NCBI GenBank assembly: GCA_017629985.1 | Contig: JAGBWD010000011.1 | Coordinates: forward strand, 1 to 54,431 | Direction of reading: 5' to 3' | Origin: Alistipes sp. | Lineage (GTDB): Bacteria; Bacteroidota; Bacteroidia; Bacteroidales; Rikenellaceae | Length of the DNA stretch: 54,431 nt | In this document: positions 1-54,431 of the stretch, in pieces | Numbering within the stretch: the first letter of the stretch is position 1 | How the letters are laid out: the number at the start of each line of letters is the position of its first letter | Notes under the pieces: generated by a model | What the model was told of the DNA's origin: nothing | Database searches by the model: none | Seen by the model: the letters and a program-made list of their open reading frames with translations, nothing else | Position numbers and translations under genes: made by a program

Positions 1-42
1 ATTCCTGTTGCGCGTATGAGAAAGCAGATATAGTATAAATAG

Positions 43-162
43 GAGAGTGAATAAAAAGATGTAGTTTTAGGCTTGCGAAGCCCGAAAAAGCGGAGTTTAC
101 TGAGCGTAAATGAGCATTTTGAGGGCAAGCGTAACGACAAAATACACTTTTTATTCACTCTC
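43..162 (-). repeat. 120 bp palindromic dispersed repeat, copy 1
   Basis: This 120 bp unit is identical, base for base, to 18778-18897 and 33824-33943 (here reverse-complemented). Its ends are a perfect 16 bp inverted repeat (GAGAGTGAATAAAAAG), and the match continues inward with gaps to about 26 bp. Inside are two small hairpins, TTTAC/GTAAA and GGCTT/AAGCC. It lies 7 bases past the stop codon of the Sel1 gene and reads in that gene's direction, so it should form part of its 3' UTR. No protein is encoded. It could be a MITE-like element or a selected RNA structure. Confidence 0.9.
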
Positions 163-169
163 CAGATGT

Positions 170-1309
170 TTATACGTAAGGATCATATCTACCATCATCA
201 TCTATCTCTGGCTCATCCTCATCCTCATCCTCAACCATCTTGTCGTAGATGGCGATGTAGTATTTCTCTATCTCCGCGGCATAATCCGTAAACTTGCCAC
301 GTCTATACTGCTCTACTACCTCGCGCAGCATCTCCTCCGAGCCGTAGCGTATTGCACGAATTGCACACGCCTCTTTGAAGATGTCATCTGCCTCGTAATC
401 TTTGGTCTTGGCCATAGAGTATAGCCCTGCATAACAGTCGCAGTGGCCATATAGCGCACCACGTGCATACCATTTCCACGCCTTGTCGAAATCCTCCTCT
501 TGGTCATACTCACCATAACGATAGAGGTCTCCTAGAGTCTTTGCCGCAGCGCCAATACCCATCTTTGCTATAAGCTCAAGATCGTTAAGTCTTGCCTTAA
601 TAAACTCATCTCTCTCCTCGGCTGCTACATTTTCATACCTGTCGAGCAGTGCGAGTTTCTGTAGTGCGAAGCTGAAGGAGTCGTTGTGCAGGAATCCCTT
701 ATCAGTGAGATCCATGAATAACTCATGGTCTACGAGGTTGAACTTATCATCATAACATAGCGCTACCGCGGCGTATGCGTGTGCCACAATACATCCTCTC
801 TCACGCGCTTTTAAGTACCACTGCGCTGCTGCTGCGTGTCCCGATATCTCCTCTATTGCACATCCCTTTAGGTAATACCAGTCCGCAGGTGAGAATCCCG
901 CTTCTATGAAGCTGTCGATATGCTCAAGAGCTTTTTTGGGGTTGGCTTCGGTGTATAGGTCGCCATATATCATCCTTTTGGCATATCGCAGTGCTGCAAG
1001 TTCGCACCCCTCGGAGACAGCATGAAGCAACATGCTGTCGCTCTTGTGTATGTCTGCAGGAAGATTACTCTCACCGTAGCGATGCATGTACGACAGCTCC
1101 ACCTCCGCCTCAAGAGATCCGAGCGCCATTGCTTCGGTGAAAAGTGTATATGCTATGTTTGGGGACTCTGCTGTAGGCTGACACACGATGTGAAATCTGC
1201 CCAGCATAAATTTTGCATCTTTATCTCCTTCGTTGGCACGTTTTTCTATTTCGGCCATCTCCTCTGGCTCTATCCAGAATATGTTTTGAGGGTAAAAAAA
1301 TCGTCTCAT
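170..1309 (-). CDS. Sel1-like (TPR) repeat protein
   Basis: The 379-residue protein is built of alpha-helical repeats of the Sel1/TPR type. Clear units sit near residues 17-43 (NEGDKDAKFMLGRF), 54-81 (A-LGSLEAEVELSYMHRYGE) and about 255-300 (GAAAKTLGDLYRYGE, then WKWYARGALYGH). Such solenoids usually mediate protein-protein contacts; no enzyme motif is visible. There is no signal peptide, so a cytoplasmic location is expected. The C-terminus is strongly acidic (EDEDEDE), encoded by a short trinucleotide-like repeat at 211-234 that could vary by slippage. The C-terminal region resembles that of the MORN-Sel1 protein at 24978-26486, suggesting paralogues. The partner is unknown. Confidence 0.75.
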   Translation of the reverse strand: MRRFFYPQNIFWIEPEEMAEIEKRANEGDKDAKFMLGRFHIVCQPTAESPNIAYTLFTEAMALGSLEAEVELSYMHRYGESNLPADIHKSDSMLLHAVSEGCELAALRYAKRMIYGDLYTEANPKKALEHIDSFIEAGFSPADWYYLKGCAIEEISGHAAAAQWYLKARERGCIVAHAYAAVALCYDDKFNLVDHELFMDLTDKGFLHNDSFSFALQKLALLDRYENVAAEERDEFIKARLNDLELIAKMGIGAAAKTLGDLYRYGEYDQEEDFDKAWKWYARGALYGHCDCYAGLYSMAKTKDYEADDIFKEACAIRAIRYGSEEMLREVVEQYRRGKFTDYAAEIEKYYIAIYDKMVEDEDEDEPEIDDDGRYDPYV

Positions 1310-1437
1310 AGTCTCAAAGTGTTAAGTGTTAGTGAAGTTGCTGACACTATGGTCATTACAAAGTTAAGAAACTTTCAGGAAATATAATATGTTATTGTGC
1401 TAAAAAAGTTATAAATAAAAAAATATCGTGAAATATT

Positions 1438-1467
1438 TTGTATTTTGACAAAAACCATATATATTTG
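1438..1467 (+). promoter_or_regulatory. promoter of tRNA-Cys
   Basis: A TTTG about 19 bases ahead of TATATTTG (1460-1467) matches the Bacteroidetes -33/-7 consensus (TTTG, TAnnTTTG). The start of transcription would fall near 1474, about 30 bases ahead of the tRNA. Confidence 0.6.
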
Positions 1468-1505
1468 CACTCTGTAATGACATACGTGGTATGTTTTACG
1501 ACAAT

Positions 1506-1577
1506 GGTCTGATGGGCGAGTGGCTTAACCAACGGTCTGCAAAACCGTCTACAGCGGTTCGAATCCGCTTCAGACCT
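1506..1577 (+). tRNA. tRNA-Cys (anticodon GCA)
   Basis: The gene folds with a 7 bp acceptor stem (GGTCTGA/TCAGACC), an anticodon stem around CTGCAAA giving anticodon GCA, and a T arm with GGTTCGAATCC. CCA is not encoded. Its 3' end is the attachment site of the element that follows, and the last 16 bases recur at 8951-8966. The tRNA stays complete because the element restores the 3' end. Its original terminator was displaced to 8971-9002. Confidence 0.92.
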
Positions 1578-1579
1578 CA
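1564..1579 (+). other. attL core of integrative element
   Basis: The 16 bases TCCGCTTCAGACCTCA cover the 3' end of tRNA-Cys and recur exactly at 8951-8966. They bracket a 7,387 bp segment with a tyrosine integrase at the far end, the expected arrangement for integration into a tRNA 3' end. Confidence 0.88.
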
Positions 1580-1585
1580 AAATCA

Positions 1586-1630
1586 AATGGATAACAAGTT
1601 GATATACAGCGAGTTATCCATTTTTCTTTT
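1586..1630 (+). terminator. element-supplied terminator for tRNA-Cys
   Basis: A 10 bp perfect stem (AATGGATAAC at 1586-1595, GTTATCCATT at 1613-1622) with a 17-base loop is followed by TTTTTCTTTT. It lies only 9 bases after the tRNA, inside the element, and would replace the chromosomal terminator that the insertion moved to 8971-9002. Confidence 0.7.
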
Positions 1631-1647
1631 GTGTTATAGTATAGTAA

Positions 1648-1668
1648 TTGCACCCTACTTGCACCCCA
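1648..1668 (+). repeat. candidate integrase arm-type sites, left end
   Basis: Two TTGCACCC(T/C) units start 11 bases apart. The same pair, in the same orientation, is at 8815-8835 near the other end (19 of 21 positions equal). Paired direct repeats near both att cores are what arm-type binding sites of tyrosine integrases look like. The function is inferred. Confidence 0.6.
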
Positions 1669-1674
1669 CGAACA

Positions 1675-1704
1675 TAAAAACCGCCTACCCGATGGGCAAG
1701 CGGT
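1675..1704 (-). terminator. terminator ending the element's leftward operon
   Basis: On the - strand a 25-base hairpin (11 pairs with two G-T, loop ATC; positions 1704-1680) is followed by five T. It stops transcription coming from the 1961-3682 genes before it runs into tRNA-Cys. Confidence 0.7.
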
Positions 1705-1960
1705 CAGTTATGAGTATTAAGGTAGAGCAAAGATAAGTATTTTTTTGCAATCGTGCAACTCTTGGCTCTAAATCTCGCAGAACTCCGATGCCGGCAAGGG
1801 GTGCGAGGGGTAATCGGCTCGGATAGTGTAAAAGGGGTAGGTGCGACCAAAAAAAATTTTTTGTTGTGTCTTGCATCCCCTACCTTGTTTATACAAAATA
1901 GGAGTGACCTGCACGATGCAAGCCACTCCAACGGATAACAAAAACAATATGTGCGATATA
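1705..1960. other. non-coding stretch of the element
   Basis: No convincing gene is present. There are two nested short inverted repeats around 1871-1921 (CTTGCATC/GATGCAAG and GGAGTG/CACTCC), an A/T tract at 1850-1864, and on the - strand a TATCTTTG box at 1728-1735 with GTTG 20 bases upstream. The box would drive only a very short transcript into the terminator at 1675-1704. The stretch is a candidate place for a cis-acting packaging or regulatory site, but nothing proves that. Confidence 0.35.
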
Positions 1961-2596
1961 TTAAACACCTATTTTCTCTATACGCTCCTTACGCTCCGCA
2001 TCGGTCATAACATAGAGAGATAGGAAATGGTCAATCTGCTTTGCCTCATCCTCTATGCGATACAAGCAATCCTCGCCCGCAAAGTTTGTAGTCATAAAAT
2101 AGTTTCTCTGGTGTAACTGCTCGGCAACTGATAGGAGTTGCTCATATAGGCGATAAGCCTCCACTTCGTTAGGCGTAAGTGTGTATCGTCTTCGCTCCAA
2201 CATAGCATCCGCAACACTTTGAGCCACTCGCCACTCTCCGTTAGGTGTAACCTCTACCTCCGTAGCGAGGTCGAGTTTAAGACCGAACATTGCGGATGTT
2301 ACTTTGGCGATATAAGCATTGTCGCAACTCTCACGAGCCTTTGCAAGGTTATCGGCTCGTAGGTAGTGAGGGCAATTTGTGGCATCCATCCACTTCTCAC
2401 ACTCTGCCATTACCTCCTTGCGTTTCCAGTCTGCACCTCGCTGTTGGTAAGTGATAGCATCCTCGATACTCTCTTCATGCTCCGCAAGGGTTTTGCGTAT
2501 CTGCTCCAACTTTGCACAATGCTTTGCAATCTCATCCCTAACTATCTCTCGACTAATATCCGAGATATACGATAGTGTATCATTCTTTTTTGTCAT
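1961..2596 (-). CDS. hypothetical protein of the integrative element
   Basis: I do not recognise this 211-residue protein. It is mostly charged helix, with heptad-like stretches near residues 15-50 (EIVRDEIAKHCAKLEQIRKT), and no signal peptide or membrane segment. It is the last gene of the leftward operon, 18 bases after the stop of the small coiled-coil gene, and is followed by a non-coding stretch and a terminator. The position next to the TerS-like gene would suit a packaging or capsid-size helper in a satellite, but that is speculation. Confidence 0.6.
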   Translation of the reverse strand: MTKKNDTLSYISDISREIVRDEIAKHCAKLEQIRKTLAEHEESIEDAITYQQRGADWKRKEVMAECEKWMDATNCPHYLRADNLAKARESCDNAYIAKVTSAMFGLKLDLATEVEVTPNGEWRVAQSVADAMLERRRYTLTPNEVEAYRLYEQLLSVAEQLHQRNYFMTTNFAGEDCLYRIEDEAKQIDHFLSLYVMTDAERKERIEKIGV

Positions 2597-2614
2597 AGTT
2601 TCAACTTTTTAGTT

Positions 2615-2845
2615 TTATGCTTTAATTCTGCCCGACTTGATTAGCATTTCTTTCATCTCGGCAAGTTGTTTCTTAAACTCTGCCTCCTCAACCTCTACGG
2701 GTGTAGGTTGTGGCTCGGTTGGCTCATACTTCAAATCATTATACTCTGCTTTCAACTCCTCTAATTCTGCATAAAGCGGTGCTAATGCCTCTTTGCATTT
2801 CTCGGCAACAAAAGCCTTAAATGCCTCTTGTTCTGCTTGTGTCAT
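2615..2845 (-). CDS. small acidic coiled-coil protein
   Basis: The 76-residue protein has two helical stretches (residues about 3-35, ending AELEELKAEYND, and 50-75, EFKKQLAEMKEMLI) separated by a proline-rich hinge (EPTEPQPTPVEVEE). It is not recognised as a named family. The gene lies 40 bases after the TerS-like gene and 18 bases before the 211-residue gene, so it shares their operon. Small coiled-coil proteins in phages and satellites often act as adaptors or scaffolds, which is only a contextual guess. Confidence 0.6.
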   Translation of the reverse strand: MTQAEQEAFKAFVAEKCKEALAPLYAELEELKAEYNDLKYEPTEPQPTPVEVEEAEFKKQLAEMKEMLIKSGRIKA

Positions 2846-2885
2846 ATTCTTGATTTTTTATTCGTTATACATTGATTTCTTTGCT

Positions 2886-3161
2886 CTAATTCTTGATAAG
2901 ATGGTCGGGAAAGGCTACCGAGCCGTTGTCGTACATTCGCTTAAAGTTGCGTAACACGGCTTGTATTTCCCAACTGCCAACCTTTCGGCTTGCGAGAGCT
3001 GCGGCACTATTGATGTTTGCTTTGGTCGGATATGCTATAATATACGCTTGCGAGGCACTATATCCGCAACATATTAAACACGCAAACACCTTATCCTCTT
3101 GGGTTATTCTCTCGCAAAACCCTATACGAGCGTAATACTCTTTTTTCTTGTCTTTATTCAT
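2886..3161 (-). CDS. terminase small subunit-like DNA-binding protein
   Basis: In this 91-residue protein residues about 18-68 read as the helix-turn-helix of phage terminase small subunits: a hydrophobic helix (KVFACLICCGYS), then SASQAYIIAYP, SAAALASRKV and a final helix (EIQAVLRNF). That is the order seen in families where an A-T-QA-..AGY motif precedes SA...G.RLL and KI...I. TerS recognises phage DNA for packaging. No large terminase, portal or capsid gene is in the element. The start overlaps the preceding stop by 8 bases, showing tight coupling. The call rests on pattern alone; a generic helix-turn-helix regulator is the alternative. Confidence 0.5.
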   Translation of the reverse strand: MNKDKKKEYYARIGFCERITQEDKVFACLICCGYSASQAYIIAYPTKANINSAAALASRKVGSWEIQAVLRNFKRMYDNGSVAFPDHLIKN

Positions 3162-3348
3162 CGCTTAAATGTTTAGTCCTCCAAAATTTAAGTTCTTTTA
3201 CAAATCGCTTTCGAGCCTCCTCCTTATCCTTAGAGGGGTCGATATAGATAGTTGTGCGGTCATCCACTTGAACAGGTACAAAGTGGCGGTGGCGTTCTCT
3301 TATCTCCACCAACTTGGCATCCGATAATCCGCAATAATCGTTAGGCAT
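3154..3348 (-). CDS. small hypothetical protein of the element
   Basis: The protein is 64 residues from the ATG at 3348 (MPNDYCGLSD). This start makes an 8-base overlap with the preceding stop, the same overlap that the gene makes with its downstream neighbour, so it is preferred over the in-frame ATG at 3417. It contains a short beta-like segment (VQVDDRTTIYIDPSKD) and a basic C-terminal helix (RKRFVKELKFWR). No family is recognised. It is translationally coupled between the 113-residue gene and the TerS-like gene. Confidence 0.55.
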   Translation of the reverse strand: MPNDYCGLSDAKLVEIRERHRHFVPVQVDDRTTIYIDPSKDKEEARKRFVKELKFWRTKHLSDE

Positions 3349-3682
3349 TTTGCAAAGGATTAGCGTATGTGTGAACAACATCCCCGAACTCGTCTTTGCT
3401 TTCGTAGTCGGGGGCATCGACTACCACGATAGCACAAGCCTTGTTGCCGTAGAGATAAGCGAAATATACACACTTACACGCTCGGCACTCCTCTATGCCA
3501 TTGCTCGAAAGTGAAAAGCAAGGCTCATCCGCTTGCTCTGCCTTACGCTCGTAGAGCATTACGGAAAATTGCTCGTTCTCGGTAGTGGTAACATCTGCCA
3601 CACTACCCTCGATACTAACCTTTGCGACTTCGTAGCCGAGTGCATCGGTTAAGGTCTGTTTTATCAAGTCTATTTTTCTCAT
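3341..3682 (-). CDS. hypothetical protein of the element
   Basis: The 113-residue protein has a compact alpha/beta pattern: an N-terminal helix (IDLIKQTLTDALGY), strands VAKVSIEG, ADVTTTENEQFSVMLYE and CVYFAYLYGNKACAIVVVD, and several cysteines (CFSLS, ECRACKC). No known family is recognised. It starts 12 bases after the stop of the primase-like gene, so it belongs to the same transcript. Confidence 0.6.
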   Translation of the reverse strand: MRKIDLIKQTLTDALGYEVAKVSIEGSVADVTTTENEQFSVMLYERKAEQADEPCFSLSSNGIEECRACKCVYFAYLYGNKACAIVVVDAPDYESKDEFGDVVHTYANPLQNA

Positions 3683-3694
3683 TTTTACTTTTTT

Positions 3695-4561
3695 TTAATG
3701 TTTTACAATCAAATCGTTTAATCTCGGAACACCTGCCCGACTGCAAGCCGAGGCAAATACTCCTATTCCGTAGCCACTACCCGATATTGTGTGGTATGTC
3801 TTTCGTGCATCGTTCTCCCGATATTTGGGGTGGTAACGGGAAAGAGCCACAAAAACATCTTCGCCCCCTGCTCCCATAATCGACTTGACGCACGACCCGA
3901 TAGCGAGCCAGTTGCTACGCCCTTGCGTGATGTCTATGGAGTTCCGAGTAATGTAGTCCACCCCTGCCAACAAAAGCCTCTCATCGGTTGCCGTTGCAAG
4001 TCTTGGCGTATAGGTTGGTGCTACCTCTCTCGGCAACTCGTTCCACATCTCACTATCGGGGTTGAAGATTGGGGTATCGTCAAACGATGCAACACGCAAT
4101 CGGCATACATCTTTGCCACTCTCATCTACTCGATAACCTATGCCTCCGAAATACTCACTCAACGCCTTGAAATACTCCCGATGCTTGGTTGGGTCGGCAA
4201 TCTTTACAAGGGCGAACACGCCACGACCACTACACGATAGACCTGCATAGTACACAAAGGGTAATCCTCCGAGTAGGTCTTTTAGTACATCCACATCCTC
4301 GACCTTGTCCCACTCGATGCACAACACTCCGCTATGCTTAATAAGTCCCTCGCTATTCCGCACCTCAAACACGCCCGATGGAGTGTAGCAGGGCATTTGT
4401 CGCTTGGCAAGTTGGAACGCCTCCGAGCCGTAGGGCAACCCCCTTAACGCCTCGACTCTCGCCCTTACTCGCTCCGAGAAGAGGATAGTTTCAAGGGGCA
4501 AAGATCCGATGGGGGTACGGCTGTTATATATGTCTGAAAAATACGATACATTCATAGTCAT
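3695..4561 (-). CDS. primase-like protein (BT4734/VirE N-terminal domain, PriCT-type C-terminus)
   Basis: The 288-residue protein matches proteins of Bacteroidetes mobile elements that begin with a BT4734-like (VirE N-terminal) domain. The core is about residues 80-180: LCIEWDKVEDVD, then FVYYAGLSCSGRGVFALVKI, a pattern of archaeo-eukaryotic-type primase folds. The C-terminal third (GRSNWLAIGSCVKSIMG..., RYHPKYRENDARKTYHTIS) fits a PriCT domain. With the helicase gene upstream it would form a replication module. The start is the ATG at 4561, with 4555 as alternative; the longer frame to 4603 begins on a weak upstream codon inside the repeat-rich gap. Confidence 0.7.
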   Translation of the reverse strand: MTMNVSYFSDIYNSRTPIGSLPLETILFSERVRARVEALRGLPYGSEAFQLAKRQMPCYTPSGVFEVRNSEGLIKHSGVLCIEWDKVEDVDVLKDLLGGLPFVYYAGLSCSGRGVFALVKIADPTKHREYFKALSEYFGGIGYRVDESGKDVCRLRVASFDDTPIFNPDSEMWNELPREVAPTYTPRLATATDERLLLAGVDYITRNSIDITQGRSNWLAIGSCVKSIMGAGGEDVFVALSRYHPKYRENDARKTYHTISGSGYGIGVFASACSRAGVPRLNDLIVKH

Positions 4562-4603
4562 ATTGTTGTTGTTAATCAACGCCTTGCAACAGCCTCGCAA
4601 CAT

Positions 4604-4770
4604 TATAAGTGTTTGATTATCAATAAATCAACACATTCAACAATGCTTTGTGTGTTTAATTCTATATATTTTCAAGAACTTTTTAATTTTATGTGTTGAT
4701 AGTGTTGAGTGCTTAAATATCAATAACTTACAATGTTGCTACTACTGTTGATTAAGTGTTGAGGGTGTTG
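4604..4770. other. candidate replication origin with GTGTTGA iterons
   Basis: This AT-rich gap between the helicase and primase genes holds eight copies of (G/C)TGTTG(A/C) or its complement: 4628-4634 and 4637-4642 inverted, 4693-4699, 4702-4708, 4734-4739, 4745-4751, 4756-4762 and 4765-4771 direct. Neighbouring direct copies start 9 or 11 bases apart. Iterons next to replication genes are typical of origins. That this one is an origin is inference. Confidence 0.5.
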
Positions 4771-6045
4771 CTAAAATGGTGTATCCTCTTGCTCTTGGAT
4801 TATATCTTCAGTGGTCTTTCCTGCTACTAAATACCGCCTACCTTTTTTAGTTGCTCCGTTCCAATCTTTGTACTCTGTATTGAGATAGTCCATTTTCAAC
4901 TCTTTGCGTAAAGCATCGGATATTGCTCGCAAATTAGTTTCCCTTATCTCGACAGATAAATCCTTTGCCGAAAACCCAAACTCCAAACCTCCAATAGATG
5001 CGGAAGTTTCCGCAATCCACTCCTTAATGGTCTTTGCAAGGTCGGAGAGAGAATTTTCCACGACCACCGCAAGAGCATCGGTCTTAATTGCATCGTGAGA
5101 AAACCACATACGGCTTTGGTCGGGTGTTGCCATTTGCCGTGTTGCCAGTGTGTAAAGTACCGCAGGGGTTTCGGCTTGTAATCGAGCATCGAACTTGGGG
5201 ATATATTCCTCTGCCGTTAGCGGGTTTAATCGCCTAATCCAATAGCGCACGTCGAACTCGGTCGCCTTTATCAGCGTTTCGGCATTATTCGAGAGAATAA
5301 CCAACTTAACAAAAGGCTCAAAATCCACTTGTGGCTTGTATTTTTCGTTGATAGTTGCCTTTTTTGCGGTACTCATTGCCTTAATTTTGTTAAGGGTCTT
5401 TTTAGCATCGCTAATCTCCTCGAAAACCGCCACCAAAGACTTAATCCAGCCGTTAAATGTTGAGTTTAAGTCATCTTGGGTGTAAAACCCTACATTCGCT
5501 CCAAATAAGTAGGATAACGCATTGCCAAAACTGCTCTTTCCCGTGTGGTTTTCAGGCGAAACAAGACAAAGAACTGGTAGCACTTGGGTAGGGTTACGAT
5601 AAAGCAAAGTAAGGTAATCCCAACCGAGAGCCTCTTGCTCTCCAAATATGCGTTTCATCAACATATCCCACATTGGATGCTCGCCTTTGCTTGGCTCAAT
5701 TTCTAATCGGTTGTATATATTCCAACAGTTGCCTACAATCTGCTTATAGTCGGTATGGCTTGGCACTACTGCAAGAGCATCATAATATGGTGCTTGGGTT
5801 AGTGTACTATTGCCGTAACGCTCTTTTATAACCTCTCTTGTTCGACCTACAAGGGTAGTGTGGGGTCTGCCGAGTGTATCGGGGATAGTTATCAACTCCA
5901 AAACATCGTTTCCAACACGAATTATTTGCGGATGGTCTTGTTTATTTCCTTGATATTCACTATCTTTGCACAAATCAAACACTTGCCTCGCTTCTGCCCC
6001 TTGTCCGCTTTCGAGCGTATGAGGGGCTTGCTTTATCTCCTCCAT
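4771..6045 (-). CDS. P-loop primase-helicase family protein (satellite/phage-type)
   Basis: The protein is 424 residues from ATG 6045. Walker A is ENHTGKSS (lysine about residue 170), followed by a helix and LVAVFEEISDAK as a likely Walker B region, then VKLVILSNNAE, a sensor-like strand, and an arginine-rich stretch (FDVRYWIRRLNP). This is the layout of the superfamily-3 helicases found next to primases in phages, plasmids and P4-like satellites. It should unwind DNA at the element's own origin. The start at 6045 lies one base after the DUF3853 stop; the frame further upstream overlaps that gene. The next gene is the primase-like protein. Confidence 0.75.
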   Translation of the reverse strand: MEEIKQAPHTLESGQGAEARQVFDLCKDSEYQGNKQDHPQIIRVGNDVLELITIPDTLGRPHTTLVGRTREVIKERYGNSTLTQAPYYDALAVVPSHTDYKQIVGNCWNIYNRLEIEPSKGEHPMWDMLMKRIFGEQEALGWDYLTLLYRNPTQVLPVLCLVSPENHTGKSSFGNALSYLFGANVGFYTQDDLNSTFNGWIKSLVAVFEEISDAKKTLNKIKAMSTAKKATINEKYKPQVDFEPFVKLVILSNNAETLIKATEFDVRYWIRRLNPLTAEEYIPKFDARLQAETPAVLYTLATRQMATPDQSRMWFSHDAIKTDALAVVVENSLSDLAKTIKEWIAETSASIGGLEFGFSAKDLSVEIRETNLRAISDALRKELKMDYLNTEYKDWNGATKKGRRYLVAGKTTEDIIQEQEDTPF

Positions 6046-6046
6046 A

Positions 6047-6355
6047 CTATCTGCGATTACGATTAGCAAAGAGTTCCATTGCCATCCGAGCATCTACCAC
6101 GATTTTACGCCCATATTGTTTTACGGCAGGTGCAAGTACCGTGTCTTTTAACTTCTGTGCGGTTGCGTGTGATACTCCGAACATTTCCCGAATTCCAGCC
6201 AACCCATATATATATGTAGGTGTGGCTTCGGTCTTGGGTTGCTCTTGGAGCAAGTCTTTAATTTGTTGAGGCATTGCCGATGCGATTACCTCCTTGAATT
6301 GTCCAACCGTTAGCATTGCCAAAGGTGTAGCTTCTGTAAAATTGTTATATACCAT
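6047..6355 (-). CDS. DUF3853 family DNA-binding protein
   Basis: The protein is 102 residues from the ATG at 6355 (a TTG at 6364 is in frame). The C-terminal half (IYGLAGIREMFGVSHATAQKLKDTVLAPAVKQYGRKIVVDARMAME, shown with its key motif GVSHATAQKLK) reads as the excisionase-like helix-turn-helix of DUF3853, common in Bacteroidetes integrative elements. It could act as excisionase or as regulator of the replication genes that follow 1 base downstream. Upstream lie several ATCGTAA repeats, possible operators. The family assignment is from memory of the pattern. Confidence 0.7.
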   Translation of the reverse strand: MVYNNFTEATPLAMLTVGQFKEVIASAMPQQIKDLLQEQPKTEATPTYIYGLAGIREMFGVSHATAQKLKDTVLAPAVKQYGRKIVVDARMAMELFANRNRR

Positions 6356-6364
6356 CGTTTTCAA

Positions 6365-6543
6365 ATTTAATCATTAAACAATCGGGGAGCGACCCCTTTA
6401 TCTCGAATTCGATAGTACAATATTACAATCGGAAAATGCGATAAAATTTACATCGTAAAACATTATAATAAAAGCCGTGCTACGGCATATTGTAGGCACG
6501 GCTCAAAGTGAAAATCGTAATATAAATCGTAAAATCGTAAAGT
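6365..6543. promoter_or_regulatory. regulatory gap with ATCGTAA repeats and a terminator
   Basis: A hairpin AGCCGTGC...GCACGGCT (about 6472-6503) followed on the - strand by TTTTATTA ends the integrase operon. Next to it are direct repeats of ATCGTAA (three within 6510-6540, another near 6452). The repeats could be operator or excisionase sites for DUF3853. The leftward promoter of DUF3853 must lie here; a TAAATTTG box at 6362-6369 is too close to the start to be convincing. Confidence 0.45.
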
Positions 6544-7269
6544 CTATTGTGGTTTGATATTGATGTTTTTAAGTCTGCGATTATTGCATCTAATTCTATC
6601 TATTGCCTCTTCAAGCCTTTTGCATTGAAAATGCTGTTCTAAATCCACTCCAAATCGTACTTTGCAAAATTCCCTGATTTTTGTTCCATCTATACTGCCA
6701 TTACTTTCTTTATGTTGAATATCTTGCCTAAAATAATTACATAATAGCAATAATGCACATAATTCTTGCAGTTCAACAAATTTCCCTACCCATAAGCCAT
6801 TTTCAATATATCCATTTTGTATTAGTTGGCTTTCAATCTTTTTGTACTCACTTTCTAACCCACATCTTATATATTTGCTCAAATCATCTTCCTTTGTTAA
6901 TTCTGATAATCTATGATATACAAGATATTGTGGTATAAATTCAATATACCAACCTTTTATAAATCCGAATACTTCATCTTCTTTGCAATCATCGAGTAGC
7001 AATTTAGCGACCTCATCCATCATTGTGAAATTCATAGGCTCTTTACCATCTTCTCCGAAAATATAGCCGAATTTATTGTTTGCCCATTCGAAAAAGAACT
7101 TTGTATCTTTAAGCTCTTGAGTAATATCAAACATTACTTTTTTATAGTATTCTTTTTCTCCCAGTGGGTAGGCACTTGCCATTATTTTGTGAGTTGCAAT
7201 AGATTGCTCTATTGATAGCGACATCACTATTTCCGTTGTAACTACTTCGTATATTTCTCTTGCCGTCAT
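6544..7269 (-). CDS. hypothetical AT-rich cargo protein of the element
   Basis: I do not recognise this 241-residue protein. It is largely alpha-helical and charged, without signal peptide. Its C-terminal part (NGYIENGLWVGKFVELQELCALLLLCNYF...) resembles segments seen in several Bacteroidetes element-encoded proteins, where a W-G-..EL-..L pattern precedes a winged-helix-like end. By eye it is more AT-rich than its neighbours, pointing to later acquisition. It is preceded by a strong AGGAGG site 9 bases before the ATG, rare in this phylum, and is the last gene of the integrase transcript. Cargo (defence or regulation) is possible but unproven. Confidence 0.6.
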   Translation of the reverse strand: MTAREIYEVVTTEIVMSLSIEQSIATHKIMASAYPLGEKEYYKKVMFDITQELKDTKFFFEWANNKFGYIFGEDGKEPMNFTMMDEVAKLLLDDCKEDEVFGFIKGWYIEFIPQYLVYHRLSELTKEDDLSKYIRCGLESEYKKIESQLIQNGYIENGLWVGKFVELQELCALLLLCNYFRQDIQHKESNGSIDGTKIREFCKVRFGVDLEQHFQCKRLEEAIDRIRCNNRRLKNINIKPQ

Positions 7270-7287
7270 ACTCTTTGCCCTCCTATT

Positions 7288-7353
7288 TTAATAATGCTTT
7301 TGACCTAAAACTTCAGCCAAAAAGCAAAAGAAACATAATACACTAAACAACAT
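7288..7353 (-). CDS. 21-residue hydrophobic small ORF
   Basis: A tiny frame encodes MLFSVLCFFCF...QKHY, 21 residues with a hydrophobic core. It has a canonical AGGAGG 8 bases ahead of the ATG. It lies 13 bases after the integrase stop and 18 bases before the next gene, whose own leader repeats the same TAGGAGGnCAAA pattern. The strong ribosome site makes translation likely. It may be a leader peptide coupling the next gene, or a small membrane peptide or toxin. Confidence 0.4.
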   Translation of the reverse strand: MLFSVLCFFCFLAEVLGQKHY

Positions 7354-7365
7354 ACTTTTGTCCTC

Positions 7366-8754
7366 CTAATTTTTGAAATAATCGTATTTGGTTATCTTGG
7401 TTGCAACATCCAACTCGTCAGCCTTAATGTACTTGCGTAGATTTTTAATGTTGGTGTGTCCTGTAATCTTGCATATATCGTATAGATCCATTCCCGATAA
7501 ATACATCAAAGTTGCGCCAGTTCTGCGAGCCGTGTGCGTCTTTACAAGGTCGCACTTGCGAATGTTGGTCGTTTCTCTCTTGCCACCCTTTGTTGAGGTT
7601 ATCGGCACTTCCTCGGTTATCCCTGCCATTTCCGCTACTACCTTGATATATTGGTTTAGTTTCTGCTCCCAAATATATGGTAGGTGATTGTTGTACTTGG
7701 CAAGCAAGCCGAGCATCATTTTATTTGCAGGGATGCGAACACGCACATTCTCCTTTTGTTGGTCGATAACGATATATGTTACATCTTCTTTGATTATCTC
7801 GTCATTCTCTCCGATGCTCTTGTGTACCTCCGTTACTACATTATAGGGTGTCAATCGGTTGTAGTCGGACACTCTTTGCGCCAGGCAACAACCAGCCAAA
7901 AATACATCCCTTGCTATCTCATAACCTTTTGCCATCTTCGACAAATCAACCTCTGCAATAGCATCTAACTCCTCTTTTGTAAGGTAGATATTATCGGCTT
8001 CCTCTGCGGTAACTCTAAACTTTTTCGCCTTGTAAGCCTCGTTAGTGGTCAGCTCGTCATCTTTGGCTGCGGTCATTATCACTTTAATATCCTTGATGCA
8101 CTTACCGAGCGAGTTAAGTGTGTAACCCTTGCGAGTAAGCCACGCAGTATATTGTCGGTAGAACTCCAAATCTATATCCTCAAAGTTGAGTGATATGCCG
8201 TTTGCTTGTTGAAATTCTGCAAACTGGGTCATCGAGGCTTTAATCGCCTTAACCGTTCCGTGCTTATAAATCGTTCCCTTGTTGGTTAGGCGTGTGCCGT
8301 TGCTTATCTCCTCGATATATCGAGTAATATAGGCGTTGAGGCTCTCTTTCTTGGCTTCTGCTTCTTGTTTCTCTCGTTCTGCATCCTCTTTGCGCTTAAT
8401 ATCTGCCCAGTAGTCATCGACAACACCCTGCAACCAATCGGAGGTAAAAACCACATCCGAGCCGAGGGCATTGTATCGAGCATTAACCCACGCCTCAATC
8501 TCTCCGAGTGTGGTGTTATAACTCTTATACAAGCCACCCTCTACATCATCTTTGAGATACATCTTGCGGATGGTGTTCTTCTCCATATCCCATATCTTCT
8601 TTGGGATAACAACACCGCTCAATGCGTATGCACTTACTTTCTTGGGCTTACCCTTTTCATCCTTGCCTATATAGGCGTTTAGTCGCATTTTAACCTTGAT
8701 ACTTGCATCTGCATCGGTCTTGGTGGTGCGAACAATGTACATTAAAGAAGCCAT
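7366..8754 (-). CDS. tyrosine recombinase/integrase
   Basis: The 462-residue site-specific recombinase should integrate and excise the element at tRNA-Cys. An N-terminal Arm DNA-binding-like region (AYALSGVVIPKKIWD) and a SAM-like core-binding region (about residues 100-230) precede the catalytic domain. The catalytic set is visible: R294 (CLAQRVSDY), H407 and R410 (THTARRTG), H433 (TGHTNIK) and Y442 (RKYIKAD). The ATG at 8754 is chosen because the upstream in-frame start is a TTG lying inside the promoter. The gene is at the attR end and reads inward. Confidence 0.93.
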   Translation of the reverse strand: MASLMYIVRTTKTDADASIKVKMRLNAYIGKDEKGKPKKVSAYALSGVVIPKKIWDMEKNTIRKMYLKDDVEGGLYKSYNTTLGEIEAWVNARYNALGSDVVFTSDWLQGVVDDYWADIKRKEDAEREKQEAEAKKESLNAYITRYIEEISNGTRLTNKGTIYKHGTVKAIKASMTQFAEFQQANGISLNFEDIDLEFYRQYTAWLTRKGYTLNSLGKCIKDIKVIMTAAKDDELTTNEAYKAKKFRVTAEEADNIYLTKEELDAIAEVDLSKMAKGYEIARDVFLAGCCLAQRVSDYNRLTPYNVVTEVHKSIGENDEIIKEDVTYIVIDQQKENVRVRIPANKMMLGLLAKYNNHLPYIWEQKLNQYIKVVAEMAGITEEVPITSTKGGKRETTNIRKCDLVKTHTARRTGATLMYLSGMDLYDICKITGHTNIKNLRKYIKADELDVATKITKYDYFKN

Positions 8755-8778
8755 AACAAACAGATTTTTAATTATGTA

Positions 8779-8810
8779 CAAAGATACGCATTTATTGCGA
8801 CTATATCAAA
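8779..8810 (-). promoter_or_regulatory. integrase promoter
   Basis: On the - strand TTTG (8810-8807) and TATCTTTG (8786-8779) are separated by 20 bases, a full match to the Bacteroidetes consensus. Transcription would start near 8772, giving a leader of under 20 bases to the integrase ATG. The candidate arm sites at 8815-8835 lie just upstream, so bound integrase could influence its own promoter. Confidence 0.75.
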
Positions 8811-8814
8811 TTAT

Positions 8815-8835
8815 TTGCACCCTATTTGCACCCTA
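8815..8835 (+). repeat. candidate integrase arm-type sites, right end
   Basis: Two TTGCACCCTA units start 11 bases apart, matching the pair at 1648-1668 in 19 of 21 positions and in the same orientation. See the left-end entry for interpretation. Confidence 0.6.
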
Positions 8836-8950
8836 AAAAGTATATTTTAGTGAATTATTTTAGATTGATACGCCAAACAAAGATTTGTAACTAATTGATA
8901 TACATTCGTAATATAGTTTAGTGTGATTTAGTACGATTTATTGTTTGAGT

Positions 8951-8966
8951 TCCGCTTCAGACCTCA
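8951..8966 (+). other. attR core of integrative element
   Basis: This is an exact copy of the last 16 bases spanning the end of tRNA-Cys (1564-1579). The sequence before it does not resemble a tRNA, so this is the far boundary of the element. The 85 bases before it are AT-rich non-coding element DNA. Confidence 0.88.
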
Positions 8967-8970
8967 CTAG

Positions 8971-9002
8971 AGCAGCGTTAATTTTTAACGCTGCTTTTTT
9001 TT
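8971..9002 (+). terminator. original tRNA-Cys terminator, displaced
   Basis: A perfect 11 bp stem AGCAGCGTTAA/TTAACGCTGCT with loop TTT and a run of seven T lies 4 bases after attR. Before insertion it would have followed tRNA-Cys by a few bases. Confidence 0.85.
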
Positions 9003-9050
9003 GCTTATTGGCCAAAATTTTGTTCACATCTATAGTGGGCATACAAATCA

Positions 9051-9080
9051 AAAGACCGACCATAATTTTGGTCGGTCTTT
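9051..9080 (-). terminator. terminator after the lipoprotein gene
   Basis: A 12 bp stem AAAGACCGACCA/TGGTCGGTCTTT works in both directions. Between it and the gene's stop lies a second perfect 12 bp palindrome at 9097-9122 (ACACTCAACTCC, 2-base loop). Confidence 0.7.
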
Positions 9081-9136
9081 CTAATTCGCATTTAGCACAC
9101 TCAACTCCTGGGAGTTGAGTGTGTAAGGCGGTAGGA

Positions 9137-9748
9137 TTACTGGTTCTGCTGTGAGAAAGCAGCCATCTGCTCCTGGTATACCTTCTTGAACTGCTCACGG
9201 TCGAACTGAAGCTTAAGCTCTGCCTCGTTCTCCAATGACTTCACGATAGCATCCTCCAATGGCTTCTTTGCCATCTCAAGGCATACGTAGTACTCGTATG
9301 TGCCATCGCTCTTGCGGAATGGCTTCTCATCAACAGTGCCTACATCCTTCATCTTCTGCTCGATAACGGTGTATGCAAGCTCCTGATACTGTGCTGCTGC
9401 CTCGAGTGTAAGGGCAGTCTCTGTGTTTTTAGCATAGTTCTCGATTACAGCCTTAACGTCTGCCTGGATAGCTGCTGCCAACTGCTGACGGCAGTTCTGG
9501 AATGCTACCTTCTGTGCCATGCTAAGATTTGTGCTTCGGCCGCTCTGTGTAGCACGGTAGTAGTCACCATTAGTACGATACTGTGGGCCGCTCAATGGAA
9601 CGTTAATCTCAACCATGTCAGACTGTGGAGCTGGGGCTGGAGCTGGAGCTGGTGCAGGTGCTGGAGCGCTTACACCCTTTGTAGAAGAGCATGATGTGAT
9701 AGTAACAGCACAAGCAAGTGCTAGAATACCAAAGAATAGCTTTTTCAT
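9137..9748 (-). CDS. lipoprotein with proline-alanine linker (LPP20-like)
   Basis: The 203-residue protein begins with a lipoprotein signal peptide (MKKLFFGILALACAVTITSC); the lipobox cysteine is residue 20, so it should be lipidated and anchored in an envelope membrane. An alanine-proline linker (about residues 28-41, encoded by a short DNA repeat near 9625-9665 that could change length) leads to a mixed alpha/beta domain. That domain has helix AQKVAFQNCRQQLAAAIQADV and strand YEYYVCLEMAK, the pattern of LPP20-type lipoproteins. The role is unknown. A long leader of about 180 bases separates it from its promoter. Confidence 0.75.
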   Translation of the reverse strand: MKKLFFGILALACAVTITSCSSTKGVSAPAPAPAPAPAPAPQSDMVEINVPLSGPQYRTNGDYYRATQSGRSTNLSMAQKVAFQNCRQQLAAAIQADVKAVIENYAKNTETALTLEAAAQYQELAYTVIEQKMKDVGTVDEKPFRKSDGTYEYYVCLEMAKKPLEDAIVKSLENEAELKLQFDREQFKKVYQEQMAAFSQQNQ

Positions 9749-10034
9749 TTTAGTTATAATTTAAAAGTTAATAATGTAGTTATCAGTTGTTTGGTGTTAT
9801 ATATGTAGTTCAATACTTCTGAATACCCTCGCTCTAAACTATAGCGTTGCAAATAGTAAATAATCAGCGCGTTGTGTAATAAAACTGTCCTCGAATTGTT
9901 GAATTACAACCAATTCGCGGCAATTCGTAACACAAATGTAATAATTTTATTAACAAAAACAAACACTTCGTGTATATTTTTACGCTCTCCTTGTGTTGTC
10001 TTATTAAGGCAAGGCTCTCTAGGGTGATAAAAAA
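9749..10034. other. upstream region of the lipoprotein gene
   Basis: No gene is present. On the - strand TTTG (9963-9960) and TACATTTG (9940-9933) with 19 bases between give a good promoter. The resulting leader of about 180 bases to the ATG at 9748 is long, but I see no recognised riboswitch in it. Confidence 0.55.
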
Positions 10035-10072
10035 CAAACCGCAAAGAGGGTATTTTTGTTCTTTGCGGTTTG
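10035..10072 (-). terminator. terminator after DUF3467 gene
   Basis: A perfect 12 bp stem CAAACCGCAAAG/CTTTGCGGTTTG with a 14-base loop is followed on the - strand by T6. Confidence 0.8.
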
Positions 10073-10095
10073 ATATTTCGAGAGTATATTACTTG

Positions 10096-10401
10096 TTAAG
10101 CATTTCCCTTACCTCCGAATGGGTCTAGTATAGGTTGCTTGGCACGAATGTTAATAGGGCCAAGGCTGCTCTCATAGCGTGTTATATTCTCCTGCAGCGA
10201 GAGAAGCAGGCGTTTAGCATGTTCGGGTGTTAGGATGATGCGGCTACGTACGCGGGCCTTTGGCAGGCCTGGGAGCATAGTCGCAAAGTCGAGGATGAAC
10301 TCCGATGTAGAGTGTGTTATGATTGCTAGGTTGCAGTAGTGTCCCTGTCCCACCTGCTCCTCGAGTTGTATCTCAATCTCCTGTCTTTTAGTTTCGCTCA
10401 T
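10096..10401 (-). CDS. DUF3467 family protein
   Basis: The protein is 101 residues from ATG 10401 (MSETKRQEIEIQLEE); the longer frame upstream reads through the promoter region. The sequence GHYCNLAIITHSTSEFILDFATMLPG followed by ARVRSRIILTPEHAKRLLLSLQENI carries the DUF3467 core: strands, F.LDF..., P..A.V..RI.L.P.HAK.L. The family is widespread in Bacteroidetes and other phyla, often near transcription genes, and its function is unknown. It stands alone, with its own terminator. Confidence 0.85.
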   Translation of the reverse strand: MSETKRQEIEIQLEEQVGQGHYCNLAIITHSTSEFILDFATMLPGLPKARVRSRIILTPEHAKRLLLSLQENITRYESSLGPINIRAKQPILDPFGGKGNA

Positions 10402-10524
10402 AATGCAAAGTGTTAAAATATTAGAATCACTTTGTAAAAGTAATAAAATTTCTGCTAATCTCCAAAAAATACAAAGACCACGCCGCAAAAAAAAGTAATA
10501 GTGGGAAAATATTACGCGCTATAC

Positions 10525-10557
10525 TATGTATAATCTCCTAAAAAAATTGTACCTTTG
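10525..10557 (+). promoter_or_regulatory. promoter of the lysE-cmk-ispH operon
   Basis: TACCTTTG (10550-10557) matches the -7 consensus exactly; TATG at 10525-10528 is a weak -33 with 21 bases between. A start near 10564 leaves a leader of about 58 bases. Confidence 0.5.
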
Positions 10558-10621
10558 CCTCGATATAGTGAGTTGTGAAAATGGTGGGGTGTAGCATAAT
10601 GATTGTTATAGGTGAGAATAT

Positions 10622-11302
10622 ATGTTGATTGAGATTATAAAGATACTCTTTGGTGGTTTGTGTGTGGGGCTTGCTTCATCTGTTACTGTGGGTCCTGTGG
10701 CTGTGCTGTGCATACAGCGCACGTTGAGCAGAGGCCATCTTGCAGGCTTTATGTCGGGTATGGGTATCGCATGTGCCGATACGCTTATGGCTATCCTTGC
10801 ATTCTCGGTATATGCCCTATTGAAGAGCTATATTGATGAGTATAGCACTATCATACAATTTTGTGGTGGAGTCTTTGTTGTTATCGTAGGTATCATCATC
10901 TTCTTCAAGAACCCTGTGCCACAGATTCGAAAAAACAGGGCTGGCAAGAGTGCCTTATGGCAGGATTTTGCATATATGTTTGGCTTTACGTTAGCAAACT
11001 TCGTGGTTGTCATACCATATATTCTAGCCTTCTTCACGATGTTTAACATAGACCTTGCAATGGAGCCTGATGCCGAGGCTACGGCGGCTGCGTCTGCGCA
11101 CGTAGGGCTATGGCTGAATAATGTGTTGGTATTGGGCGGTTTTCTTCTAGGTGCTACGCTATGGTGGTTTGCGCTGACCTCTGTCATCAACTTTTTCCGC
11201 AGGGGCTTTAGACCGCGTCACATGCTCACCATTAATCGCATTGCTGGCGTGGTGATATCTACATTGGGTATCATAACCCTTATCTCCGTAATAATAGATT
11301 AA
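10622..11302 (+). CDS. LysE/RhtB family amino acid exporter-like protein
   Basis: The 226-residue inner-membrane protein has about six hydrophobic segments. The N-terminus (GGLCVGLASSVTVGPVAVLCIQRTLSRGHLAGFMSGMG, key motif SVTVGPVAVLC) matches the LysE family signature of a first membrane segment followed by G.AP/GP.... and GR..G. Members export amino acids or other small metabolites; the substrate cannot be read from sequence. The gene is first in a long + strand block; cmk starts 3 bases after its stop, so they are cotranscribed. Confidence 0.85.
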   Translation: MLIEIIKILFGGLCVGLASSVTVGPVAVLCIQRTLSRGHLAGFMSGMGIACADTLMAILAFSVYALLKSYIDEYSTIIQFCGGVFVVIVGIIIFFKNPVPQIRKNRAGKSALWQDFAYMFGFTLANFVVVIPYILAFFTMFNIDLAMEPDAEATAAASAHVGLWLNNVLVLGGFLLGATLWWFALTSVINFFRRGFRPRHMLTINRIAGVVISTLGIITLISVIID

Positions 11303-11305
11303 CGC

Positions 11306-12001
11306 ATGAATAACAAGAGAATTATTATCGCCATCGATGGACACTCATCGTGTGGTAAGAGTACCTTTGCAAAGGCCATTGCTGCACGCCTTGGCTACAT
11401 TTTTATCGATACAGGAGCTATGTATCGTGCTGTGACGCTCTACGCCTTGGAGCATGGAGCTATTGTCGCAGGCATTGTTGATGAGGAGCGTGTGGAGGCT
11501 ATGCTCGCTGATATAGATATCGACTTTCGCTTCAATTCGCAGCGTGGTGCTAGCGACATCTATGTCAATGGTGACCTTGTAGAGGGTAAGATTCGCACTA
11601 TCGAGGTTAGCAACTGTGTTAGTGCCGTAAGCTCTATTGCTGCGGTACGTCATAAGTTGGTTGCTATGCAGCAGCAGATGGGCCGCCGTGGCGGTGTTGT
11701 GATGGATGGCCGTGATATAGGCACTGTGGTCTTCCCCGATGCAGAGCTTAAGATATATATGACTGCTGATGCTATGGTGCGTGCCGAGCGCCGCTTTAAG
11801 GAGCTAACAGCAAAGGGGGATAAGGTGACCCTCGAGGAGGTATACGAGAATGTTGTGTCACGCGATAAGGCCGATATGTCGCGAGCTATCTCGCCACTTC
11901 GTAAGGCTGATGATGCACTAGTCCTCGATAACTCAAATATGAGTGTTGAGGAGCAGATGGCGTGGTTTGATGCGCAGTTTGAGCGTGTAGCAGGTATGTA
12001 G
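11306..12001 (+). CDS. cmk: cytidylate kinase
   Basis: The 231-residue enzyme phosphorylates CMP and dCMP with ATP in pyrimidine nucleotide salvage. The P-loop is GHSSCGKST (residues about 12-20). Further family motifs follow: DTGAMYRAVTLYAL, VMDGRDIGTVVFPDAELKIYMTAD (key DGRDIGTVVFP), ER...E and SRDKADMSRAISPL. The length is normal. It lies 3 bases after lysE-like and 1 base before ispH, hence translationally linked. Confidence 0.96.
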   Translation: MNNKRIIIAIDGHSSCGKSTFAKAIAARLGYIFIDTGAMYRAVTLYALEHGAIVAGIVDEERVEAMLADIDIDFRFNSQRGASDIYVNGDLVEGKIRTIEVSNCVSAVSSIAAVRHKLVAMQQQMGRRGGVVMDGRDIGTVVFPDAELKIYMTADAMVRAERRFKELTAKGDKVTLEEVYENVVSRDKADMSRAISPLRKADDALVLDNSNMSVEEQMAWFDAQFERVAGM

Positions 12002-12002
12002 T

Positions 12003-12869
12003 ATGCGTGTTACTATAGACGATAATTCAGGGTTTTGCTTCGGCGTTGTTCGAGCTATAGAGGTTGCCGAGGAGTTGTTGTGCCGTGTAGGTGAGGTCTA
12101 CTCCTTGGGCGATATCGTTCACAATCGTATCGAGGTGCAGCGCCTTGAGAATCTAGGCCTGCATACCGTCACACAGCAGGATATGGCAGGGCTTGGCGGT
12201 AAGACGCTTCTCATTCGTGCGCATGGTGAGCCTCCACGCACCTATAAGTATGCCGAGGAGCTGGGTATAGATGTTGTAGATGCCACGTGTCCTGTTGTGG
12301 CACGTCTGCAGCGTGTGGTACGCGAGGCCTATCAGAAGATGACTGAAGTAGGTGGCCGCGTGGTGCTACTTGGTAAGCGTGGCCATGCCGAGGTTATAGG
12401 CCTCACGGGGCAGGTGATGGATGATGTTATAGTTGTGGAGTGTGAGGAGGATTTGCAGGCGTTGGACTATGCGCGTCCTATCTACTTTTTGTCGCAGACA
12501 ACGCAGAGCATAGAGCTGTTTCACCACCTTGCAGATGTCATACGCAGGCGCATGGCAGAGGGCGTAGAGGTGATAGTAAACGACACTATTTGTCGCCGTG
12601 TTGCAGGCCGTGAGGCGTTGTTGTCGGAGTTCTCGCAGAGTGTGGATGTGGTGTTGTTTGTGTGTGGCCGCAAAAGCTCTAATGGCAAGGTGTTATCGGA
12701 GGTGTGTCGCAAGTCAAATCCTAGATGCTACAATATTGAGGAGGCTCAAGACGTTGATATGTCGTGGCTGGAGGGTGTTGAGAGCGTAGGTATCTGTGGT
12801 GCTACCTCTACACCACGTTGGCTTATGGAGGATGTGGCAAAAAGGATTGAGATAATGTGTAATAGATAG
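12003..12869 (+). CDS. ispH: 4-hydroxy-3-methylbut-2-enyl diphosphate reductase
   Basis: The 288-residue iron-sulphur enzyme makes isopentenyl and dimethylallyl diphosphate in the last step of the MEP pathway. The three cluster cysteines are present: C12 (SGFCFGV), C96 (DATCPVV) and C197 (NDTICRRV). Substrate motifs RAHGEPP, GKRGHAEVIG, SQTTQS, SSNGK and GATSTP are also visible. It is coupled to cmk, as in many Bacteroidetes, and the length is normal. Confidence 0.97.
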   Translation: MRVTIDDNSGFCFGVVRAIEVAEELLCRVGEVYSLGDIVHNRIEVQRLENLGLHTVTQQDMAGLGGKTLLIRAHGEPPRTYKYAEELGIDVVDATCPVVARLQRVVREAYQKMTEVGGRVVLLGKRGHAEVIGLTGQVMDDVIVVECEEDLQALDYARPIYFLSQTTQSIELFHHLADVIRRRMAEGVEVIVNDTICRRVAGREALLSEFSQSVDVVLFVCGRKSSNGKVLSEVCRKSNPRCYNIEEAQDVDMSWLEGVESVGICGATSTPRWLMEDVAKRIEIMCNR

Positions 12870-12880
12870 TATTATTGGAT

Positions 12881-13363
12881 ATGGGAAGATATATTATTCG
12901 TTCGGTTAAATATTTGCTCTTTATCACTATTTTGTATGTAGGTCTTGTGTGGTTGATGTCCGTAACGGCCTACACCCAGAGTGTAGACGTGTGGATGCTT
13001 CTTGAGGCGCAGCTACGCTCCGAGCAGGGGGTGTGGCTTGTTGTTGCGATGCTTGCTCTGGCAATCTTCTATCCAAGGTTTGGGTTTATGACTCGCACCA
13101 TCGAGGGTCTTAACATCGAGGATAGAGTGCGTATCGACAATGCCATGCGTGCCTATGACTTTGAGTATGTAGCCACCGAGGGCGATGTGCTTATTTATCG
13201 TTCGCGAGGTGTTGTGAAGCGCCTTACGTATCTTTACGAGGATAGGGTAGAGGTGCGTGCCGTAGATGGTGGTGTAGAGGTTAAGGGCATCAGACGAGCT
13301 GTGGCGCGTATAGCGTTTCAGTTGAGCGCCTATGTTGAGAATAGTAGATTTGAGGATAAATAG
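12881..13363 (+). CDS. small membrane protein of unknown function
   Basis: The protein is 160 residues from ATG 12881 (a TTG at 12875 is in frame). Two hydrophobic segments (about residues 9-27 and 49-66) precede a cytoplasmic-type domain of short strands (VLIYRSRGVVKRLTYLYEDRVEVRAV, in brief RGVVKRLTYLYED). No named family is recognised. It sits between ispH and the S41 protease within the operon, 7 bases before the latter's ATG. Confidence 0.7.
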   Translation: MGRYIIRSVKYLLFITILYVGLVWLMSVTAYTQSVDVWMLLEAQLRSEQGVWLVVAMLALAIFYPRFGFMTRTIEGLNIEDRVRIDNAMRAYDFEYVATEGDVLIYRSRGVVKRLTYLYEDRVEVRAVDGGVEVKGIRRAVARIAFQLSAYVENSRFEDK

Positions 13364-13370
13364 TAGGACT

Positions 13371-15071
13371 ATGTGTGGTCGTATATCTCTATCGTTGAGG
13401 GTGTATATATTTGTCATCATGGCCTTTGTCATGATGCCTACGGCTTATGCACAGCAGGAGGATGTGGAGCGTAAGAGGGGTGATTTCGATTTGGGTCGTG
13501 CTACGGAGATTCTTGCAAACATGATGCGTGAGCTTGAGGGAGGCTTTGTGGATGAGATATCGGCAGATGTCTTGTTGCAGGCTGCGGCACGTGGTATGCT
13601 CATCGCCTCCGACCCTTATACCGAGTATCTATCGGAGGAGTCTATGGAGGCATTCGAGATGATGACTACGGGGCGTTATGGTGGCGTTGGATCGCTGATA
13701 CGTAAGAAGGGTGACTATGTGATTTTTGCACAACCATATAAGGGTTCGCCTTCCGATGTGGCGGGCATAAAGATTGGTGATAAGATTCTATCTATCGGCG
13801 GTGAGGATATGCGTGGCGCTACGACTGCCGATGTCAGCTCACGTCTGCGTGGCGAGGCCAAGACAGATGTTGAGGTTGTCGTTGAGCGCAACATAGATAG
13901 TAGTATTGATACTCTCACACTACGCCGTCAGCGTATCACCGTACCTAGTGTAAATTACTATGGTATGTTGCACAGTGGCATAGGATATATCTCACATAAT
14001 GACTTTATTGAGGGTAGCTACGATGAGATGCGCCGCGCTGTGGAGGTGCTGATGCAGGGAGATAGCCTCAAGGGTCTTGTGTTGGACTATCGCACCAATG
14101 GTGGTGGTGTGATGCAGGAGGCTGTAGATATAGCCTCGCTCTTTGTGCCTCGTGGCGAGCAGATAGTATCTATCATGGGTCGTGACTCATCGTCACTACA
14201 CCACTACACCACACGTCACGCACCTATAGCCCAGGATATCCCTGTTGTTGTGCTTGTGGGTGGTGCCTCGGCCTCGGCCTCGGAGATTCTCGCGGGTGCG
14301 TTGCAGGATTTGGATCGTGCGGTGGTGATGGGTAGTCGCACCTATGGCAAGGGCCTTGTGCAGGGTACACGCTACCTGGGGTACAACACCTATCTGAAGT
14401 ATACTACGGCAAAGTACTATATCCCTTCGGGACGTTGCATACAGTCGCGTAACTACGCCGCGATGCGTAGCGATGGTGCGGCAACCAACGTGCCAGACTC
14501 GCTGATTACGGAGTTTGCAACACGCGGAGGCCGTAGGGTATACGATGGTGGAGGCATAGTTCCCGATGTGAAGATAGAGCCAACGTATGTGAGTGGCTTT
14601 ACCGTGGCGCTCTACGCCCAGGGCTACATCGAGGATTGGGCAGATATATATATGCGTACGCACCACAGCGACAATATCGATGTGGAGAGCTTCACAATTT
14701 CGGATGCTGACTATGCTGATTTCTGCCACTTTATTGAGGATAAGGAGGTTGTCTATGAGTCGGAGAGCCGCAAGGCGCTGAAGACCTTGGAGAGTGCTCT
14801 TAAGAAGGAGCTATATGATGAGAATGTCGGCGAGGTGATGGAGTCGCTAAAGTCGCTCATCCATGACGATAAGATGTCGAATCTCGAGACTTACCGCAAG
14901 GATATTATAGATGCCATAAATGCCGATATCATCCTTCGCTATGCCTATAACAGTGGTGTGCTGCAGCATGCCGCGGCAAATGATGAGGTTGTGGCGCAGG
15001 CTGTAGCCTTGCTACTCAACCGCGAGGAGTATCAGCGTATACTCCGCGAACAACATCTCGATATGCACTAA
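13371..15071 (+). CDS. S41 family C-terminal processing peptidase
   Basis: The protein is 566 residues from ATG 13371 (MCGRISLS), preferred because it follows the previous stop and exposes a signal peptide ending in TAYAQ. The order is N-terminal helical region, PDZ domain (about 102-185, RYGGVGSLI... DVAGIKIGDKILSIGG), then the S41 core with catalytic serine in GGASASASEI (about residues 298-307) and lysine in TYGKGLVQG (about 326), then a helical tail. It should degrade or trim proteins in the periplasm. The histidine kinase follows after 12 bases. Confidence 0.92.
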   Translation: MCGRISLSLRVYIFVIMAFVMMPTAYAQQEDVERKRGDFDLGRATEILANMMRELEGGFVDEISADVLLQAAARGMLIASDPYTEYLSEESMEAFEMMTTGRYGGVGSLIRKKGDYVIFAQPYKGSPSDVAGIKIGDKILSIGGEDMRGATTADVSSRLRGEAKTDVEVVVERNIDSSIDTLTLRRQRITVPSVNYYGMLHSGIGYISHNDFIEGSYDEMRRAVEVLMQGDSLKGLVLDYRTNGGGVMQEAVDIASLFVPRGEQIVSIMGRDSSSLHHYTTRHAPIAQDIPVVVLVGGASASASEILAGALQDLDRAVVMGSRTYGKGLVQGTRYLGYNTYLKYTTAKYYIPSGRCIQSRNYAAMRSDGAATNVPDSLITEFATRGGRRVYDGGGIVPDVKIEPTYVSGFTVALYAQGYIEDWADIYMRTHHSDNIDVESFTISDADYADFCHFIEDKEVVYESESRKALKTLESALKKELYDENVGEVMESLKSLIHDDKMSNLETYRKDIIDAINADIILRYAYNSGVLQHAAANDEVVAQAVALLLNREEYQRILREQHLDMH

Positions 15072-15083
15072 CGAGAGAGCTTT

Positions 15084-16328
15084 ATGAAGATATCACGCAT
15101 ATCACTACCCTCGGGACTCTTCACCACCCGTAGTCGTACCATAGTTATCGTGGTAGGCCTGGTGCTTGTTGCCATGTCGTTGTTCTACACATGGCGTGTC
15201 TCGGTAGATATGCAGCATGAGGACGAGTTGGCTATTGAGCAGCTACGCCGCGATGAGCGTAATGCTGTGGAGATGTGGGAGGATATCCTTCACACCACAA
15301 ATATAGGTGGCCAGATGATATATAACCCCGAGTTGCTGAATCAGCTTGCCGAGCATACCAACGTTCCTCTTATTATCGCCGATGAACGCCTCAATGTGTG
15401 GGTTACGAATCTCCCGAAGGAGATTGTCGATGACCCCGTGCGTCTTCGTGAGGAGATAATGATGATGAGCGAGAAGAATAAGCCTATATCGGTGTCGTAT
15501 GGTATGATGAATCGTACGGTGTTTACCATCTATTTTGGCACTGCAGATTATCAGAACCTCGTCTCGAGTGCCCATAGCAAGGCCTTAATCTTCTTCCCAT
15601 ACGTGCAGCTATTTATAGTGCTTATCTTTGCTATCTTTGCCTATATAGCCTTCTCCTCAACCAAGCAGAATGAGCAGAATCGTGTGTGGGTTGGCCTTGC
15701 CAAGGAGACGGCACATCAGCTGGGAACGCCAACCTCCTCGTTGCTAGGATGGATAGAGTATCTTCGCGACCAGCCTATAGATCAGATGGCCGTGGATGAG
15801 ATGTCGAAGGATTTGGCGCACTTGATGAAAATCGTAGACCGTTTCTCGAAGATTGGCTCCGAGACACAGCTTACGTCAATGAACATAAATGAGGTTGTGG
15901 GCGATACGGTGATGTATTTTCGCCGCCGTGTACCTCGCAATGTTGCGCTTAACTATAACGGCCTTGCCATGGCGCCTATACGTGTGTCGATTAATGCTGC
16001 GCTCTTTGAGTGGGTTATTGAGAATCTTATGAAGAACTCTCTCGATGCTCTCCAGGGTCAGGGTACTATAGATGTCGCGGTAGGAGAGAGTGGTGACGAG
16101 GTCTTTGTTGAGGTTAGCGATAGTGGCAAGGGTATTCCGAAGAGCAGCTGGACGCGAATCTTTGAGCCGGGTTTTACAACCAAAACACGTGGCTGGGGTT
16201 TAGGTCTATCTCTTTCGCGCCGCATTATAGAGGAGTATCATGGTGGTAAGATAGCTGTTGTGCGTTCGGAGTTAGGACGTGGCACAACAATACGTGTAAC
16301 GCTAAAACGTAGGGCTGGAGATGAGTAG
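15084..16328 (+). CDS. sensor histidine kinase without adjacent response regulator
   Basis: The 414-residue protein has membrane segments about residues 15-34 and 172-190 that enclose a periplasmic sensor of some 135 residues. The phosphoacceptor histidine is in ETAHQLGTP (about 211), a Bacteroidetes variant of the H-box. The ATP-binding domain shows ENLMKNSLDAL (N box), DSGKGIP (G1), FEPGFTTK (F) and GWGLGLSLSRRI (G2), so it looks active. No response regulator lies beside it; the partner must be elsewhere. It overlaps the next gene by 8 bases. Confidence 0.9.
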   Translation: MKISRISLPSGLFTTRSRTIVIVVGLVLVAMSLFYTWRVSVDMQHEDELAIEQLRRDERNAVEMWEDILHTTNIGGQMIYNPELLNQLAEHTNVPLIIADERLNVWVTNLPKEIVDDPVRLREEIMMMSEKNKPISVSYGMMNRTVFTIYFGTADYQNLVSSAHSKALIFFPYVQLFIVLIFAIFAYIAFSSTKQNEQNRVWVGLAKETAHQLGTPTSSLLGWIEYLRDQPIDQMAVDEMSKDLAHLMKIVDRFSKIGSETQLTSMNINEVVGDTVMYFRRRVPRNVALNYNGLAMAPIRVSINAALFEWVIENLMKNSLDALQGQGTIDVAVGESGDEVFVEVSDSGKGIPKSSWTRIFEPGFTTKTRGWGLGLSLSRRIIEEYHGGKIAVVRSELGRGTTIRVTLKRRAGDE

Positions 16329-17184
16329 TAAAACGATTTCGACATATATATCGGAGGGTTACAAGGTTGTAAACCCCGAGGTTGTCTATGGCCGTAGCTC
16401 ACGTCTAGCCTCGGGCGATGTGGAGTATGAGGGTGGCTACCGCGAGGCTCTTCCCGAGGATGTCTATGGCGACCTCTCCACGTTGGAGGTTAGTAATCCT
16501 GTGGATGCTGTTGTTCCACACCTTACTAGCGAGCCTCTATATCACACTCTTCTTGTTGTTACGCTTGTTGCATACCTATTTATGCTGTTGCGGTCGTGGA
16601 AGTTCATCGATGTAATATATAGTGGGATATTTGATAGTCAAAGTGAGCGCCGCATGGTGACACAAGGAGGCCTTCTCCCTTTGCAGCACTTTAAGCGTGG
16701 CGCTGCGCTTATCGGAGCGATGGTTCTTGCGCTAGTTTTTGTGCGCCTAGGCCAGGAGCTTATCCCTGCTACATCGTCTATATATATAAAAGGTATAGCC
16801 GAGTTATCTGTCGTTGGCGGTATTGTGGCAGTAGTGGTGTTTAGTGCCTGGGTATATGCTCTGCACGAGGTTGCCGAGTGGCTAACAGCCTCGGATGGCG
16901 CGCGGATATTGGCCTCCATCGGCTATATAAACTTTGTGCGTGCTGTGGTGTTGCTCTACCCTGTGGTTGCTATGTGGCTTTTGGCCGATGATAATAGCTC
17001 TTCATGGATATCTACAGTATTGATTGTGAGTATGTTACCTGTTGTCGCCATCTACCTTAAGGATACTTTTTCATTCTTTATTAGCAAAAAAATTTCTATT
17101 TTGTATTGGATTTTGTACCTTTGCACCGCAATTTTTCTTCCTTTAAGCTTTGTAATGCACATGTTACCAGAGTTTTTTGGATAG
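16321..17184 (+). CDS. DUF4271 membrane protein
   Basis: The 287-residue protein has a soluble N-terminus (about 75 residues) followed by six or seven membrane segments and the ending FSFFISKKISILYWILYLC, which fits DUF4271. In Bacteroidetes this family is regularly found just before a uroporphyrinogen-III synthase gene, as here. The function is unknown. It starts inside the end of the kinase gene. Near its 3' end is a TACCTTTG box that may start a separate hemD transcript. Confidence 0.8.
   Translation: MSSKTISTYISEGYKVVNPEVVYGRSSRLASGDVEYEGGYREALPEDVYGDLSTLEVSNPVDAVVPHLTSEPLYHTLLVVTLVAYLFMLLRSWKFIDVIYSGIFDSQSERRMVTQGGLLPLQHFKRGAALIGAMVLALVFVRLGQELIPATSSIYIKGIAELSVVGGIVAVVVFSAWVYALHEVAEWLTASDGARILASIGYINFVRAVVLLYPVVAMWLLADDNSSSWISTVLIVSMLPVVAIYLKDTFSFFISKKISILYWILYLCTAIFLPLSFVMHMLPEFFG
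17093..17123 (+). promoter_or_regulatory. promoter within DUF4271 gene, for the hemD-like gene
   Basis: TTTC (17093-17096) and TACCTTTG (17116-17123) are 19 bases apart. The start would be near 17130, giving a leader of about 125 bases to the hemD-like start. Confidence 0.5.
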
Positions 17185-17253
17185 TTATCAGTTTGTTGTA
17201 TGCTGATTATTAGTTGATTGCAGTAATAGGTATTATAAATAATTATAGGTAAG

Positions 17254-18111
17254 TTGAAAGTAAGTAAGATTTTGGTATCACAGCCACGCCCAGCTGTAAT
17301 AGAGAAGTCCCCCTTTTATGAGTTCTCGCAGAAGAATGATCTCAACATAGACTATATGCCTTTGATACGTGTTGAGGGTGTTTCGCTTAAGGAGTTTAGA
17401 GCGCAGCGCACCGAGATTCTTGAGCATAGCACAATGATCTTCTCATCACGTACAACCATCGACAGCTTCTTCCGTATCTGTGAGGAGGCGCGTATCACCG
17501 TCCCCGAGAGCATGAAATATATCTGCAACACCGAGGCTGTAGCGCTCTATTTGCAGAAGTATATTGTCTATCGTAAGCGTAAGATTTCATTTGCTGATGG
17601 TACATTCAACTCGTTGTTGGAGCTTATCGTGAAGCATAAGGACGAGAAGTTTATTCTTGCCCTCACGGAGCCTTTCAAGCCCGAGCTTCCCGATGCTTTG
17701 GCAAAGCTAAAGTTGAAGGTGTCGCCAGTGGTATTTGCTCGCACGGTGTCGGCAGATCTCAAGAGTGTAGACCCAGCAAGCTACGACATCATCGCCCTCT
17801 ACTCTCCTAATGACGTTAAGGCTCTTATCGAGAACTTTGGTGTGGAGAAGCTCCCTGTAGTTGCTACTTTTGGTGAAGCTACTCTTCGTGCTGCCAAGGA
17901 GGCAGGTCTTAAGGTTAAGGCCTCTGCTCCAACGCCCGAGGCTCCATCTATGGTTAAGGCTCTTGACATCTACTGTAGCAAGCTTGCGGAGGGTATGGAG
18001 ATTGAGGATGCCGAGGTTCACGAGGATCTTGAGAAGGAGGAGTTTATCCGCTCGCAGCAGACAAAGCTCCAGAAGAAGACACGCACACGTACACCCAAGA
18101 AGAGTGTATAG
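17254..18111 (+). CDS. uroporphyrinogen-III synthase family protein
   Basis: The protein is 285 residues and starts with TTG (17254); no ATG precedes it, and KVSKILVSQPRP is the usual beginning of the family in Bacteroidetes. Two alternating alpha/beta halves are visible, with MIFSSRTTIDSFF, YICNTEAVALYL, DIIALYSPNDVKALI and VATFGEATLRAAKEAGLKV corresponding to the HemD fold. HemD closes hydroxymethylbilane to uroporphyrinogen III. The basic C-terminal tail (KLQKKTRTRTPKKSV) exceeds the normal enzyme. Other tetrapyrrole genes are absent nearby, so true HemD activity is likely but not certain. Confidence 0.8.
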   Translation: MKVSKILVSQPRPAVIEKSPFYEFSQKNDLNIDYMPLIRVEGVSLKEFRAQRTEILEHSTMIFSSRTTIDSFFRICEEARITVPESMKYICNTEAVALYLQKYIVYRKRKISFADGTFNSLLELIVKHKDEKFILALTEPFKPELPDALAKLKLKVSPVVFARTVSADLKSVDPASYDIIALYSPNDVKALIENFGVEKLPVVATFGEATLRAAKEAGLKVKASAPTPEAPSMVKALDIYCSKLAEGMEIEDAEVHEDLEKEEFIRSQQTKLQKKTRTRTPKKSV

Positions 18112-18143
18112 TGCGCGTAACGTATAGTCTATTCTAACTAGTT

Positions 18144-18524
18144 ATGTCTATGGGAAATAGCTTTCCTAGTAACGAGCGCGTTAAGTTACGCATCGTTGTT
18201 GGCCGTCTCTTTGGAGACTGCGACTCTGGCTTTGCCTTTCCCATAAAGTATAAGCTTATCGTAGAAGAGAGTGCCTCACCATCGGTTGAGGTACTCTTCT
18301 CTGTCCCTAAACGCTTCCATAAGCGCGCCAACAAGCGCAATCTCCTCAAACGCCGCATGCGCGAGAGCTATCGTCTGGCCAAGTCTCCGCTTCAGGCTCT
18401 TGCCCAGGAGCGTGGTTGTGCCGTGCGTATCGCATTTATCTATGTGAGCAAGGAGGAGCTGCCGTATGCTCCTATTAACAACTCAATACTTCGAATCTTA
18501 AATGACGTTCAAGGAGTTCTGTAG
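18144..18524 (+). CDS. rnpA: ribonuclease P protein component
   Basis: The 126-residue basic protein assists the RNase P RNA in processing tRNA 5' ends. The signature [18 protein letters not shown] (about residues 60-77) is the RnpA RNR motif, preceded by [10 protein letters not shown]. It overlaps yidD by 23 bases, a conserved gene pair, and follows the hemD-like gene by 32 bases. Confidence 0.95.
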
Positions 18525-18762
18525 TATTGCTTTATCGTGGATAAAGCGTATATTAGCCTTTCCGCTAATAGTGCTTGTGCGCTTCTATCAGGTCTGTTTG
18601 TCGCCACTGAAACCCCCATGTTGTCGCTTCACCCCCACATGTTCGCAGTATGCCCTTCAGGCATTGCGAAAGCATGGACCAATAAAGGGAAGCTATCTCA
18701 CAATTAGGCGCCTGTTACGCTGTCATCCTTGGGGTGGTTCAGGGTATGACCCAGTGCCATAA
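18502..18762 (+). CDS. yidD: membrane protein insertion efficiency factor
   Basis: The 86-residue protein has an N-terminal amphipathic or membrane-bound helix ([23 protein letters not shown], in brief [10 protein letters not shown]) followed by the YidD core [34 protein letters not shown] and GGSGYDPVP. It aids YidC-dependent insertion of inner-membrane proteins. Its start lies within rnpA. The 120 bp repeat follows the stop. Confidence 0.95.
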
Positions 18763-18777
18763 TATAGATTAAACATA

Positions 18778-18897
18778 GAGAGTGAATAAAAAGTGTATTT
18801 TGTCGTTACGCTTGCCCTCAAAATGCTCATTTACGCTCAGTAAACTCCGCTTTTTCGGGCTTCGCAAGCCTAAAACTACATCTTTTTATTCACTCTC
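18778..18897 (+). repeat. 120 bp palindromic dispersed repeat, copy 2
   Basis: This copy is identical to those at 43-162 (inverted) and 33824-33943. It starts 15 bases after the yidD stop, reads in the same direction as yidD, and is followed within 10 bases by a long hairpin. It is thus placed between the stop codon and the transcript end. The base after the unit begins TTAAGCTATG, similar to TTAGGTTATG after copy 3. Confidence 0.92.
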
Positions 18898-18905
18898 TTA
18901 AGCTA

Positions 18906-18952
18906 TGAAGTGACCCCAAAAGTTTTTTGTCCAAACTTTTGGGGTCACTTCA
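18906..18952 (+). terminator. terminator-like hairpin between convergent genes
   Basis: A perfect 17 bp stem with arms TGAAGTGACCCCAAAAG and its complement closes a 13-base loop. No T run follows, so it may act in both directions. A second, weaker hairpin GGCTGGCTAA...TTTAGTCAGCC lies at 18960-18988. Confidence 0.6.
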
Positions 18953-19007
18953 TTATGGGGGCTGGCTAAGTTACTTTTTAGTCAGCCTCTATATTACTAT
19001 TTAAGTA

Positions 19008-20240
19008 TTACTTCTTGAGGAATATCTCTACGATAACAGGCTCCTCGCCAAGCTCTACGTTTATGCGCTGAAGTTCGCCGTTAGAGTCGTAGTAGCGAAG
19101 CTCGTAGTTGCGGTTCTTCTCCACCAACACCGAGAACATGTCGTTCATGTCGCGCAGAGGCCCTGCGGTGAGTCCGCCACCCATCTGCTCTGTGCCATGG
19201 AATATATCTACGCCCATTGCTACACGGTCGTCAGAGTGCTCCTTGTGCTTTGCATCCTTATATCCAGCAATCTTAATAAAGGTGTGTGTGCCAGCCTCTA
19301 TGTGGCGTGTATACTGCTCGTATGCTAGCTCCTGGTAGTGCTTTGTAACATTCTCGGCACCTACCCACTTTGGAAGCTCCTCCACCGAGCGTCCCTCTAC
19401 ATCACCATCTGCCCAAACCATGGGGAACCAGTCATCTGCCTTGCCAAAGCGTGTGGCATATATGGCGTATGTGCGATCCTCGGCATTAGCCTTTGAGGCA
19501 TCTGCCATGAACCATAGGTGGTCGAGCTTCGATGGGAAGTAGTACTCTGTGACGCGCCACTCGCCATCAAGCCATACCTCTGTCCAGCTGTGGTTTCCGC
19601 GGTTGTCGTGCCATGATGCCGTTCCCGTAAAGCGTGCAGGGATACCTACAGCGCGGTAGGCATCAACAAGCAATATTGCAAGACCTGTACACGATGCCAT
19701 GCCCTGACGCATCGACTCACGAGGACTTTGGTTTGTCTTCTCACGCTTGGTGTTGTAGTCTACGCCTGTGAGGCGAGGGATATTTGCGTTTACGGCGCAT
19801 ACGGCGTCATACATAGTTGTACATGTATCTACCGCTGGGGCAAACATCTCGTACAGCTCCTTGCGCCATGAGTCACGCACCTCATCCACAACATGATATG
19901 GGAGTACATCGTAGAGGTATACATCCTCTGGAAGACGCTTTGCCCATGAGTACTTCTCGCGAGCTAGGTGTGCATACTCCACATTCTCACGCAAGAGGTT
20001 AAGGTCCATCTCTTCGCGGTCGAAGTCGGGCATATTCTTTAGTAGAAATGCCATCTCCTTGTGATGCTCCGCAGGAATCTCTGCCATGAGAGCCTCAAGC
20101 TCTGCGGCACGTGATGAGTTTGCTATTACCTCCTGCAGTTGAGTGTCGTTTGCAGGGTTGTAACGCTCACTAGGCCATACGATTAGCGCAATAGCTATGG
20201 CTACGGCTGCCAATCCACAAAGTAAAAGTCGTAGTTTCAT
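19008..20240 (-). CDS. secreted transglutaminase-like protein
   Basis: The 410-residue protein begins with a membrane-type signal (residues 4-22). The transglutaminase-like triad is visible: C184 in MASCTGLAIL, H217 in RGNHSWTEVW and an acidic residue in the DGEW region after it. Such domains in Bacteroidetes act as proteases or amidases in the periplasm rather than true cross-linkers. The C-terminal 150 residues form a beta-rich domain (ELRYYDSNGELQRINVELGEEPVIVEIFL; key RYYDSNGELQ). It follows cutC with a 1-base overlap. Confidence 0.85.
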   Translation of the reverse strand: MKLRLLLCGLAAVAIAIALIVWPSERYNPANDTQLQEVIANSSRAAELEALMAEIPAEHHKEMAFLLKNMPDFDREEMDLNLLRENVEYAHLAREKYSWAKRLPEDVYLYDVLPYHVVDEVRDSWRKELYEMFAPAVDTCTTMYDAVCAVNANIPRLTGVDYNTKREKTNQSPRESMRQGMASCTGLAILLVDAYRAVGIPARFTGTASWHDNRGNHSWTEVWLDGEWRVTEYYFPSKLDHLWFMADASKANAEDRTYAIYATRFGKADDWFPMVWADGDVEGRSVEELPKWVGAENVTKHYQELAYEQYTRHIEAGTHTFIKIAGYKDAKHKEHSDDRVAMGVDIFHGTEQMGGGLTAGPLRDMNDMFSVLVEKNRNYELRYYDSNGELQRINVELGEEPVIVEIFLKK

Positions 20241-20974
20241 TATCTTATAAGTTTTAGGATATCAGTAACTTCGTTTTCATCAACCACACGTAGTGCAAAC
20301 TCATCTACGGCCGATGAGCCACCCATCGAGATACGAGGGTTTCTGTAGAGCATGCCTCCTGCGACCATGCGCTTGGCGCTGAAGTGCAGAGCATCTACGC
20401 CAGCCTCCATGAGCCTCTTGGCATTGCTCGCCACAACGCCGCTACCCGCCATAATCTCTATACGTCCACGGCTAACCTCTACGGCCTTGGCGATATTCTC
20501 AATGCCATCAATAGCCTTGTCGTAGCCTCCCGATGTGAGAATACGCTTGCATCCTGCTCTGATAATATCCTCCACCGCCTGCGAGTAATCTTCTGTCATG
20601 TCTACGGCGCGGTGAAAGGTGGTCTCCATACCTTCGGCAGCCTCTACTAGTTGGCGTGTGCGCTCTACATCTACCTTTCCATCTGCGGTGAGGATACCAA
20701 ATACCACACCTGTAGCACCAGCCTTTAGAGCATGCTTAATATCCTGAAGCATAGTCTGAAACTCCTGCTCGGAGTATAGAAAATCTCCACCACGAGGGCG
20801 AATCATCACGCTTACATCGAGGTTGGGAATGGCGGCAACACGCTCTATGGTTGCTAGTGATGGTGTCACGCCACCCTCGGCAGGCGAGGCGCACAACTCT
20901 ACACGATTTACGCCTAGGCGTGCGGCAACTTCACACGCCTCAACAGAGTAGGCACAAAGTTCTGTCTTAATCAT
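20240..20974 (-). CDS. cutC: CutC family protein
   Basis: The 244-residue TIM-barrel protein carries the family pattern: ELCAYSVEACEVAARLGVNRVELCAS at the start (key ELCAYS...RVELC), GGVTPS, VMIRPRGGDFLYSE, GVVFGILTADGKVD, TFHRAVD, ILTSGGYDKA and IMAGSGV. CutC was named for copper homeostasis, but its biochemical role is unsettled. It stands between the response-regulator gene and the transglutaminase and probably shares their transcript. Confidence 0.93.
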   Translation of the reverse strand: MIKTELCAYSVEACEVAARLGVNRVELCASPAEGGVTPSLATIERVAAIPNLDVSVMIRPRGGDFLYSEQEFQTMLQDIKHALKAGATGVVFGILTADGKVDVERTRQLVEAAEGMETTFHRAVDMTEDYSQAVEDIIRAGCKRILTSGGYDKAIDGIENIAKAVEVSRGRIEIMAGSGVVASNAKRLMEAGVDALHFSAKRMVAGGMLYRNPRISMGGSSAVDEFALRVVDENEVTDILKLIR

Positions 20975-20992
20975 CTTTATTGGGTTATAGTG

Positions 20993-21565
20993 TTATATCA
21001 ATTCGCTATCTACTAACTTGTTTAGCACTGCATATACCGTAAGACCAGCAACAGAGCGTATACCTGTCTTATGTACTATGTTTTTGCGGTGAGAGATTAC
21101 CGTATGTGGCGAGATATTTAGCTCCGAGGCTATCTCCTTGTTGGTGAATCCTCGAGCAACAAGTACGAGTACATCTCTCTCTCTATCGGATAGTTCGTGG
21201 CTCTCCGAGATGTTATGCTCCGAGGGCTGCTCTGCAGCCTCTGCAACGATACGCTCCACATCCTCTGCCGATGTATAGAGGGTGATTGTTGCGTTAAAAC
21301 GCCTTACTATATCCTCCTCGATGAGGCTGCTCTGCATACCCACAACGGGGATGTTGTTAAGCGATGTTGTAGCCTCTATCTCATGGTACTGTGCCACCGA
21401 GGCAACGACAACGTCTACCCTCCCTGCCGCGATGATACTCTCTATCTCGGCAATGTGGCGATAGATGCCCACTACCTCTGTTCTGGGTGAGCGAGATAGT
21501 ATTGCTGCTATGCCCTCTGCAACTACGGTTGCTGAATCTACTATGGCTACCTTATGTCGTTTCAT
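20993..21565 (-). CDS. LuxR-type regulator with degenerate receiver domain
   Basis: The 190-residue protein has a receiver-like N-domain (1-115) and a LuxR/NarL helix-turn-helix (about 127-185: LSDRERDVLVLVARGFTNKEIA, key TNKEIASELNISPHTVISH). The acidic pocket is D10-S11 instead of D-D, and the usual phosphoacceptor position carries alanine (DVVVASVAQ, about A55). So phosphorylation is unlikely. Its start overlaps the stop of the hemerythrin-like gene by 4 bases (ATGA). It may respond to the hemerythrin protein rather than to a kinase. Confidence 0.85.
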   Translation of the reverse strand: MKRHKVAIVDSATVVAEGIAAILSRSPRTEVVGIYRHIAEIESIIAAGRVDVVVASVAQYHEIEATTSLNNIPVVGMQSSLIEEDIVRRFNATITLYTSAEDVERIVAEAAEQPSEHNISESHELSDRERDVLVLVARGFTNKEIASELNISPHTVISHRKNIVHKTGIRSVAGLTVYAVLNKLVDSELI

Positions 21566-22272
21566 CGTGTGGTATTTGAATATATCTCTATAAGTGGACG
21601 AAGCAGATACATCTCCACGTTGCTATGACGGCGCAGGTCATCGCGAAGGGCGTATATATGCTCCAGCATTGTGCATCGCAACGATGTTGGAGCCTCCTCT
21701 GGAAGGTTCTTGAAGATGAGGGATGCTATGTCGTTTGAGCGGTCGTCAATATCGGCATGTGGCATGTCGAAGAGGTTACAGTTACACTCTCTGGCATCTC
21801 CCTCCGCACAGCCATCAATTATGGAGAATATGTTACGCTCCTCCTCGTTGAAGTGGTCGATAATGTATTGAGTGTAGTCATCGTAGAAGCGGCGTAACAC
21901 GCTCTGTGATAGGGTGTCGCAATGTTGTAGTATCTTCTCCAGGTGTGCCGCAGTGTGGGGAAGCATGTGTTCGGCATAGTAGCGATGCGATGCACGTAGA
22001 TACTCTATTATCTCGCCTAGCATCTCGGGTTTTAGATGCTCCTTCGATGGGCGAAATGAGGTGTCGGCGTGCATAGATGCAAGCATCATAAACAGCTCCA
22101 CGGAGTGTCCCTCGCGCTCGCACATCTCGCTTATCGATATGTCACCAAAGGGGAGTCTAATGTTAAGACGCGAGAATATCGACAGCAGCGATGGCGATGA
22201 CTCCACAAGCTCAAAAATTTTCATCTCGGGTGAGAATGATGCCAAATGTGCAGTACTTATCTTTTTATTCAT
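21562..22272 (-). CDS. hemerythrin-like domain protein (RIC/ScdA-like)
   Basis: The 236-residue protein has an N-terminal ScdA-like helix bundle (residues about 15-66: FELVESSPSLLSIFSRLNI), but its usual cysteine motif is missing. A hemerythrin-type four-helix bundle follows with candidate di-iron ligands H96, H102, H106, H110, H140, E144, H205, H216 and E220. Two cysteines pair at 163-165 (ECNC). Relatives repair iron-sulphur clusters or sense oxygen and nitric oxide. It is the first gene of the leftward transcript and overlaps the regulator gene. Confidence 0.85.
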   Translation of the reverse strand: MNKKISTAHLASFSPEMKIFELVESSPSLLSIFSRLNIRLPFGDISISEMCEREGHSVELFMMLASMHADTSFRPSKEHLKPEMLGEIIEYLRASHRYYAEHMLPHTAAHLEKILQHCDTLSQSVLRRFYDDYTQYIIDHFNEEERNIFSIIDGCAEGDARECNCNLFDMPHADIDDRSNDIASLIFKNLPEEAPTSLRCTMLEHIYALRDDLRRHSNVEMYLLRPLIEIYSNTTR

Positions 22273-22323
22273 TGATTATCAGAATGTTGTATTATATTTA
22301 TTCCATGTTTATATATTATAATG

Positions 22324-22355
22324 CAAAGATACGTATAATTTCGGTAACGCACAAA
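22324..22355 (-). promoter_or_regulatory. promoter of the hemerythrin-regulator operon
   Basis: On the - strand TTTG (22355-22352) and TATCTTTG (22331-22324) are 20 bases apart, a full consensus match. The leader to the ATG at 22272 is about 45 bases. Confidence 0.75.
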
Positions 22356-22403
22356 TCCCAAATATAGGGGATATTGCATGCTCTATTTTCCCAACAATAG
22401 GTG

Positions 22404-22435
22404 ATTGTGGGGTAGGAAAAAATCGTGCATCTTTG
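22404..22435 (+). promoter_or_regulatory. promoter of candidate small RNA
   Basis: ATTG (22404-22407) and CATCTTTG (22428-22435) are 20 bases apart, each one base from consensus. Transcription would begin near 22442 and meet a strong terminator at 22530-22558. Confidence 0.55.
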
Positions 22436-22441
22436 CACTCG

Positions 22442-22558
22442 AAAACTTAAGCAACTGCGAGGCAGTGTTTGAGAATTATAGATTAGAATCTTTTTAGTTT
22501 TTATTGGGTGTTCTCCTTCTGGGAGAAAAAAGTCGATGCGTGTCATCGACTTTTTTTT
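22442..22558 (+). ncRNA. candidate small RNA (about 117 nt)
   Basis: A promoter and an intrinsic terminator (AAGTCGATG, loop, CATCGACTT and a T run) enclose about 117 bases without a reading frame. A long hairpin at about 22447-22474 pairs CTTAAGC and ACTGC with GCAGT and GTTTGAG, with one bulged base. A second (TCTCC/GGGAGA) lies near 22513-22526. Position and build suggest a stand-alone sRNA. A 6S-type or other known Bacteroidales RNA is possible, but I cannot confirm a family. Confidence 0.55.
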
Positions 22559-22653
22559 GTGGTATTAAGCAAAATAGCATAGACTCAGGCTTTGATATTT
22601 GCGGTTGGTATAAGTTTTGCTTATACTTATATAAATAATAAGAATCGGAAAAA

Positions 22654-22685
22654 GTTGTATTTCAGCAAAATAGGTGCTTTCTTTG
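22654..22685 (+). promoter_or_regulatory. promoter of the SDR gene
   Basis: GTTG (22654-22657) and TTTCTTTG (22678-22685) are 20 bases apart. The ATG at 22727 follows after a leader of about 35 bases, which supports that start over the longer frame from 22592. Confidence 0.6.
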
Positions 22686-22726
22686 CACCAGGAAATAGTA
22701 ATAACGAAAATAAGAACCATATAGAT

Positions 22727-23497
22727 ATGAAAAATTATTTTGCACTCACCGGTCAAGTAGCAGTTATCACAGGGGCATCGACAGGCCTAGGCTTGCAGAT
22801 GGCGCGAGCATACGCTAGTCAGGGTGCTAACCTCGTTCTTTTGGCGCGCAGAATGAATCTCCTCGAGGAGAATGCCAAGAGTATATCGGAGGAGTATGGC
22901 GTGGAGGTTCTCCCCTTGATGTGCGACATCACTGTTACAGAGCAGGTTAAGAGTGCTGTTGATGCTGTTATGGCAAAGTTTGGCAGGGTAGATATCCTTG
23001 TGAATAATGCAGGCACAGGAGCCGTGGCACCAGCAGTAGAGATTACCGATGAGCAGTTCAAGCATGAGGTAGATATCGATCTTTTTGGTACCTTTGTGTG
23101 CGCACGTGAGTTTGGCAAGAAGATGATAGAGGCGGGCTATGGCCGAATTATAAATATAGCATCGATGTATGGTTTGGTGGGAAATATGATTATTGGCAGC
23201 TCACCATATCATGCTGCCAAGGGTGGCGTTGTAAACCTTACACGCGCTCTTGCTGCGGAGTGGGGTAAGTATGGTGTTACGGTAAATAGCATCTGTCCTG
23301 GCTACTTCTATACCGAGCTTACCACAGCTACGCTCGACAGTGATTACTTCCAGGATATGGCCAAGCGCTCTATACCTATGGGCCGCTATGGTAAAAGCGG
23401 TGAGCTTGATACCTGTGCCTTGTTCCTAGCATCGCCAAGTAGCACCTATGTCAATGGCCAGAACATTGCTGTTGATGGAGGCTTTACTTGTGTGTAG
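22727..23497 (+). CDS. short-chain dehydrogenase/reductase (gluconate 5-dehydrogenase-like)
   Basis: The protein is 256 residues from ATG 22727 (MKNYFALTGQ). The NAD(P)-binding motif is TGASTGLG (15-22); NNAG follows near residue 92, the catalytic serine is in NIASMYG, and Y161-K165 form the YxxxK motif (SPYHAAKGG). Late motifs SICPGYFYTELT and NGQNIAVDGGF are typical of gluconate 5-dehydrogenase or FabG-like enzymes; the substrate cannot be fixed. The small cysteine-rich gene begins 2 bases after the stop. Confidence 0.9.
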   Translation: MKNYFALTGQVAVITGASTGLGLQMARAYASQGANLVLLARRMNLLEENAKSISEEYGVEVLPLMCDITVTEQVKSAVDAVMAKFGRVDILVNNAGTGAVAPAVEITDEQFKHEVDIDLFGTFVCAREFGKKMIEAGYGRIINIASMYGLVGNMIIGSSPYHAAKGGVVNLTRALAAEWGKYGVTVNSICPGYFYTELTTATLDSDYFQDMAKRSIPMGRYGKSGELDTCALFLASPSSTYVNGQNIAVDGGFTCV

Positions 23498-23499
23498 AG

Positions 23500-23706
23500 A
23501 TGGCAGCACCAACGATAGGTAACTCTACGGTTGAGGAGCGAAGGAGTTATGTTCAGGAGCAGTGGCGATGTCTGCATAGTTGCGAGATGTGCGGGAAATG
23601 CTCGATATTGCGAGGCCGCGATGCCGAGGTAGTATATGCAGATTATATAAATGGGCTGTGCGAATATATGTATATAACATTTAAAATTAGAGATATAAAC
23701 TATTAA
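23500..23706 (+). CDS. small cysteine-rich protein
   Basis: The protein is 68 residues from ATG 23500. It contains CLHSCEMCGKC, a CxxxCxxCxxC cluster (about residues 24-34) that could bind zinc or an iron-sulphur centre, followed by a short conserved-looking tail (GRDAEVVYADYINGLCEYM). I recall similar small proteins in other Bacteroidetes but no named function. It is tightly coupled to the SDR gene and lies 6 bases before the next small gene. Confidence 0.65.
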   Translation: MAAPTIGNSTVEERRSYVQEQWRCLHSCEMCGKCSILRGRDAEVVYADYINGLCEYMYITFKIRDINY

Positions 23707-23712
23707 AAAATT

Positions 23713-23898
23713 ATGATTATGGAGACAAAAGAGAGAGTATTGACAGTTATGAAGGAGGCTGGTGAGCCTCTCAATGCAGGTAAGATTGCAGAGCTTTCGG
23801 GTATCGACCGCAAGGAGGTGGATAAGGCTATGAAGCAGCTAAAGGATGAGGGTGCTATAGTATCCCCTGTTCGCTGCAAGTGGGAGCCAGCAAAGTAG
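23713..23898 (+). CDS. small winged-helix DNA-binding-type protein
   Basis: The 61 residues (59 if the ATG at 23719 is used) form one winged-helix fold: [43 protein letters not shown], with recognition helix about [12 protein letters not shown] and a wing ending RCKWEPAK. It resembles isolated MarR/ArsR-type or Z-alpha-like domains. No target is known. It is third in the SDR transcript and followed by a terminator. Confidence 0.75.
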
Positions 23899-23929
23899 CC
23901 GTATGGCCATACGATAAAGTTAGGGTTTA

Positions 23930-23973
23930 AGAGGGCCTATCCAACAATATGTTGTGTAGGCTCTCTATATTTT
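23930..23973 (+). terminator. terminator after the winged-helix gene
   Basis: An imperfect stem AGAGGGCCTAT-CAACA / TGTTG-GTAGGCTCTCT with loop ATA is followed by ATATTTT. A perfect 12-base palindrome GTATGGCCATAC precedes it at 23901-23912. Confidence 0.7.
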
Positions 23974-24083
23974 ATGTTGATTCTTGTTCGCTGTTATTTA
24001 TAATGGTGCTATGTGGTGCAATAATCGCAGCTAGGGATAATCTTTGCAATATTTTTGTAATTTTGTGCCTCTAAAGTTATGTT

Positions 24084-24977
24084 ATGGAGAGACGAGTAAA
24101 TAGAAATGCAATTATAGGTTATCCTGCAGGAATCATCACTGGAGTTGCCTATGGCCTAAATCCTCTGTTTGGTATGCCTCTGATGAGGGGTGGGGCTGCT
24201 GTGGAGTCTATACTTCTATTTCGTTATAGCATTGCAGTATTGTTTCTTGGGGTGTTTCTCCTGCTTACGCGGCAGAGCTTTAGGGTTTCGCTGAAGCAGG
24301 CAGGGGTGTTGCTAGCCCTCGGAGCGCTCTACACTTGTAGTAGTATCTCTCTCTTTGAGGCATATAACTATATCGCCTCGGGTCTAGCCACAACGCTCGT
24401 ATTCCTCTTTCCGGTCTTTGTGGCTATCATCATGGTATTCCTCAAGGTAGTCCCCTCGTGGCCCGTGTGGCTCTCGATTGTTGCGACTTTCGTGGGTGTT
24501 ATAATTATGACACAGGGGGAGTCTGGCGAGGCCGTCAATCCCATAGGTGTATATCTCTCTGTAGGCTCGGCATTTGCCTATGCGCTATTTGTGGTCATCA
24601 TCAACCGTAATAAGAGTATAAGTACCATATCAAACACCCTTTTAACATTCTACGCCCTACTTACAGGTGCGGTCATCTTCTTTTGCAAGATTGTCTCTTC
24701 GGATGTAGATGTGATGGCAGGTTTAGATGGTGCGTCAGCATGGGGAAACCTCATAGGCTTGGCCATATTGCCTACGATAGTCTCAACAGCCGCGTTGGCC
24801 ATTGCTACACGAAATATCGGAGCTACCAAGGCCTCGGTATTGGGGGTCTTTGAGCCTATTACAGCCATCCTTGTAGGTGCGCTACTCTTTGGCGAGCCGC
24901 TAACCATGAATATCGTTTTTGGTATCCTTATCGCTATTGTTGCCGTGACCTTTATGATTGTGGTTACAAAGCGATGA
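24084..24977 (+). CDS. EamA/DMT-type transporter
   Basis: The 297-residue protein has ten hydrophobic segments in two EamA repeats of about 145 residues. Typical features are ILLFRYSIAVLFLG, LFEAYNYIASGLATTLVFLFPVFVAII (key ASGLATTLVFLFPVF) in the first half and TKASVLGVFEPITAILVGALLFGE in the second (key SVLGVFEPITA). It exports an unknown metabolite across the inner membrane. Its stop codon directly abuts the stop of the convergent gene at 24978. Confidence 0.9.
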   Translation: MERRVNRNAIIGYPAGIITGVAYGLNPLFGMPLMRGGAAVESILLFRYSIAVLFLGVFLLLTRQSFRVSLKQAGVLLALGALYTCSSISLFEAYNYIASGLATTLVFLFPVFVAIIMVFLKVVPSWPVWLSIVATFVGVIIMTQGESGEAVNPIGVYLSVGSAFAYALFVVIINRNKSISTISNTLLTFYALLTGAVIFFCKIVSSDVDVMAGLDGASAWGNLIGLAILPTIVSTAALAIATRNIGATKASVLGVFEPITAILVGALLFGEPLTMNIVFGILIAIVAVTFMIVVTKR

Positions 24978-26486
24978 TTAGCTCTTGCTTTGCTTCTCCC
25001 AGAGGGGTATCCAGATGTTGTCTATCTCATCTCCATATCCCATCTCAACATAGGTGTTGCGATTCTTAACAACCTCTTCAAGGTCGTCATAAAGGCCATA
25101 GCGCACGGCGCGTAGTTGCCATAATAGAATCTCCTCTACCTCCATCTGCATACTTTTGGGAAGTGCATCATCCACTTCGGGGTCGGACATAATCTTTGCA
25201 AGTAGCGAGCAGCATAGACGATTATGGTAGTTAGCGCCCTTTAAAGCCACCTCAACAGCCTTCTTAATGTCGCGTTTGAAATCCATGTACTCGTAGTAGA
25301 GGAAGAAGGCGTAGATATACATGCAGAAGGTGTCGTGCAACCTTATGCCGCGATTTAGGTCACACTCCGCGTAGAACGATATTGTGGACTGAAAGTCTGG
25401 TTTTAGGTCATCCCACTCATTTGCATAGTTCATATATCGTATCATACACGATGGCACTCCACGTCTTGCTCCCCAGTTCAATATGTCATAGTATTGATCC
25501 TTATACCCCATTGAATAATTGAGTATTGCAAAGTTGGATATGGCGCTGTACTGCCCAGCTATGATGGCGTTCATATACTCCTCTTCAGCCTCTTCATACT
25601 GCTCCATTTCTTCGTAAAACCAGGCTAGATGTTCATGCCACAACTCTGGTACGGGAGATGTCGTTAGTGCCTCTTTTGCCGCAGCAATAGCCCCACTCTT
25701 ATCTGCCGTGAGAAGCGTGTCGCCATGGAAGAGGTCGCAGACGTAGTCGAGTTTTGCGCGCTCACTACCAAGCTGCATGGCTCTATCATTTAGCGAGCGA
25801 GCGATGTCGAGGTTTAGCTCCCATTTGTTGGTTTTAGGGTTGTATATGTCACCCATGCTGTGCATGATAGATAGCACCTCCAGCGCATCGGCAATGCCAT
25901 TCTCGGCAGCAAATGTAAGAGCCTTCTCGGCGGTCTGCAAGGAGTCTTTATCGGCGTGTGTATAAAGTAACCACGCGGCGTAACCATATTTGGCACAAGG
26001 CTCCTCGCTTTCACGAAGCCTCTCGACCATCGCAGGAGATATATTTCGCGCTCTAGCTCCGGTCATAAATTGAGATAGGAACTGCTGTATTGGAGCAATC
26101 TCAACCTCCACATTATCAACATGCTTAATGATACAATCCTTCAGTGGCTCATCGTTGCGCCATAACCCCTCGAAGCTCGTTCCCCACGAGTCAATATATG
26201 GCTCATAGGAGCCTGGCTCATGTTTTGGATGTATGAGCCTACCTGCCGAGTCGTACTCTCCCTCCTGATACCACTCCCACTCCTCTACTGGATTTTTACT
26301 CTTTGTCTTATATGTCAAGAAGCCATAACCTTGGCGCTTGCCGTGGGAGAATGTGCCGATATATCGATAGAGTTGTCCACTCTTTGTGGTATACTCCATA
26401 GTGCCATAGCCTTGAGGCAGGCCGGCAGAATCCCTAGCTCCAGAGTATGAAGACTTGATGATGTCGTTTTGGTTTAGTATCTCCAT
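24978..26486 (-). CDS. MORN and Sel1-like repeat protein
   Basis: In this 502-residue protein the N-terminal 115 residues contain MORN-type repeats (GLPQGYGTMEYT, YIGTFSHGKRQGYGFLTYK, FEGLWRNDEPL). The rest is Sel1/TPR-type helical repeats, for example TAEKALTFAAENGIADALEVLSIMHSMGD (key AAENGIADALEVL) and EEMEQYEEAEEEYMNAIIAGQ. Both modules bind proteins or lipids, and no catalytic motif is seen. The C-terminus resembles the Sel1 protein at 170-1309. No signal peptide is seen. Confidence 0.75.
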   Translation of the reverse strand: MEILNQNDIIKSSYSGARDSAGLPQGYGTMEYTTKSGQLYRYIGTFSHGKRQGYGFLTYKTKSKNPVEEWEWYQEGEYDSAGRLIHPKHEPGSYEPYIDSWGTSFEGLWRNDEPLKDCIIKHVDNVEVEIAPIQQFLSQFMTGARARNISPAMVERLRESEEPCAKYGYAAWLLYTHADKDSLQTAEKALTFAAENGIADALEVLSIMHSMGDIYNPKTNKWELNLDIARSLNDRAMQLGSERAKLDYVCDLFHGDTLLTADKSGAIAAAKEALTTSPVPELWHEHLAWFYEEMEQYEEAEEEYMNAIIAGQYSAISNFAILNYSMGYKDQYYDILNWGARRGVPSCMIRYMNYANEWDDLKPDFQSTISFYAECDLNRGIRLHDTFCMYIYAFFLYYEYMDFKRDIKKAVEVALKGANYHNRLCCSLLAKIMSDPEVDDALPKSMQMEVEEILLWQLRAVRYGLYDDLEEVVKNRNTYVEMGYGDEIDNIWIPLWEKQSKS

Positions 26487-26653
26487 GACGTATCAGTTGT
26501 AAGTTGGTAGCGTAGATAAGAGGTCTTACAATCCAGTGGGGGTGGATGTAGATATGCTCACCCTTAAGTTGTTCTCTATCTGCCGTAAAGATATAAATTT
26601 TTTTTGCAATATCGAATTTATGTGCGTAACAATTAAAGAAATATCGGCATAAA

Positions 26654-26684
26654 ATTGCTAATTGCGAATAATTCTGTATCTTTG
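26654..26684 (+). promoter_or_regulatory. promoter of the porin-permease operon
   Basis: ATTG (26654-26657) and TATCTTTG (26677-26684) are 19 bases apart; the -7 box is a full match. The leader to the porin ATG is about 60 bases. Nothing else is seen in the 263-base gap before it. Confidence 0.7.
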
Positions 26685-26749
26685 CCCATTATTGTAATAA
26701 TGAATCTGCTACCGCAGAGCTAGAACGCTATAATCTAAACTATCAAAAT

Positions 26750-27919
26750 ATGATGAAAACCTTTACTAAAATTCTTTGTGCTGCATTGGCACTGCTCTCT
26801 GTGTCATCGCTCTTTGCGCAACAGGGTTATGAGAAGAGCAATGAGATTTTCCGTCTAGGTGTTGAGACTCGTTTCGACTACCTTAACCAGGCGTTGGATG
26901 GTGAGCAACTTTATGGTGCTTCGGGCTTCAAGGTGCGTTACTTCAACCTTCGCATGGATGGTCAGATTACCCCAAAGTTCACCTACTCTTGGCGTCAGCG
27001 TTTCAATAACATCAATTCTGCTGCTGACTTTGTGAATAACACCGACTGGCTTCACCTCACCTATAAGCCAAATCAGAATTGGGCTATCTCGGCAGGTAAG
27101 CAGGTGGTGATGATTGGTGGTTGGGAGTATGACCGCGCCCCTATCGATGTATACTACTGCTCGGAGTACTGGAACAATGTAAACTGCTTCCAGCTCGGTG
27201 CTTCGGTGGCATTTACAACAAACAAGGGTGACGACACCATCACCTTTCAGGTGTGCCAGAGTCCATACGACAAAATGGCTATGAACTATGCGGAGAATCC
27301 TGATCCTGATGGGGATCCTATAAAACTTGGTGACCTCTATGCTTACAACCTCTATTGGATGGGTTCACACGGCTTCTACACAGCTCTTCACTCGTTGAAC
27401 TTCTCGGAGTATGAGCGTGGTAAGTTCGATGTATACGTGGTGCTTGGTAACCAGTTCAAGTTTGGCGATGCTACCATTCAGCTCGACTTGATGAACCGTG
27501 GCGTTAGTGCCAAGGAGCTTTTGTTCGAGAACTTCTCTATCATGGGCGAGGTAGATTACCTCATCGCAAAGCGTGTAAATATCTTCGCGAAGGCTACATA
27601 CGATAAGGTTGGCGCTAACTATCCTACTGTTATAGATGACGAGGGTGACTATGTAGGTGGTTTGTTCCTCTGTCCAGGTACCGAGATGACACGCGTGGGT
27701 GGTGGTGTAGAGTACTATCCTCTTGGTGGTCGTGGCAATCGTGATATCCGCCTTCATGCTGCATACTGCTATAACATTGGAAATAACACCAACACTAACG
27801 GTACTGCATTTGACAAGGGTTCATTCCTCACCGTAGGTCTTACATGGAAGATTGATGTTATAGAGGGTATCTCGGCGCTTATCGACAAGCGTCAGGCGAA
27901 GCGTGCTGCAAATATGTAA
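26750..27919 (+). CDS. outer-membrane porin (porin O/P-like)
   Basis: The 389-residue protein has a signal peptide ending LFAQQ (residue about 24). The body alternates amphipathic beta strands (FRLGVETRFDYLNQ, KFTYSWRQRFNNIN, WAISAGKQVVMIGGWEYDRAP), the latter close to the phosphate-selective porin O/P pattern, and ends in LTWKIDVIEG plus a short tail. The ATG at 26753 is an equal start. It lies 21 bases before the permease gene, suggesting they handle the same solute. Confidence 0.8.
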   Translation: MMKTFTKILCAALALLSVSSLFAQQGYEKSNEIFRLGVETRFDYLNQALDGEQLYGASGFKVRYFNLRMDGQITPKFTYSWRQRFNNINSAADFVNNTDWLHLTYKPNQNWAISAGKQVVMIGGWEYDRAPIDVYYCSEYWNNVNCFQLGASVAFTTNKGDDTITFQVCQSPYDKMAMNYAENPDPDGDPIKLGDLYAYNLYWMGSHGFYTALHSLNFSEYERGKFDVYVVLGNQFKFGDATIQLDLMNRGVSAKELLFENFSIMGEVDYLIAKRVNIFAKATYDKVGANYPTVIDDEGDYVGGLFLCPGTEMTRVGGGVEYYPLGGRGNRDIRLHAAYCYNIGNNTNTNGTAFDKGSFLTVGLTWKIDVIEGISALIDKRQAKRAANM

Positions 27920-27940
27920 TAACCAATAACTTAATATAAT

Positions 27941-29527
27941 ATGGAGAATCAGGAAAAGGGTTTTAAGAAGTACCTTGTAGGTATTATCTGCCTTCTTATC
28001 GTTGTGGGCATCTTTGGCGGTATCGGCTCGGTTATGGGTCTGCCAAACATGCTTAATACAATCATGAAGACTGCGCACGACTTGTTGCTCAACACAGTCT
28101 TCTACCTTATGGCTATCTGCGTTATCACAGGTGCTTTGGGCCGTATCTTCGTGGAGTTTGGCGTAGTAAGTCTTTTGGAGCGTATCTTGCGTCCATTGAT
28201 GAAGCCTCTCTTCAACCTCCCAGGTGTAGCATCGTTGGGTGCTGTAATGACATTCCTTTCGGATAACCCAGCTATCATCTCATTGGCAAAGGATAAGCGC
28301 TTTAGCTCTTACTTCCGTAAGTTCCAGCTTATCTCTCTCACCAACTTCGGTACAGCCTTTGGTATGGGTCTTCTCGTTATCGTGTTTATGATTTCGCAGG
28401 GATACTTCGTGGAGCCATTCCTAGGTTTGTGTGGTGCTATCATAGGTTGTATCTGCTCTACACGCATCATGCAGCACTTTGTAGTTAAGCAGTACCCAGA
28501 GTTTAAGGAGGAGTTTGCCGCTGTTCTTGACGAGGCAGATATGAAGGCCGATGATGAGGTTAAGGAGACATCACTCTTCACACGTATCCTCAACTCATTG
28601 CTCGATGGTGGTAAGACAGGTGTTGATGTAGGTCTATCTATCATCCCTGGTGTGCTTATCATCTCTACTCTTGTTATGCTTCTCACCTTTGGTGCTGGTA
28701 GCAATGGTACATACGATGGTGCTGCCTACGAGGGTATTGAGTTCCTCCCATTGGTATTTGGTAAGATTAACTTCTTGTTTGAGTGGTTGTTTGGCTTTGA
28801 GCACCCTGCGCTTATGGCATTCCCTATCACGTCGTTGGGTGCAGTAGGTGCAGCGTTGAGCCTTGTTCCAGAGTTCTCGGCACAGGGTATTGTAAACGGT
28901 AATGCTATTGCCGTGTTTACAGCTATCGGTATGTGCTGGAGCGGTTACCTCTCTACTCATACAGCTATGCTTGACGCTCTTGGCTACCGCAAGCTCACCT
29001 CAAAGGCTATCCTCGCTCACACCATAGGTGGTTTTGTAGCAGGTATCGCAGCACACTGGTTGTTTGTTCTTTATGCTTTGGTATTTGGTACTCCAGCAAC
29101 ATTTGAGGGTGGTGCTGACCGCTATAGCACTGTTAGCAATGCTCCTGTTATTATCGAGTTCGTAAGCGAGAACCAGGTAAAGGTTGGTGATCGTGTGTTC
29201 ACCGATGAGGCTGGTGATACTCCCGAGGAGGAGGGCTCTTTGGCTCGTGTTATCGAGGGTATGTTGCTCACAAATCACGAGACTGTAGAGCTTGTTGATG
29301 GAGAGAAGATTGATGCTGCTGGCTTCATCTCTGCAGAGAAGCTTCCTGCTGCTACACGTGAGAGCCTTATGACAGAGGTTCAGGCAGGTTTCGATATGTA
29401 TCGCAACTCTATCGCTCAAAAGATGTTTGGCAAGCCTGTGGCAGAGCTTACCGAGGATGAGGTAAAGGTTTTGGATGAGGCTATACCATTCCAGTTTACT
29501 CCAGCCGAGGAGATCGCCGAGGAGTAA
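27941..29527 (+). CDS. nucleoside-recognition (Gate) domain membrane protein
   Basis: The 528-residue inner-membrane protein has about ten hydrophobic segments with two Gate-like halves: GALGRIFVEFGVVSLLERILRPLMKPLF (key LLERILRPLMKPL) with MTFLSDNPAII, and IPGVLIISTLVMLLTFG with AFPITSLGAVGAAL. Gate-domain proteins include nucleoside transporters and spore maturation-type permeases. The last 150 residues form a soluble acidic domain not usual in the family. The porin gene upstream suggests a paired outer and inner membrane uptake route; the substrate is unknown. Confidence 0.8.
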   Translation: MENQEKGFKKYLVGIICLLIVVGIFGGIGSVMGLPNMLNTIMKTAHDLLLNTVFYLMAICVITGALGRIFVEFGVVSLLERILRPLMKPLFNLPGVASLGAVMTFLSDNPAIISLAKDKRFSSYFRKFQLISLTNFGTAFGMGLLVIVFMISQGYFVEPFLGLCGAIIGCICSTRIMQHFVVKQYPEFKEEFAAVLDEADMKADDEVKETSLFTRILNSLLDGGKTGVDVGLSIIPGVLIISTLVMLLTFGAGSNGTYDGAAYEGIEFLPLVFGKINFLFEWLFGFEHPALMAFPITSLGAVGAALSLVPEFSAQGIVNGNAIAVFTAIGMCWSGYLSTHTAMLDALGYRKLTSKAILAHTIGGFVAGIAAHWLFVLYALVFGTPATFEGGADRYSTVSNAPVIIEFVSENQVKVGDRVFTDEAGDTPEEEGSLARVIEGMLLTNHETVELVDGEKIDAAGFISAEKLPAATRESLMTEVQAGFDMYRNSIAQKMFGKPVAELTEDEVKVLDEAIPFQFTPAEEIAEE

Positions 29528-29546
29528 TCTATAACATCTCTATATC

Positions 29547-29577
29547 GAGGTCGGCTGTTGAAGTCGGCCTCTTTTTT
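29547..29577 (+). terminator. terminator after the permease gene
   Basis: A 9 bp stem GAGGTCGGC/GTCGGCCTC (two G-T pairs), loop TGTTGAA, then T6. The T run overlaps the -33 element of the dut promoter. Confidence 0.75.
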
Positions 29578-29605
29578 GTTTTCAGAGCAAAAAATATTAC
29601 CTTTG
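29575..29605 (+). promoter_or_regulatory. dut promoter
   Basis: TTTG (29575-29578) and TACCTTTG (29598-29605) are 19 bases apart, both full matches. Confidence 0.75.
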
Positions 29606-29631
29606 TGTAGATAAACATAAATCGTAATAAT

Positions 29632-30063
29632 ATGAAGGTAAAGATTGTAAATAAGTCACCATTTGATACTCCATTTTACGCTACCGAGAAGTCTGCAGGA
29701 ATGGATATTAAGGCAAATATCGAGACCCCTATCACCCTTGCTCCTTTGGAGCGAGCTATGGTTCCTACAGGTCTCTATATAGCTCTCCCCGAGGGTACTG
29801 AGGCGCAGATACGTCCACGCAGCGGCCTTGCAGCAAAGCATGGTGTCACAGTCCTTAATACCCCGGGTACTATTGACGCAGACTACCGTGGTGAGATAAA
29901 GGTTATCCTTGTAAACCTCTCTAGCACCGAGTTTATCATCAACCCTGGTGAGCGCATAGCGCAGATGGTGGTAGCCCGTTACGAGCATGTAGAGTGGGAC
30001 TCTGTAGAGCTTCTCGATGAGACGGAGCGAGGGGCGGGAGGTTTTGGTTCCACAGGCCGATAA
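29632..30063 (+). CDS. dut: dUTP diphosphatase
   Basis: The 143-residue trimeric enzyme hydrolyses dUTP to dUMP, keeping uracil out of DNA and feeding thymidylate synthesis. All five motifs are visible: [36 protein letters not shown] (catalytic Asp in IDADY), GERIAQMV and the C-terminal [11 protein letters not shown]. The length is normal. A palindromic repeat begins at its stop codon. Confidence 0.97.
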
Positions 30064-30191
30064 TTTCTTGTGATAAGGGGTAATCTTCGTCACCAAGCTC
30101 ATTGCCCCGAATGGGGATGTACGCCAAAGTACACCCCCATCCGTGTCAATATCACTTGGCAACAAATCTCACCCCTTCTGACAAGAAATTA
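30061..30191 (+). repeat. palindromic repeat family B, full copy at dut
   Basis: The unit starts at the dut stop codon TAA. Outer arms TAATTTCTTG and CAAGAAATTA are perfect complements, continuing through GTGATAAGGGG and CCCCTTCTGAC; then come CCAAG/CTTGG and an inner hairpin GATGTAC...GTACACC. The same architecture with compensating changes recurs at 45781-45913. It would be the 3' end structure of the dut mRNA. Confidence 0.8.
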
Positions 30192-30198
30192 GGGGAGG

Positions 30199-30261
30199 GT
30201 GATAAGGGACAATCTTCGTCACCAAGCTCATTGCCCCGAATGGGGATGTACGCCAAGTACA
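30199..30261 (+). repeat. palindromic repeat family B, half copy
   Basis: A second, tandem copy of the left half and inner hairpin (GTGATAAGGGACAATC to GCCAAGTACA) breaks off before the right arm. It lies between the full copy and the fRMsr gene. Confidence 0.8.
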
Positions 30262-30295
30262 GCCTATTGTATAAACCATTGAACTATAATCTATT

Positions 30296-30763
30296 ATGGC
30301 CGAAGAGTTACATATTGCCAAGGGTGGCAAGGAGCAAAAATATGAGTTGCTATATCGTCAGGTGGTGGCAATGCTCGACAACGAGAGGGATGTTGTGGCA
30401 AACATGGCAAACCTTGCCGCGATGATACATCAAACCTTTGGGTTTTGGTGGACGGGATTCTATCGTGTTGTTGGCCAGGAGCTGGTTCTAGGGCCATTTC
30501 AAGGCCCCATTGCGTGTACACGTATCGCCTATGGCCGCGGAGTGTGTGGCACGGCGTGGCAACGTGGTGAGAGTGTTGTGGTGGAGGATGTTGAGAAGTT
30601 CCCAGGACATATAGCCTGTAGCTCATTATCGCGTAGCGAGATAGTGGTTCCGATATACGATAATGATAGGGTGGTGGCTGTGCTAGATATTGATAGTGAG
30701 CGTCTTGCTACCTTTGATGAGGTAGATAAGATGTGGCTAGAACGTATTGTTAAACATCTGTAG
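30296..30763 (+). CDS. msrC: free methionine-(R)-sulfoxide reductase (GAF domain)
   Basis: The 155-residue GAF-fold enzyme reduces free methionine-R-sulfoxide. The three redox cysteines are at C74 (PIACTRIAYG), C84 (RGVCGTAW) and C108 (GHIACSSLS), the same spacing as in the characterised enzyme. Other motifs are WTGFYRV and LGPFQGP, with DIDSERLATFDEVD at the end. It is cytoplasmic and stands alone between repeats and the nagB-like genes. Confidence 0.92.
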   Translation: MAEELHIAKGGKEQKYELLYRQVVAMLDNERDVVANMANLAAMIHQTFGFWWTGFYRVVGQELVLGPFQGPIACTRIAYGRGVCGTAWQRGESVVVEDVEKFPGHIACSSLSRSEIVVPIYDNDRVVAVLDIDSERLATFDEVDKMWLERIVKHL

Positions 30764-30978
30764 CTGCTTGCTGATATGCCATCCGAAGCTCGTGTATAGG
30801 TGGATAAGTATTGTGACAGCAGAGGAGTTGAAGTGTAGCTTTATTGTCAATGTCCTTACTCTTTTCTCTATAAAAGTATAGAGAGGTATGCCTGCAATTC
30901 GGATTTTTTTTCTATCTTTGAACGATGTTTTATTTGTGGCATCATTGAATATCAGAAAATAAACAACAGATATAGAGT

Positions 30979-32931
30979 ATGAATAATAGTAAATATCAAC
31001 TTCCAAAGGATGGTGGTCTTGTGAAGGACTTTGCGCCAAAGGATATCATACATCGCTACGAGCGTATGGCTACACGTGTCTTCGAGAGCGAGTATCACGG
31101 TGTTCAGTATGTTGCGGATATGATATGTCGCATGGTGCATAACCACTCGGAGAATGCCTCTGCAAGAGATATCTACGAGGAGCTTCCTCCATTTGTATTG
31201 GGCCTTACAACAGGTAAGACTCCCCTTGGCCTCTACCGCGAGCTTGTTAAGCGTCACAAGGAGGGTGAGATATCCTTTAAGCATGTTGCGGTATTCTCTC
31301 TCGATGAGTTTTACCCTATTCGTAGCACCGAGCAGCAGAGCCGTAACTTCCGCATCCACGATGAGTTTTTGAAACATATAGATATACAGCCCGAGAATGT
31401 ACATATCCCCGATGGCACCATCTCGGAGCGTGAGGTTTCGGAGTATTGTGCTAACTACGATAAGTCGATACGTAAGATAGACCTTATGATTATCGGCTTT
31501 GGCGAGCAGGGTCAGATAGGCTTCAACGAGCAGGGCTCCTATGCCAAGTCGCACACTCGTCTTGTGGAGTTGTCGCACAACTCTCGTAAGTCGTATGCTA
31601 ATCTCTTCTTTGGCTTGGAGAATACTCCAAAGATGGCTATCACAATGGGTATTGGTACGGTTATGCGTGCCGATAAGATTGTGCTTATGGCCTGGGGTGA
31701 GGATAAGGCTACCGCAGTGCAGCAGATTGTTGAGGAGGAGATCTCGGATAAGGTTCCTGCGAGTCACCTTCAGGAGCATCCAAACATCGAGCTTGTCATA
31801 GATGAGACTGCTGCCGAGAAGCTTACTCGTGAGCAGACGCCATGGCTTGTAGGCCCTTGTGAGTGGACTCCAAAGTTTGTGCGTAAGGCTGTGGTGTGGC
31901 TCTGTGGCATTGTAAATAAGCCAATCTTGAAGCTTACATATAAGGATTATATCGAGAATTCGTTGGGTGAGCTTCTGGAGAAGTGTGGCACCTACGACAA
32001 GATTAACATCCGTGTCTTCAACGACCTGCAGCACACCATCACCGGCTGGCCAGGTGGTAAGCCTAATGCTGATGACTCTACGCGCCCTGCGCCATCGTTA
32101 CCATACCCCAAGCGAGCGTTGATTTTCTCGCCACACCCTGACGATGATGTTATCTCTATGGGAGGTACGTTTATACGTCTTGTTGAGCAGGGTCACGATG
32201 TGCATGTGGCATACCAGACCTCGGGTAATGTTGCAGTCCACGATGACGTAGTGTTGCAGAATGTAGATACTGCGCGTGAGTTGGGTCTTGGAGATACCTT
32301 TGCCGAGGTTCAGGAGGTTATAGCTGGCAAGAAGCGTGGTAAGCCAGAGCCACGCCGCCTTCTAGATATCAAGGGCGCTATACGCCGTGCGGAGGCACGT
32401 GCTGCGGTGCGCTCCTTTGGCCTTAATCCCGATACCAATGCTCACTTCCTTAACCTCCCATTCTACGAGACTGGAGGTATCAAGAAGGGAGCGCTAACGA
32501 AGAAGGATATAGATATCATCGTCAAGCTGTTGCGCGAGATACGTCCTCATCAGATCTATGCTGCTGGAGACCTTGCCGATCCACATGGCACACACCGTAC
32601 ATGTATGGAGGCTATCCTTCAGGCGTTGGAGGTTACCCACGATGACGATTGGCGCGAGGATTGCCACTTGTGGCTCTACCGTGGTGCATGGATGGAGTGG
32701 AACCTAGGCCTTGTAGATATGGCAGTGCCACTATCTCCCGATGAGATGCTTAAGAAGCGTCATGCTATCTACCGTCACCTCTCGCAGAAGGATATAGTGC
32801 CATTCCCTGGTAGCGATACCCGCGAGTTCTGGCAGCGTGCCGAGGAGCGTACACAGAACACTGCGAAGCTTTATGATAAGCTCGGCATGGCGGAGTATCA
32901 GGCTATAGAGGTCTTTGTAAAGATGTTTTAA
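30979..32931 (+). CDS. NagB-like domain fused to PIG-L/LmbE deacetylase domain
   Basis: Residues about 30-300 of this 650-residue protein are a glucosamine-6-phosphate deaminase-like (SIS-related) domain; residues about 380-600 are a PIG-L/LmbE domain with the metal motif SPHPDDD (384-390) and DPHGTHRT (about 533). In the NagB part the acidic residue of LDEF is kept, but the catalytic Asp and His of GEDGH are replaced (GFGEQGQIGFNEQ). So the deaminase half may be inactive or bind another sugar phosphate. The fusion is common in Bacteroidetes. A true nagB follows. A TATCTTTG box is at 30913-30920. Confidence 0.85.
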   Translation: MNNSKYQLPKDGGLVKDFAPKDIIHRYERMATRVFESEYHGVQYVADMICRMVHNHSENASARDIYEELPPFVLGLTTGKTPLGLYRELVKRHKEGEISFKHVAVFSLDEFYPIRSTEQQSRNFRIHDEFLKHIDIQPENVHIPDGTISEREVSEYCANYDKSIRKIDLMIIGFGEQGQIGFNEQGSYAKSHTRLVELSHNSRKSYANLFFGLENTPKMAITMGIGTVMRADKIVLMAWGEDKATAVQQIVEEEISDKVPASHLQEHPNIELVIDETAAEKLTREQTPWLVGPCEWTPKFVRKAVVWLCGIVNKPILKLTYKDYIENSLGELLEKCGTYDKINIRVFNDLQHTITGWPGGKPNADDSTRPAPSLPYPKRALIFSPHPDDDVISMGGTFIRLVEQGHDVHVAYQTSGNVAVHDDVVLQNVDTARELGLGDTFAEVQEVIAGKKRGKPEPRRLLDIKGAIRRAEARAAVRSFGLNPDTNAHFLNLPFYETGGIKKGALTKKDIDIIVKLLREIRPHQIYAAGDLADPHGTHRTCMEAILQALEVTHDDDWREDCHLWLYRGAWMEWNLGLVDMAVPLSPDEMLKKRHAIYRHLSQKDIVPFPGSDTREFWQRAEERTQNTAKLYDKLGMAEYQAIEVFVKMF

Positions 32932-33016
32932 AGGTGTGGTGAGTAATTTGTAGTAGCACTCCCCAGTAAAGTAATGCTATTACTATTATCATCGCTAATT
33001 GCTAAAAATAACTATT

Positions 33017-33799
33017 ATGAGAGTAATTATCAAAGATACCACCCCCGAGGTGGCGCAGTGGGCAGCACGATATATCGTTGATGCTATTAAGGCGAAGGCC
33101 GCTGTAACCGAGGCCCCTTTTGTGTTGGGCCTTCCTACAGGTTCTACACCTCTTGAGACCTACAAGGAGCTTATCCGCTTGCATAAGGCTGGCGAGGTGT
33201 CGTTCAAGAATGTCGTAACCTTTAACATGGATGAGTATATCGGTCTTGACGAGAATCACCCCGAGAGCTACCACTCGTTTATGTGGAGTAACTTCTTCTC
33301 GCATATCGACATCCAGGCCGAGAATGTCCATATTCTCAATGGTAATGCTGCAGATTTGGCGGCGGAGTGCGCTGCATACGAGGCGGCTATCATCTCTGCT
33401 GGCGGCATCGACCTATTTATGGGCGGTGTTGGTGAGGATGGACATATCGCCTTTAACGAGCCCTTCTCATCGCTACAGTCGCGTACACGTATCAAGACCC
33501 TTACCCCCGATACTATCGCCGTGAACTCACGCTTCTTTGGCGGTGATATCTCGCAGGTTCCTACGCAGGCTCTCACTGTGGGTGTTGCAACCATCCTTGA
33601 TGCTCGCACGGTCCTCATTTTGGCCACAGGAGCCAAGAAGGCACGAGCATTGCGTCATGCTATCGAGGGCGGTTATAACCACCAGTGGACCCTCTCGGCA
33701 TTGCAGACGCACCCCCGCGGCATCATCGTATGTGATGATAGGGCTGCCGAGGAGCTTCGCGTATCTACCTACCGCTACTTTAAGGCGTTGGAGGGGTAA
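33017..33799 (+). CDS. nagB: glucosamine-6-phosphate deaminase
   Basis: The protein is 260 residues from ATG 33017. It converts glucosamine-6-phosphate to fructose-6-phosphate and ammonia in amino-sugar use. Catalytic residues D72 (NMDEY), D141 and H143 ([11 protein letters not shown]) and E148 fall at the same numbers as in the E. coli enzyme, and LPTGSTPL binds the phosphate. It follows the NagB/PIG-L fusion by 85 bases. The 120 bp repeat and a terminator come after the stop. Confidence 0.95.
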
Positions 33800-33823
33800 A
33801 CTCTCTGCTTCGATAAGTATAAA

Positions 33824-33943
33824 GAGAGTGAATAAAAAGTGTATTTTGTCGTTACGCTTGCCCTCAAAATGCTCATTTACGCTCAGTAAACTCCGCTTTT
33901 TCGGGCTTCGCAAGCCTAAAACTACATCTTTTTATTCACTCTC
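33824..33943 (+). repeat. 120 bp palindromic dispersed repeat, copy 3
   Basis: Identical to the copies at 43-162 (inverted) and 18778-18897. It starts 24 bases after the nagB stop, reads with nagB, and is followed 10 bases later by the nagB terminator at 33954-33981. Confidence 0.92.
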
Positions 33944-33953
33944 TTAGGTTATG

Positions 33954-33981
33954 GGGTCTGCTTTTTAGTAGACCCTTTTTT
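33954..33981 (+). terminator. nagB terminator
   Basis: Stem GGGTCT/AGACCC, extended inward by GCT/AGT, loop TTTT, followed by T6. The 120 bp repeat lies between it and the gene. Confidence 0.85.
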
Positions 33982-34088
33982 GTTGAACGTTACACTATGG
34001 AACAGATAATTCTGTATTGTATAGACCATTATAATAATATTTTACTATCTTTACACAGGTAAGTCGTAATTTTTAAGGACTAAAAATC

Positions 34089-34607
34089 ATGGTTATTGAA
34101 ACAGAACGCCTGCTTTTAAGAGAGATGACGGATGATGATTTTCATGCACTTTACGAGGTGTTATCAAATCCGAATATCATGCAGCATTATCCCTATGCGT
34201 TTGATGAGGATAGGGTAAGGAGCTGGATTAAGCGTAATGTCCAAAGATATAGGGAATTAGGTTTTGGTCTGTGGGCTGTGTGCTTGAAAAATAGTGGCGA
34301 AGTGATAGGAGACTGTGGCTTAACAATGCAACTTATCAACTGCGAGATAAGGCCCGAAATCGGATACCATATCAGAGCTGATAAGCAAAGAAAGGGGTAT
34401 GCAAAGGAGGCGGCTATTGCTGTCAGAGATTGGACTTTTAATAATACTCCTTTTAACATGGTCTACTCCGTTATGAAATATACCAACGAAGCATCAGCCA
34501 AGACAGCTATGTCGTATGGTTGCAGGCAGGTGGATGAGTTCGCAGACGCGATAAATGAAATTACAAAGGTGTTTGCGATATCAAGAGATGAGTGGATTGG
34601 CAGATAA
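34089..34607 (+). CDS. GNAT family N-acetyltransferase
   Basis: The 172-residue protein resembles the RimJ/RimL-type group: ETERLLLREMTDDDFHALYEVLSNP at the start (key TERLLLREM), FGLWAVCLKNSGEVIGDCGL, EIGYHIRADKQRKGYAKEAAIAV with the acetyl-CoA loop (QRKGYAKEA), and NEASAKTAMSYGC. The substrate is unknown. Codon use and AT content differ from the neighbouring core genes, so it was probably acquired with the following disturbed region. A TATCTTTA box lies near 34046. Confidence 0.85.
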   Translation: MVIETERLLLREMTDDDFHALYEVLSNPNIMQHYPYAFDEDRVRSWIKRNVQRYRELGFGLWAVCLKNSGEVIGDCGLTMQLINCEIRPEIGYHIRADKQRKGYAKEAAIAVRDWTFNNTPFNMVYSVMKYTNEASAKTAMSYGCRQVDEFADAINEITKVFAISRDEWIGR

Positions 34608-34652
34608 TTCTGAATCTATTTAATGATTGTGCTAACATAAATGCAAGTTTCG

Positions 34653-34764
34653 CACTTGCCACAAGCCTCCCTTTTCAAAGGGAGGTATGGAGGGAATGTA
34701 AATATAACTGCGGAATATCCGCACAAAAAAAGAGCAGTCTTGTGAACTGCTCTTTTTTCTGTGC
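34653..34764 (-). repeat. 112 bp repeat, copy without tRNA
   Basis: It matches 35447-35559 nearly base for base (two differences and one inserted base). It contains a CCTCCCTTT/AAAGGGAGG hairpin, a GCGGA/TCCGC hairpin and an AGAGCAGT/ACTGCTCT terminator stem, and ends with the three bases that are the 3' end of tRNA-Leu in the other copy. Here no tRNA follows. Confidence 0.85.
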
Positions 34765-34881
34765 CTAAGCCTGCCAGACCATCGAATTTTTATTGAGGAC
34801 TATTTGAAGATTTTGGACTTCATTAAGTGGTTGAAAGAATACTATCCTGAAATGGCTGCCTTCTTGACAAATGAGGCTTAA
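34765..34881 (+). pseudogene. 3' remnant of an unknown gene
   Basis: From just after the repeat copy, one frame reads RIFIEDYLKILDFIKWLKEY and on to a stop at 34879-34881, about 37 codons of gene-like sequence with no start codon of its own. It looks like the C-terminal end of a protein cut off by the repeat. The family is not recognised. Confidence 0.35.
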
Positions 34882-34951
34882 AGTTACATTAGTTAATGTC
34901 AATATCCCAGCCAGTCAACATTGTCTCTGCAGAGCCTTGTAGTATATAATG

Positions 34952-35335
34952 CTAATAGTATGCGACAACATCGTCTATTGGGATATTATTATCGATAATG
35001 CTTAATATCATCGACTCATCGTGCGTTTGTACTAAGCCTATATATTCTGCAGACTCAAGCACTTTGCTGTCATCTGTAGATAACCACCAATTCTGGACTC
35101 TATAAATGTCATCTTCTCCTTTCTCAACCTTTGCCCAAACTTGATACCGTGCATAGTTCGTTTTCATTTGTTCTACAGCGAACTCTAAAGCCTCTTTCTG
35201 CGTATTGAAGTGTGGGTGATTATTCACAATATTTGTTGCCTTTGCCGAACGTTTTGGGTTATATTCCATACGAGCTTGGGCGTTCTCGTAAATATACTTC
35301 AGCTCCTTTTGGGCAATTCTAAATGGTTTTATCAT
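34952..35335 (-). CDS. hypothetical protein in disturbed region
   Basis: The 127-residue protein has a helical start (FRIAQKELKYIYENAQARME) and an alpha/beta body (FNTQKEALEFAVEQMKTNY, WWLSTDDSKVLESAEYIG) and an acidic end (DNNIPIDDVVAYY). No named family is recognised and there is no signal peptide. It is AT-rich, lies alone between the two 112 bp repeats, and reads in the same direction as tRNA-Leu. It is a plausible passenger gene of whatever duplicated the repeat. Confidence 0.5.
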   Translation of the reverse strand: MIKPFRIAQKELKYIYENAQARMEYNPKRSAKATNIVNNHPHFNTQKEALEFAVEQMKTNYARYQVWAKVEKGEDDIYRVQNWWLSTDDSKVLESAEYIGLVQTHDESMILSIIDNNIPIDDVVAYY

Positions 35336-35446
35336 ATACTTAAATGTTGATGTGATACAAATTTAGAGTTTTTCTGCGATTTACCAAGAGTGAAAATATC
35401 TAAAATAATAATTAAGAGTAACATTCGCTTTATCAAGCAAGTGGAA

Positions 35447-35559
35447 CACTTGCCACAAGCCTCCCTTTGCCAAAGGGAGGTTTGGAGGGAATGTAAATAT
35501 AACTGCGGAATATCCGCACAAAAAAAGAGCAGTCTTGTGAACTGCTCTTTTTTCTGTGC
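35447..35559 (-). repeat. 112 bp repeat, copy at tRNA-Leu
   Basis: This copy directly follows tRNA-Leu on the - strand and includes its terminator (stem AGAGCAGT/ACTGCTCT with T6). Its first three bases are the tRNA 3' end. See the copy at 34653-34764. Confidence 0.85.
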
Positions 35560-35638
35560 GGATAAAGGGACTCGAACCCCCACGCCTCTCGGCATCAGAT
35601 CCTAAGTCTGACGTGGCTACCAATTACACCATATCCGC
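35557..35638 (-). tRNA. tRNA-Leu (anticodon TAG)
   Basis: The 82-base tRNA has a 7 bp acceptor stem GCGGATA/TATCCGC, an anticodon stem around ACTTAGGA giving anticodon UAG (reads CUA and related leucine codons), a variable arm (TGCCGAGAGGCGT) typical of class II tRNAs, and a T arm GGGGGTTCGAGTCCC. CCA is not encoded. Confidence 0.92.
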
Positions 35639-35695
35639 AGGATCTATCAACGAAAAATATATCAACCCGATATACCTTAACTCTCATTGACGCTG

Positions 35696-35726
35696 CAAAG
35701 GTAATAACTTTTTGTAATATAACAAC
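35696..35726 (-). promoter_or_regulatory. promoter of tRNA-Leu
   Basis: On the - strand GTTG (35726-35723) and TACCTTTG (35703-35696) are 19 bases apart. A divergent + strand promoter for the next gene may use TTTG at 35731 and TATTTTTG at 35757-35764. Confidence 0.6.
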
Positions 35727-35837
35727 AATATTTGCAATTTTATTATAATTTTTTCGTATTTTTGTCTCTTGAACACTATGTAGCGGCCATATTTTGATAG
35801 TAAAAACGGCTGTAGCATAGCAAAATATTGATACGTT

Positions 35838-37403
35838 ATGCCAAAGATTATAACCCTTCAGTTATCCCCAAAGCAGGCCGCTGATGAAAAATTCTATCTA
35901 GCACGTGCCGCAGAGCGCATGGGAATACGTCAGAGTGACATTGCTCTGGCGCGCGTTGTGAAGCGCTCTATAGATGCTCGTCAGCGCATGGCAAAGGTGA
36001 ATCTCTCGGTGGAGATATATGTAGACCAGGAGCCACAGCCCGAGCCACTACACTTCGACTATCCTGCGGTGGATAACGGCACAGAGGTTATCGTTGTAGG
36101 TTCTGGCCCCGCAGGACTCTTTGCATCGTTGAGGCTTATAGAGTTAGGCTTCAAGCCTATACTCTTGGAGCGTGGTAAGTCGGTGTTGTCGCGAAAGCAC
36201 GACATAGCGCAGATAAACCGTGGCGGAGAGATAAACCCCGACTCTAACTACGCCTTTGGCGAGGGTGGCGCAGGAACATTCTCCGATGGTAAGCTTTTCA
36301 CACGTAGCAAGAAGCGTGGCGACTATAACAAGGCGTTGCAGACGTTGGTGTGGCATGGCGCGAACCCCGAGATTCTCTACGAGGCACATCCTCACATAGG
36401 CACAGATAAGCTTCCGCGTATCATCTCGAATATCTGTCGCACCATCACCGAGCATGGTGGTAAGGTGTTGTTTGAGAGCAAGGTGTCGGGATTTGTGTTG
36501 AAGAGGGGCCGCATCACGGGCGTACGTGTAGGAGATAATGTTATAGAGGGTGCTGCGGTGGTGCTGGCGACAGGACACTCGGCACGTGATATATATGAGA
36601 TGTTGTATGATGCTGGCATAGCTGTTGAGGCGAAGCCTTTTGCTATGGGAGTTCGCATAGAGCATCCACAGCGTCTGATAGATAGCATTCAGTATCATCG
36701 TGAGGAGCGTGGTGAGTGGCTCCCTGCAGCGAGCTATTCGCTTGTTAGTCAGGAGGCTGGCCGTGGCGTCTACTCCTTCTGCATGTGTCCTGGTGGCTTC
36801 ATAGTTCCTGCCATGACCGACAATAGTCAGTCGGTAGTTAATGGTATGTCACCTAGTGGTCGTAACTCTGCCTTTGCCAATTCGGGCCTTGTCACCGAGG
36901 TACGCCTTGAGGATTTTGCACATCTGCGCGAGCAGTGGGGAGAGTTGGCCGGCTTGCGCTATCAGCAGTTCTTCGAGGAGTTAGCTAGGGAGCATAGCGG
37001 CGAGCGTCAGGTAGCTCCTGCACAGCGTGTATCCGACTTTGTTGCTGGTCGTGCATCACGCACTCTGCCACGTACATCATATATCCCAGGTTTGACAGCC
37101 TCGCGTCTCGACCAATGGATGCCCGAGGTTATAGGCTCACGACTACGTAGTGGTATTGCCACCTTTGGTCGTAAGATGAAGGGTTTTGTGTCGGACGAGG
37201 CTATTGTCGTGGGCGTGGAGTCGCGAACATCCACCCCTGTACGTATCCCTCGCGACCCCGATACTCTTATGCACACACAGGTTGAGGGTCTTTTCCCCGC
37301 TGGTGAGGGTGCAGGATATGCTGGAGGTATTGTCTCGGCAGCTCTCGATGGTGAGCGCATAGCAGATGCTGTAGCTCGCTACTGCAAAGCCTATAACTTA
37401 TAA
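35838..37403 (+). CDS. FAD-dependent oxidoreductase (COG2509-type)
   Basis: The 521-residue protein has an N-terminal ferredoxin-like part of about 85 residues, then the FAD motif VIVVGSGPAGLFASLRLIELG (key GSGPAGLFA, about 92-100) and ERGKSVLSRKHDI, with GEGGAGTFSDGKL further on. ATGHSARDIYEML and the late motif FPAGEGAGYAGGIVSAALDG (key GEGAGYAGGI) complete the fold. It belongs to the uncharacterised FAD dehydrogenases widespread in anaerobes; the substrate is unknown. The symporter gene follows after 11 bases. Confidence 0.85.
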   Translation: MPKIITLQLSPKQAADEKFYLARAAERMGIRQSDIALARVVKRSIDARQRMAKVNLSVEIYVDQEPQPEPLHFDYPAVDNGTEVIVVGSGPAGLFASLRLIELGFKPILLERGKSVLSRKHDIAQINRGGEINPDSNYAFGEGGAGTFSDGKLFTRSKKRGDYNKALQTLVWHGANPEILYEAHPHIGTDKLPRIISNICRTITEHGGKVLFESKVSGFVLKRGRITGVRVGDNVIEGAAVVLATGHSARDIYEMLYDAGIAVEAKPFAMGVRIEHPQRLIDSIQYHREERGEWLPAASYSLVSQEAGRGVYSFCMCPGGFIVPAMTDNSQSVVNGMSPSGRNSAFANSGLVTEVRLEDFAHLREQWGELAGLRYQQFFEELAREHSGERQVAPAQRVSDFVAGRASRTLPRTSYIPGLTASRLDQWMPEVIGSRLRSGIATFGRKMKGFVSDEAIVVGVESRTSTPVRIPRDPDTLMHTQVEGLFPAGEGAGYAGGIVSAALDGERIADAVARYCKAYNL

Positions 37404-37414
37404 TACTATTTGCT

Positions 37415-38851
37415 GTGTCACAGCTGGTTATCATAGCTACCATAGTAGGATATATCGCACTGCTATTTATCGTGGCGTGGCGTAGTTCGCGTGGTAGTGG
37501 CGCACTATCTTTCTTTACCGGAGGGCGTAACACACCTCGCGTTGTGGCGGCTATAGCTATGGTCGGTGCGGCGATGTCGGGTGTTACCTACACCTCTGTT
37601 CCTGGCACAGTCGCTGCCGATAGCTTCTCCTACCTACAGACTACGTTAGGGTTCTTCGTAGGATACATCATCATAGCTTATATTCTTATACCGATATATT
37701 ATCGTCTTGGCGTAGTGTCGTTGTATGAGTATCTCGACCAGCGCTTTGGTGTCGTGGCACATCGCACGGGGGCGTGGTTTTTCCTCCTCTCGAAGGTTCT
37801 CTCGGCATCGTTACGCGCGTATATAATATGTGTGGTTCTTCAGGAGTTTATCTACGACCATTACAATCTCCCTTTTGCCCTAAATGCTGTGGTTATGATG
37901 GCCCTTGTATGGCTCTATACCTTCCGTGGTGGCGTCAAGTCTGTTGTGTGGGTTGAGATGGTCAAGACTATTATCATGTGTGCATCTATCGTGGTGGCCA
38001 TCGTGGCTATAGTCAAGGCCCTGGGTTTAGACCTCTGTGGTGCTGTGTCGGCAATTCTCGATAGTGGCTACTCCGATACTCTCTTTTTTGATAATCCTCT
38101 CGATAGGCGTTACTTCTGGAAACAGTTTGTTGCGGGTATATTCCTTGTTGTTGCGATGACGGGTCTCGACCAGGATATGATGCAGACAATACTATCATGT
38201 CGTAGTAGGCGTGATGCGCAGCGCAGCCTTATGACCTCTATAGTTATTCAGGTTGTTGTCATTGCGCTATTTCTATCTCTTGGGGCGCTGCTCTATCTCT
38301 TTGCTGATGCTCACGGTTTGGCCGAGTCGGGAGATACGCTCTTTGGATATGTAGCCATGGAGTGTGGTCTTCCTATGGTTGTTGGTCTGTTATTCCTTTT
38401 GGGGTTGGTAGCCTCTACCTACTCCTCGGCAGGCTCTGCGCTTACGGCACTCACTACATCCTTTACGCTTGATATCCTAGGTGCTAAAGGCGATGATGTG
38501 GTGAAGAAGCGTAAGGTGTCGCACCTCGGTATCGCTGTGGTGATGGCCATCGTTATCATCGCCTTTGATGCGTTTAGCTCCCAGGGTGCTATAACTCTTA
38601 TCTTCACCATGGCAAGTTATACCTATGGCCCTCTTTTAGGTATGTTTGCCTTTGGCCTCTTCTCGCGCCGTGAGGTTCGTGGGTGGGCTGTGCCTGTAGT
38701 AGCTCTCGTGGCGCCACTGTTGAGCTATGTCGTTGCACATAACTCCGAGGCGTGGCTCTGTGGCTACCAGTTTAGCTACGAGGTTATACTACTCAATGCC
38801 ACAATCACCATATTGGGTTTTTGGGCAGTATCTAGACGTGCTGCAGCATAA
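37415..38851 (+). CDS. sodium:solute symporter (SSS family)
   Basis: The 478-residue inner-membrane protein has about 13 hydrophobic segments. The start is GTG (37415), 11 bases after the preceding stop. Family features are FFTGGRNTPRVVAAIAMVGAAMSGVTYTSVPG (key GGRNTP...GAAMSG), YYRLGVVSLYEYLDQRFG, GLDQDMMQTILSCR and ASTYSSAGSALTALTTSFT. SSS members import sugars, amino acids or organic acids with sodium; the substrate is unknown. Confidence 0.92.
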   Translation: MSQLVIIATIVGYIALLFIVAWRSSRGSGALSFFTGGRNTPRVVAAIAMVGAAMSGVTYTSVPGTVAADSFSYLQTTLGFFVGYIIIAYILIPIYYRLGVVSLYEYLDQRFGVVAHRTGAWFFLLSKVLSASLRAYIICVVLQEFIYDHYNLPFALNAVVMMALVWLYTFRGGVKSVVWVEMVKTIIMCASIVVAIVAIVKALGLDLCGAVSAILDSGYSDTLFFDNPLDRRYFWKQFVAGIFLVVAMTGLDQDMMQTILSCRSRRDAQRSLMTSIVIQVVVIALFLSLGALLYLFADAHGLAESGDTLFGYVAMECGLPMVVGLLFLLGLVASTYSSAGSALTALTTSFTLDILGAKGDDVVKKRKVSHLGIAVVMAIVIIAFDAFSSQGAITLIFTMASYTYGPLLGMFAFGLFSRREVRGWAVPVVALVAPLLSYVVAHNSEAWLCGYQFSYEVILLNATITILGFWAVSRRAAA

Positions 38852-38943
38852 CTCGAGGATTTTGTAAACTTTTTTGTATATTTGTATCTCTGAATGGGGC
38901 ATGCCAATATCGATAGTTGCAAACTAATTAATGAAATATAGAT

Positions 38944-39633
38944 ATGAAACGTACTGACCTTTACTTCGCCGTGGTTATGTTGGCGATATTTCTTCCCTTC
39001 TTCATCTCTCCAGAGCTTTACGCCTGGTATAAGGGATTCAATGCAGAGCATGCTATGATTATGGCATTCCTCAAGTTTGGTATTCTAGCAACCCTTGGCG
39101 AGATGCTTGGCTGTAGAATATCTACAGGAAACTACACTACGCCAACCTTTGGTGTGGTGCCACGTATGGTAGTATGGGGACTCCTCGGCGTGGTAATCTC
39201 TATGGCTATGATGGTCTTCTCGGCAGGTATCCCAGCTTTCATAAAGGCTATGGGTGGCGAAGCTCTCGTTGTGGCCTTTGCTGCGGAGGGCATCTCATGG
39301 GGTAAGTTTGTTGTGGCGTTGGCGATATCTGTGATGATGAATACCTTCTTTGCGCCTGTGTTTATGACCTTTCATAAGATTACCGATACACATATCGCCG
39401 AGAATGGAGGCTCTGTAAAGGCTCTCTTTAGGCCTATAGATATGCGCCGTCACATGGTGGAACTTAATTGGGACCGTCAGTGGAGCTTTATCTTCAAGAA
39501 GACTATACCACTCTTCTGGTACCCAGCCCACACAATAACATTTATGCTTCCTGGAGAGCTACGCGTACTCTTTGCGGCGCTTTTGGGTGTTGCCCTTGGA
39601 GTTATCCTAGCCATAGGGGCAAGAAAGAAGTAG
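38944..39633 (+). CDS. membrane protein, possibly Mpv17/PMP22-like
   Basis: The 229-residue protein has four or five hydrophobic segments. The region NTFFAPVFMTFHKITD and the later pattern SFIFKKTIPLFWYPAHTITFMLPGELRVLFAALL (key FWYPAHTITFMLP) resemble the W-P--N-F--VP--R ending of Mpv17/PMP22 proteins. The assignment is tentative. The gene is monocistronic, with a TATATTTG box at 38877-38884. Confidence 0.55.
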   Translation: MKRTDLYFAVVMLAIFLPFFISPELYAWYKGFNAEHAMIMAFLKFGILATLGEMLGCRISTGNYTTPTFGVVPRMVVWGLLGVVISMAMMVFSAGIPAFIKAMGGEALVVAFAAEGISWGKFVVALAISVMMNTFFAPVFMTFHKITDTHIAENGGSVKALFRPIDMRRHMVELNWDRQWSFIFKKTIPLFWYPAHTITFMLPGELRVLFAALLGVALGVILAIGARKK

Positions 39634-39694
39634 CTGATAATCAGCTATTATAAGTGTAGCTTATAGGGCTATAAAAAATCATTAAGGAAATCTT

Positions 39695-39725
39695 ATTGCA
39701 GATTAGAAAAAAGCCTTTATATTTG
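39695..39725 (+). promoter_or_regulatory. rubrerythrin promoter
   Basis: ATTG (39695-39698) and TATATTTG (39718-39725) are 19 bases apart. The leader is about 60 bases, A-rich. Confidence 0.7.
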
Positions 39726-39792
39726 CACTCGAAAAGATAACGAAACCAATAAAAATAAAGATAAATATTAACCTAATAAAACTATTAAGATT

Positions 39793-40350
39793 ATGGCAAA
39801 GAAGTTTATTTGTTCAGTATGCGGATATATTCACGAGGGTAACGAGGCTCCAGATCAGTGCCCATTGTGCAAGGTAGGTAAGGAGAAGTTCAACGAGATG
39901 GCACAGGAGGGTGCGCCACTAGAGTTCGTAACCGAGCATAAGATTGGTGATGGCAAGGTGGATCATGCAGAGATCCTCGAGGGTTTGAACAACCACTTCA
40001 TGGGTGAGTGTACCGAGGTAGGTATGTACTTGGCTATGAGCCGTCAGGCAGACCGTGAGGGTTATCCAGAGATTGCAGAGGCTTTCAAGCGCTATGCTTT
40101 CGAGGAGGCAGAGCATGCTTCAAAGTTCGCAGAGTTGTTGGGTGACTGCGTTTGGGATACAAAGACTAACCTTGAGAAGCGTATGAATGCCGAGGCTGGT
40201 GCTTGCGAGGATAAGATGCGTATCGCAGCGTTGGCAAAGCAGAACAACTACGATGCTATCCACGACACAGTACACGAGATGGCAAAGGACGAGGCTCGTC
40301 ACGGTAAGGGCTTTGAGGGCTTGTTCAACCGCTACTTTGGCAATAAGTAA
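39793..40350 (+). CDS. reverse rubrerythrin
   Basis: The 185-residue oxidative-stress protein reduces hydrogen peroxide. The rubredoxin-like domain is at the N-terminus (CSVCGY at 8-13, CPLC near 24), the reverse of the classic order. The di-iron helical domain follows with [30 protein letters not shown] and [12 protein letters not shown] providing Glu and His ligands. It has its own promoter and terminator, and high expression is likely. It is cytoplasmic. Confidence 0.92.
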
Positions 40351-40371
40351 TATAATTACAACAATAGAGAG

Positions 40372-40401
40372 AGGCCTGTCCCAACGGACAGGCCTTTTTT
40401 T
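40372..40401 (+). terminator. rubrerythrin terminator
   Basis: Stem AGGCCTGTC/GACAGGCCT, loop of six, then T7. The 20 bases ending in the left arm (40361-40380) recur inverted at 41532-41551. Confidence 0.88.
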
Positions 40402-40568
40402 GTCGGTGAATTTCACTGTCAAATCTCTTTATTTATAACAAATTGCAGAGCTACCATCTTTACACATCCCAAAGATTATGTTTTTTCGATTTTTTCATCT
40501 ATCTTTGTATGGGATAGTGTAGAATATAGGAATACTATTTGCAAAAATATAGCAGAAGACGTTGCTGT

Positions 40569-40784
40569 ATGGATAAGAGAAAACAAGATGTAGCATACTT
40601 CCTCTCGTTCTGTATTGAGCAGTATATGAACGCAAAGGGGTTATCTCGTGAGATGGCAATATCGTTGCTATCGGAGAGGGGTGTGCTCGATTATCTAGTG
40701 GAGCATTTCGAGATTCTGCACACCCAAAGTCATCAATGGATTATCGAGGAGATTGATGAGTATATAAAGGAGAGTATCAGATAG
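40569..40784 (+). CDS. DUF3791 family protein (first of pair)
   Basis: The protein is 71 residues from ATG 40569 (MDKRKQDVAYFLSFC). The pattern VAYFLSFCIEQYMNAKGLSREMAISLLSERGVLDYLVEHFEILH, in brief CIEQY...K-LS..EA...L...G...YL...Y..LH, fits DUF3791, small helical proteins usually found beside DUF3990. It is a likely antitoxin or partner of the next gene, 5 bases downstream. A TATCTTTG box is at 40500-40507. Confidence 0.8.
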   Translation: MDKRKQDVAYFLSFCIEQYMNAKGLSREMAISLLSERGVLDYLVEHFEILHTQSHQWIIEEIDEYIKESIR

Positions 40785-40789
40785 GAAAT

Positions 40790-41275
40790 ATGAAGATTTA
40801 TCACGGTAGCATAGAGGTTGTTGAGAAACCCGAAATTAGAGAGTCTAATCGCACGCTAGACTACGGTCAGGGATTCTATGCCACATCTTCATACGCGCAG
40901 GCAGAGGCGTGGGTAAGGCGAAGAATGGCAGAAAAGCGAGTTTCCGAGGGATATATCTGTGCCTACGAGCTTGATGGGGCTGCAATGCAACAGATGAATA
41001 CCCTCTCTTTTGATAATCCAACAGAGGGTTGGGTTGATTTCGTGATGCAGAATCGCACACAGAGGGGATATGTTCACGAGTTTGACATCGTCTATGGCCC
41101 CGTGGCAAACGATCGTGTATATGCCTCATTTGCCCTATACGAAGGGGGATTGATAAACAAGCAGACTTTGATTTCGGAGTTAAAGGCATACAAACTCGTG
41201 GATCAATATTTGTTCCATACAGAGAAAGCGTTGCAGGCGCTAACATTTCTCGAAGCAAAGGAGATAAAGTTATGA
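40790..41275 (+). CDS. DUF3990 family protein (ADP-ribosyltransferase-like fold)
   Basis: The 161-residue protein shows the family pattern: Y4-H5-G6-S7 (MKIYHGS), DYGQGFYATSS (24-34), A..W (AEAWV), a central strand region with DNPTEGWVDFVMQNR, and EFDIVYGPVANDRVY (97-111). The H, Y and acidic positions recall the H-Y-E triad of ART enzymes, so NAD-dependent modification is a reasonable hypothesis. It is sandwiched between two DUF3791 genes and overlaps the second by 4 bases, as toxin-antitoxin genes often do. No secretion signal is present, so it acts in the cell. Confidence 0.8.
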   Translation: MKIYHGSIEVVEKPEIRESNRTLDYGQGFYATSSYAQAEAWVRRRMAEKRVSEGYICAYELDGAAMQQMNTLSFDNPTEGWVDFVMQNRTQRGYVHEFDIVYGPVANDRVYASFALYEGGLINKQTLISELKAYKLVDQYLFHTEKALQALTFLEAKEIKL

Positions 41276-41484
41276 GTATAAACCAACAGAACCTATACTT
41301 GTTGTTGCCATCAAAGATGAGTTGGTTGGCAACGATGTTGGCGGAAGACAGAGGTATTAGCATTGTCGAGGCGATGAAGATACTCTACTCCTCTGCGTTC
41401 TATGCCCGTTTAGCAGATGAATCTACAAAGTTGTGGCATCTAGGCCCTGTTGCCTTATATGAAGAGTATCAAGAGAGTTTGTAA
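41272..41484 (+). CDS. DUF3791-like protein (second of pair)
   Basis: The 70-residue helical protein (LLPSKMSWLATMLAEDRGISIVEAMKILYSSAFYARLADESTKLWHLGPVALYEEYQ, key AEDRGISIVEAMKILYSS) has the I..EA...L..S..Y..L pattern of DUF3791-type partners and ends with LW..G...LYEEY. It overlaps the DUF3990 stop (ATGA). It differs clearly from the first DUF3791 protein, so the cassette is antitoxin-toxin-antitoxin-like rather than a duplication. Confidence 0.7.
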   Translation: MSINQQNLYLLLPSKMSWLATMLAEDRGISIVEAMKILYSSAFYARLADESTKLWHLGPVALYEEYQESL

Positions 41485-41519
41485 AAACTACTGCTGATAA
41501 TCAATTAGTTAAAAATTAA

Positions 41520-41543
41520 AAGGCCTGTCCAGACAGGCCTCTC
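41520..41543. terminator. bidirectional terminator between DUF3791 and metallophosphoesterase
   Basis: Perfect stem AGGCCTGTC/GACAGGCCT with a 2-base loop; T-rich on the - strand side. Its right flank repeats, inverted, the bases before the rubrerythrin terminator. Confidence 0.8.
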
Positions 41544-41550
41544 TCTATTG

Positions 41551-42651
41551 TTACTCTTCTTTTTTGATATCTATCACCCATAGCTCGCTCTGTGTGCCAA
41601 TGCGGAAGGGAGGCCCCCATAGCGAGAGGCCGCTTGAGACTATTGCATGACACTCCTCCCAGATGCGGTAGCCATGGCTCTGCTCATATATCGCATCCGT
41701 AAGCCAACTTAACGGCCATATCTGCCCGCGGTGGGTGTGTCCCGAAAGATGAATGTCGATACCATGCTGTGCGCTCTCGGCAATGCTATATGGTTGATGG
41801 TCAAGGAGTATTGTCGGATGTGTGGTGTCACACTTCGCGAGAAGATTCTCTAGCTCTGCTCGGTGATGATTACTACGATCGTCACGCCCAATAATGTTGA
41901 TGTTGGCAAGTGGGGCAACGCTATCGCGAAGAAGTCTTATGTTGCTCTTTGAGAGATACTCCTCCACGGCGATCATGTTGCTGATATATTCATGATTTCC
42001 TGGCGCTAGGAATATCCCATCAGGAGCCTCTATATGCTGAAACTCCTCACACATATTCTCCTCTATTACGGGCTTCAGGCTATTGTCAATGAGGTCGCCG
42101 ACAATTACTAGCACATCACCCTTTTGCTTGTTTATCAGCTCTACATATCGAGCTAGGTCGTTGCGTGTAGTGCCGTAGCCAAGGTGTATGTCGCTAGCCA
42201 TGACGATACGATATCTCTCGGCTTGCATGGGCTTTGTTGTGGTTACCTCAATATGCTCTATATGTGGATTTTGGTAGTTTATATATCCGTAGATAAGCAG
42301 AAGTGTCGTTGCCCCCAGAGCATAGAGAGTGCCATGTTGAAGGGCTGGAAATATCAGCCTTGTAACATCGGCAATAACGAGCAAGATGGTGGCATATAAC
42401 AGAAATACTAACCACACCGAGCCAATGCGAAATAGGCTCTGCGTGATAGTGGGGTTTATATCTACGTTGCGTAGTGCAAATGAGGCAAATAGCGAGAGTG
42501 CAGCGATGATAAAGAGTAACGCCATAGCTACACGAAGCCACAAGGGCTGTGTAGCTACGAGCTGCCATAATCTAGCAAAGAGATAGATATTTCCTCCTAA
42601 ATAGAGTGCCAAGAGTGTAATCCCTGCCCACATCATATCGCAAATAACCAT
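41551..42651 (-). CDS. membrane-anchored metallophosphoesterase
   Basis: The protein is 366 residues from ATG 42651 (the frame extends to a TTG at 42663; ATG 42636 is also possible). Four hydrophobic segments fill the first 130 residues; the calcineurin-like domain follows with SDIHLGY, VGDLIDN, GNHEY, ILLDHQP and LSGHTHRGQ, the full metal-binding set. It is YaeI-like: it probably hydrolyses a phosphoester on a lipid or similar substrate at the membrane. It is convergent with the DUF3990 cassette. Confidence 0.88.
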   Translation of the reverse strand: MVICDMMWAGITLLALYLGGNIYLFARLWQLVATQPLWLRVAMALLFIIAALSLFASFALRNVDINPTITQSLFRIGSVWLVFLLYATILLVIADVTRLIFPALQHGTLYALGATTLLLIYGYINYQNPHIEHIEVTTTKPMQAERYRIVMASDIHLGYGTTRNDLARYVELINKQKGDVLVIVGDLIDNSLKPVIEENMCEEFQHIEAPDGIFLAPGNHEYISNMIAVEEYLSKSNIRLLRDSVAPLANINIIGRDDRSNHHRAELENLLAKCDTTHPTILLDHQPYSIAESAQHGIDIHLSGHTHRGQIWPLSWLTDAIYEQSHGYRIWEECHAIVSSGLSLWGPPFRIGTQSELWVIDIKKEE

Positions 42652-42714
42652 GTGACACCGCAACTCCTACGCTATCAGATAAATAGCGTTGTTCGGATGT
42701 CCTGTTTCTACCTT

Positions 42715-44118
42715 TTACTTCTCTCGGTGTGTAAGACCTCGTTTTGCGGCCTCCTCCTCCATAAGGCGGTAGGCAGCGTCATAGTCGTTAGGGATGATGC
42801 CATCGAGGATTGCATTCTTCACCACCTCCTTAATCTCACCAATTACATTTGATGGTGGAATATCGTAAACCTTCATGATGAGGTCGCCCGAGATAGGGGG
42901 TTGGAAGTTACGTATTCTATCTCTCTCCTCCAGGTCGCGCATCTTGCTGCGTACCAGCTCGAAGTTCTTGAGGAAGAGCTTTACCTTGTTATCATTTCCC
43001 GATGTTATATCTGCCTCGCAGAGGGTCATCAACTTATCAATGTCATCCCCAGCCTCAAAGAGCAAACGGCGTACCGCAGAGTCGGTGACAAGATCCTCTG
43101 ATAGTACTATAGGACGCATGTGGAGAAATACCATCTTCTGCACAAAGCGCATAGGCTCATTAAGAGGAAGGCGTAGGCGGCGAAATATCTGTGGCACCAT
43201 CTTTGAACCTACAGCCTCGTGCTGGTGGAATGTCCAGCCTTGGCGAGCATCATAGCTCTTTGTTATAGGCTTGCCAATGTCGTGCAGGAGTGCTGCCCAG
43301 CGCAACCATAGGTCGTCACTGCGGCGTGCCAGATTATCAAGGACCTTCATCGTATGTTCAAAGTTATCCTTGTGTCCATGCTTGCCACGGCGCTCCACAC
43401 CCGCCATGTTATCCAATTCGGGGAGGATATGCTTTAAAAGTCCTGTGGTGCGTAGAAGACCAAGACCTATGGATGGCACAGGGGACTCCATAATCTTGTT
43501 TAGCTCCACTATGATACGCTCTTTGGTGATAATCTTTATGCGATCTGCTTGCCTGCATATCCCATCGTATGTCTCCTCGTCAATATCGAAGCCTAGTTGC
43601 GAGGCGAACCTTACGGCACGCATCATGCGCAAGGGGTCGTCAGAGAATGTCTTGTCAGGCTCGCATGGTGTGCGGATGATGCAATCTTCAAGATCCTCCA
43701 TGCCTCCAAAGGGGTCTACCAGCTCACCAAAGGTGTCACCATTTAGTGACCATGCCATGGCGTTGATTGTGAAGTCTCTACGGCGCTGATCATCCTCCAA
43801 TGTACCAGGCTCTACATGAGGGTTTCGCGACTCGGGGCTATAGCTCTCGCGGCGTGCGCCAACAAACTCCACCTCCGTATCGCGCCAACGTAGCATCGCA
43901 GTACCATAGGTTTTGTATATCGTGACCTTCGCTCCCAGCTCCTTGGCTAGCTCCTCGGCCACGGCAACACCACTTCCCACCACCACTACATCAATATCTG
44001 ATGAGGGGCGGTGTAGGTAGTAGTCGCGGACGTAGCCTCCCACGGCATACGCCTCGACACCCATACGGTCTACAACGGTAGTAATGTGCTTAAATATAGG
44101 TAATTTGAGAGGCTTCAT
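42715..44118 (-). CDS. cca: CCA-adding tRNA nucleotidyltransferase with HD domain
   Basis: The 467-residue polymerase-beta-type head has GGYVRDYYLHRPSSDIDVVV (key GGYVRD at 27-32, DID near 41-43), RRDFTINAMA and DDPLRMMRAVRFA. The HD domain is visible in LLHDIGKP with FHQHEAVGS. It adds or repairs the CCA end, needed here because the window's tRNAs do not encode CCA. It abuts pdxJ with no gap, so the two are cotranscribed. Confidence 0.94.
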   Translation of the reverse strand: MKPLKLPIFKHITTVVDRMGVEAYAVGGYVRDYYLHRPSSDIDVVVVGSGVAVAEELAKELGAKVTIYKTYGTAMLRWRDTEVEFVGARRESYSPESRNPHVEPGTLEDDQRRRDFTINAMAWSLNGDTFGELVDPFGGMEDLEDCIIRTPCEPDKTFSDDPLRMMRAVRFASQLGFDIDEETYDGICRQADRIKIITKERIIVELNKIMESPVPSIGLGLLRTTGLLKHILPELDNMAGVERRGKHGHKDNFEHTMKVLDNLARRSDDLWLRWAALLHDIGKPITKSYDARQGWTFHQHEAVGSKMVPQIFRRLRLPLNEPMRFVQKMVFLHMRPIVLSEDLVTDSAVRRLLFEAGDDIDKLMTLCEADITSGNDNKVKLFLKNFELVRSKMRDLEERDRIRNFQPPISGDLIMKVYDIPPSNVIGEIKEVVKNAILDGIIPNDYDAAYRLMEEEAAKRGLTHREK

Positions 44119-44859
44119 CTACTCCTTGGTGTCGTTATTATGAGCGCGGCGTATGCATCGCTGGTATGTAGCCACGGTATTCTCCAATCCCCAGTATAAC
44201 GCATCGCTGATAAGCGCATGGCCAATAGAGACCTCATCAACCCAAGGGATACGCTCTACGAAGTACTGTAGATTCTCGGTGTTGAGGTCATGGCCAGCAT
44301 TGAGACCTAGACCCACGCGGCGTGCCTCCTCGGCTGCTGCAACGTATGGCGCTATAGCCTTATCGCGATCCTGGGCATACCCTGCGGCGTATGCTTCAGT
44401 ATATAGCTCCACGCGGTCGGCGCCACACTCCTTTGCTGCGGTAACCATCTCAACTACAGGGTCTACGAAGATTGATACTCGGATGCCTGCCTTGTGAAAT
44501 CTGTCGGCCATGCCCTTCAGGAAGTCACGATGCTTTATGGTGTCCCAACCTGCTGATGAGGTTATAGCATCCTCGGCATCAGGGACAAGGGTCACCTGTG
44601 CTGGGCGCACCTCCTCTACAAGTTCGCAGAAGCTCTCTATGGGGTTACCCTCCACATTAAGCTCTGTGCGGATATTTGCCTTAAGCTCACGAACATCCGA
44701 GTAGCGGATGTGGCGCGCATCAGGGCGTGGGTGTACGGTGATGCCATCCGAGCCAAAATCCTCAATGTCAAGAGCTGCTTTTAGTAGATTAGGGATATTT
44801 CCGCCACGCGAATTACGCACAACGGCAATCTTATTGATATTTACACTTAACTTTGTCAT
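44119..44859 (-). CDS. pdxJ: pyridoxine 5'-phosphate synthase
   Basis: The 246-residue TIM-barrel enzyme joins 1-deoxyxylulose-5-phosphate and 3-amino-2-oxopropyl phosphate in vitamin B6 synthesis. Motifs: LSVNINKIAVVRNSRG, GITVHPRPDARHI, FCELVEEVRPAQVTLVPD (key VRPAQVTLVP), FVDP, VELYTEAYA, GLNAGHDLN and SIGHALISDALY. It is divergent from nadK. A - strand TAACTTTG box lies at 44883-44890. Confidence 0.95.
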   Translation of the reverse strand: MTKLSVNINKIAVVRNSRGGNIPNLLKAALDIEDFGSDGITVHPRPDARHIRYSDVRELKANIRTELNVEGNPIESFCELVEEVRPAQVTLVPDAEDAITSSAGWDTIKHRDFLKGMADRFHKAGIRVSIFVDPVVEMVTAAKECGADRVELYTEAYAAGYAQDRDKAIAPYVAAAEEARRVGLGLNAGHDLNTENLQYFVERIPWVDEVSIGHALISDALYWGLENTVATYQRCIRRAHNNDTKE

Positions 44860-44913
44860 AATTTTATTTATCTTTGCAAAAGCAAAGTTACGAATATTTT
44901 TCTTTTCTACGAA

Positions 44914-45783
44914 ATGAACATTATACTTTTTTCACGCAAGCAGGTGAACCATAATCCCGAGCAGCTCAACAAGCTCTTCTCTACAATGCAACGATTGGGC
45001 CTTAATTACACAATAAATGAGGACTTTGCAACAGCTGTTGAGAATCTTCTTTGTATGGATATTCCTCGCAACAGGAGATATGATGGATATGCCGAGGCTA
45101 TGGGTGGTGATGTAATGGTGCCTTATGGTGGTGATGGAACACTCCTCGAGGCTGTGCAGCTGCTCCCCTCTAGCGACATCCCTGTTGTTGGTATAAACTG
45201 TGGCCGCCTAGGCTACCTCACCGCAGATAATGGCGAAGGCATTGAGGAGCTGCTAGAGCGTATCTCTAAAGGCAATATCTCCTACCAACGCCGTGATATG
45301 TTGAGAGTCTCTGGCGATGTCTCATGTGGTAGTAAGTGCCTAGCCCTCAATGAGGTAGCTATACATCGTCACGGAGCGACAATGATATCTATCGAGACCT
45401 TCATAGACGATAATCGTATTGCCACCTACCACGGTGACGGCCTTGTAATCTCCACACCCACAGGCTCCACAGCATACTCTCTATCTGCTGGTGGCCCCGT
45501 TGTAGATCCCCTCTGTAACTGCTTCATCCTATCACCAATAGCGCCGCATAATCTCACTATGCGTCCTGTTGTTGTGCCAAATAATATCACTATAACCCTC
45601 CGTCTACACTCTCGAGGCGGCGAGGCTTTCCTCTCTGCCGACAATAGAACCTTCACTCTTTATGATGGGGCTACCATACGTCTTCAACGAGCCGAAGAGC
45701 AGCTAATTTTGGCCACACCACACAATAATACTTTTTACGACACGTTAAGAGAGAAGATGATGTGGGGGGTTGATAACCGCTAA
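44914..45783 (+). CDS. nadK: NAD kinase
   Basis: The 289-residue enzyme phosphorylates NAD to NADP. Motifs: GGDGTLLEAV (72-81), GINCGRLGYLT, ALNEVAIHRHG, then GDGLVISTPTGSTAYSLSAGGP (key TPTGSTAYSLSAGGP), PIAPHNL and RPVVVPN. A TATCTTTG box lies at 44869-44876, within the divergent pdxJ/nadK gap. A palindromic repeat begins at its stop codon. Confidence 0.95.
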   Translation: MNIILFSRKQVNHNPEQLNKLFSTMQRLGLNYTINEDFATAVENLLCMDIPRNRRYDGYAEAMGGDVMVPYGGDGTLLEAVQLLPSSDIPVVGINCGRLGYLTADNGEGIEELLERISKGNISYQRRDMLRVSGDVSCGSKCLALNEVAIHRHGATMISIETFIDDNRIATYHGDGLVISTPTGSTAYSLSAGGPVVDPLCNCFILSPIAPHNLTMRPVVVPNNITITLRLHSRGGEAFLSADNRTFTLYDGATIRLQRAEEQLILATPHNNTFYDTLREKMMWGVDNR

Positions 45784-45913
45784 TTTTGTTGTGATAAGGG
45801 ACTATTCTCGGCACCAAGCTCATCTTCCCGAATGGGGATGTACGCCAAGTACACCCCCATCCGTGTAGATTTCGACTTGGTACCAAGCCTAATCCCTTCT
45901 AACAACAAAGCGG
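45781..45913 (+). repeat. palindromic repeat family B, copy at nadK
   Basis: It has the same architecture as 30061-30191: outer arms TTTGTTGTGATAAGGGA and TCCCTTCTAACAACAAA, a middle stem ACCAAG/CTTGGT and the inner GATGTAC/GTACACC hairpin. Outer-arm differences between the two copies are matched on both sides (TTTCTTG/CAAGAAA there, TTTGTTG/CAACAAA here). It starts at the nadK stop. Confidence 0.8.
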
Positions 45914-45940
45914 CTTACCGCTTGGGAAGGTAATAGACAA

Positions 45941-45974
45941 CGTCATTGCGAGGAACGAAGTGACGTGGCAATCT
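45941..45974 (+). repeat. dispersed-type repeat CGTCATTGCGAGGAACGAAG
   Basis: The sequence CGTCATTGCGAGGAACGAAG followed by TGACGTGGCAATCT can pair CGTCA/TGACG and ATTGC/GCAAT. Sequences of this kind occur as scattered intergenic repeats in many unrelated bacterial genomes. Only one copy is in this window. Confidence 0.6.
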
Positions 45975-46005
45975 GGTAGGTTGTCTGCTGTGGTGCGTAG
46001 CCATT

Positions 46006-46102
46006 GTTAGGGAAGTTAGGGAAATTAGGGAATTTAGGGAGAAAGCAGTGCAGTACGGTAGGCCTAATCCCTAAACTCCCTAACCTCCTTAAACTCCCTA
46101 AC
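46006..46102. repeat. TTAGGGA-type mini-repeats in inverted arrangement
   Basis: Four imperfect units of about 9 bases (GTTAGGGAA, GTTAGGGAA, ATTAGGGAA, TTTAGGGAG) at 46006-46041 face their complements (AATCCCTAA, ACTCCCTAA and so on) at 46064-46102. This gives a long imperfect hairpin. It does not code and has no spacer pattern like CRISPR. The rest of the 569-base gap holds no gene. Confidence 0.7.
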
Positions 46103-46302
46103 AGAGCAAAGGAGTTCAGCGAGAGTGCAGTGCCTAACGCAGGACCAACTCCCTGAACCCACACCATAGCGCATCTGTCACCATCGTAAAATGGTCAAAA
46201 TGATACGCCAAAGTTGTCATCATCTACACAATCATTAATCACTGATATACAGGTGTTTACATCTAAATATCACGCGTGCGTGTAAAAAAATCTCACCTTG
46301 TC

Positions 46303-46335
46303 ATTGTGATTTATGGATTTTAATGCTTACATTTG
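46303..46335 (+). promoter_or_regulatory. promoter of the uppS-bamA-skp operon
   Basis: ATTG (46303-46306) and TACATTTG (46328-46335) are 21 bases apart. The start would fall near 46342, about 10 to 25 bases before the two candidate ATGs of uppS. Confidence 0.6.
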
Positions 46336-46352
46336 CAAGTTAATATACCCAT

Positions 46353-47108
46353 ATGGGAGCTGATATGAACAGTATAAACAAGATACCAACTCACGTAGCT
46401 ATCATCATGGATGGCAATGGCCGTTGGGCAAAGCAGCGCGGCATGGAGCGTTACGAGGGGCATCTCGCAGGTGTCGAATCTGTACGTAGTGTTGTGCGTG
46501 CTGCGGTGCGTAATGGTGTGAAGTGGCTTACGTTATATGCCTTCTCAACCGAGAACTGGGGACGTCCTGTGCAGGAGGTGGAGGCGATCATGCAGCTCTT
46601 CTGTCGCACGGTTATTGGTGAGGGTGAGGAGCTGGCGCAGCAGGGTGTTCGTGTTAAGATTTTGGGTGAGCGCACACACTTCTCTGCGGCTGTAGTCGAG
46701 ATGATTGAGCGTATAGAGAGTGTTACGGCAGCGGGGGATAGGCTTACGCTGGTGTTGGCATTCAACTACTCATCGCGCCGTGAGATGATGCTTGCTGTGC
46801 GCGACATTGCTAGTCGCGTAGCTGCTGGAGAGATGGCTGTAGAGGATATCACGGAGCAGAGTATATCGGGAGCGCTTATGACTGCCAACATGCCTGATCC
46901 GGACTTCATTATTCGCACCAGTGGCGAGTGTCGTTTGAGTAACTTCCTTCTATGGCAGGCCTCATACTCGGAGTTTTACTTCCCCGAGGTGCTATGGCCC
47001 GATTTCGATGAGGAGGAGTTCGACAAGGCATTGAGGGTATATGCCGAGCGTGACAGACGTTTTGGATTAGTGACTGAAGATAATAGTAATGAGATACATG
47101 GTCAATAG
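46353..47108 (+). CDS. uppS: isoprenyl transferase (undecaprenyl diphosphate synthase)
   Basis: The 251-residue (247 from ATG 46365) cis-prenyltransferase makes the C55 lipid carrier for cell-wall synthesis. Motifs: IIMDGNGRWAKQRG (catalytic Asp, phosphate loop), LTLYAFSTENWGRP, LVLAFNYSSRREM, DPDFIIRTSGECRLSNFLLWQASYSEF (key IIRTSGECRLSNFLLWQ). The gene overlaps bamA by about 10 to 20 bases, the usual Bacteroidetes order. Confidence 0.95.
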   Translation: MGADMNSINKIPTHVAIIMDGNGRWAKQRGMERYEGHLAGVESVRSVVRAAVRNGVKWLTLYAFSTENWGRPVQEVEAIMQLFCRTVIGEGEELAQQGVRVKILGERTHFSAAVVEMIERIESVTAAGDRLTLVLAFNYSSRREMMLAVRDIASRVAAGEMAVEDITEQSISGALMTANMPDPDFIIRTSGECRLSNFLLWQASYSEFYFPEVLWPDFDEEEFDKALRVYAERDRRFGLVTEDNSNEIHGQ

Positions 47109-49668
47109 AGTTATCTATACGAGGATATTTTTTATCGCTATAGCGATGTTGTTTCTCTCGCTCCTTGATGTTGAGGCGCAGGAGGCAGCAAAGCGTTATA
47201 AGGTTGGAGATGTAGCAAATAATGAGATTGTCGATACTGTTGATTTTGACATCTCATTGCCTGTGCTTACCGAGGGTGATGGTAAGCTATACTATATCCG
47301 CAAGATTAATCTGCATGGTGTAAAGTATCTAAATCACAGCATATTGAAGGCCTCGGCAGGCTTGCAGGAGGGAGATTCTATATATCTGCCTAGTAAGTTT
47401 ATCTCTAATGCTATGCAGCGTCTATGGGCTCCCCGCTACTTTTCGAATGTTCAGATTGGTGCTACAATAGAGGGTGATTCTCTAGACCTGGAGGTGTTCC
47501 TCAAGGAGCGAGCTAGAATCTTGAGATGGCAGGTAGAGGGTGTCTCCAAGTCCAAGTCCAAGGATCTCATCGAGGAGGTTCTCAAGTTGCGCAGAAATAC
47601 GGAGCTTTCGGATTATGTTATCGACAAAAATATAAAGCTCATCAAGCAGCACTACGCAGAGAAGGGCTTCCGCACATGTAATGTAGATGTTCGCATTGAG
47701 AATGACTCGGTGTATGAGCAGTGTGTGAATGTCACCTTTGAGATAGATCGTGGCCCCAAGGTGCGTGTTGGAGTTATCAATATTGAAGGTAATGAGGCCT
47801 TTACAGACAAGCGCCTGCGCCGTACATTCAAGAAGACCCACCAGAAGAGCCCTTGGTTCTGGCAGAATCGTAAACTTCTCGATGAGGAGTATGCTAATGA
47901 CAAGGAGTTGCTTCTCGACTTCTATAACGCCAATGGTTATCGAAATGCTACAATATTGAGTGACTCGGTATACTATATTGACGATGCGACACTCGGCATA
48001 GACCTCAAGGTTTCGGAGGGAAACAAGTATTACATTCGCAATATAAACTGGGTGGGTAACTCGGTATATACCACCGAGCAGCTAGAGAGTATGTTTGGTG
48101 TACAGCCTGGCGATGTCTACGACAAGAAGTCGATGCATAAGCGCCTAGGTATTGGTAAGGAGATGAATCCCGAGGAGATGTCCATATCTTCAATCTATAA
48201 CAATAGTGGATATTTGATGTCGCAGATTGAGCCTGCGGAGATTGTTGTAGGCCCCGACTCTTTGGATCTTGAGATTCGCATCTTTGAGGGTAAGCCATTT
48301 ACAATCAACGAGGTTGGTATCTCGGGAAATAAGAGCGTTGATGATGAGGTTATCCGCCGAGAGTTGTCGGTTCGTCCTGGTGAGTTGTACAACCGTGCGC
48401 TCCTTATGCAGACCATGCGTACGTTGATGGGCATGGGACACTTTGACGAGCAGGCTATTATCCCCGATGTGCAGCCAATCTCTGATGAGCTGGTAAATGT
48501 AAACTGGCCGCTTCAGGAGAAGGCTTCCGATCAGTTTAACATCGCTGGTGGTTGGGGCTCTGGAACCTTTGTAGGAAGTATCGGTGTGACGTTGAATAAC
48601 CTCTCTGTGCGTAACTTCTTCAAGAAGGGCGCTTGGCGTCCATACCCTTCGGGACAGAATCAGAAGCTCTCTATCTCGGGTCAGACAAATGGTACATACT
48701 ATAAGGCTCTCTCGTTGAGCTTTACAGACCCATGGCTTGGTGGCCGCCGTCCAAACTCCTTTACTTTGTCGGGATATATCTCGGAGCAGAACAACGCCTA
48801 CTACGTATGGCAGAGTGCTACGATGTACTATCGCTCTATAGGTGTCTTTGCCGGTTTGGGTAAGCGTCTTCAGTGGCCCGATCCATACTTTACACTCTAT
48901 GGAGAGTTGGGATATCAGCGCTATTCGCTTCGTGGCTGGAACTCATTTATCTTGAGCGATGGTGTGGCAAACACTTTGTCACTGAAGTTGGTATTGCAGC
49001 GTTCCTCTGTTGATGCACCATTCTTCTCGCGTTCAGGTTCAGAGTTTTCGGTATCTGTGCAGGCTACGCCTCCATTCTCGTTGTGGGATGGTAAGAACTA
49101 TGCCGACCCTAATCTCTCGGATCAGGATCGCTATCGCTGGATAGAGTTCCATAAGTGGATTCTCAAGGGTCGTTGGTTCTTCCCACTTACACGCAACCAG
49201 AACCTTGTGCTTATGCTTGGTGCCGAGATGGGTTACCTTGGTAACTACAACAAGGATAAGGTATCACCATTTGAGCGTTTCGAGATTGGTGGTGATGGTA
49301 TGACAGGATATAATATATATGGTGTCGATATTATTGCCTTGCGTGGTTATGACGATGGTGCGCTCGACCCATCAAACTACTACTCTGTAGCCTATAATAA
49401 ATATGTTATGGAGTTGCGCTACCCTGTTGTGTTGCGACCAAACTCATCAATCTATGTCCTTGGATTCTTGGAGGGTGGTAGTGGTTTTAACTCATGGGAG
49501 GAGTTCTCACCATTTAAGATAAAGCGCTCGGCAGGTGTTGGTGTACGTCTCTTCCTTCCTGTTGTTGGTATGCTAGGTATCGATTGGGGATGGGGCTTTG
49601 ATCCTGCCTATGGACGCACAGAGCGTAGCGGCTCGCAGTTCCACTTTGTTTTGGGACAGCAGTTCTAG
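47098..49668 (+). CDS. bamA: outer membrane protein assembly factor BamA
   Basis: The protein is 856 residues from ATG 47098 (859 from 47089; both start inside uppS). A signal peptide ends at VEAQ. About five POTRA domains follow (residues about 60-480; for instance VGVINIEGNEAFTDKRLRR and FTINEVGISGNKSVDDEVIRREL, key NEAFTDKRLRR), then the 16-strand barrel ending in F. In the barrel, the lid-loop region with RGYDDG matches the conserved VRGF/Y-type motif. It inserts barrel proteins into the outer membrane. Confidence 0.95.
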   Translation: MVNRVIYTRIFFIAIAMLFLSLLDVEAQEAAKRYKVGDVANNEIVDTVDFDISLPVLTEGDGKLYYIRKINLHGVKYLNHSILKASAGLQEGDSIYLPSKFISNAMQRLWAPRYFSNVQIGATIEGDSLDLEVFLKERARILRWQVEGVSKSKSKDLIEEVLKLRRNTELSDYVIDKNIKLIKQHYAEKGFRTCNVDVRIENDSVYEQCVNVTFEIDRGPKVRVGVINIEGNEAFTDKRLRRTFKKTHQKSPWFWQNRKLLDEEYANDKELLLDFYNANGYRNATILSDSVYYIDDATLGIDLKVSEGNKYYIRNINWVGNSVYTTEQLESMFGVQPGDVYDKKSMHKRLGIGKEMNPEEMSISSIYNNSGYLMSQIEPAEIVVGPDSLDLEIRIFEGKPFTINEVGISGNKSVDDEVIRRELSVRPGELYNRALLMQTMRTLMGMGHFDEQAIIPDVQPISDELVNVNWPLQEKASDQFNIAGGWGSGTFVGSIGVTLNNLSVRNFFKKGAWRPYPSGQNQKLSISGQTNGTYYKALSLSFTDPWLGGRRPNSFTLSGYISEQNNAYYVWQSATMYYRSIGVFAGLGKRLQWPDPYFTLYGELGYQRYSLRGWNSFILSDGVANTLSLKLVLQRSSVDAPFFSRSGSEFSVSVQATPPFSLWDGKNYADPNLSDQDRYRWIEFHKWILKGRWFFPLTRNQNLVLMLGAEMGYLGNYNKDKVSPFERFEIGGDGMTGYNIYGVDIIALRGYDDGALDPSNYYSVAYNKYVMELRYPVVLRPNSSIYVLGFLEGGSGFNSWEEFSPFKIKRSAGVGVRLFLPVVGMLGIDWGWGFDPAYGRTERSGSQFHFVLGQQF

Positions 49669-49731
49669 TTGCGCACCTTGGCAATATATTTGAGATAAGA
49701 GAGTTATATATATAAACAAATGATGATTGCT

Positions 49732-50238
49732 ATGAAACGACTTCTTTTTGCAATTTTAGCAGTTGTTATGACTGTGGGTGTTGCAACGGCACAGAATTAT
49801 ATGGTTATTGATAGCGAGAAGGTCTTTAAGTCTCTTAAGGAGTATAATGATGCTCTAGAGCAGATAGAGCAGCTGTCGCAGCGCTATCAGCAGGAGGTGG
49901 ATAAGAAGTTTGCCGAGGTGGAGCGTCTATATAATAACTATATGGTGCAACGCGCCGCGCTCTCGGAGAATGCTCGCCAGAGTAGGGAGCGTGAGATTCT
50001 CGCTCTTGAGGCGGAGGCTACCAAGTTTCAGGAGTCGCTGTTTGGCACCGAAGGTGAGATTATGAAGCGCCGCATGGAGCTTATACAGCCTATCCAGAAG
50101 CGTGTCTTTGACACTCTAGAGAGCTTTGCAAAGCAGAATGGCTATGACCTTATTATAGATATAGCAGCAAACCCTACAGTACTCTATTACTCGTCAAATA
50201 TAGATTTTACCGAGCGTGTTATAGAGGCTTTGAAATAG
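49732..50238 (+). CDS. OmpH/Skp family periplasmic chaperone (first)
   Basis: The protein is 168 residues from ATG 49732 (MKRLLFAILAVVM), with a signal peptide ending VATAQ. The mature part starts NYMVIDSEKVF, then a long coiled coil (about residues 40-110: YQQEVDKKFAEVERLYNNY) and the closing IQKRVFDTLESFAKQNGYDLIID (key FAKQNGYDLIID). It escorts unfolded outer-membrane proteins to BamA. A second copy follows after 32 bases. Confidence 0.9.
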   Translation: MKRLLFAILAVVMTVGVATAQNYMVIDSEKVFKSLKEYNDALEQIEQLSQRYQQEVDKKFAEVERLYNNYMVQRAALSENARQSREREILALEAEATKFQESLFGTEGEIMKRRMELIQPIQKRVFDTLESFAKQNGYDLIIDIAANPTVLYYSSNIDFTERVIEALK

Positions 50239-50270
50239 TAGAAATGATTTAATTTTATAAAATAATTGAG

Positions 50271-50798
50271 ATGAAGAAAATTTTGAAACTGACCCTCACC
50301 ATGGTGCTTGTTATGTGTGCATCATCGGTGTTTGCACAGAAGTTTGGTCGTGTAGACCTCGCAGCTGTAGTTACTAACATGCCAGAGTTTAAGGAGGCGC
50401 AGGTAAACCTTGAGGCTTATGGTAAGGATCTCCAGGATCAGCTAGAGCAGATACAGGTGGAGTTTAATACGCTTCTTGCAGATTATGAGAAGAATGCCCC
50501 AACCCTTACCGATTCGGTACGTCAGCTCAAGGAGCGTGAGCTTACAGAGCTTCAGCAGCGTTACCAGGATTTTACGCAGCTAGCACAGCAGGATATGCAG
50601 AAGAAGGAGGCAGAGATGATGAATCCTATTTATGAGAAGGCTAATGAGGCTGTTAAGAAGGTAGCATCAGCAGGTGGCTATATCGCAATCTTCAGCACAG
50701 CGCAGGATCAGCCAGCTTCAGCAGGTCTTGCTTACTTCGACCCTGTTGCGCTTACCGATGTTACTGCATTGGTGAAGAACGAGCTAGGTATTCAGTAA
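50271..50798 (+). CDS. OmpH/Skp family periplasmic chaperone (second)
   Basis: The 175-residue protein has a signal peptide ending SVFAQ, then KFGRVDLAAVVTNMPEFKEAQ, a coiled coil (LQDQLEQIQVEFNTLLADYE) and VKKVASAGGYIAIF. The two Skp proteins are diverged, so probably not redundant. A terminator follows at 50822-50851. Confidence 0.92.
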   Translation: MKKILKLTLTMVLVMCASSVFAQKFGRVDLAAVVTNMPEFKEAQVNLEAYGKDLQDQLEQIQVEFNTLLADYEKNAPTLTDSVRQLKERELTELQQRYQDFTQLAQQDMQKKEAEMMNPIYEKANEAVKKVASAGGYIAIFSTAQDQPASAGLAYFDPVALTDVTALVKNELGIQ

Positions 50799-50821
50799 TC
50801 GTTATGTAAGATTTTGTTATG

Positions 50822-50851
50822 GGCTGACCGAAATTCTCTTTTTGGTCAGCC
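50822..50851 (+). terminator. terminator of the uppS-bamA-skp operon
   Basis: Stem GGCTGACC/GGTCAGCC extended inward by A/T pairs; a T-rich loop rather than a long T run follows. Confidence 0.65.
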
Positions 50852-50961
50852 TATTCTCTTCGATATTGAGATACATAACGCTCTTGGTTGTGATATTTCA
50901 TAAATTTAGTTATCTTTACACCGATAATGTTTCGAATGGAGAGCTTTAATACTATAGGGTA

Positions 50962-51624
50962 ATGAAGAAGATTGTATCAATAATAGCTTTAGCAATGATG
51001 ATGGTGCTTCCTGCAATGGCGGCATCACCAGCAGGAGATTACGATGAGGAGTTGATGAGCCGCAATAAGCCTGCTTCTACCGTTAAACCGCAGATTGAGG
51101 TAAATGCAGGATATATCACGGGAGGAAAACTAGATACCAAGAATTTTGGTAAGCTCCAGACTAACCTCTCTCGTCCCTATCTCGATGTTATAGGTGGCGT
51201 GCGTCTAGGCTCCTTCCTCTTTGCTGGTGTCGGCGTTGGTGTCCAGTATGCCTATGGTGAGTGTAAGCTCATCACCAAGGCTACGGAGATAGGCAAGGGT
51301 AGCGCCCCTGATACATGGGGTTCGGTAAGTATCCCTATCTACGCTAATGTGCGAGGTTACTTCCCCAACAAAAGTATCGTGACGCCGTATGTCACAGTTA
51401 GCATTGGTGGTCATGTTGTTGCTACGTCAAACTTCTCGAAGGAGAACTATGGCAAGCTCAATGGAGGCCTTCTCATGAAGTTTGGTGCAGGCATGAATAT
51501 CTCGAAGTTTAACTTTGCTTTAGGCATGGCATCGCAAAATCTGGAGTGGGTAAATGCCGAGGGTACGACAATGTTCAAGGCTGGAAATAACGCATTTTAT
51601 ATTGAGGCGGGTGTGACATTCTAG
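50962..51624 (+). CDS. outer-membrane beta-barrel protein
   Basis: The 220-residue protein has a signal peptide ending AMAAS. The body has about eight amphipathic strands (IEVNAGYITGG, YLDVIGGVRLGSFLFAGVGVGVQYA, SIPIYANVRGYF, LLMKFGAGMNIS), and the chain ends in an aromatic residue (YIEAGVTF), the BamA-recognition signal. It resembles small eight-stranded barrels; the role is unknown. A TATCTTTA box precedes it near 50911. Confidence 0.8.
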   Translation: MKKIVSIIALAMMMVLPAMAASPAGDYDEELMSRNKPASTVKPQIEVNAGYITGGKLDTKNFGKLQTNLSRPYLDVIGGVRLGSFLFAGVGVGVQYAYGECKLITKATEIGKGSAPDTWGSVSIPIYANVRGYFPNKSIVTPYVTVSIGGHVVATSNFSKENYGKLNGGLLMKFGAGMNISKFNFALGMASQNLEWVNAEGTTMFKAGNNAFYIEAGVTF

Positions 51625-51646
51625 CATCTATAGCCACACAAAAAAG

Positions 51647-51681
51647 ATTACGCAAGCTCGTTAGGGCTTGCGTAATATTTT
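51647..51681. terminator. bidirectional terminator between barrel gene and lysC
   Basis: Stem ATTACGCAAGC/GCTTGCGTAAT (11 bp) with T5 on the + side and A6 before it, so it can serve both convergent genes. Confidence 0.85.
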
Positions 51682-51686
51682 TATAG

Positions 51687-52937
51687 CTACTTGCTTCTCA
51701 CAAATCTCAAGGAGTGTGGCGTTGTCTGCTTAATTATTATGCGCTTATCCATGGCATACTGCTGATAAAGCTCCTCGGTGTAGTAACGTATGGTCACCAT
51801 CTCTAGGTCATCAATCTTCTCGATGTCGAAGCCCTCGGCTTTTAGCTCCGATATAGCATCGTCTATATGCCAAGAGGCATCTACGGCGATATATAGGTTT
51901 ACTGCCGAGTTGTGTACAAGGTTTATGCGTATGCGGTGGCTGTCAAAGGTGGTAAATACCTTTGCAAACTTCTCCTCAAGTACAAATGAGAGGTCGCGAG
52001 AGTGGAGCTTTAGAAGCACCTGGCTCTTTTGAATCATTATAGGCTCGTATGCACGCTCCACATCTGCGGTTATCACCGATCCTGCAGCATGCTTGTTGCC
52101 AAATGGACGCACATATAGAGGTATGCGCTTTGCCTCGAGAGGCTTTATGGTTTTGGGGTGGATGATCTGTGCGCCACTATATGCCATCTCTATAGTATCC
52201 ATATAGTTTAGGCGGTCAATCTTTCGTGCATCGGGGAATATCTTTGGATCTGCGTTGAGAATACCATCCACATCCTTCCATACACTCATCGACTCGGCAT
52301 CCAACACATGTGCCACGATAGCTGCCGAGTAGTCAGAGCCCTCACGGCCGAGCGTTGTTGTTGTGCCATCGGGTGCGCCACCTATGAATCCCTGTCCCAC
52401 GAATACCGAGCAGTCGCTCCTCTCCATCTCGCGCTTTAGGCGTACCGCGGTGGCCTCTATGTTTACATTTGCATCCTTGTGTCGTTGCTCGGTGAGGAAG
52501 GCGCGGCGCATGTCTATCCATCTATTTTTTACGCCATGGCCATTTAGGTAGTTTGATATTATTGTTGTCGATACAAGCTCTCCAAAGGCTACGATGGTGT
52601 CATACCATAGCTCCGCATCCGAGGGGCGATAGATTGTGTTGCGCACCGTATTTCGTAGCTGCTTGAAGAGGGTATCTACCTGCTCGATGGTGATATCTGC
52701 ACCCATCAAGTCGTCAATAATAGCTCTGTGGTAGGCGTACGATTGGTCTATGCGCTCTAACGCTAATGCCTCATCACCCTGTTGCATGGCCGAAAATACA
52801 CCCTCTAGGGCATTTGTGGTCTTGCCCATTGCCGAGACTATGATAAAGAGGTTCTCCTCGCCAGTAACAATATCTAAAAGATTTTTCACACCTGCAGCAT
52901 CCTTAACCGAGGCGCCGCCAAACTTATATACTTTCAT
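51687..52937 (-). CDS. lysC: aspartate kinase
   Basis: The 416-residue enzyme catalyses the first step of the aspartate amino-acid pathway. Motifs: KFGGASVKDA (4-13), IVSAMGKTTNAL, GQGFIGGAPDGTTTTLGREGSDYSAAI (key TTTTLGREGSDYSAA), VWKDVDGILNADP and IHPKTIKPLE. ACT-type regulatory region follows (residues about 300-416) with VLLKLHSRDLSF. It is monofunctional, without a homoserine dehydrogenase domain. A TACATTTG box lies at 52959-52966 on the - strand. Confidence 0.94.
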   Translation of the reverse strand: MKVYKFGGASVKDAAGVKNLLDIVTGEENLFIIVSAMGKTTNALEGVFSAMQQGDEALALERIDQSYAYHRAIIDDLMGADITIEQVDTLFKQLRNTVRNTIYRPSDAELWYDTIVAFGELVSTTIISNYLNGHGVKNRWIDMRRAFLTEQRHKDANVNIEATAVRLKREMERSDCSVFVGQGFIGGAPDGTTTTLGREGSDYSAAIVAHVLDAESMSVWKDVDGILNADPKIFPDARKIDRLNYMDTIEMAYSGAQIIHPKTIKPLEAKRIPLYVRPFGNKHAAGSVITADVERAYEPIMIQKSQVLLKLHSRDLSFVLEEKFAKVFTTFDSHRIRINLVHNSAVNLYIAVDASWHIDDAISELKAEGFDIEKIDDLEMVTIRYYTEELYQQYAMDKRIIIKQTTPHSLRFVRSK

Positions 52938-52966
52938 AATTTATCTATCTTTACCCTACAAATGTA

Positions 52967-53369
52967 AGAAAAATATCGATTTGATATAGTAAAATAGACA
53001 AAAAAGAAACTGATTTTTAGATACCTTTTTGCTTCGTGGTCTAGCGGAGAGGGAGGGATTCCGGCCCAATTTGTGCAAGATTCTTACCTCTTATATATGT
53101 GCCTCATACTGCCGATAATACGCTCTACGATGGGATATTGGGATAAATTATCTGCCCTTTCACCTTCTCAATCCTCGCATACTATTCTATCGGTCTCACA
53201 TCGGTGCAACTTTTTTATGGCAAAAATGCACCAAAAACGCCCATATTTACACACATATAACCTATTGATAACCAATAAAATAATTATTATTTTACCAATA
53301 CTCTATTTCTCCCTTGAACGCTTCTTCTCAATTTTCTCATTTTTGAGATGCTGTGAGACTCAAAGATGG
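52967..53369. other. gene-free AT-rich gap
   Basis: No convincing gene is present; the + strand frame that enters the M16 gene is an artefact of that gene. At 53044-53062 is a stretch like the 3' end of a tRNA-Ser. The rest is AT-rich with no clear structure. Confidence 0.5.
53044..53062 (-). pseudogene. tRNA-Ser 3'-end-like fragment
   Basis: On the - strand GGAATCCCTCCCTCTCCGC looks like the T-arm and acceptor half of a serine tRNA (GAATCCC, then CTCTCCGC). The rest of a tRNA is absent. Such fragments mark the far end of elements that integrated at a tRNA 3' end, as at 8951-8966. Chance similarity cannot be excluded. Confidence 0.35.
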
Positions 53370-54431
53370 CTATTGAACAATTTCTGGTCGCATCACTACG
53401 AGGGTGCGGTTACCGTCGTTGAGGAGTTTTTGAGCGAATGCCTTAATATCATCGGCGGTTACGCTTTCGAGGATGCCGAGATACTCGTCTTTGTAGTTGT
53501 AACCCTCGTCGTAATAGCGAAAGATTGCTGATATCCACCCGCCATTATTCTCCAAAACGTTCTTGTAGTTTTTCTGCAAGAACTCCTTTGACTTTGCGAT
53601 GTCCTCTGTTAAGGGGGCATTTTCTGCAATTTTGCGAATCTCGGCATCGCAAATTTCGATTAGTTCATCTGCAAGAGCCTCGTTAGTGTCAAAGCCAATA
53701 GACAACTGGTATGTTTCAACTGGATATTTATCGATGCTGCCACTAACGCCGACACCGTATGTGCCGCCCTTCTCCTCGCGGATAGAGACCATATAGCGAG
53801 AGTCGAGTGCTCTACTCAACAAATCGATAATAAGGCGATTCTTTGCGTTATTCTCGATAGCACCAGTATAGTTGAGGCGAACAGAGACTTTAGGTTGCTG
53901 CATAGGAGTGCGGAAGTCGTTAGTTACCTTACCCTCGGCGGTGCGAACGCCATCATCAACCACTGCATACTCCACCTTTTTAGATGTAGGTAGCGAGCCG
54001 ATATACTTCTCAACGAGTGGTTTCAAAGTCTCTAAATCAATATTGCCAGCGATAACAAAGCGGAAGTCATCAGCATAGCCATACAACTGCGAGTGAACAC
54101 TTTGCAATGTAGCGATATTCAAAGCCTCAATCTGTGCAGCCGAAGTAATCTGCTGTCGGTAGTGGTTGTTGAAAAGTGTCTTTTGCAACTCCTTTGAACA
54201 TATGTAGTTAGGGTCTTGCTCCATATTGGCAAAGTATGGGGCGTACATCTTCTTTAGGTTGTTAAGGTCGCTATCATCGAAGCGAGGAGTAGTGAAGTTG
54301 AGATATACAAGTTGAAGTATCGTCTCGATATCCTTGGGCGAGCCACCTGCATTTATTGCGTGTTCGTATGCAGCAACAGCGGTGGATGCCCAAGCAGACT
54401 TACCAACCAACTGCTTGTTTAACTCCGTAGC
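53370..54431 (-). CDS. M16 family zinc peptidase, C-terminal part (truncated by window end)
   Basis: The frame is open to the window edge, so the N-terminus lies beyond 54431. The 353 visible residues form the C-terminal, catalytically inactive half of an M16 (pitrilysin-like) peptidase: FRFVIAGNIDLETLKPLVEKYIGSLP (key VIAGNIDLETLKPLVEKYIG), PMQQPKVSVRLNYTG and SREEKGGTYGV-type SIREEKGGTYGVGV. The zinc motif HxxEH would be in the missing part. A chain end of RPEIVQ is normal. Confidence 0.9.
   Translation of the reverse strand, partial: ATELNKQLVGKSAWASTAVAAYEHAINAGGSPKDIETILQLVYLNFTTPRFDDSDLNNLKKMYAPYFANMEQDPNYICSKELQKTLFNNHYRQQITSAAQIEALNIATLQSVHSQLYGYADDFRFVIAGNIDLETLKPLVEKYIGSLPTSKKVEYAVVDDGVRTAEGKVTNDFRTPMQQPKVSVRLNYTGAIENNAKNRLIIDLLSRALDSRYMVSIREEKGGTYGVGVSGSIDKYPVETYQLSIGFDTNEALADELIEICDAEIRKIAENAPLTEDIAKSKEFLQKNYKNVLENNGGWISAIFRYYDEGYNYKDEYLGILESVTADDIKAFAQKLLNDGNRTLVVMRPEIVQ

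What the first reader, a model, noticed from the sequence alone, without database searches (positions are those of the whole stretch)
1564..8966. Compact 7.4 kb tRNA-Cys element with replication module and TerS-like gene: candidate phage satellite of Bacteroidales
Seen: exact 16 bp att repeats, a complete tyrosine integrase, a DUF3853-type regulator, SF3-like helicase (Walker A ENHTGKSS) and primase-like gene, then a tightly overlapping gene string containing a TerS-like helix-turn-helix protein. There is no relaxase, no large terminase and no capsid or tail gene. Known: P4-like and PICI satellites combine integrase, own primase-helicase and often a TerS homologue to steer packaging of a helper phage. 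Inference: this may be an analogous, smaller satellite in Bacteroidetes. If so, the small genes 1961-3682 are candidate packaging or interference factors.
Basis: partly seen in the sequence, partly recalled or inferred. Interest (0 to 1): 0.82.

Follow-up and report, generated by a model that had tools for sequence, protein, structure and literature searches.

The report
Probable phage satellite of gut Alistipes
A 7.4 kb integrated DNA element in a gut bacterium (Alistipes) carries the means to integrate and copy itself plus a shortened version of the protein phages use to choose which DNA goes into their capsids, so it is probably a parasite that rides in phage particles, a lifestyle little known in this major group of gut bacteria.

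Summary
In detail: a 7,387-bp element at tRNA-Cys with 16-bp att repeats and ten same-strand genes; no relaxase, large terminase or structural family was found in it. Gene C (2886-3161) is a real relative of phage small terminase (TerS), but only of its DNA-binding N-terminal part: profile score 42.1 against at most 17.2 in 400 column-shuffled controls. Six distinct close elements occur in the host genus, at tRNA-Cys, -Leu and -Phe. Integrase, H gene, helicase and replication repeats vary among them; genes E-C-B-A, a noncoding block (1796-1864) and a terminator-like hairpin are in all six. In four of five more distant loci a short C homologue follows the helicase or primase near an integrase gene. 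In 10 of 32 other Bacteroidales genomes with a related helicase, a relaxase lies in that position; none was found in a C element. Best reading: a phage-satellite family in which a TerS DNA-binding domain redirects a helper's packaging, working like Rpp of E. coli PICIs. Not shown: helper, excision, packaging. A new variant of a known kind.

The parts
1506..1578 (+). tRNA-Cys (gca), integration target; 3' end forms attL
   Evidence: ARAGORN; Rfam tRNA E 3.2e-10
1564..1579 (+). attL core, 16 bp, TCCGCTTCAGACCTCA
8951..8966 (+). attR core, exact copy of attL
1648..1666 (+). two TTGCACCC copies 11 bp apart: candidate integrase arm-type sites, left end
   Evidence: the only occurrences in the window are here and at the right end; function inferred
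8815..8833 (+). two TTGCACCC copies 11 bp apart: candidate arm-type sites, right end
   Evidence: family D6
1796..1864 (.). conserved noncoding block (21-bp core at 1816-1836); candidate packaging recognition site
   Evidence: core in all six distinct close elements at 208-285 bp from the tRNA, and in no fetched locus outside these elements; once in the window, 0 expected
1901..1929 (-). hairpin, probable terminator of the E-A operon; also present in all six close elements
   Evidence: folding z -5.2; shared
1961..2596 (-). gene A, 211 aa, unknown, present in all six close elements
   Evidence: alignment A3; no convincing family hit
2615..2845 (-). gene B, 76 aa, probably helical (inferred), present in all six close elements
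2886..3161 (-). gene C, 91 aa, TerS DNA-binding-domain-only protein
   Evidence: hhalign to 12 TerS proteins E 1.2e-6, 400 shuffles far below; homologue in L062 matches phrog_51 at E 2.9e-6; A6 profile finds terS in 2 of 8 phages
3154..3348 (-). gene D, 64 aa from the conserved start (longer ORF 3154-3417); absent from L040 and L053
   Evidence: alignment A4
3341..3682 (-). gene E, 113 aa, unknown, present in all six close elements
   Evidence: alignment A7; 7 of 180 genus genomes, same loci
3695..4603 (-). gene F, primase-like (BT4734-like_N + PriCT_2)
   Evidence: phrog_15962 DNA primase 1.8e-16
4604..4770 (.). candidate replication origin, AT-rich with 4 GTGTTGA and 6 TGTTGA copies (both strands)
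   Evidence: 14 of 200 shuffles reach 4 copies of a 7-mer; other elements have other repeats in the same place
4771..6093 (-). gene G, DUF5906 SF3-like helicase
6047..6364 (-). gene H, DUF3853 HTH protein, likely regulator or excisionase
6544..7269 (-). gene I, 241 aa, unknown; weak relatives in the same place in L039 and L062
   Evidence: no Pfam hit
7366..8781 (-). gene J, tyrosine integrase

Best explanation
The element is a member of a family of phage satellites. The integrase excises and inserts it at tRNA-Cys. Primase F and helicase G copy it from the repeat-bearing origin beside G. Protein C, a TerS cut down to its DNA-binding domain, recognises the block at 1796-1864 and recruits an infecting or induced helper phage's terminase, most simply by forming a mixed complex with the helper's TerS as Rpp does in E. 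coli PICIs; A, B and E are partners in redirection or interference. Shown: anatomy, TerS homology of C, conserved module and block, no relaxase or structural family found. Inferred: excision, replication, C-block binding, helper use and packaging.
For: C is homologous to the TerS N-terminal domain. Across six close elements at three kinds of tRNA gene, integrase, H, helicase and repeats are exchanged while E, C, B, A, the block and the hairpin stay. The block keeps 57-66 of 66-70 aligned bases in five elements although gene A beside it has 33-63% protein identity. C is the only protein of the constant set with a predicted DNA-binding domain. Helicase relatives carry a relaxase 0.8-2.0 kb downstream on the same strand in 10 of 32 other genomes; C elements carry C there instead. 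Eight of 10 C-element genomes show neither PF03432 nor PF01076. Seven att-bounded elements of 6.4-9.7 kb. dN/dS 0.04-0.41 where computable.
Against: No helper identified. Element proteins and block were not found in IMG/VR, and C and the block were not found in INPHARED phages or PLSDB plasmids. C lacks the part of TerS after the DNA-binding domain. The C profile missed terS in 6 of 8 phages. The window protein alone matches TerS only at E=0.011, its six-member close group only at E=0.003. A co-resident TerS/TerL prophage shares no 14-mer with its element over the 19 kb compared. The helicase family is also found in relaxase-bearing elements. The hairpin is as constant as the block, so the block is not the sole candidate cis site.
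Confidence: 0.6

Rival explanations
1. A mobilizable element that carries only an origin of transfer: the conserved block is oriT, and a relaxase supplied by another element moves it by conjugation. C is an accessory DNA-binding protein.
For: Helicase and layout shared with relaxase-bearing elements. A conserved noncoding site near one end fits oriT as well as a packaging site. oriT-only elements are described in PMC11389934 (passages).
Against: Neither PF03432 nor PF01076 was found in 8 of 10 C-element genomes, though these are mostly incomplete assemblies and a relaxase could arrive with a plasmid. C resembles TerS and not the NikA/MobC proteins found in relaxase elements. The block has no match in PLSDB plasmids.
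Confidence: 0.17
2. C is a transcription or replication regulator built on a TerS-type HTH, and the element is an integrating replicon without its own transfer system.
For: C keeps only the DNA-binding domain. It sits in the replication-side gene string. No viral collection match.
Against: C and the block persist while integrase, helicase and origin repeats are exchanged, so C is not tied to one origin. It occupies the slot where relatives keep the relaxase.
Confidence: 0.15
3. A decayed prophage that kept its lysogeny and replication genes and a terS fragment.
For: Complete prophages are said to be scarce in some Alistipes species, most being fragments (PMC10841027, passages). A short TerS could be a relic.
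Against: Same compact order and intact frames in independent elements with dN/dS below 0.5 where computable. att-bounded sizes of 6.4-9.7 kb; no structural family in the cargo proteins scanned. C homologues of 89-106 aa also in other genera.
Confidence: 0.05

Closest known systems
Rpp proteins of E. coli PICIs (PMC6739421, passages read)
   Same: A small satellite protein with a TerS-like DNA-binding domain; there it pairs with helper TerS and switches packaging to the island.
   Different: Rpp has 144-153 aa, a winged HTH like that of lambda TerS, and a C-terminal dimerisation domain. C has 91 aa, resembles the phrog_51 type of TerS, and ends soon after the DNA-binding domain. No TerS binding is shown for C, and homology to Rpp was not tested.
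Phage-inducible chromosomal islands, PICI (PMC6092414, passages read)
   Same: Integrase, regulator, replication module, att sites, no structural or lytic genes; some carry a terS homologue.
   Different: 7.4 kb here against typically 12-15 kb; host is in Bacteroidales; helper induction and interference untested.
PICMI of Vibrionaceae (PMC10803314, passages read)
   Same: Very small (about one eighth of its helper's genome), integrase plus regulator plus primase, no capsid-remodelling genes.
   Different: PICMI integrates beside fis and has no terS, sid or ppi; this element uses tRNA genes and has a TerS-domain protein.
Relaxase-bearing elements of Bacteroidales with a DUF5906 helicase (loci L076-L078)
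   Same: DUF5906 helicase (Pfam in L076 and L077, match to the window helicase in L078) followed by a primase; tyrosine integrase in L076 and L078 (none seen in the 12 kb of L077).
   Different: Their primase is the CHC2/Toprim type, not the BT4734/PriCT type of the window (C element L042 does have the CHC2/Toprim type). A relaxase follows the primase, with MobC/NikA in L077 and L078. The C profile found no match in these three genomes (one search listed only G224, G463 and G551 besides the window).

Membership tests
PICI | integrase + replication module + master regulator in conserved order | tested here: met
   that H is a master regulator is inferred
PICI | no structural or lytic genes | tested here: met
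   for the window element; cargo of L039, L055 and L061 (one L055 protein matches a spanin family at E 0.051, taken as chance); other elements' unshared genes were not scanned
PICI | size typically 12-15 kb | tested here: not met
   6.4-9.7 kb in seven att-bounded elements
PICI | att sites never used by prophages | not tested
   prophage sites in the genus were not surveyed
PICI | induction by, packaging by and interference with a helper phage | not testable with these tools
   needs culture
PICMI | integration beside fis; no terS | tested here: not met
   tRNA-Cys site and TerS-domain gene
P4-like satellites | P4 marker genes sid, psu and delta (recalled) | tested here: not met
   no such family among Pfam, PHROG or NCBIfam hits of ten proteins; P4-family primase_Cterm matched only weakly (18.2 bits, cut-off 108.7)
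Relaxase-bearing IME | relaxase in the element | tested here: not met
oriT-only IME | oriT recognised by a relaxase in trans | tested here: inconclusive
   a conserved noncoding block exists; its function is unknown
Phage small terminase (TerS) | N-terminal DNA-binding domain | tested here: met
Phage small terminase (TerS) | oligomerisation and TerL-contact region after the DNA-binding domain | tested here: not met
   C has 91 aa and homology ends near residue 76; the TerS compared have 144-198 aa, one more of 131 aa being cut by its record end

The most novel reading that the evidence does not exclude
Bacteroidales integrative elements switch their mode of transfer by swapping one cassette: a shared integrase-helicase-primase layout carries either a relaxase (conjugation) or a cut-down TerS plus a conserved cis site (capture of phage packaging), making this a separate satellite family in Bacteroidota whose specificity factor is only a TerS DNA-binding domain.
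Probability: 0.4. Interest if true: 0.85.

Novelty: new variant of a known kind. Interest (0 to 1): 0.63.

Why it matters
The review passages I read (PMC11389934) list P4-like, PICI, cfPICI, PLE, PICMI, VEIMEs, Tycheposons and a soil family; its only Bacteroides mentions concern NBU1/NBU2, which move by conjugation. My ten literature searches (open-licence papers only, listings plus passages of a few) showed no report of a phage satellite in Bacteroidota. If the reading holds, a dominant group of gut bacteria has its own satellites, recognisable by a 90-aa TerS-domain gene after the primase or helicase, and there is a concrete protein-site pair (C and the block at 1796-1864) to test. It would also suggest that conjugative and phage-borne transfer are interchangeable modules on one layout; that the NBU mobilisation regions may be a cassette is the title of a 1995 paper seen only in that review's reference list.

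Tried and rejected
Pfam and NCBIfam gave no useful match for C, and solved structures only a transposase at E 0.96. Rows dropped before counting: G097/L043 (match inside a 568-aa unrelated frame), G188/L054 and G154/L056 (stops in the matched frame; no element genes beside them), G605/L052 (100% identical to G143/L039 over 17.7 kb including flanks, counted once). Terminase_6N (PF03237) in 8 of 10 C-element genomes looked like a helper sign until the control: 166 of 180 genus genomes have it, so it carries no weight. 14-mers shared between partial element L053 and 19-kb stretches of two prophages: 1 in L101, none in the co-resident L100. Rfam: only the tRNA. Defence families: nothing convincing. 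IMG/VR, phage and plasmid searches for element proteins or the block: no relatives, except distant helicase matches in 3 phage records; the IMG/VR scans use short peptide or DNA patterns and find close relatives only. Homologues of A, B, D or E in five distant C loci and seven prophage or phage stretches: none. An RteC-like reading of gene I (recalled resemblance) found no Pfam support.
Full report
Anatomy. The window is one contig of a genome (G000, 1.76 Mb in 38 contigs, 84% complete). The genus is inferred: a same-genus genome (G183) carries a related element on a contig with the length and match of JAFQTX010000037.1, an Alistipes MAG from goat colon. At tRNA-Cys (1506-1578) an exact 16-bp repeat of the tRNA 3' end brackets 7,387 bp. 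All ten genes lie on the minus strand: integrase J, unknown I, DUF3853 protein H, DUF5906 helicase G, primase F, then E, D, C, B, A, with 8-bp overlaps at E/D and D/C. Pairs of TTGCACCC 11 bp apart near both ends, and nowhere else in the window, look like integrase arm sites. G+C is 42% inside and 47% in the rest of the window.

Relatives. C was found in 10 of 180 genus genomes at E<=0.01. I dropped two as chance (no element genes beside them), leaving eight genomes and seven distinct loci, because G143 and G605 are identical over 17.7 kb. Six of the seven are close (window, L039, L040, L041, L044, L053) and one (L055) is distant. E was found in 7 of 180 genomes, all the same loci. A family-wide sample (7 of 200 matched, one dropped) added L042, and an order-wide sample (4 of 393 matched including the window's) added L060-L062. 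Of the five distant loci, four (L042, L055, L061, L062) have C directly after a helicase or primase gene and an integrase gene nearby; L060 starts 775 bp before its C gene, so nothing upstream is held, and in L042 the integrase is cut by the contig end and its frame is interrupted. Seven elements have both ends recognisable, with repeats of tRNA 3' ends of 13-49 bp and sizes of 6.4 to 9.7 kb: window 7,387, L039 9,694, L009/L044 7,728, L040 6,813, L041 6,357, L055 8,056, L061 9,691 (the 7,728 is the difference of two positions).

What is constant. Window and L039 share integrase and H types; L044 and L040 share another pair; L041 has a third; the integrase side of L053 is cut by the contig end. 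Helicases match the window's in L044, L039 and L053; L040 and L041 have a longer type with D5_N as well as DUF5906, and lack F. D is missing in L040 and L053. The repeats beside the helicase differ too: GTGTTGA or ATCAACA in window and L044, AGTTAGG in L041, TAGGGAT in L040, GGTTGTA in L055; 14, 10, 2, 12 and 8 of 200 shuffles reach the top count, so each is weak alone, and L039 has no excess (101 of 200). Genes E, C, B and A, a noncoding block (window 1796-1864) and a hairpin (1901-1929) are found in all six close elements. The 21-bp core of the block lies 208 to 285 bp from the tRNA and was matched in no fetched locus outside these elements. In L039 three cargo genes lie between block and hairpin, so the two are separate units. 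The block keeps 63 of 68, 58 of 70, 57 of 66, 66 of 68 and 65 of 67 aligned bases in L039, L040, L041, L044 and L053, while gene A has 33-63% protein identity.

C is a TerS DNA-binding domain. The window protein alone matches phrog_51 (TerS) at E=0.011. The 11-member family against 12 TerS proteins (4 phrog_51 matches from genus genomes, two of them seen beside a TerL; 8 from phage records) gives probability 91%, E=1.2e-6, 58 aligned columns over the first ~64 residues of TerS; the close group alone gives only E=0.003. The score of 42.1 compares with maxima of 14.9 and 17.2 in 200 shuffles of either side, and it falls to 32.3 at worst when any one member is left out; other HTH and mobilisation families score 8.1-13.2 against the full C profile, and the highest unrelated pair was distant C against gene A, score 16.9, E 0.055. 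Homologue L062 matches phrog_51 at 2.9e-6; of the other seven homologues in that scan only L040 matches a TerS family, at E=0.036. The C profile searched over 8 whole phage genomes hits 2, each once, inside terS or the TerS-like frame, and misses 6. The rest of TerS is missing.

Transfer module. The window helicase has relatives in 32 other Bacteroidales genomes of 393. In 10 of these 32 a relaxase domain lies 0.8-2.0 kb downstream on the same strand (distances worked out by hand from the tables). Three loci read in full show helicase, CHC2/Toprim primase and relaxase in a row, two of them with an integrase and two with MobC/NikA. The window's primase is of another type, but C element L042 has the CHC2/Toprim type, so primases are exchanged too. 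In C elements the position after helicase and primase holds C, and neither relaxase family was found in the element; 8 of 10 C-element genomes show neither PF03432 nor PF01076 at all, while G101 has them 55 kb or more away and G463 on another contig.

Mechanism. C is the only protein of the constant set with a predicted DNA-binding domain, and the block is the better of two constant noncoding candidates (the other folds as a terminator), so C probably binds the block. In E. coli PICIs, Rpp mimics the DNA-binding part of TerS, pairs with helper TerS and redirects packaging (PMC6739421, passages). I propose the same kind of action here, not homology with Rpp. At 7.4 kb the element would need concatemeric packaging, as in PICMI (PMC10803314, passages), or small capsids.

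Limits. No helper, excision or packaging evidence; searches of viral, phage and plasmid collections found no copy of the element; most of these genomes are draft; no structure model could be made. The oriT reading of the block cannot be excluded.

Noticed in passing
G000:C28 around 5813-8365 (locus L098); L089-L095: A stand-alone large-terminase-like gene (467-507 aa in seven loci; Terminase_6N and Terminase_6C in L098) lies beside a ~100-aa gene and, in six of the seven loci, an HTH repressor-like gene (S24 type recalled, not scanned). In the two wider contexts read by eye (L098, L099) I saw no terS or capsid gene. PF03237 occurs in 166 of 180 genus genomes, though not each hit was shown to be this gene. 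Possibly a domesticated terminase.
   Followed up: partly
window 42-163, 18777-18898, 33823-33944: Three 122-bp copies of a repeat with 17-bp terminal inverted repeats: the last two identical, the first in reverse orientation at 98%; also in L039 and L040 at 93-99%. A MITE-like element.
   Followed up: partly
L039 5565-7147: Three cargo genes between the conserved block and gene A, including an RHS-repeat-like 268-aa protein and a 135-aa protein with a weak match to a PADLOC SLATT model (E 1.4e-4); function unknown.
   Followed up: partly
L100 (G596:C17): A prophage with TerS and TerL, followed by genes that look phage-like by eye, in the same genome as the partial C element L053; no shared 14-mer with that element in the 19 kb compared.
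   Followed up: partly
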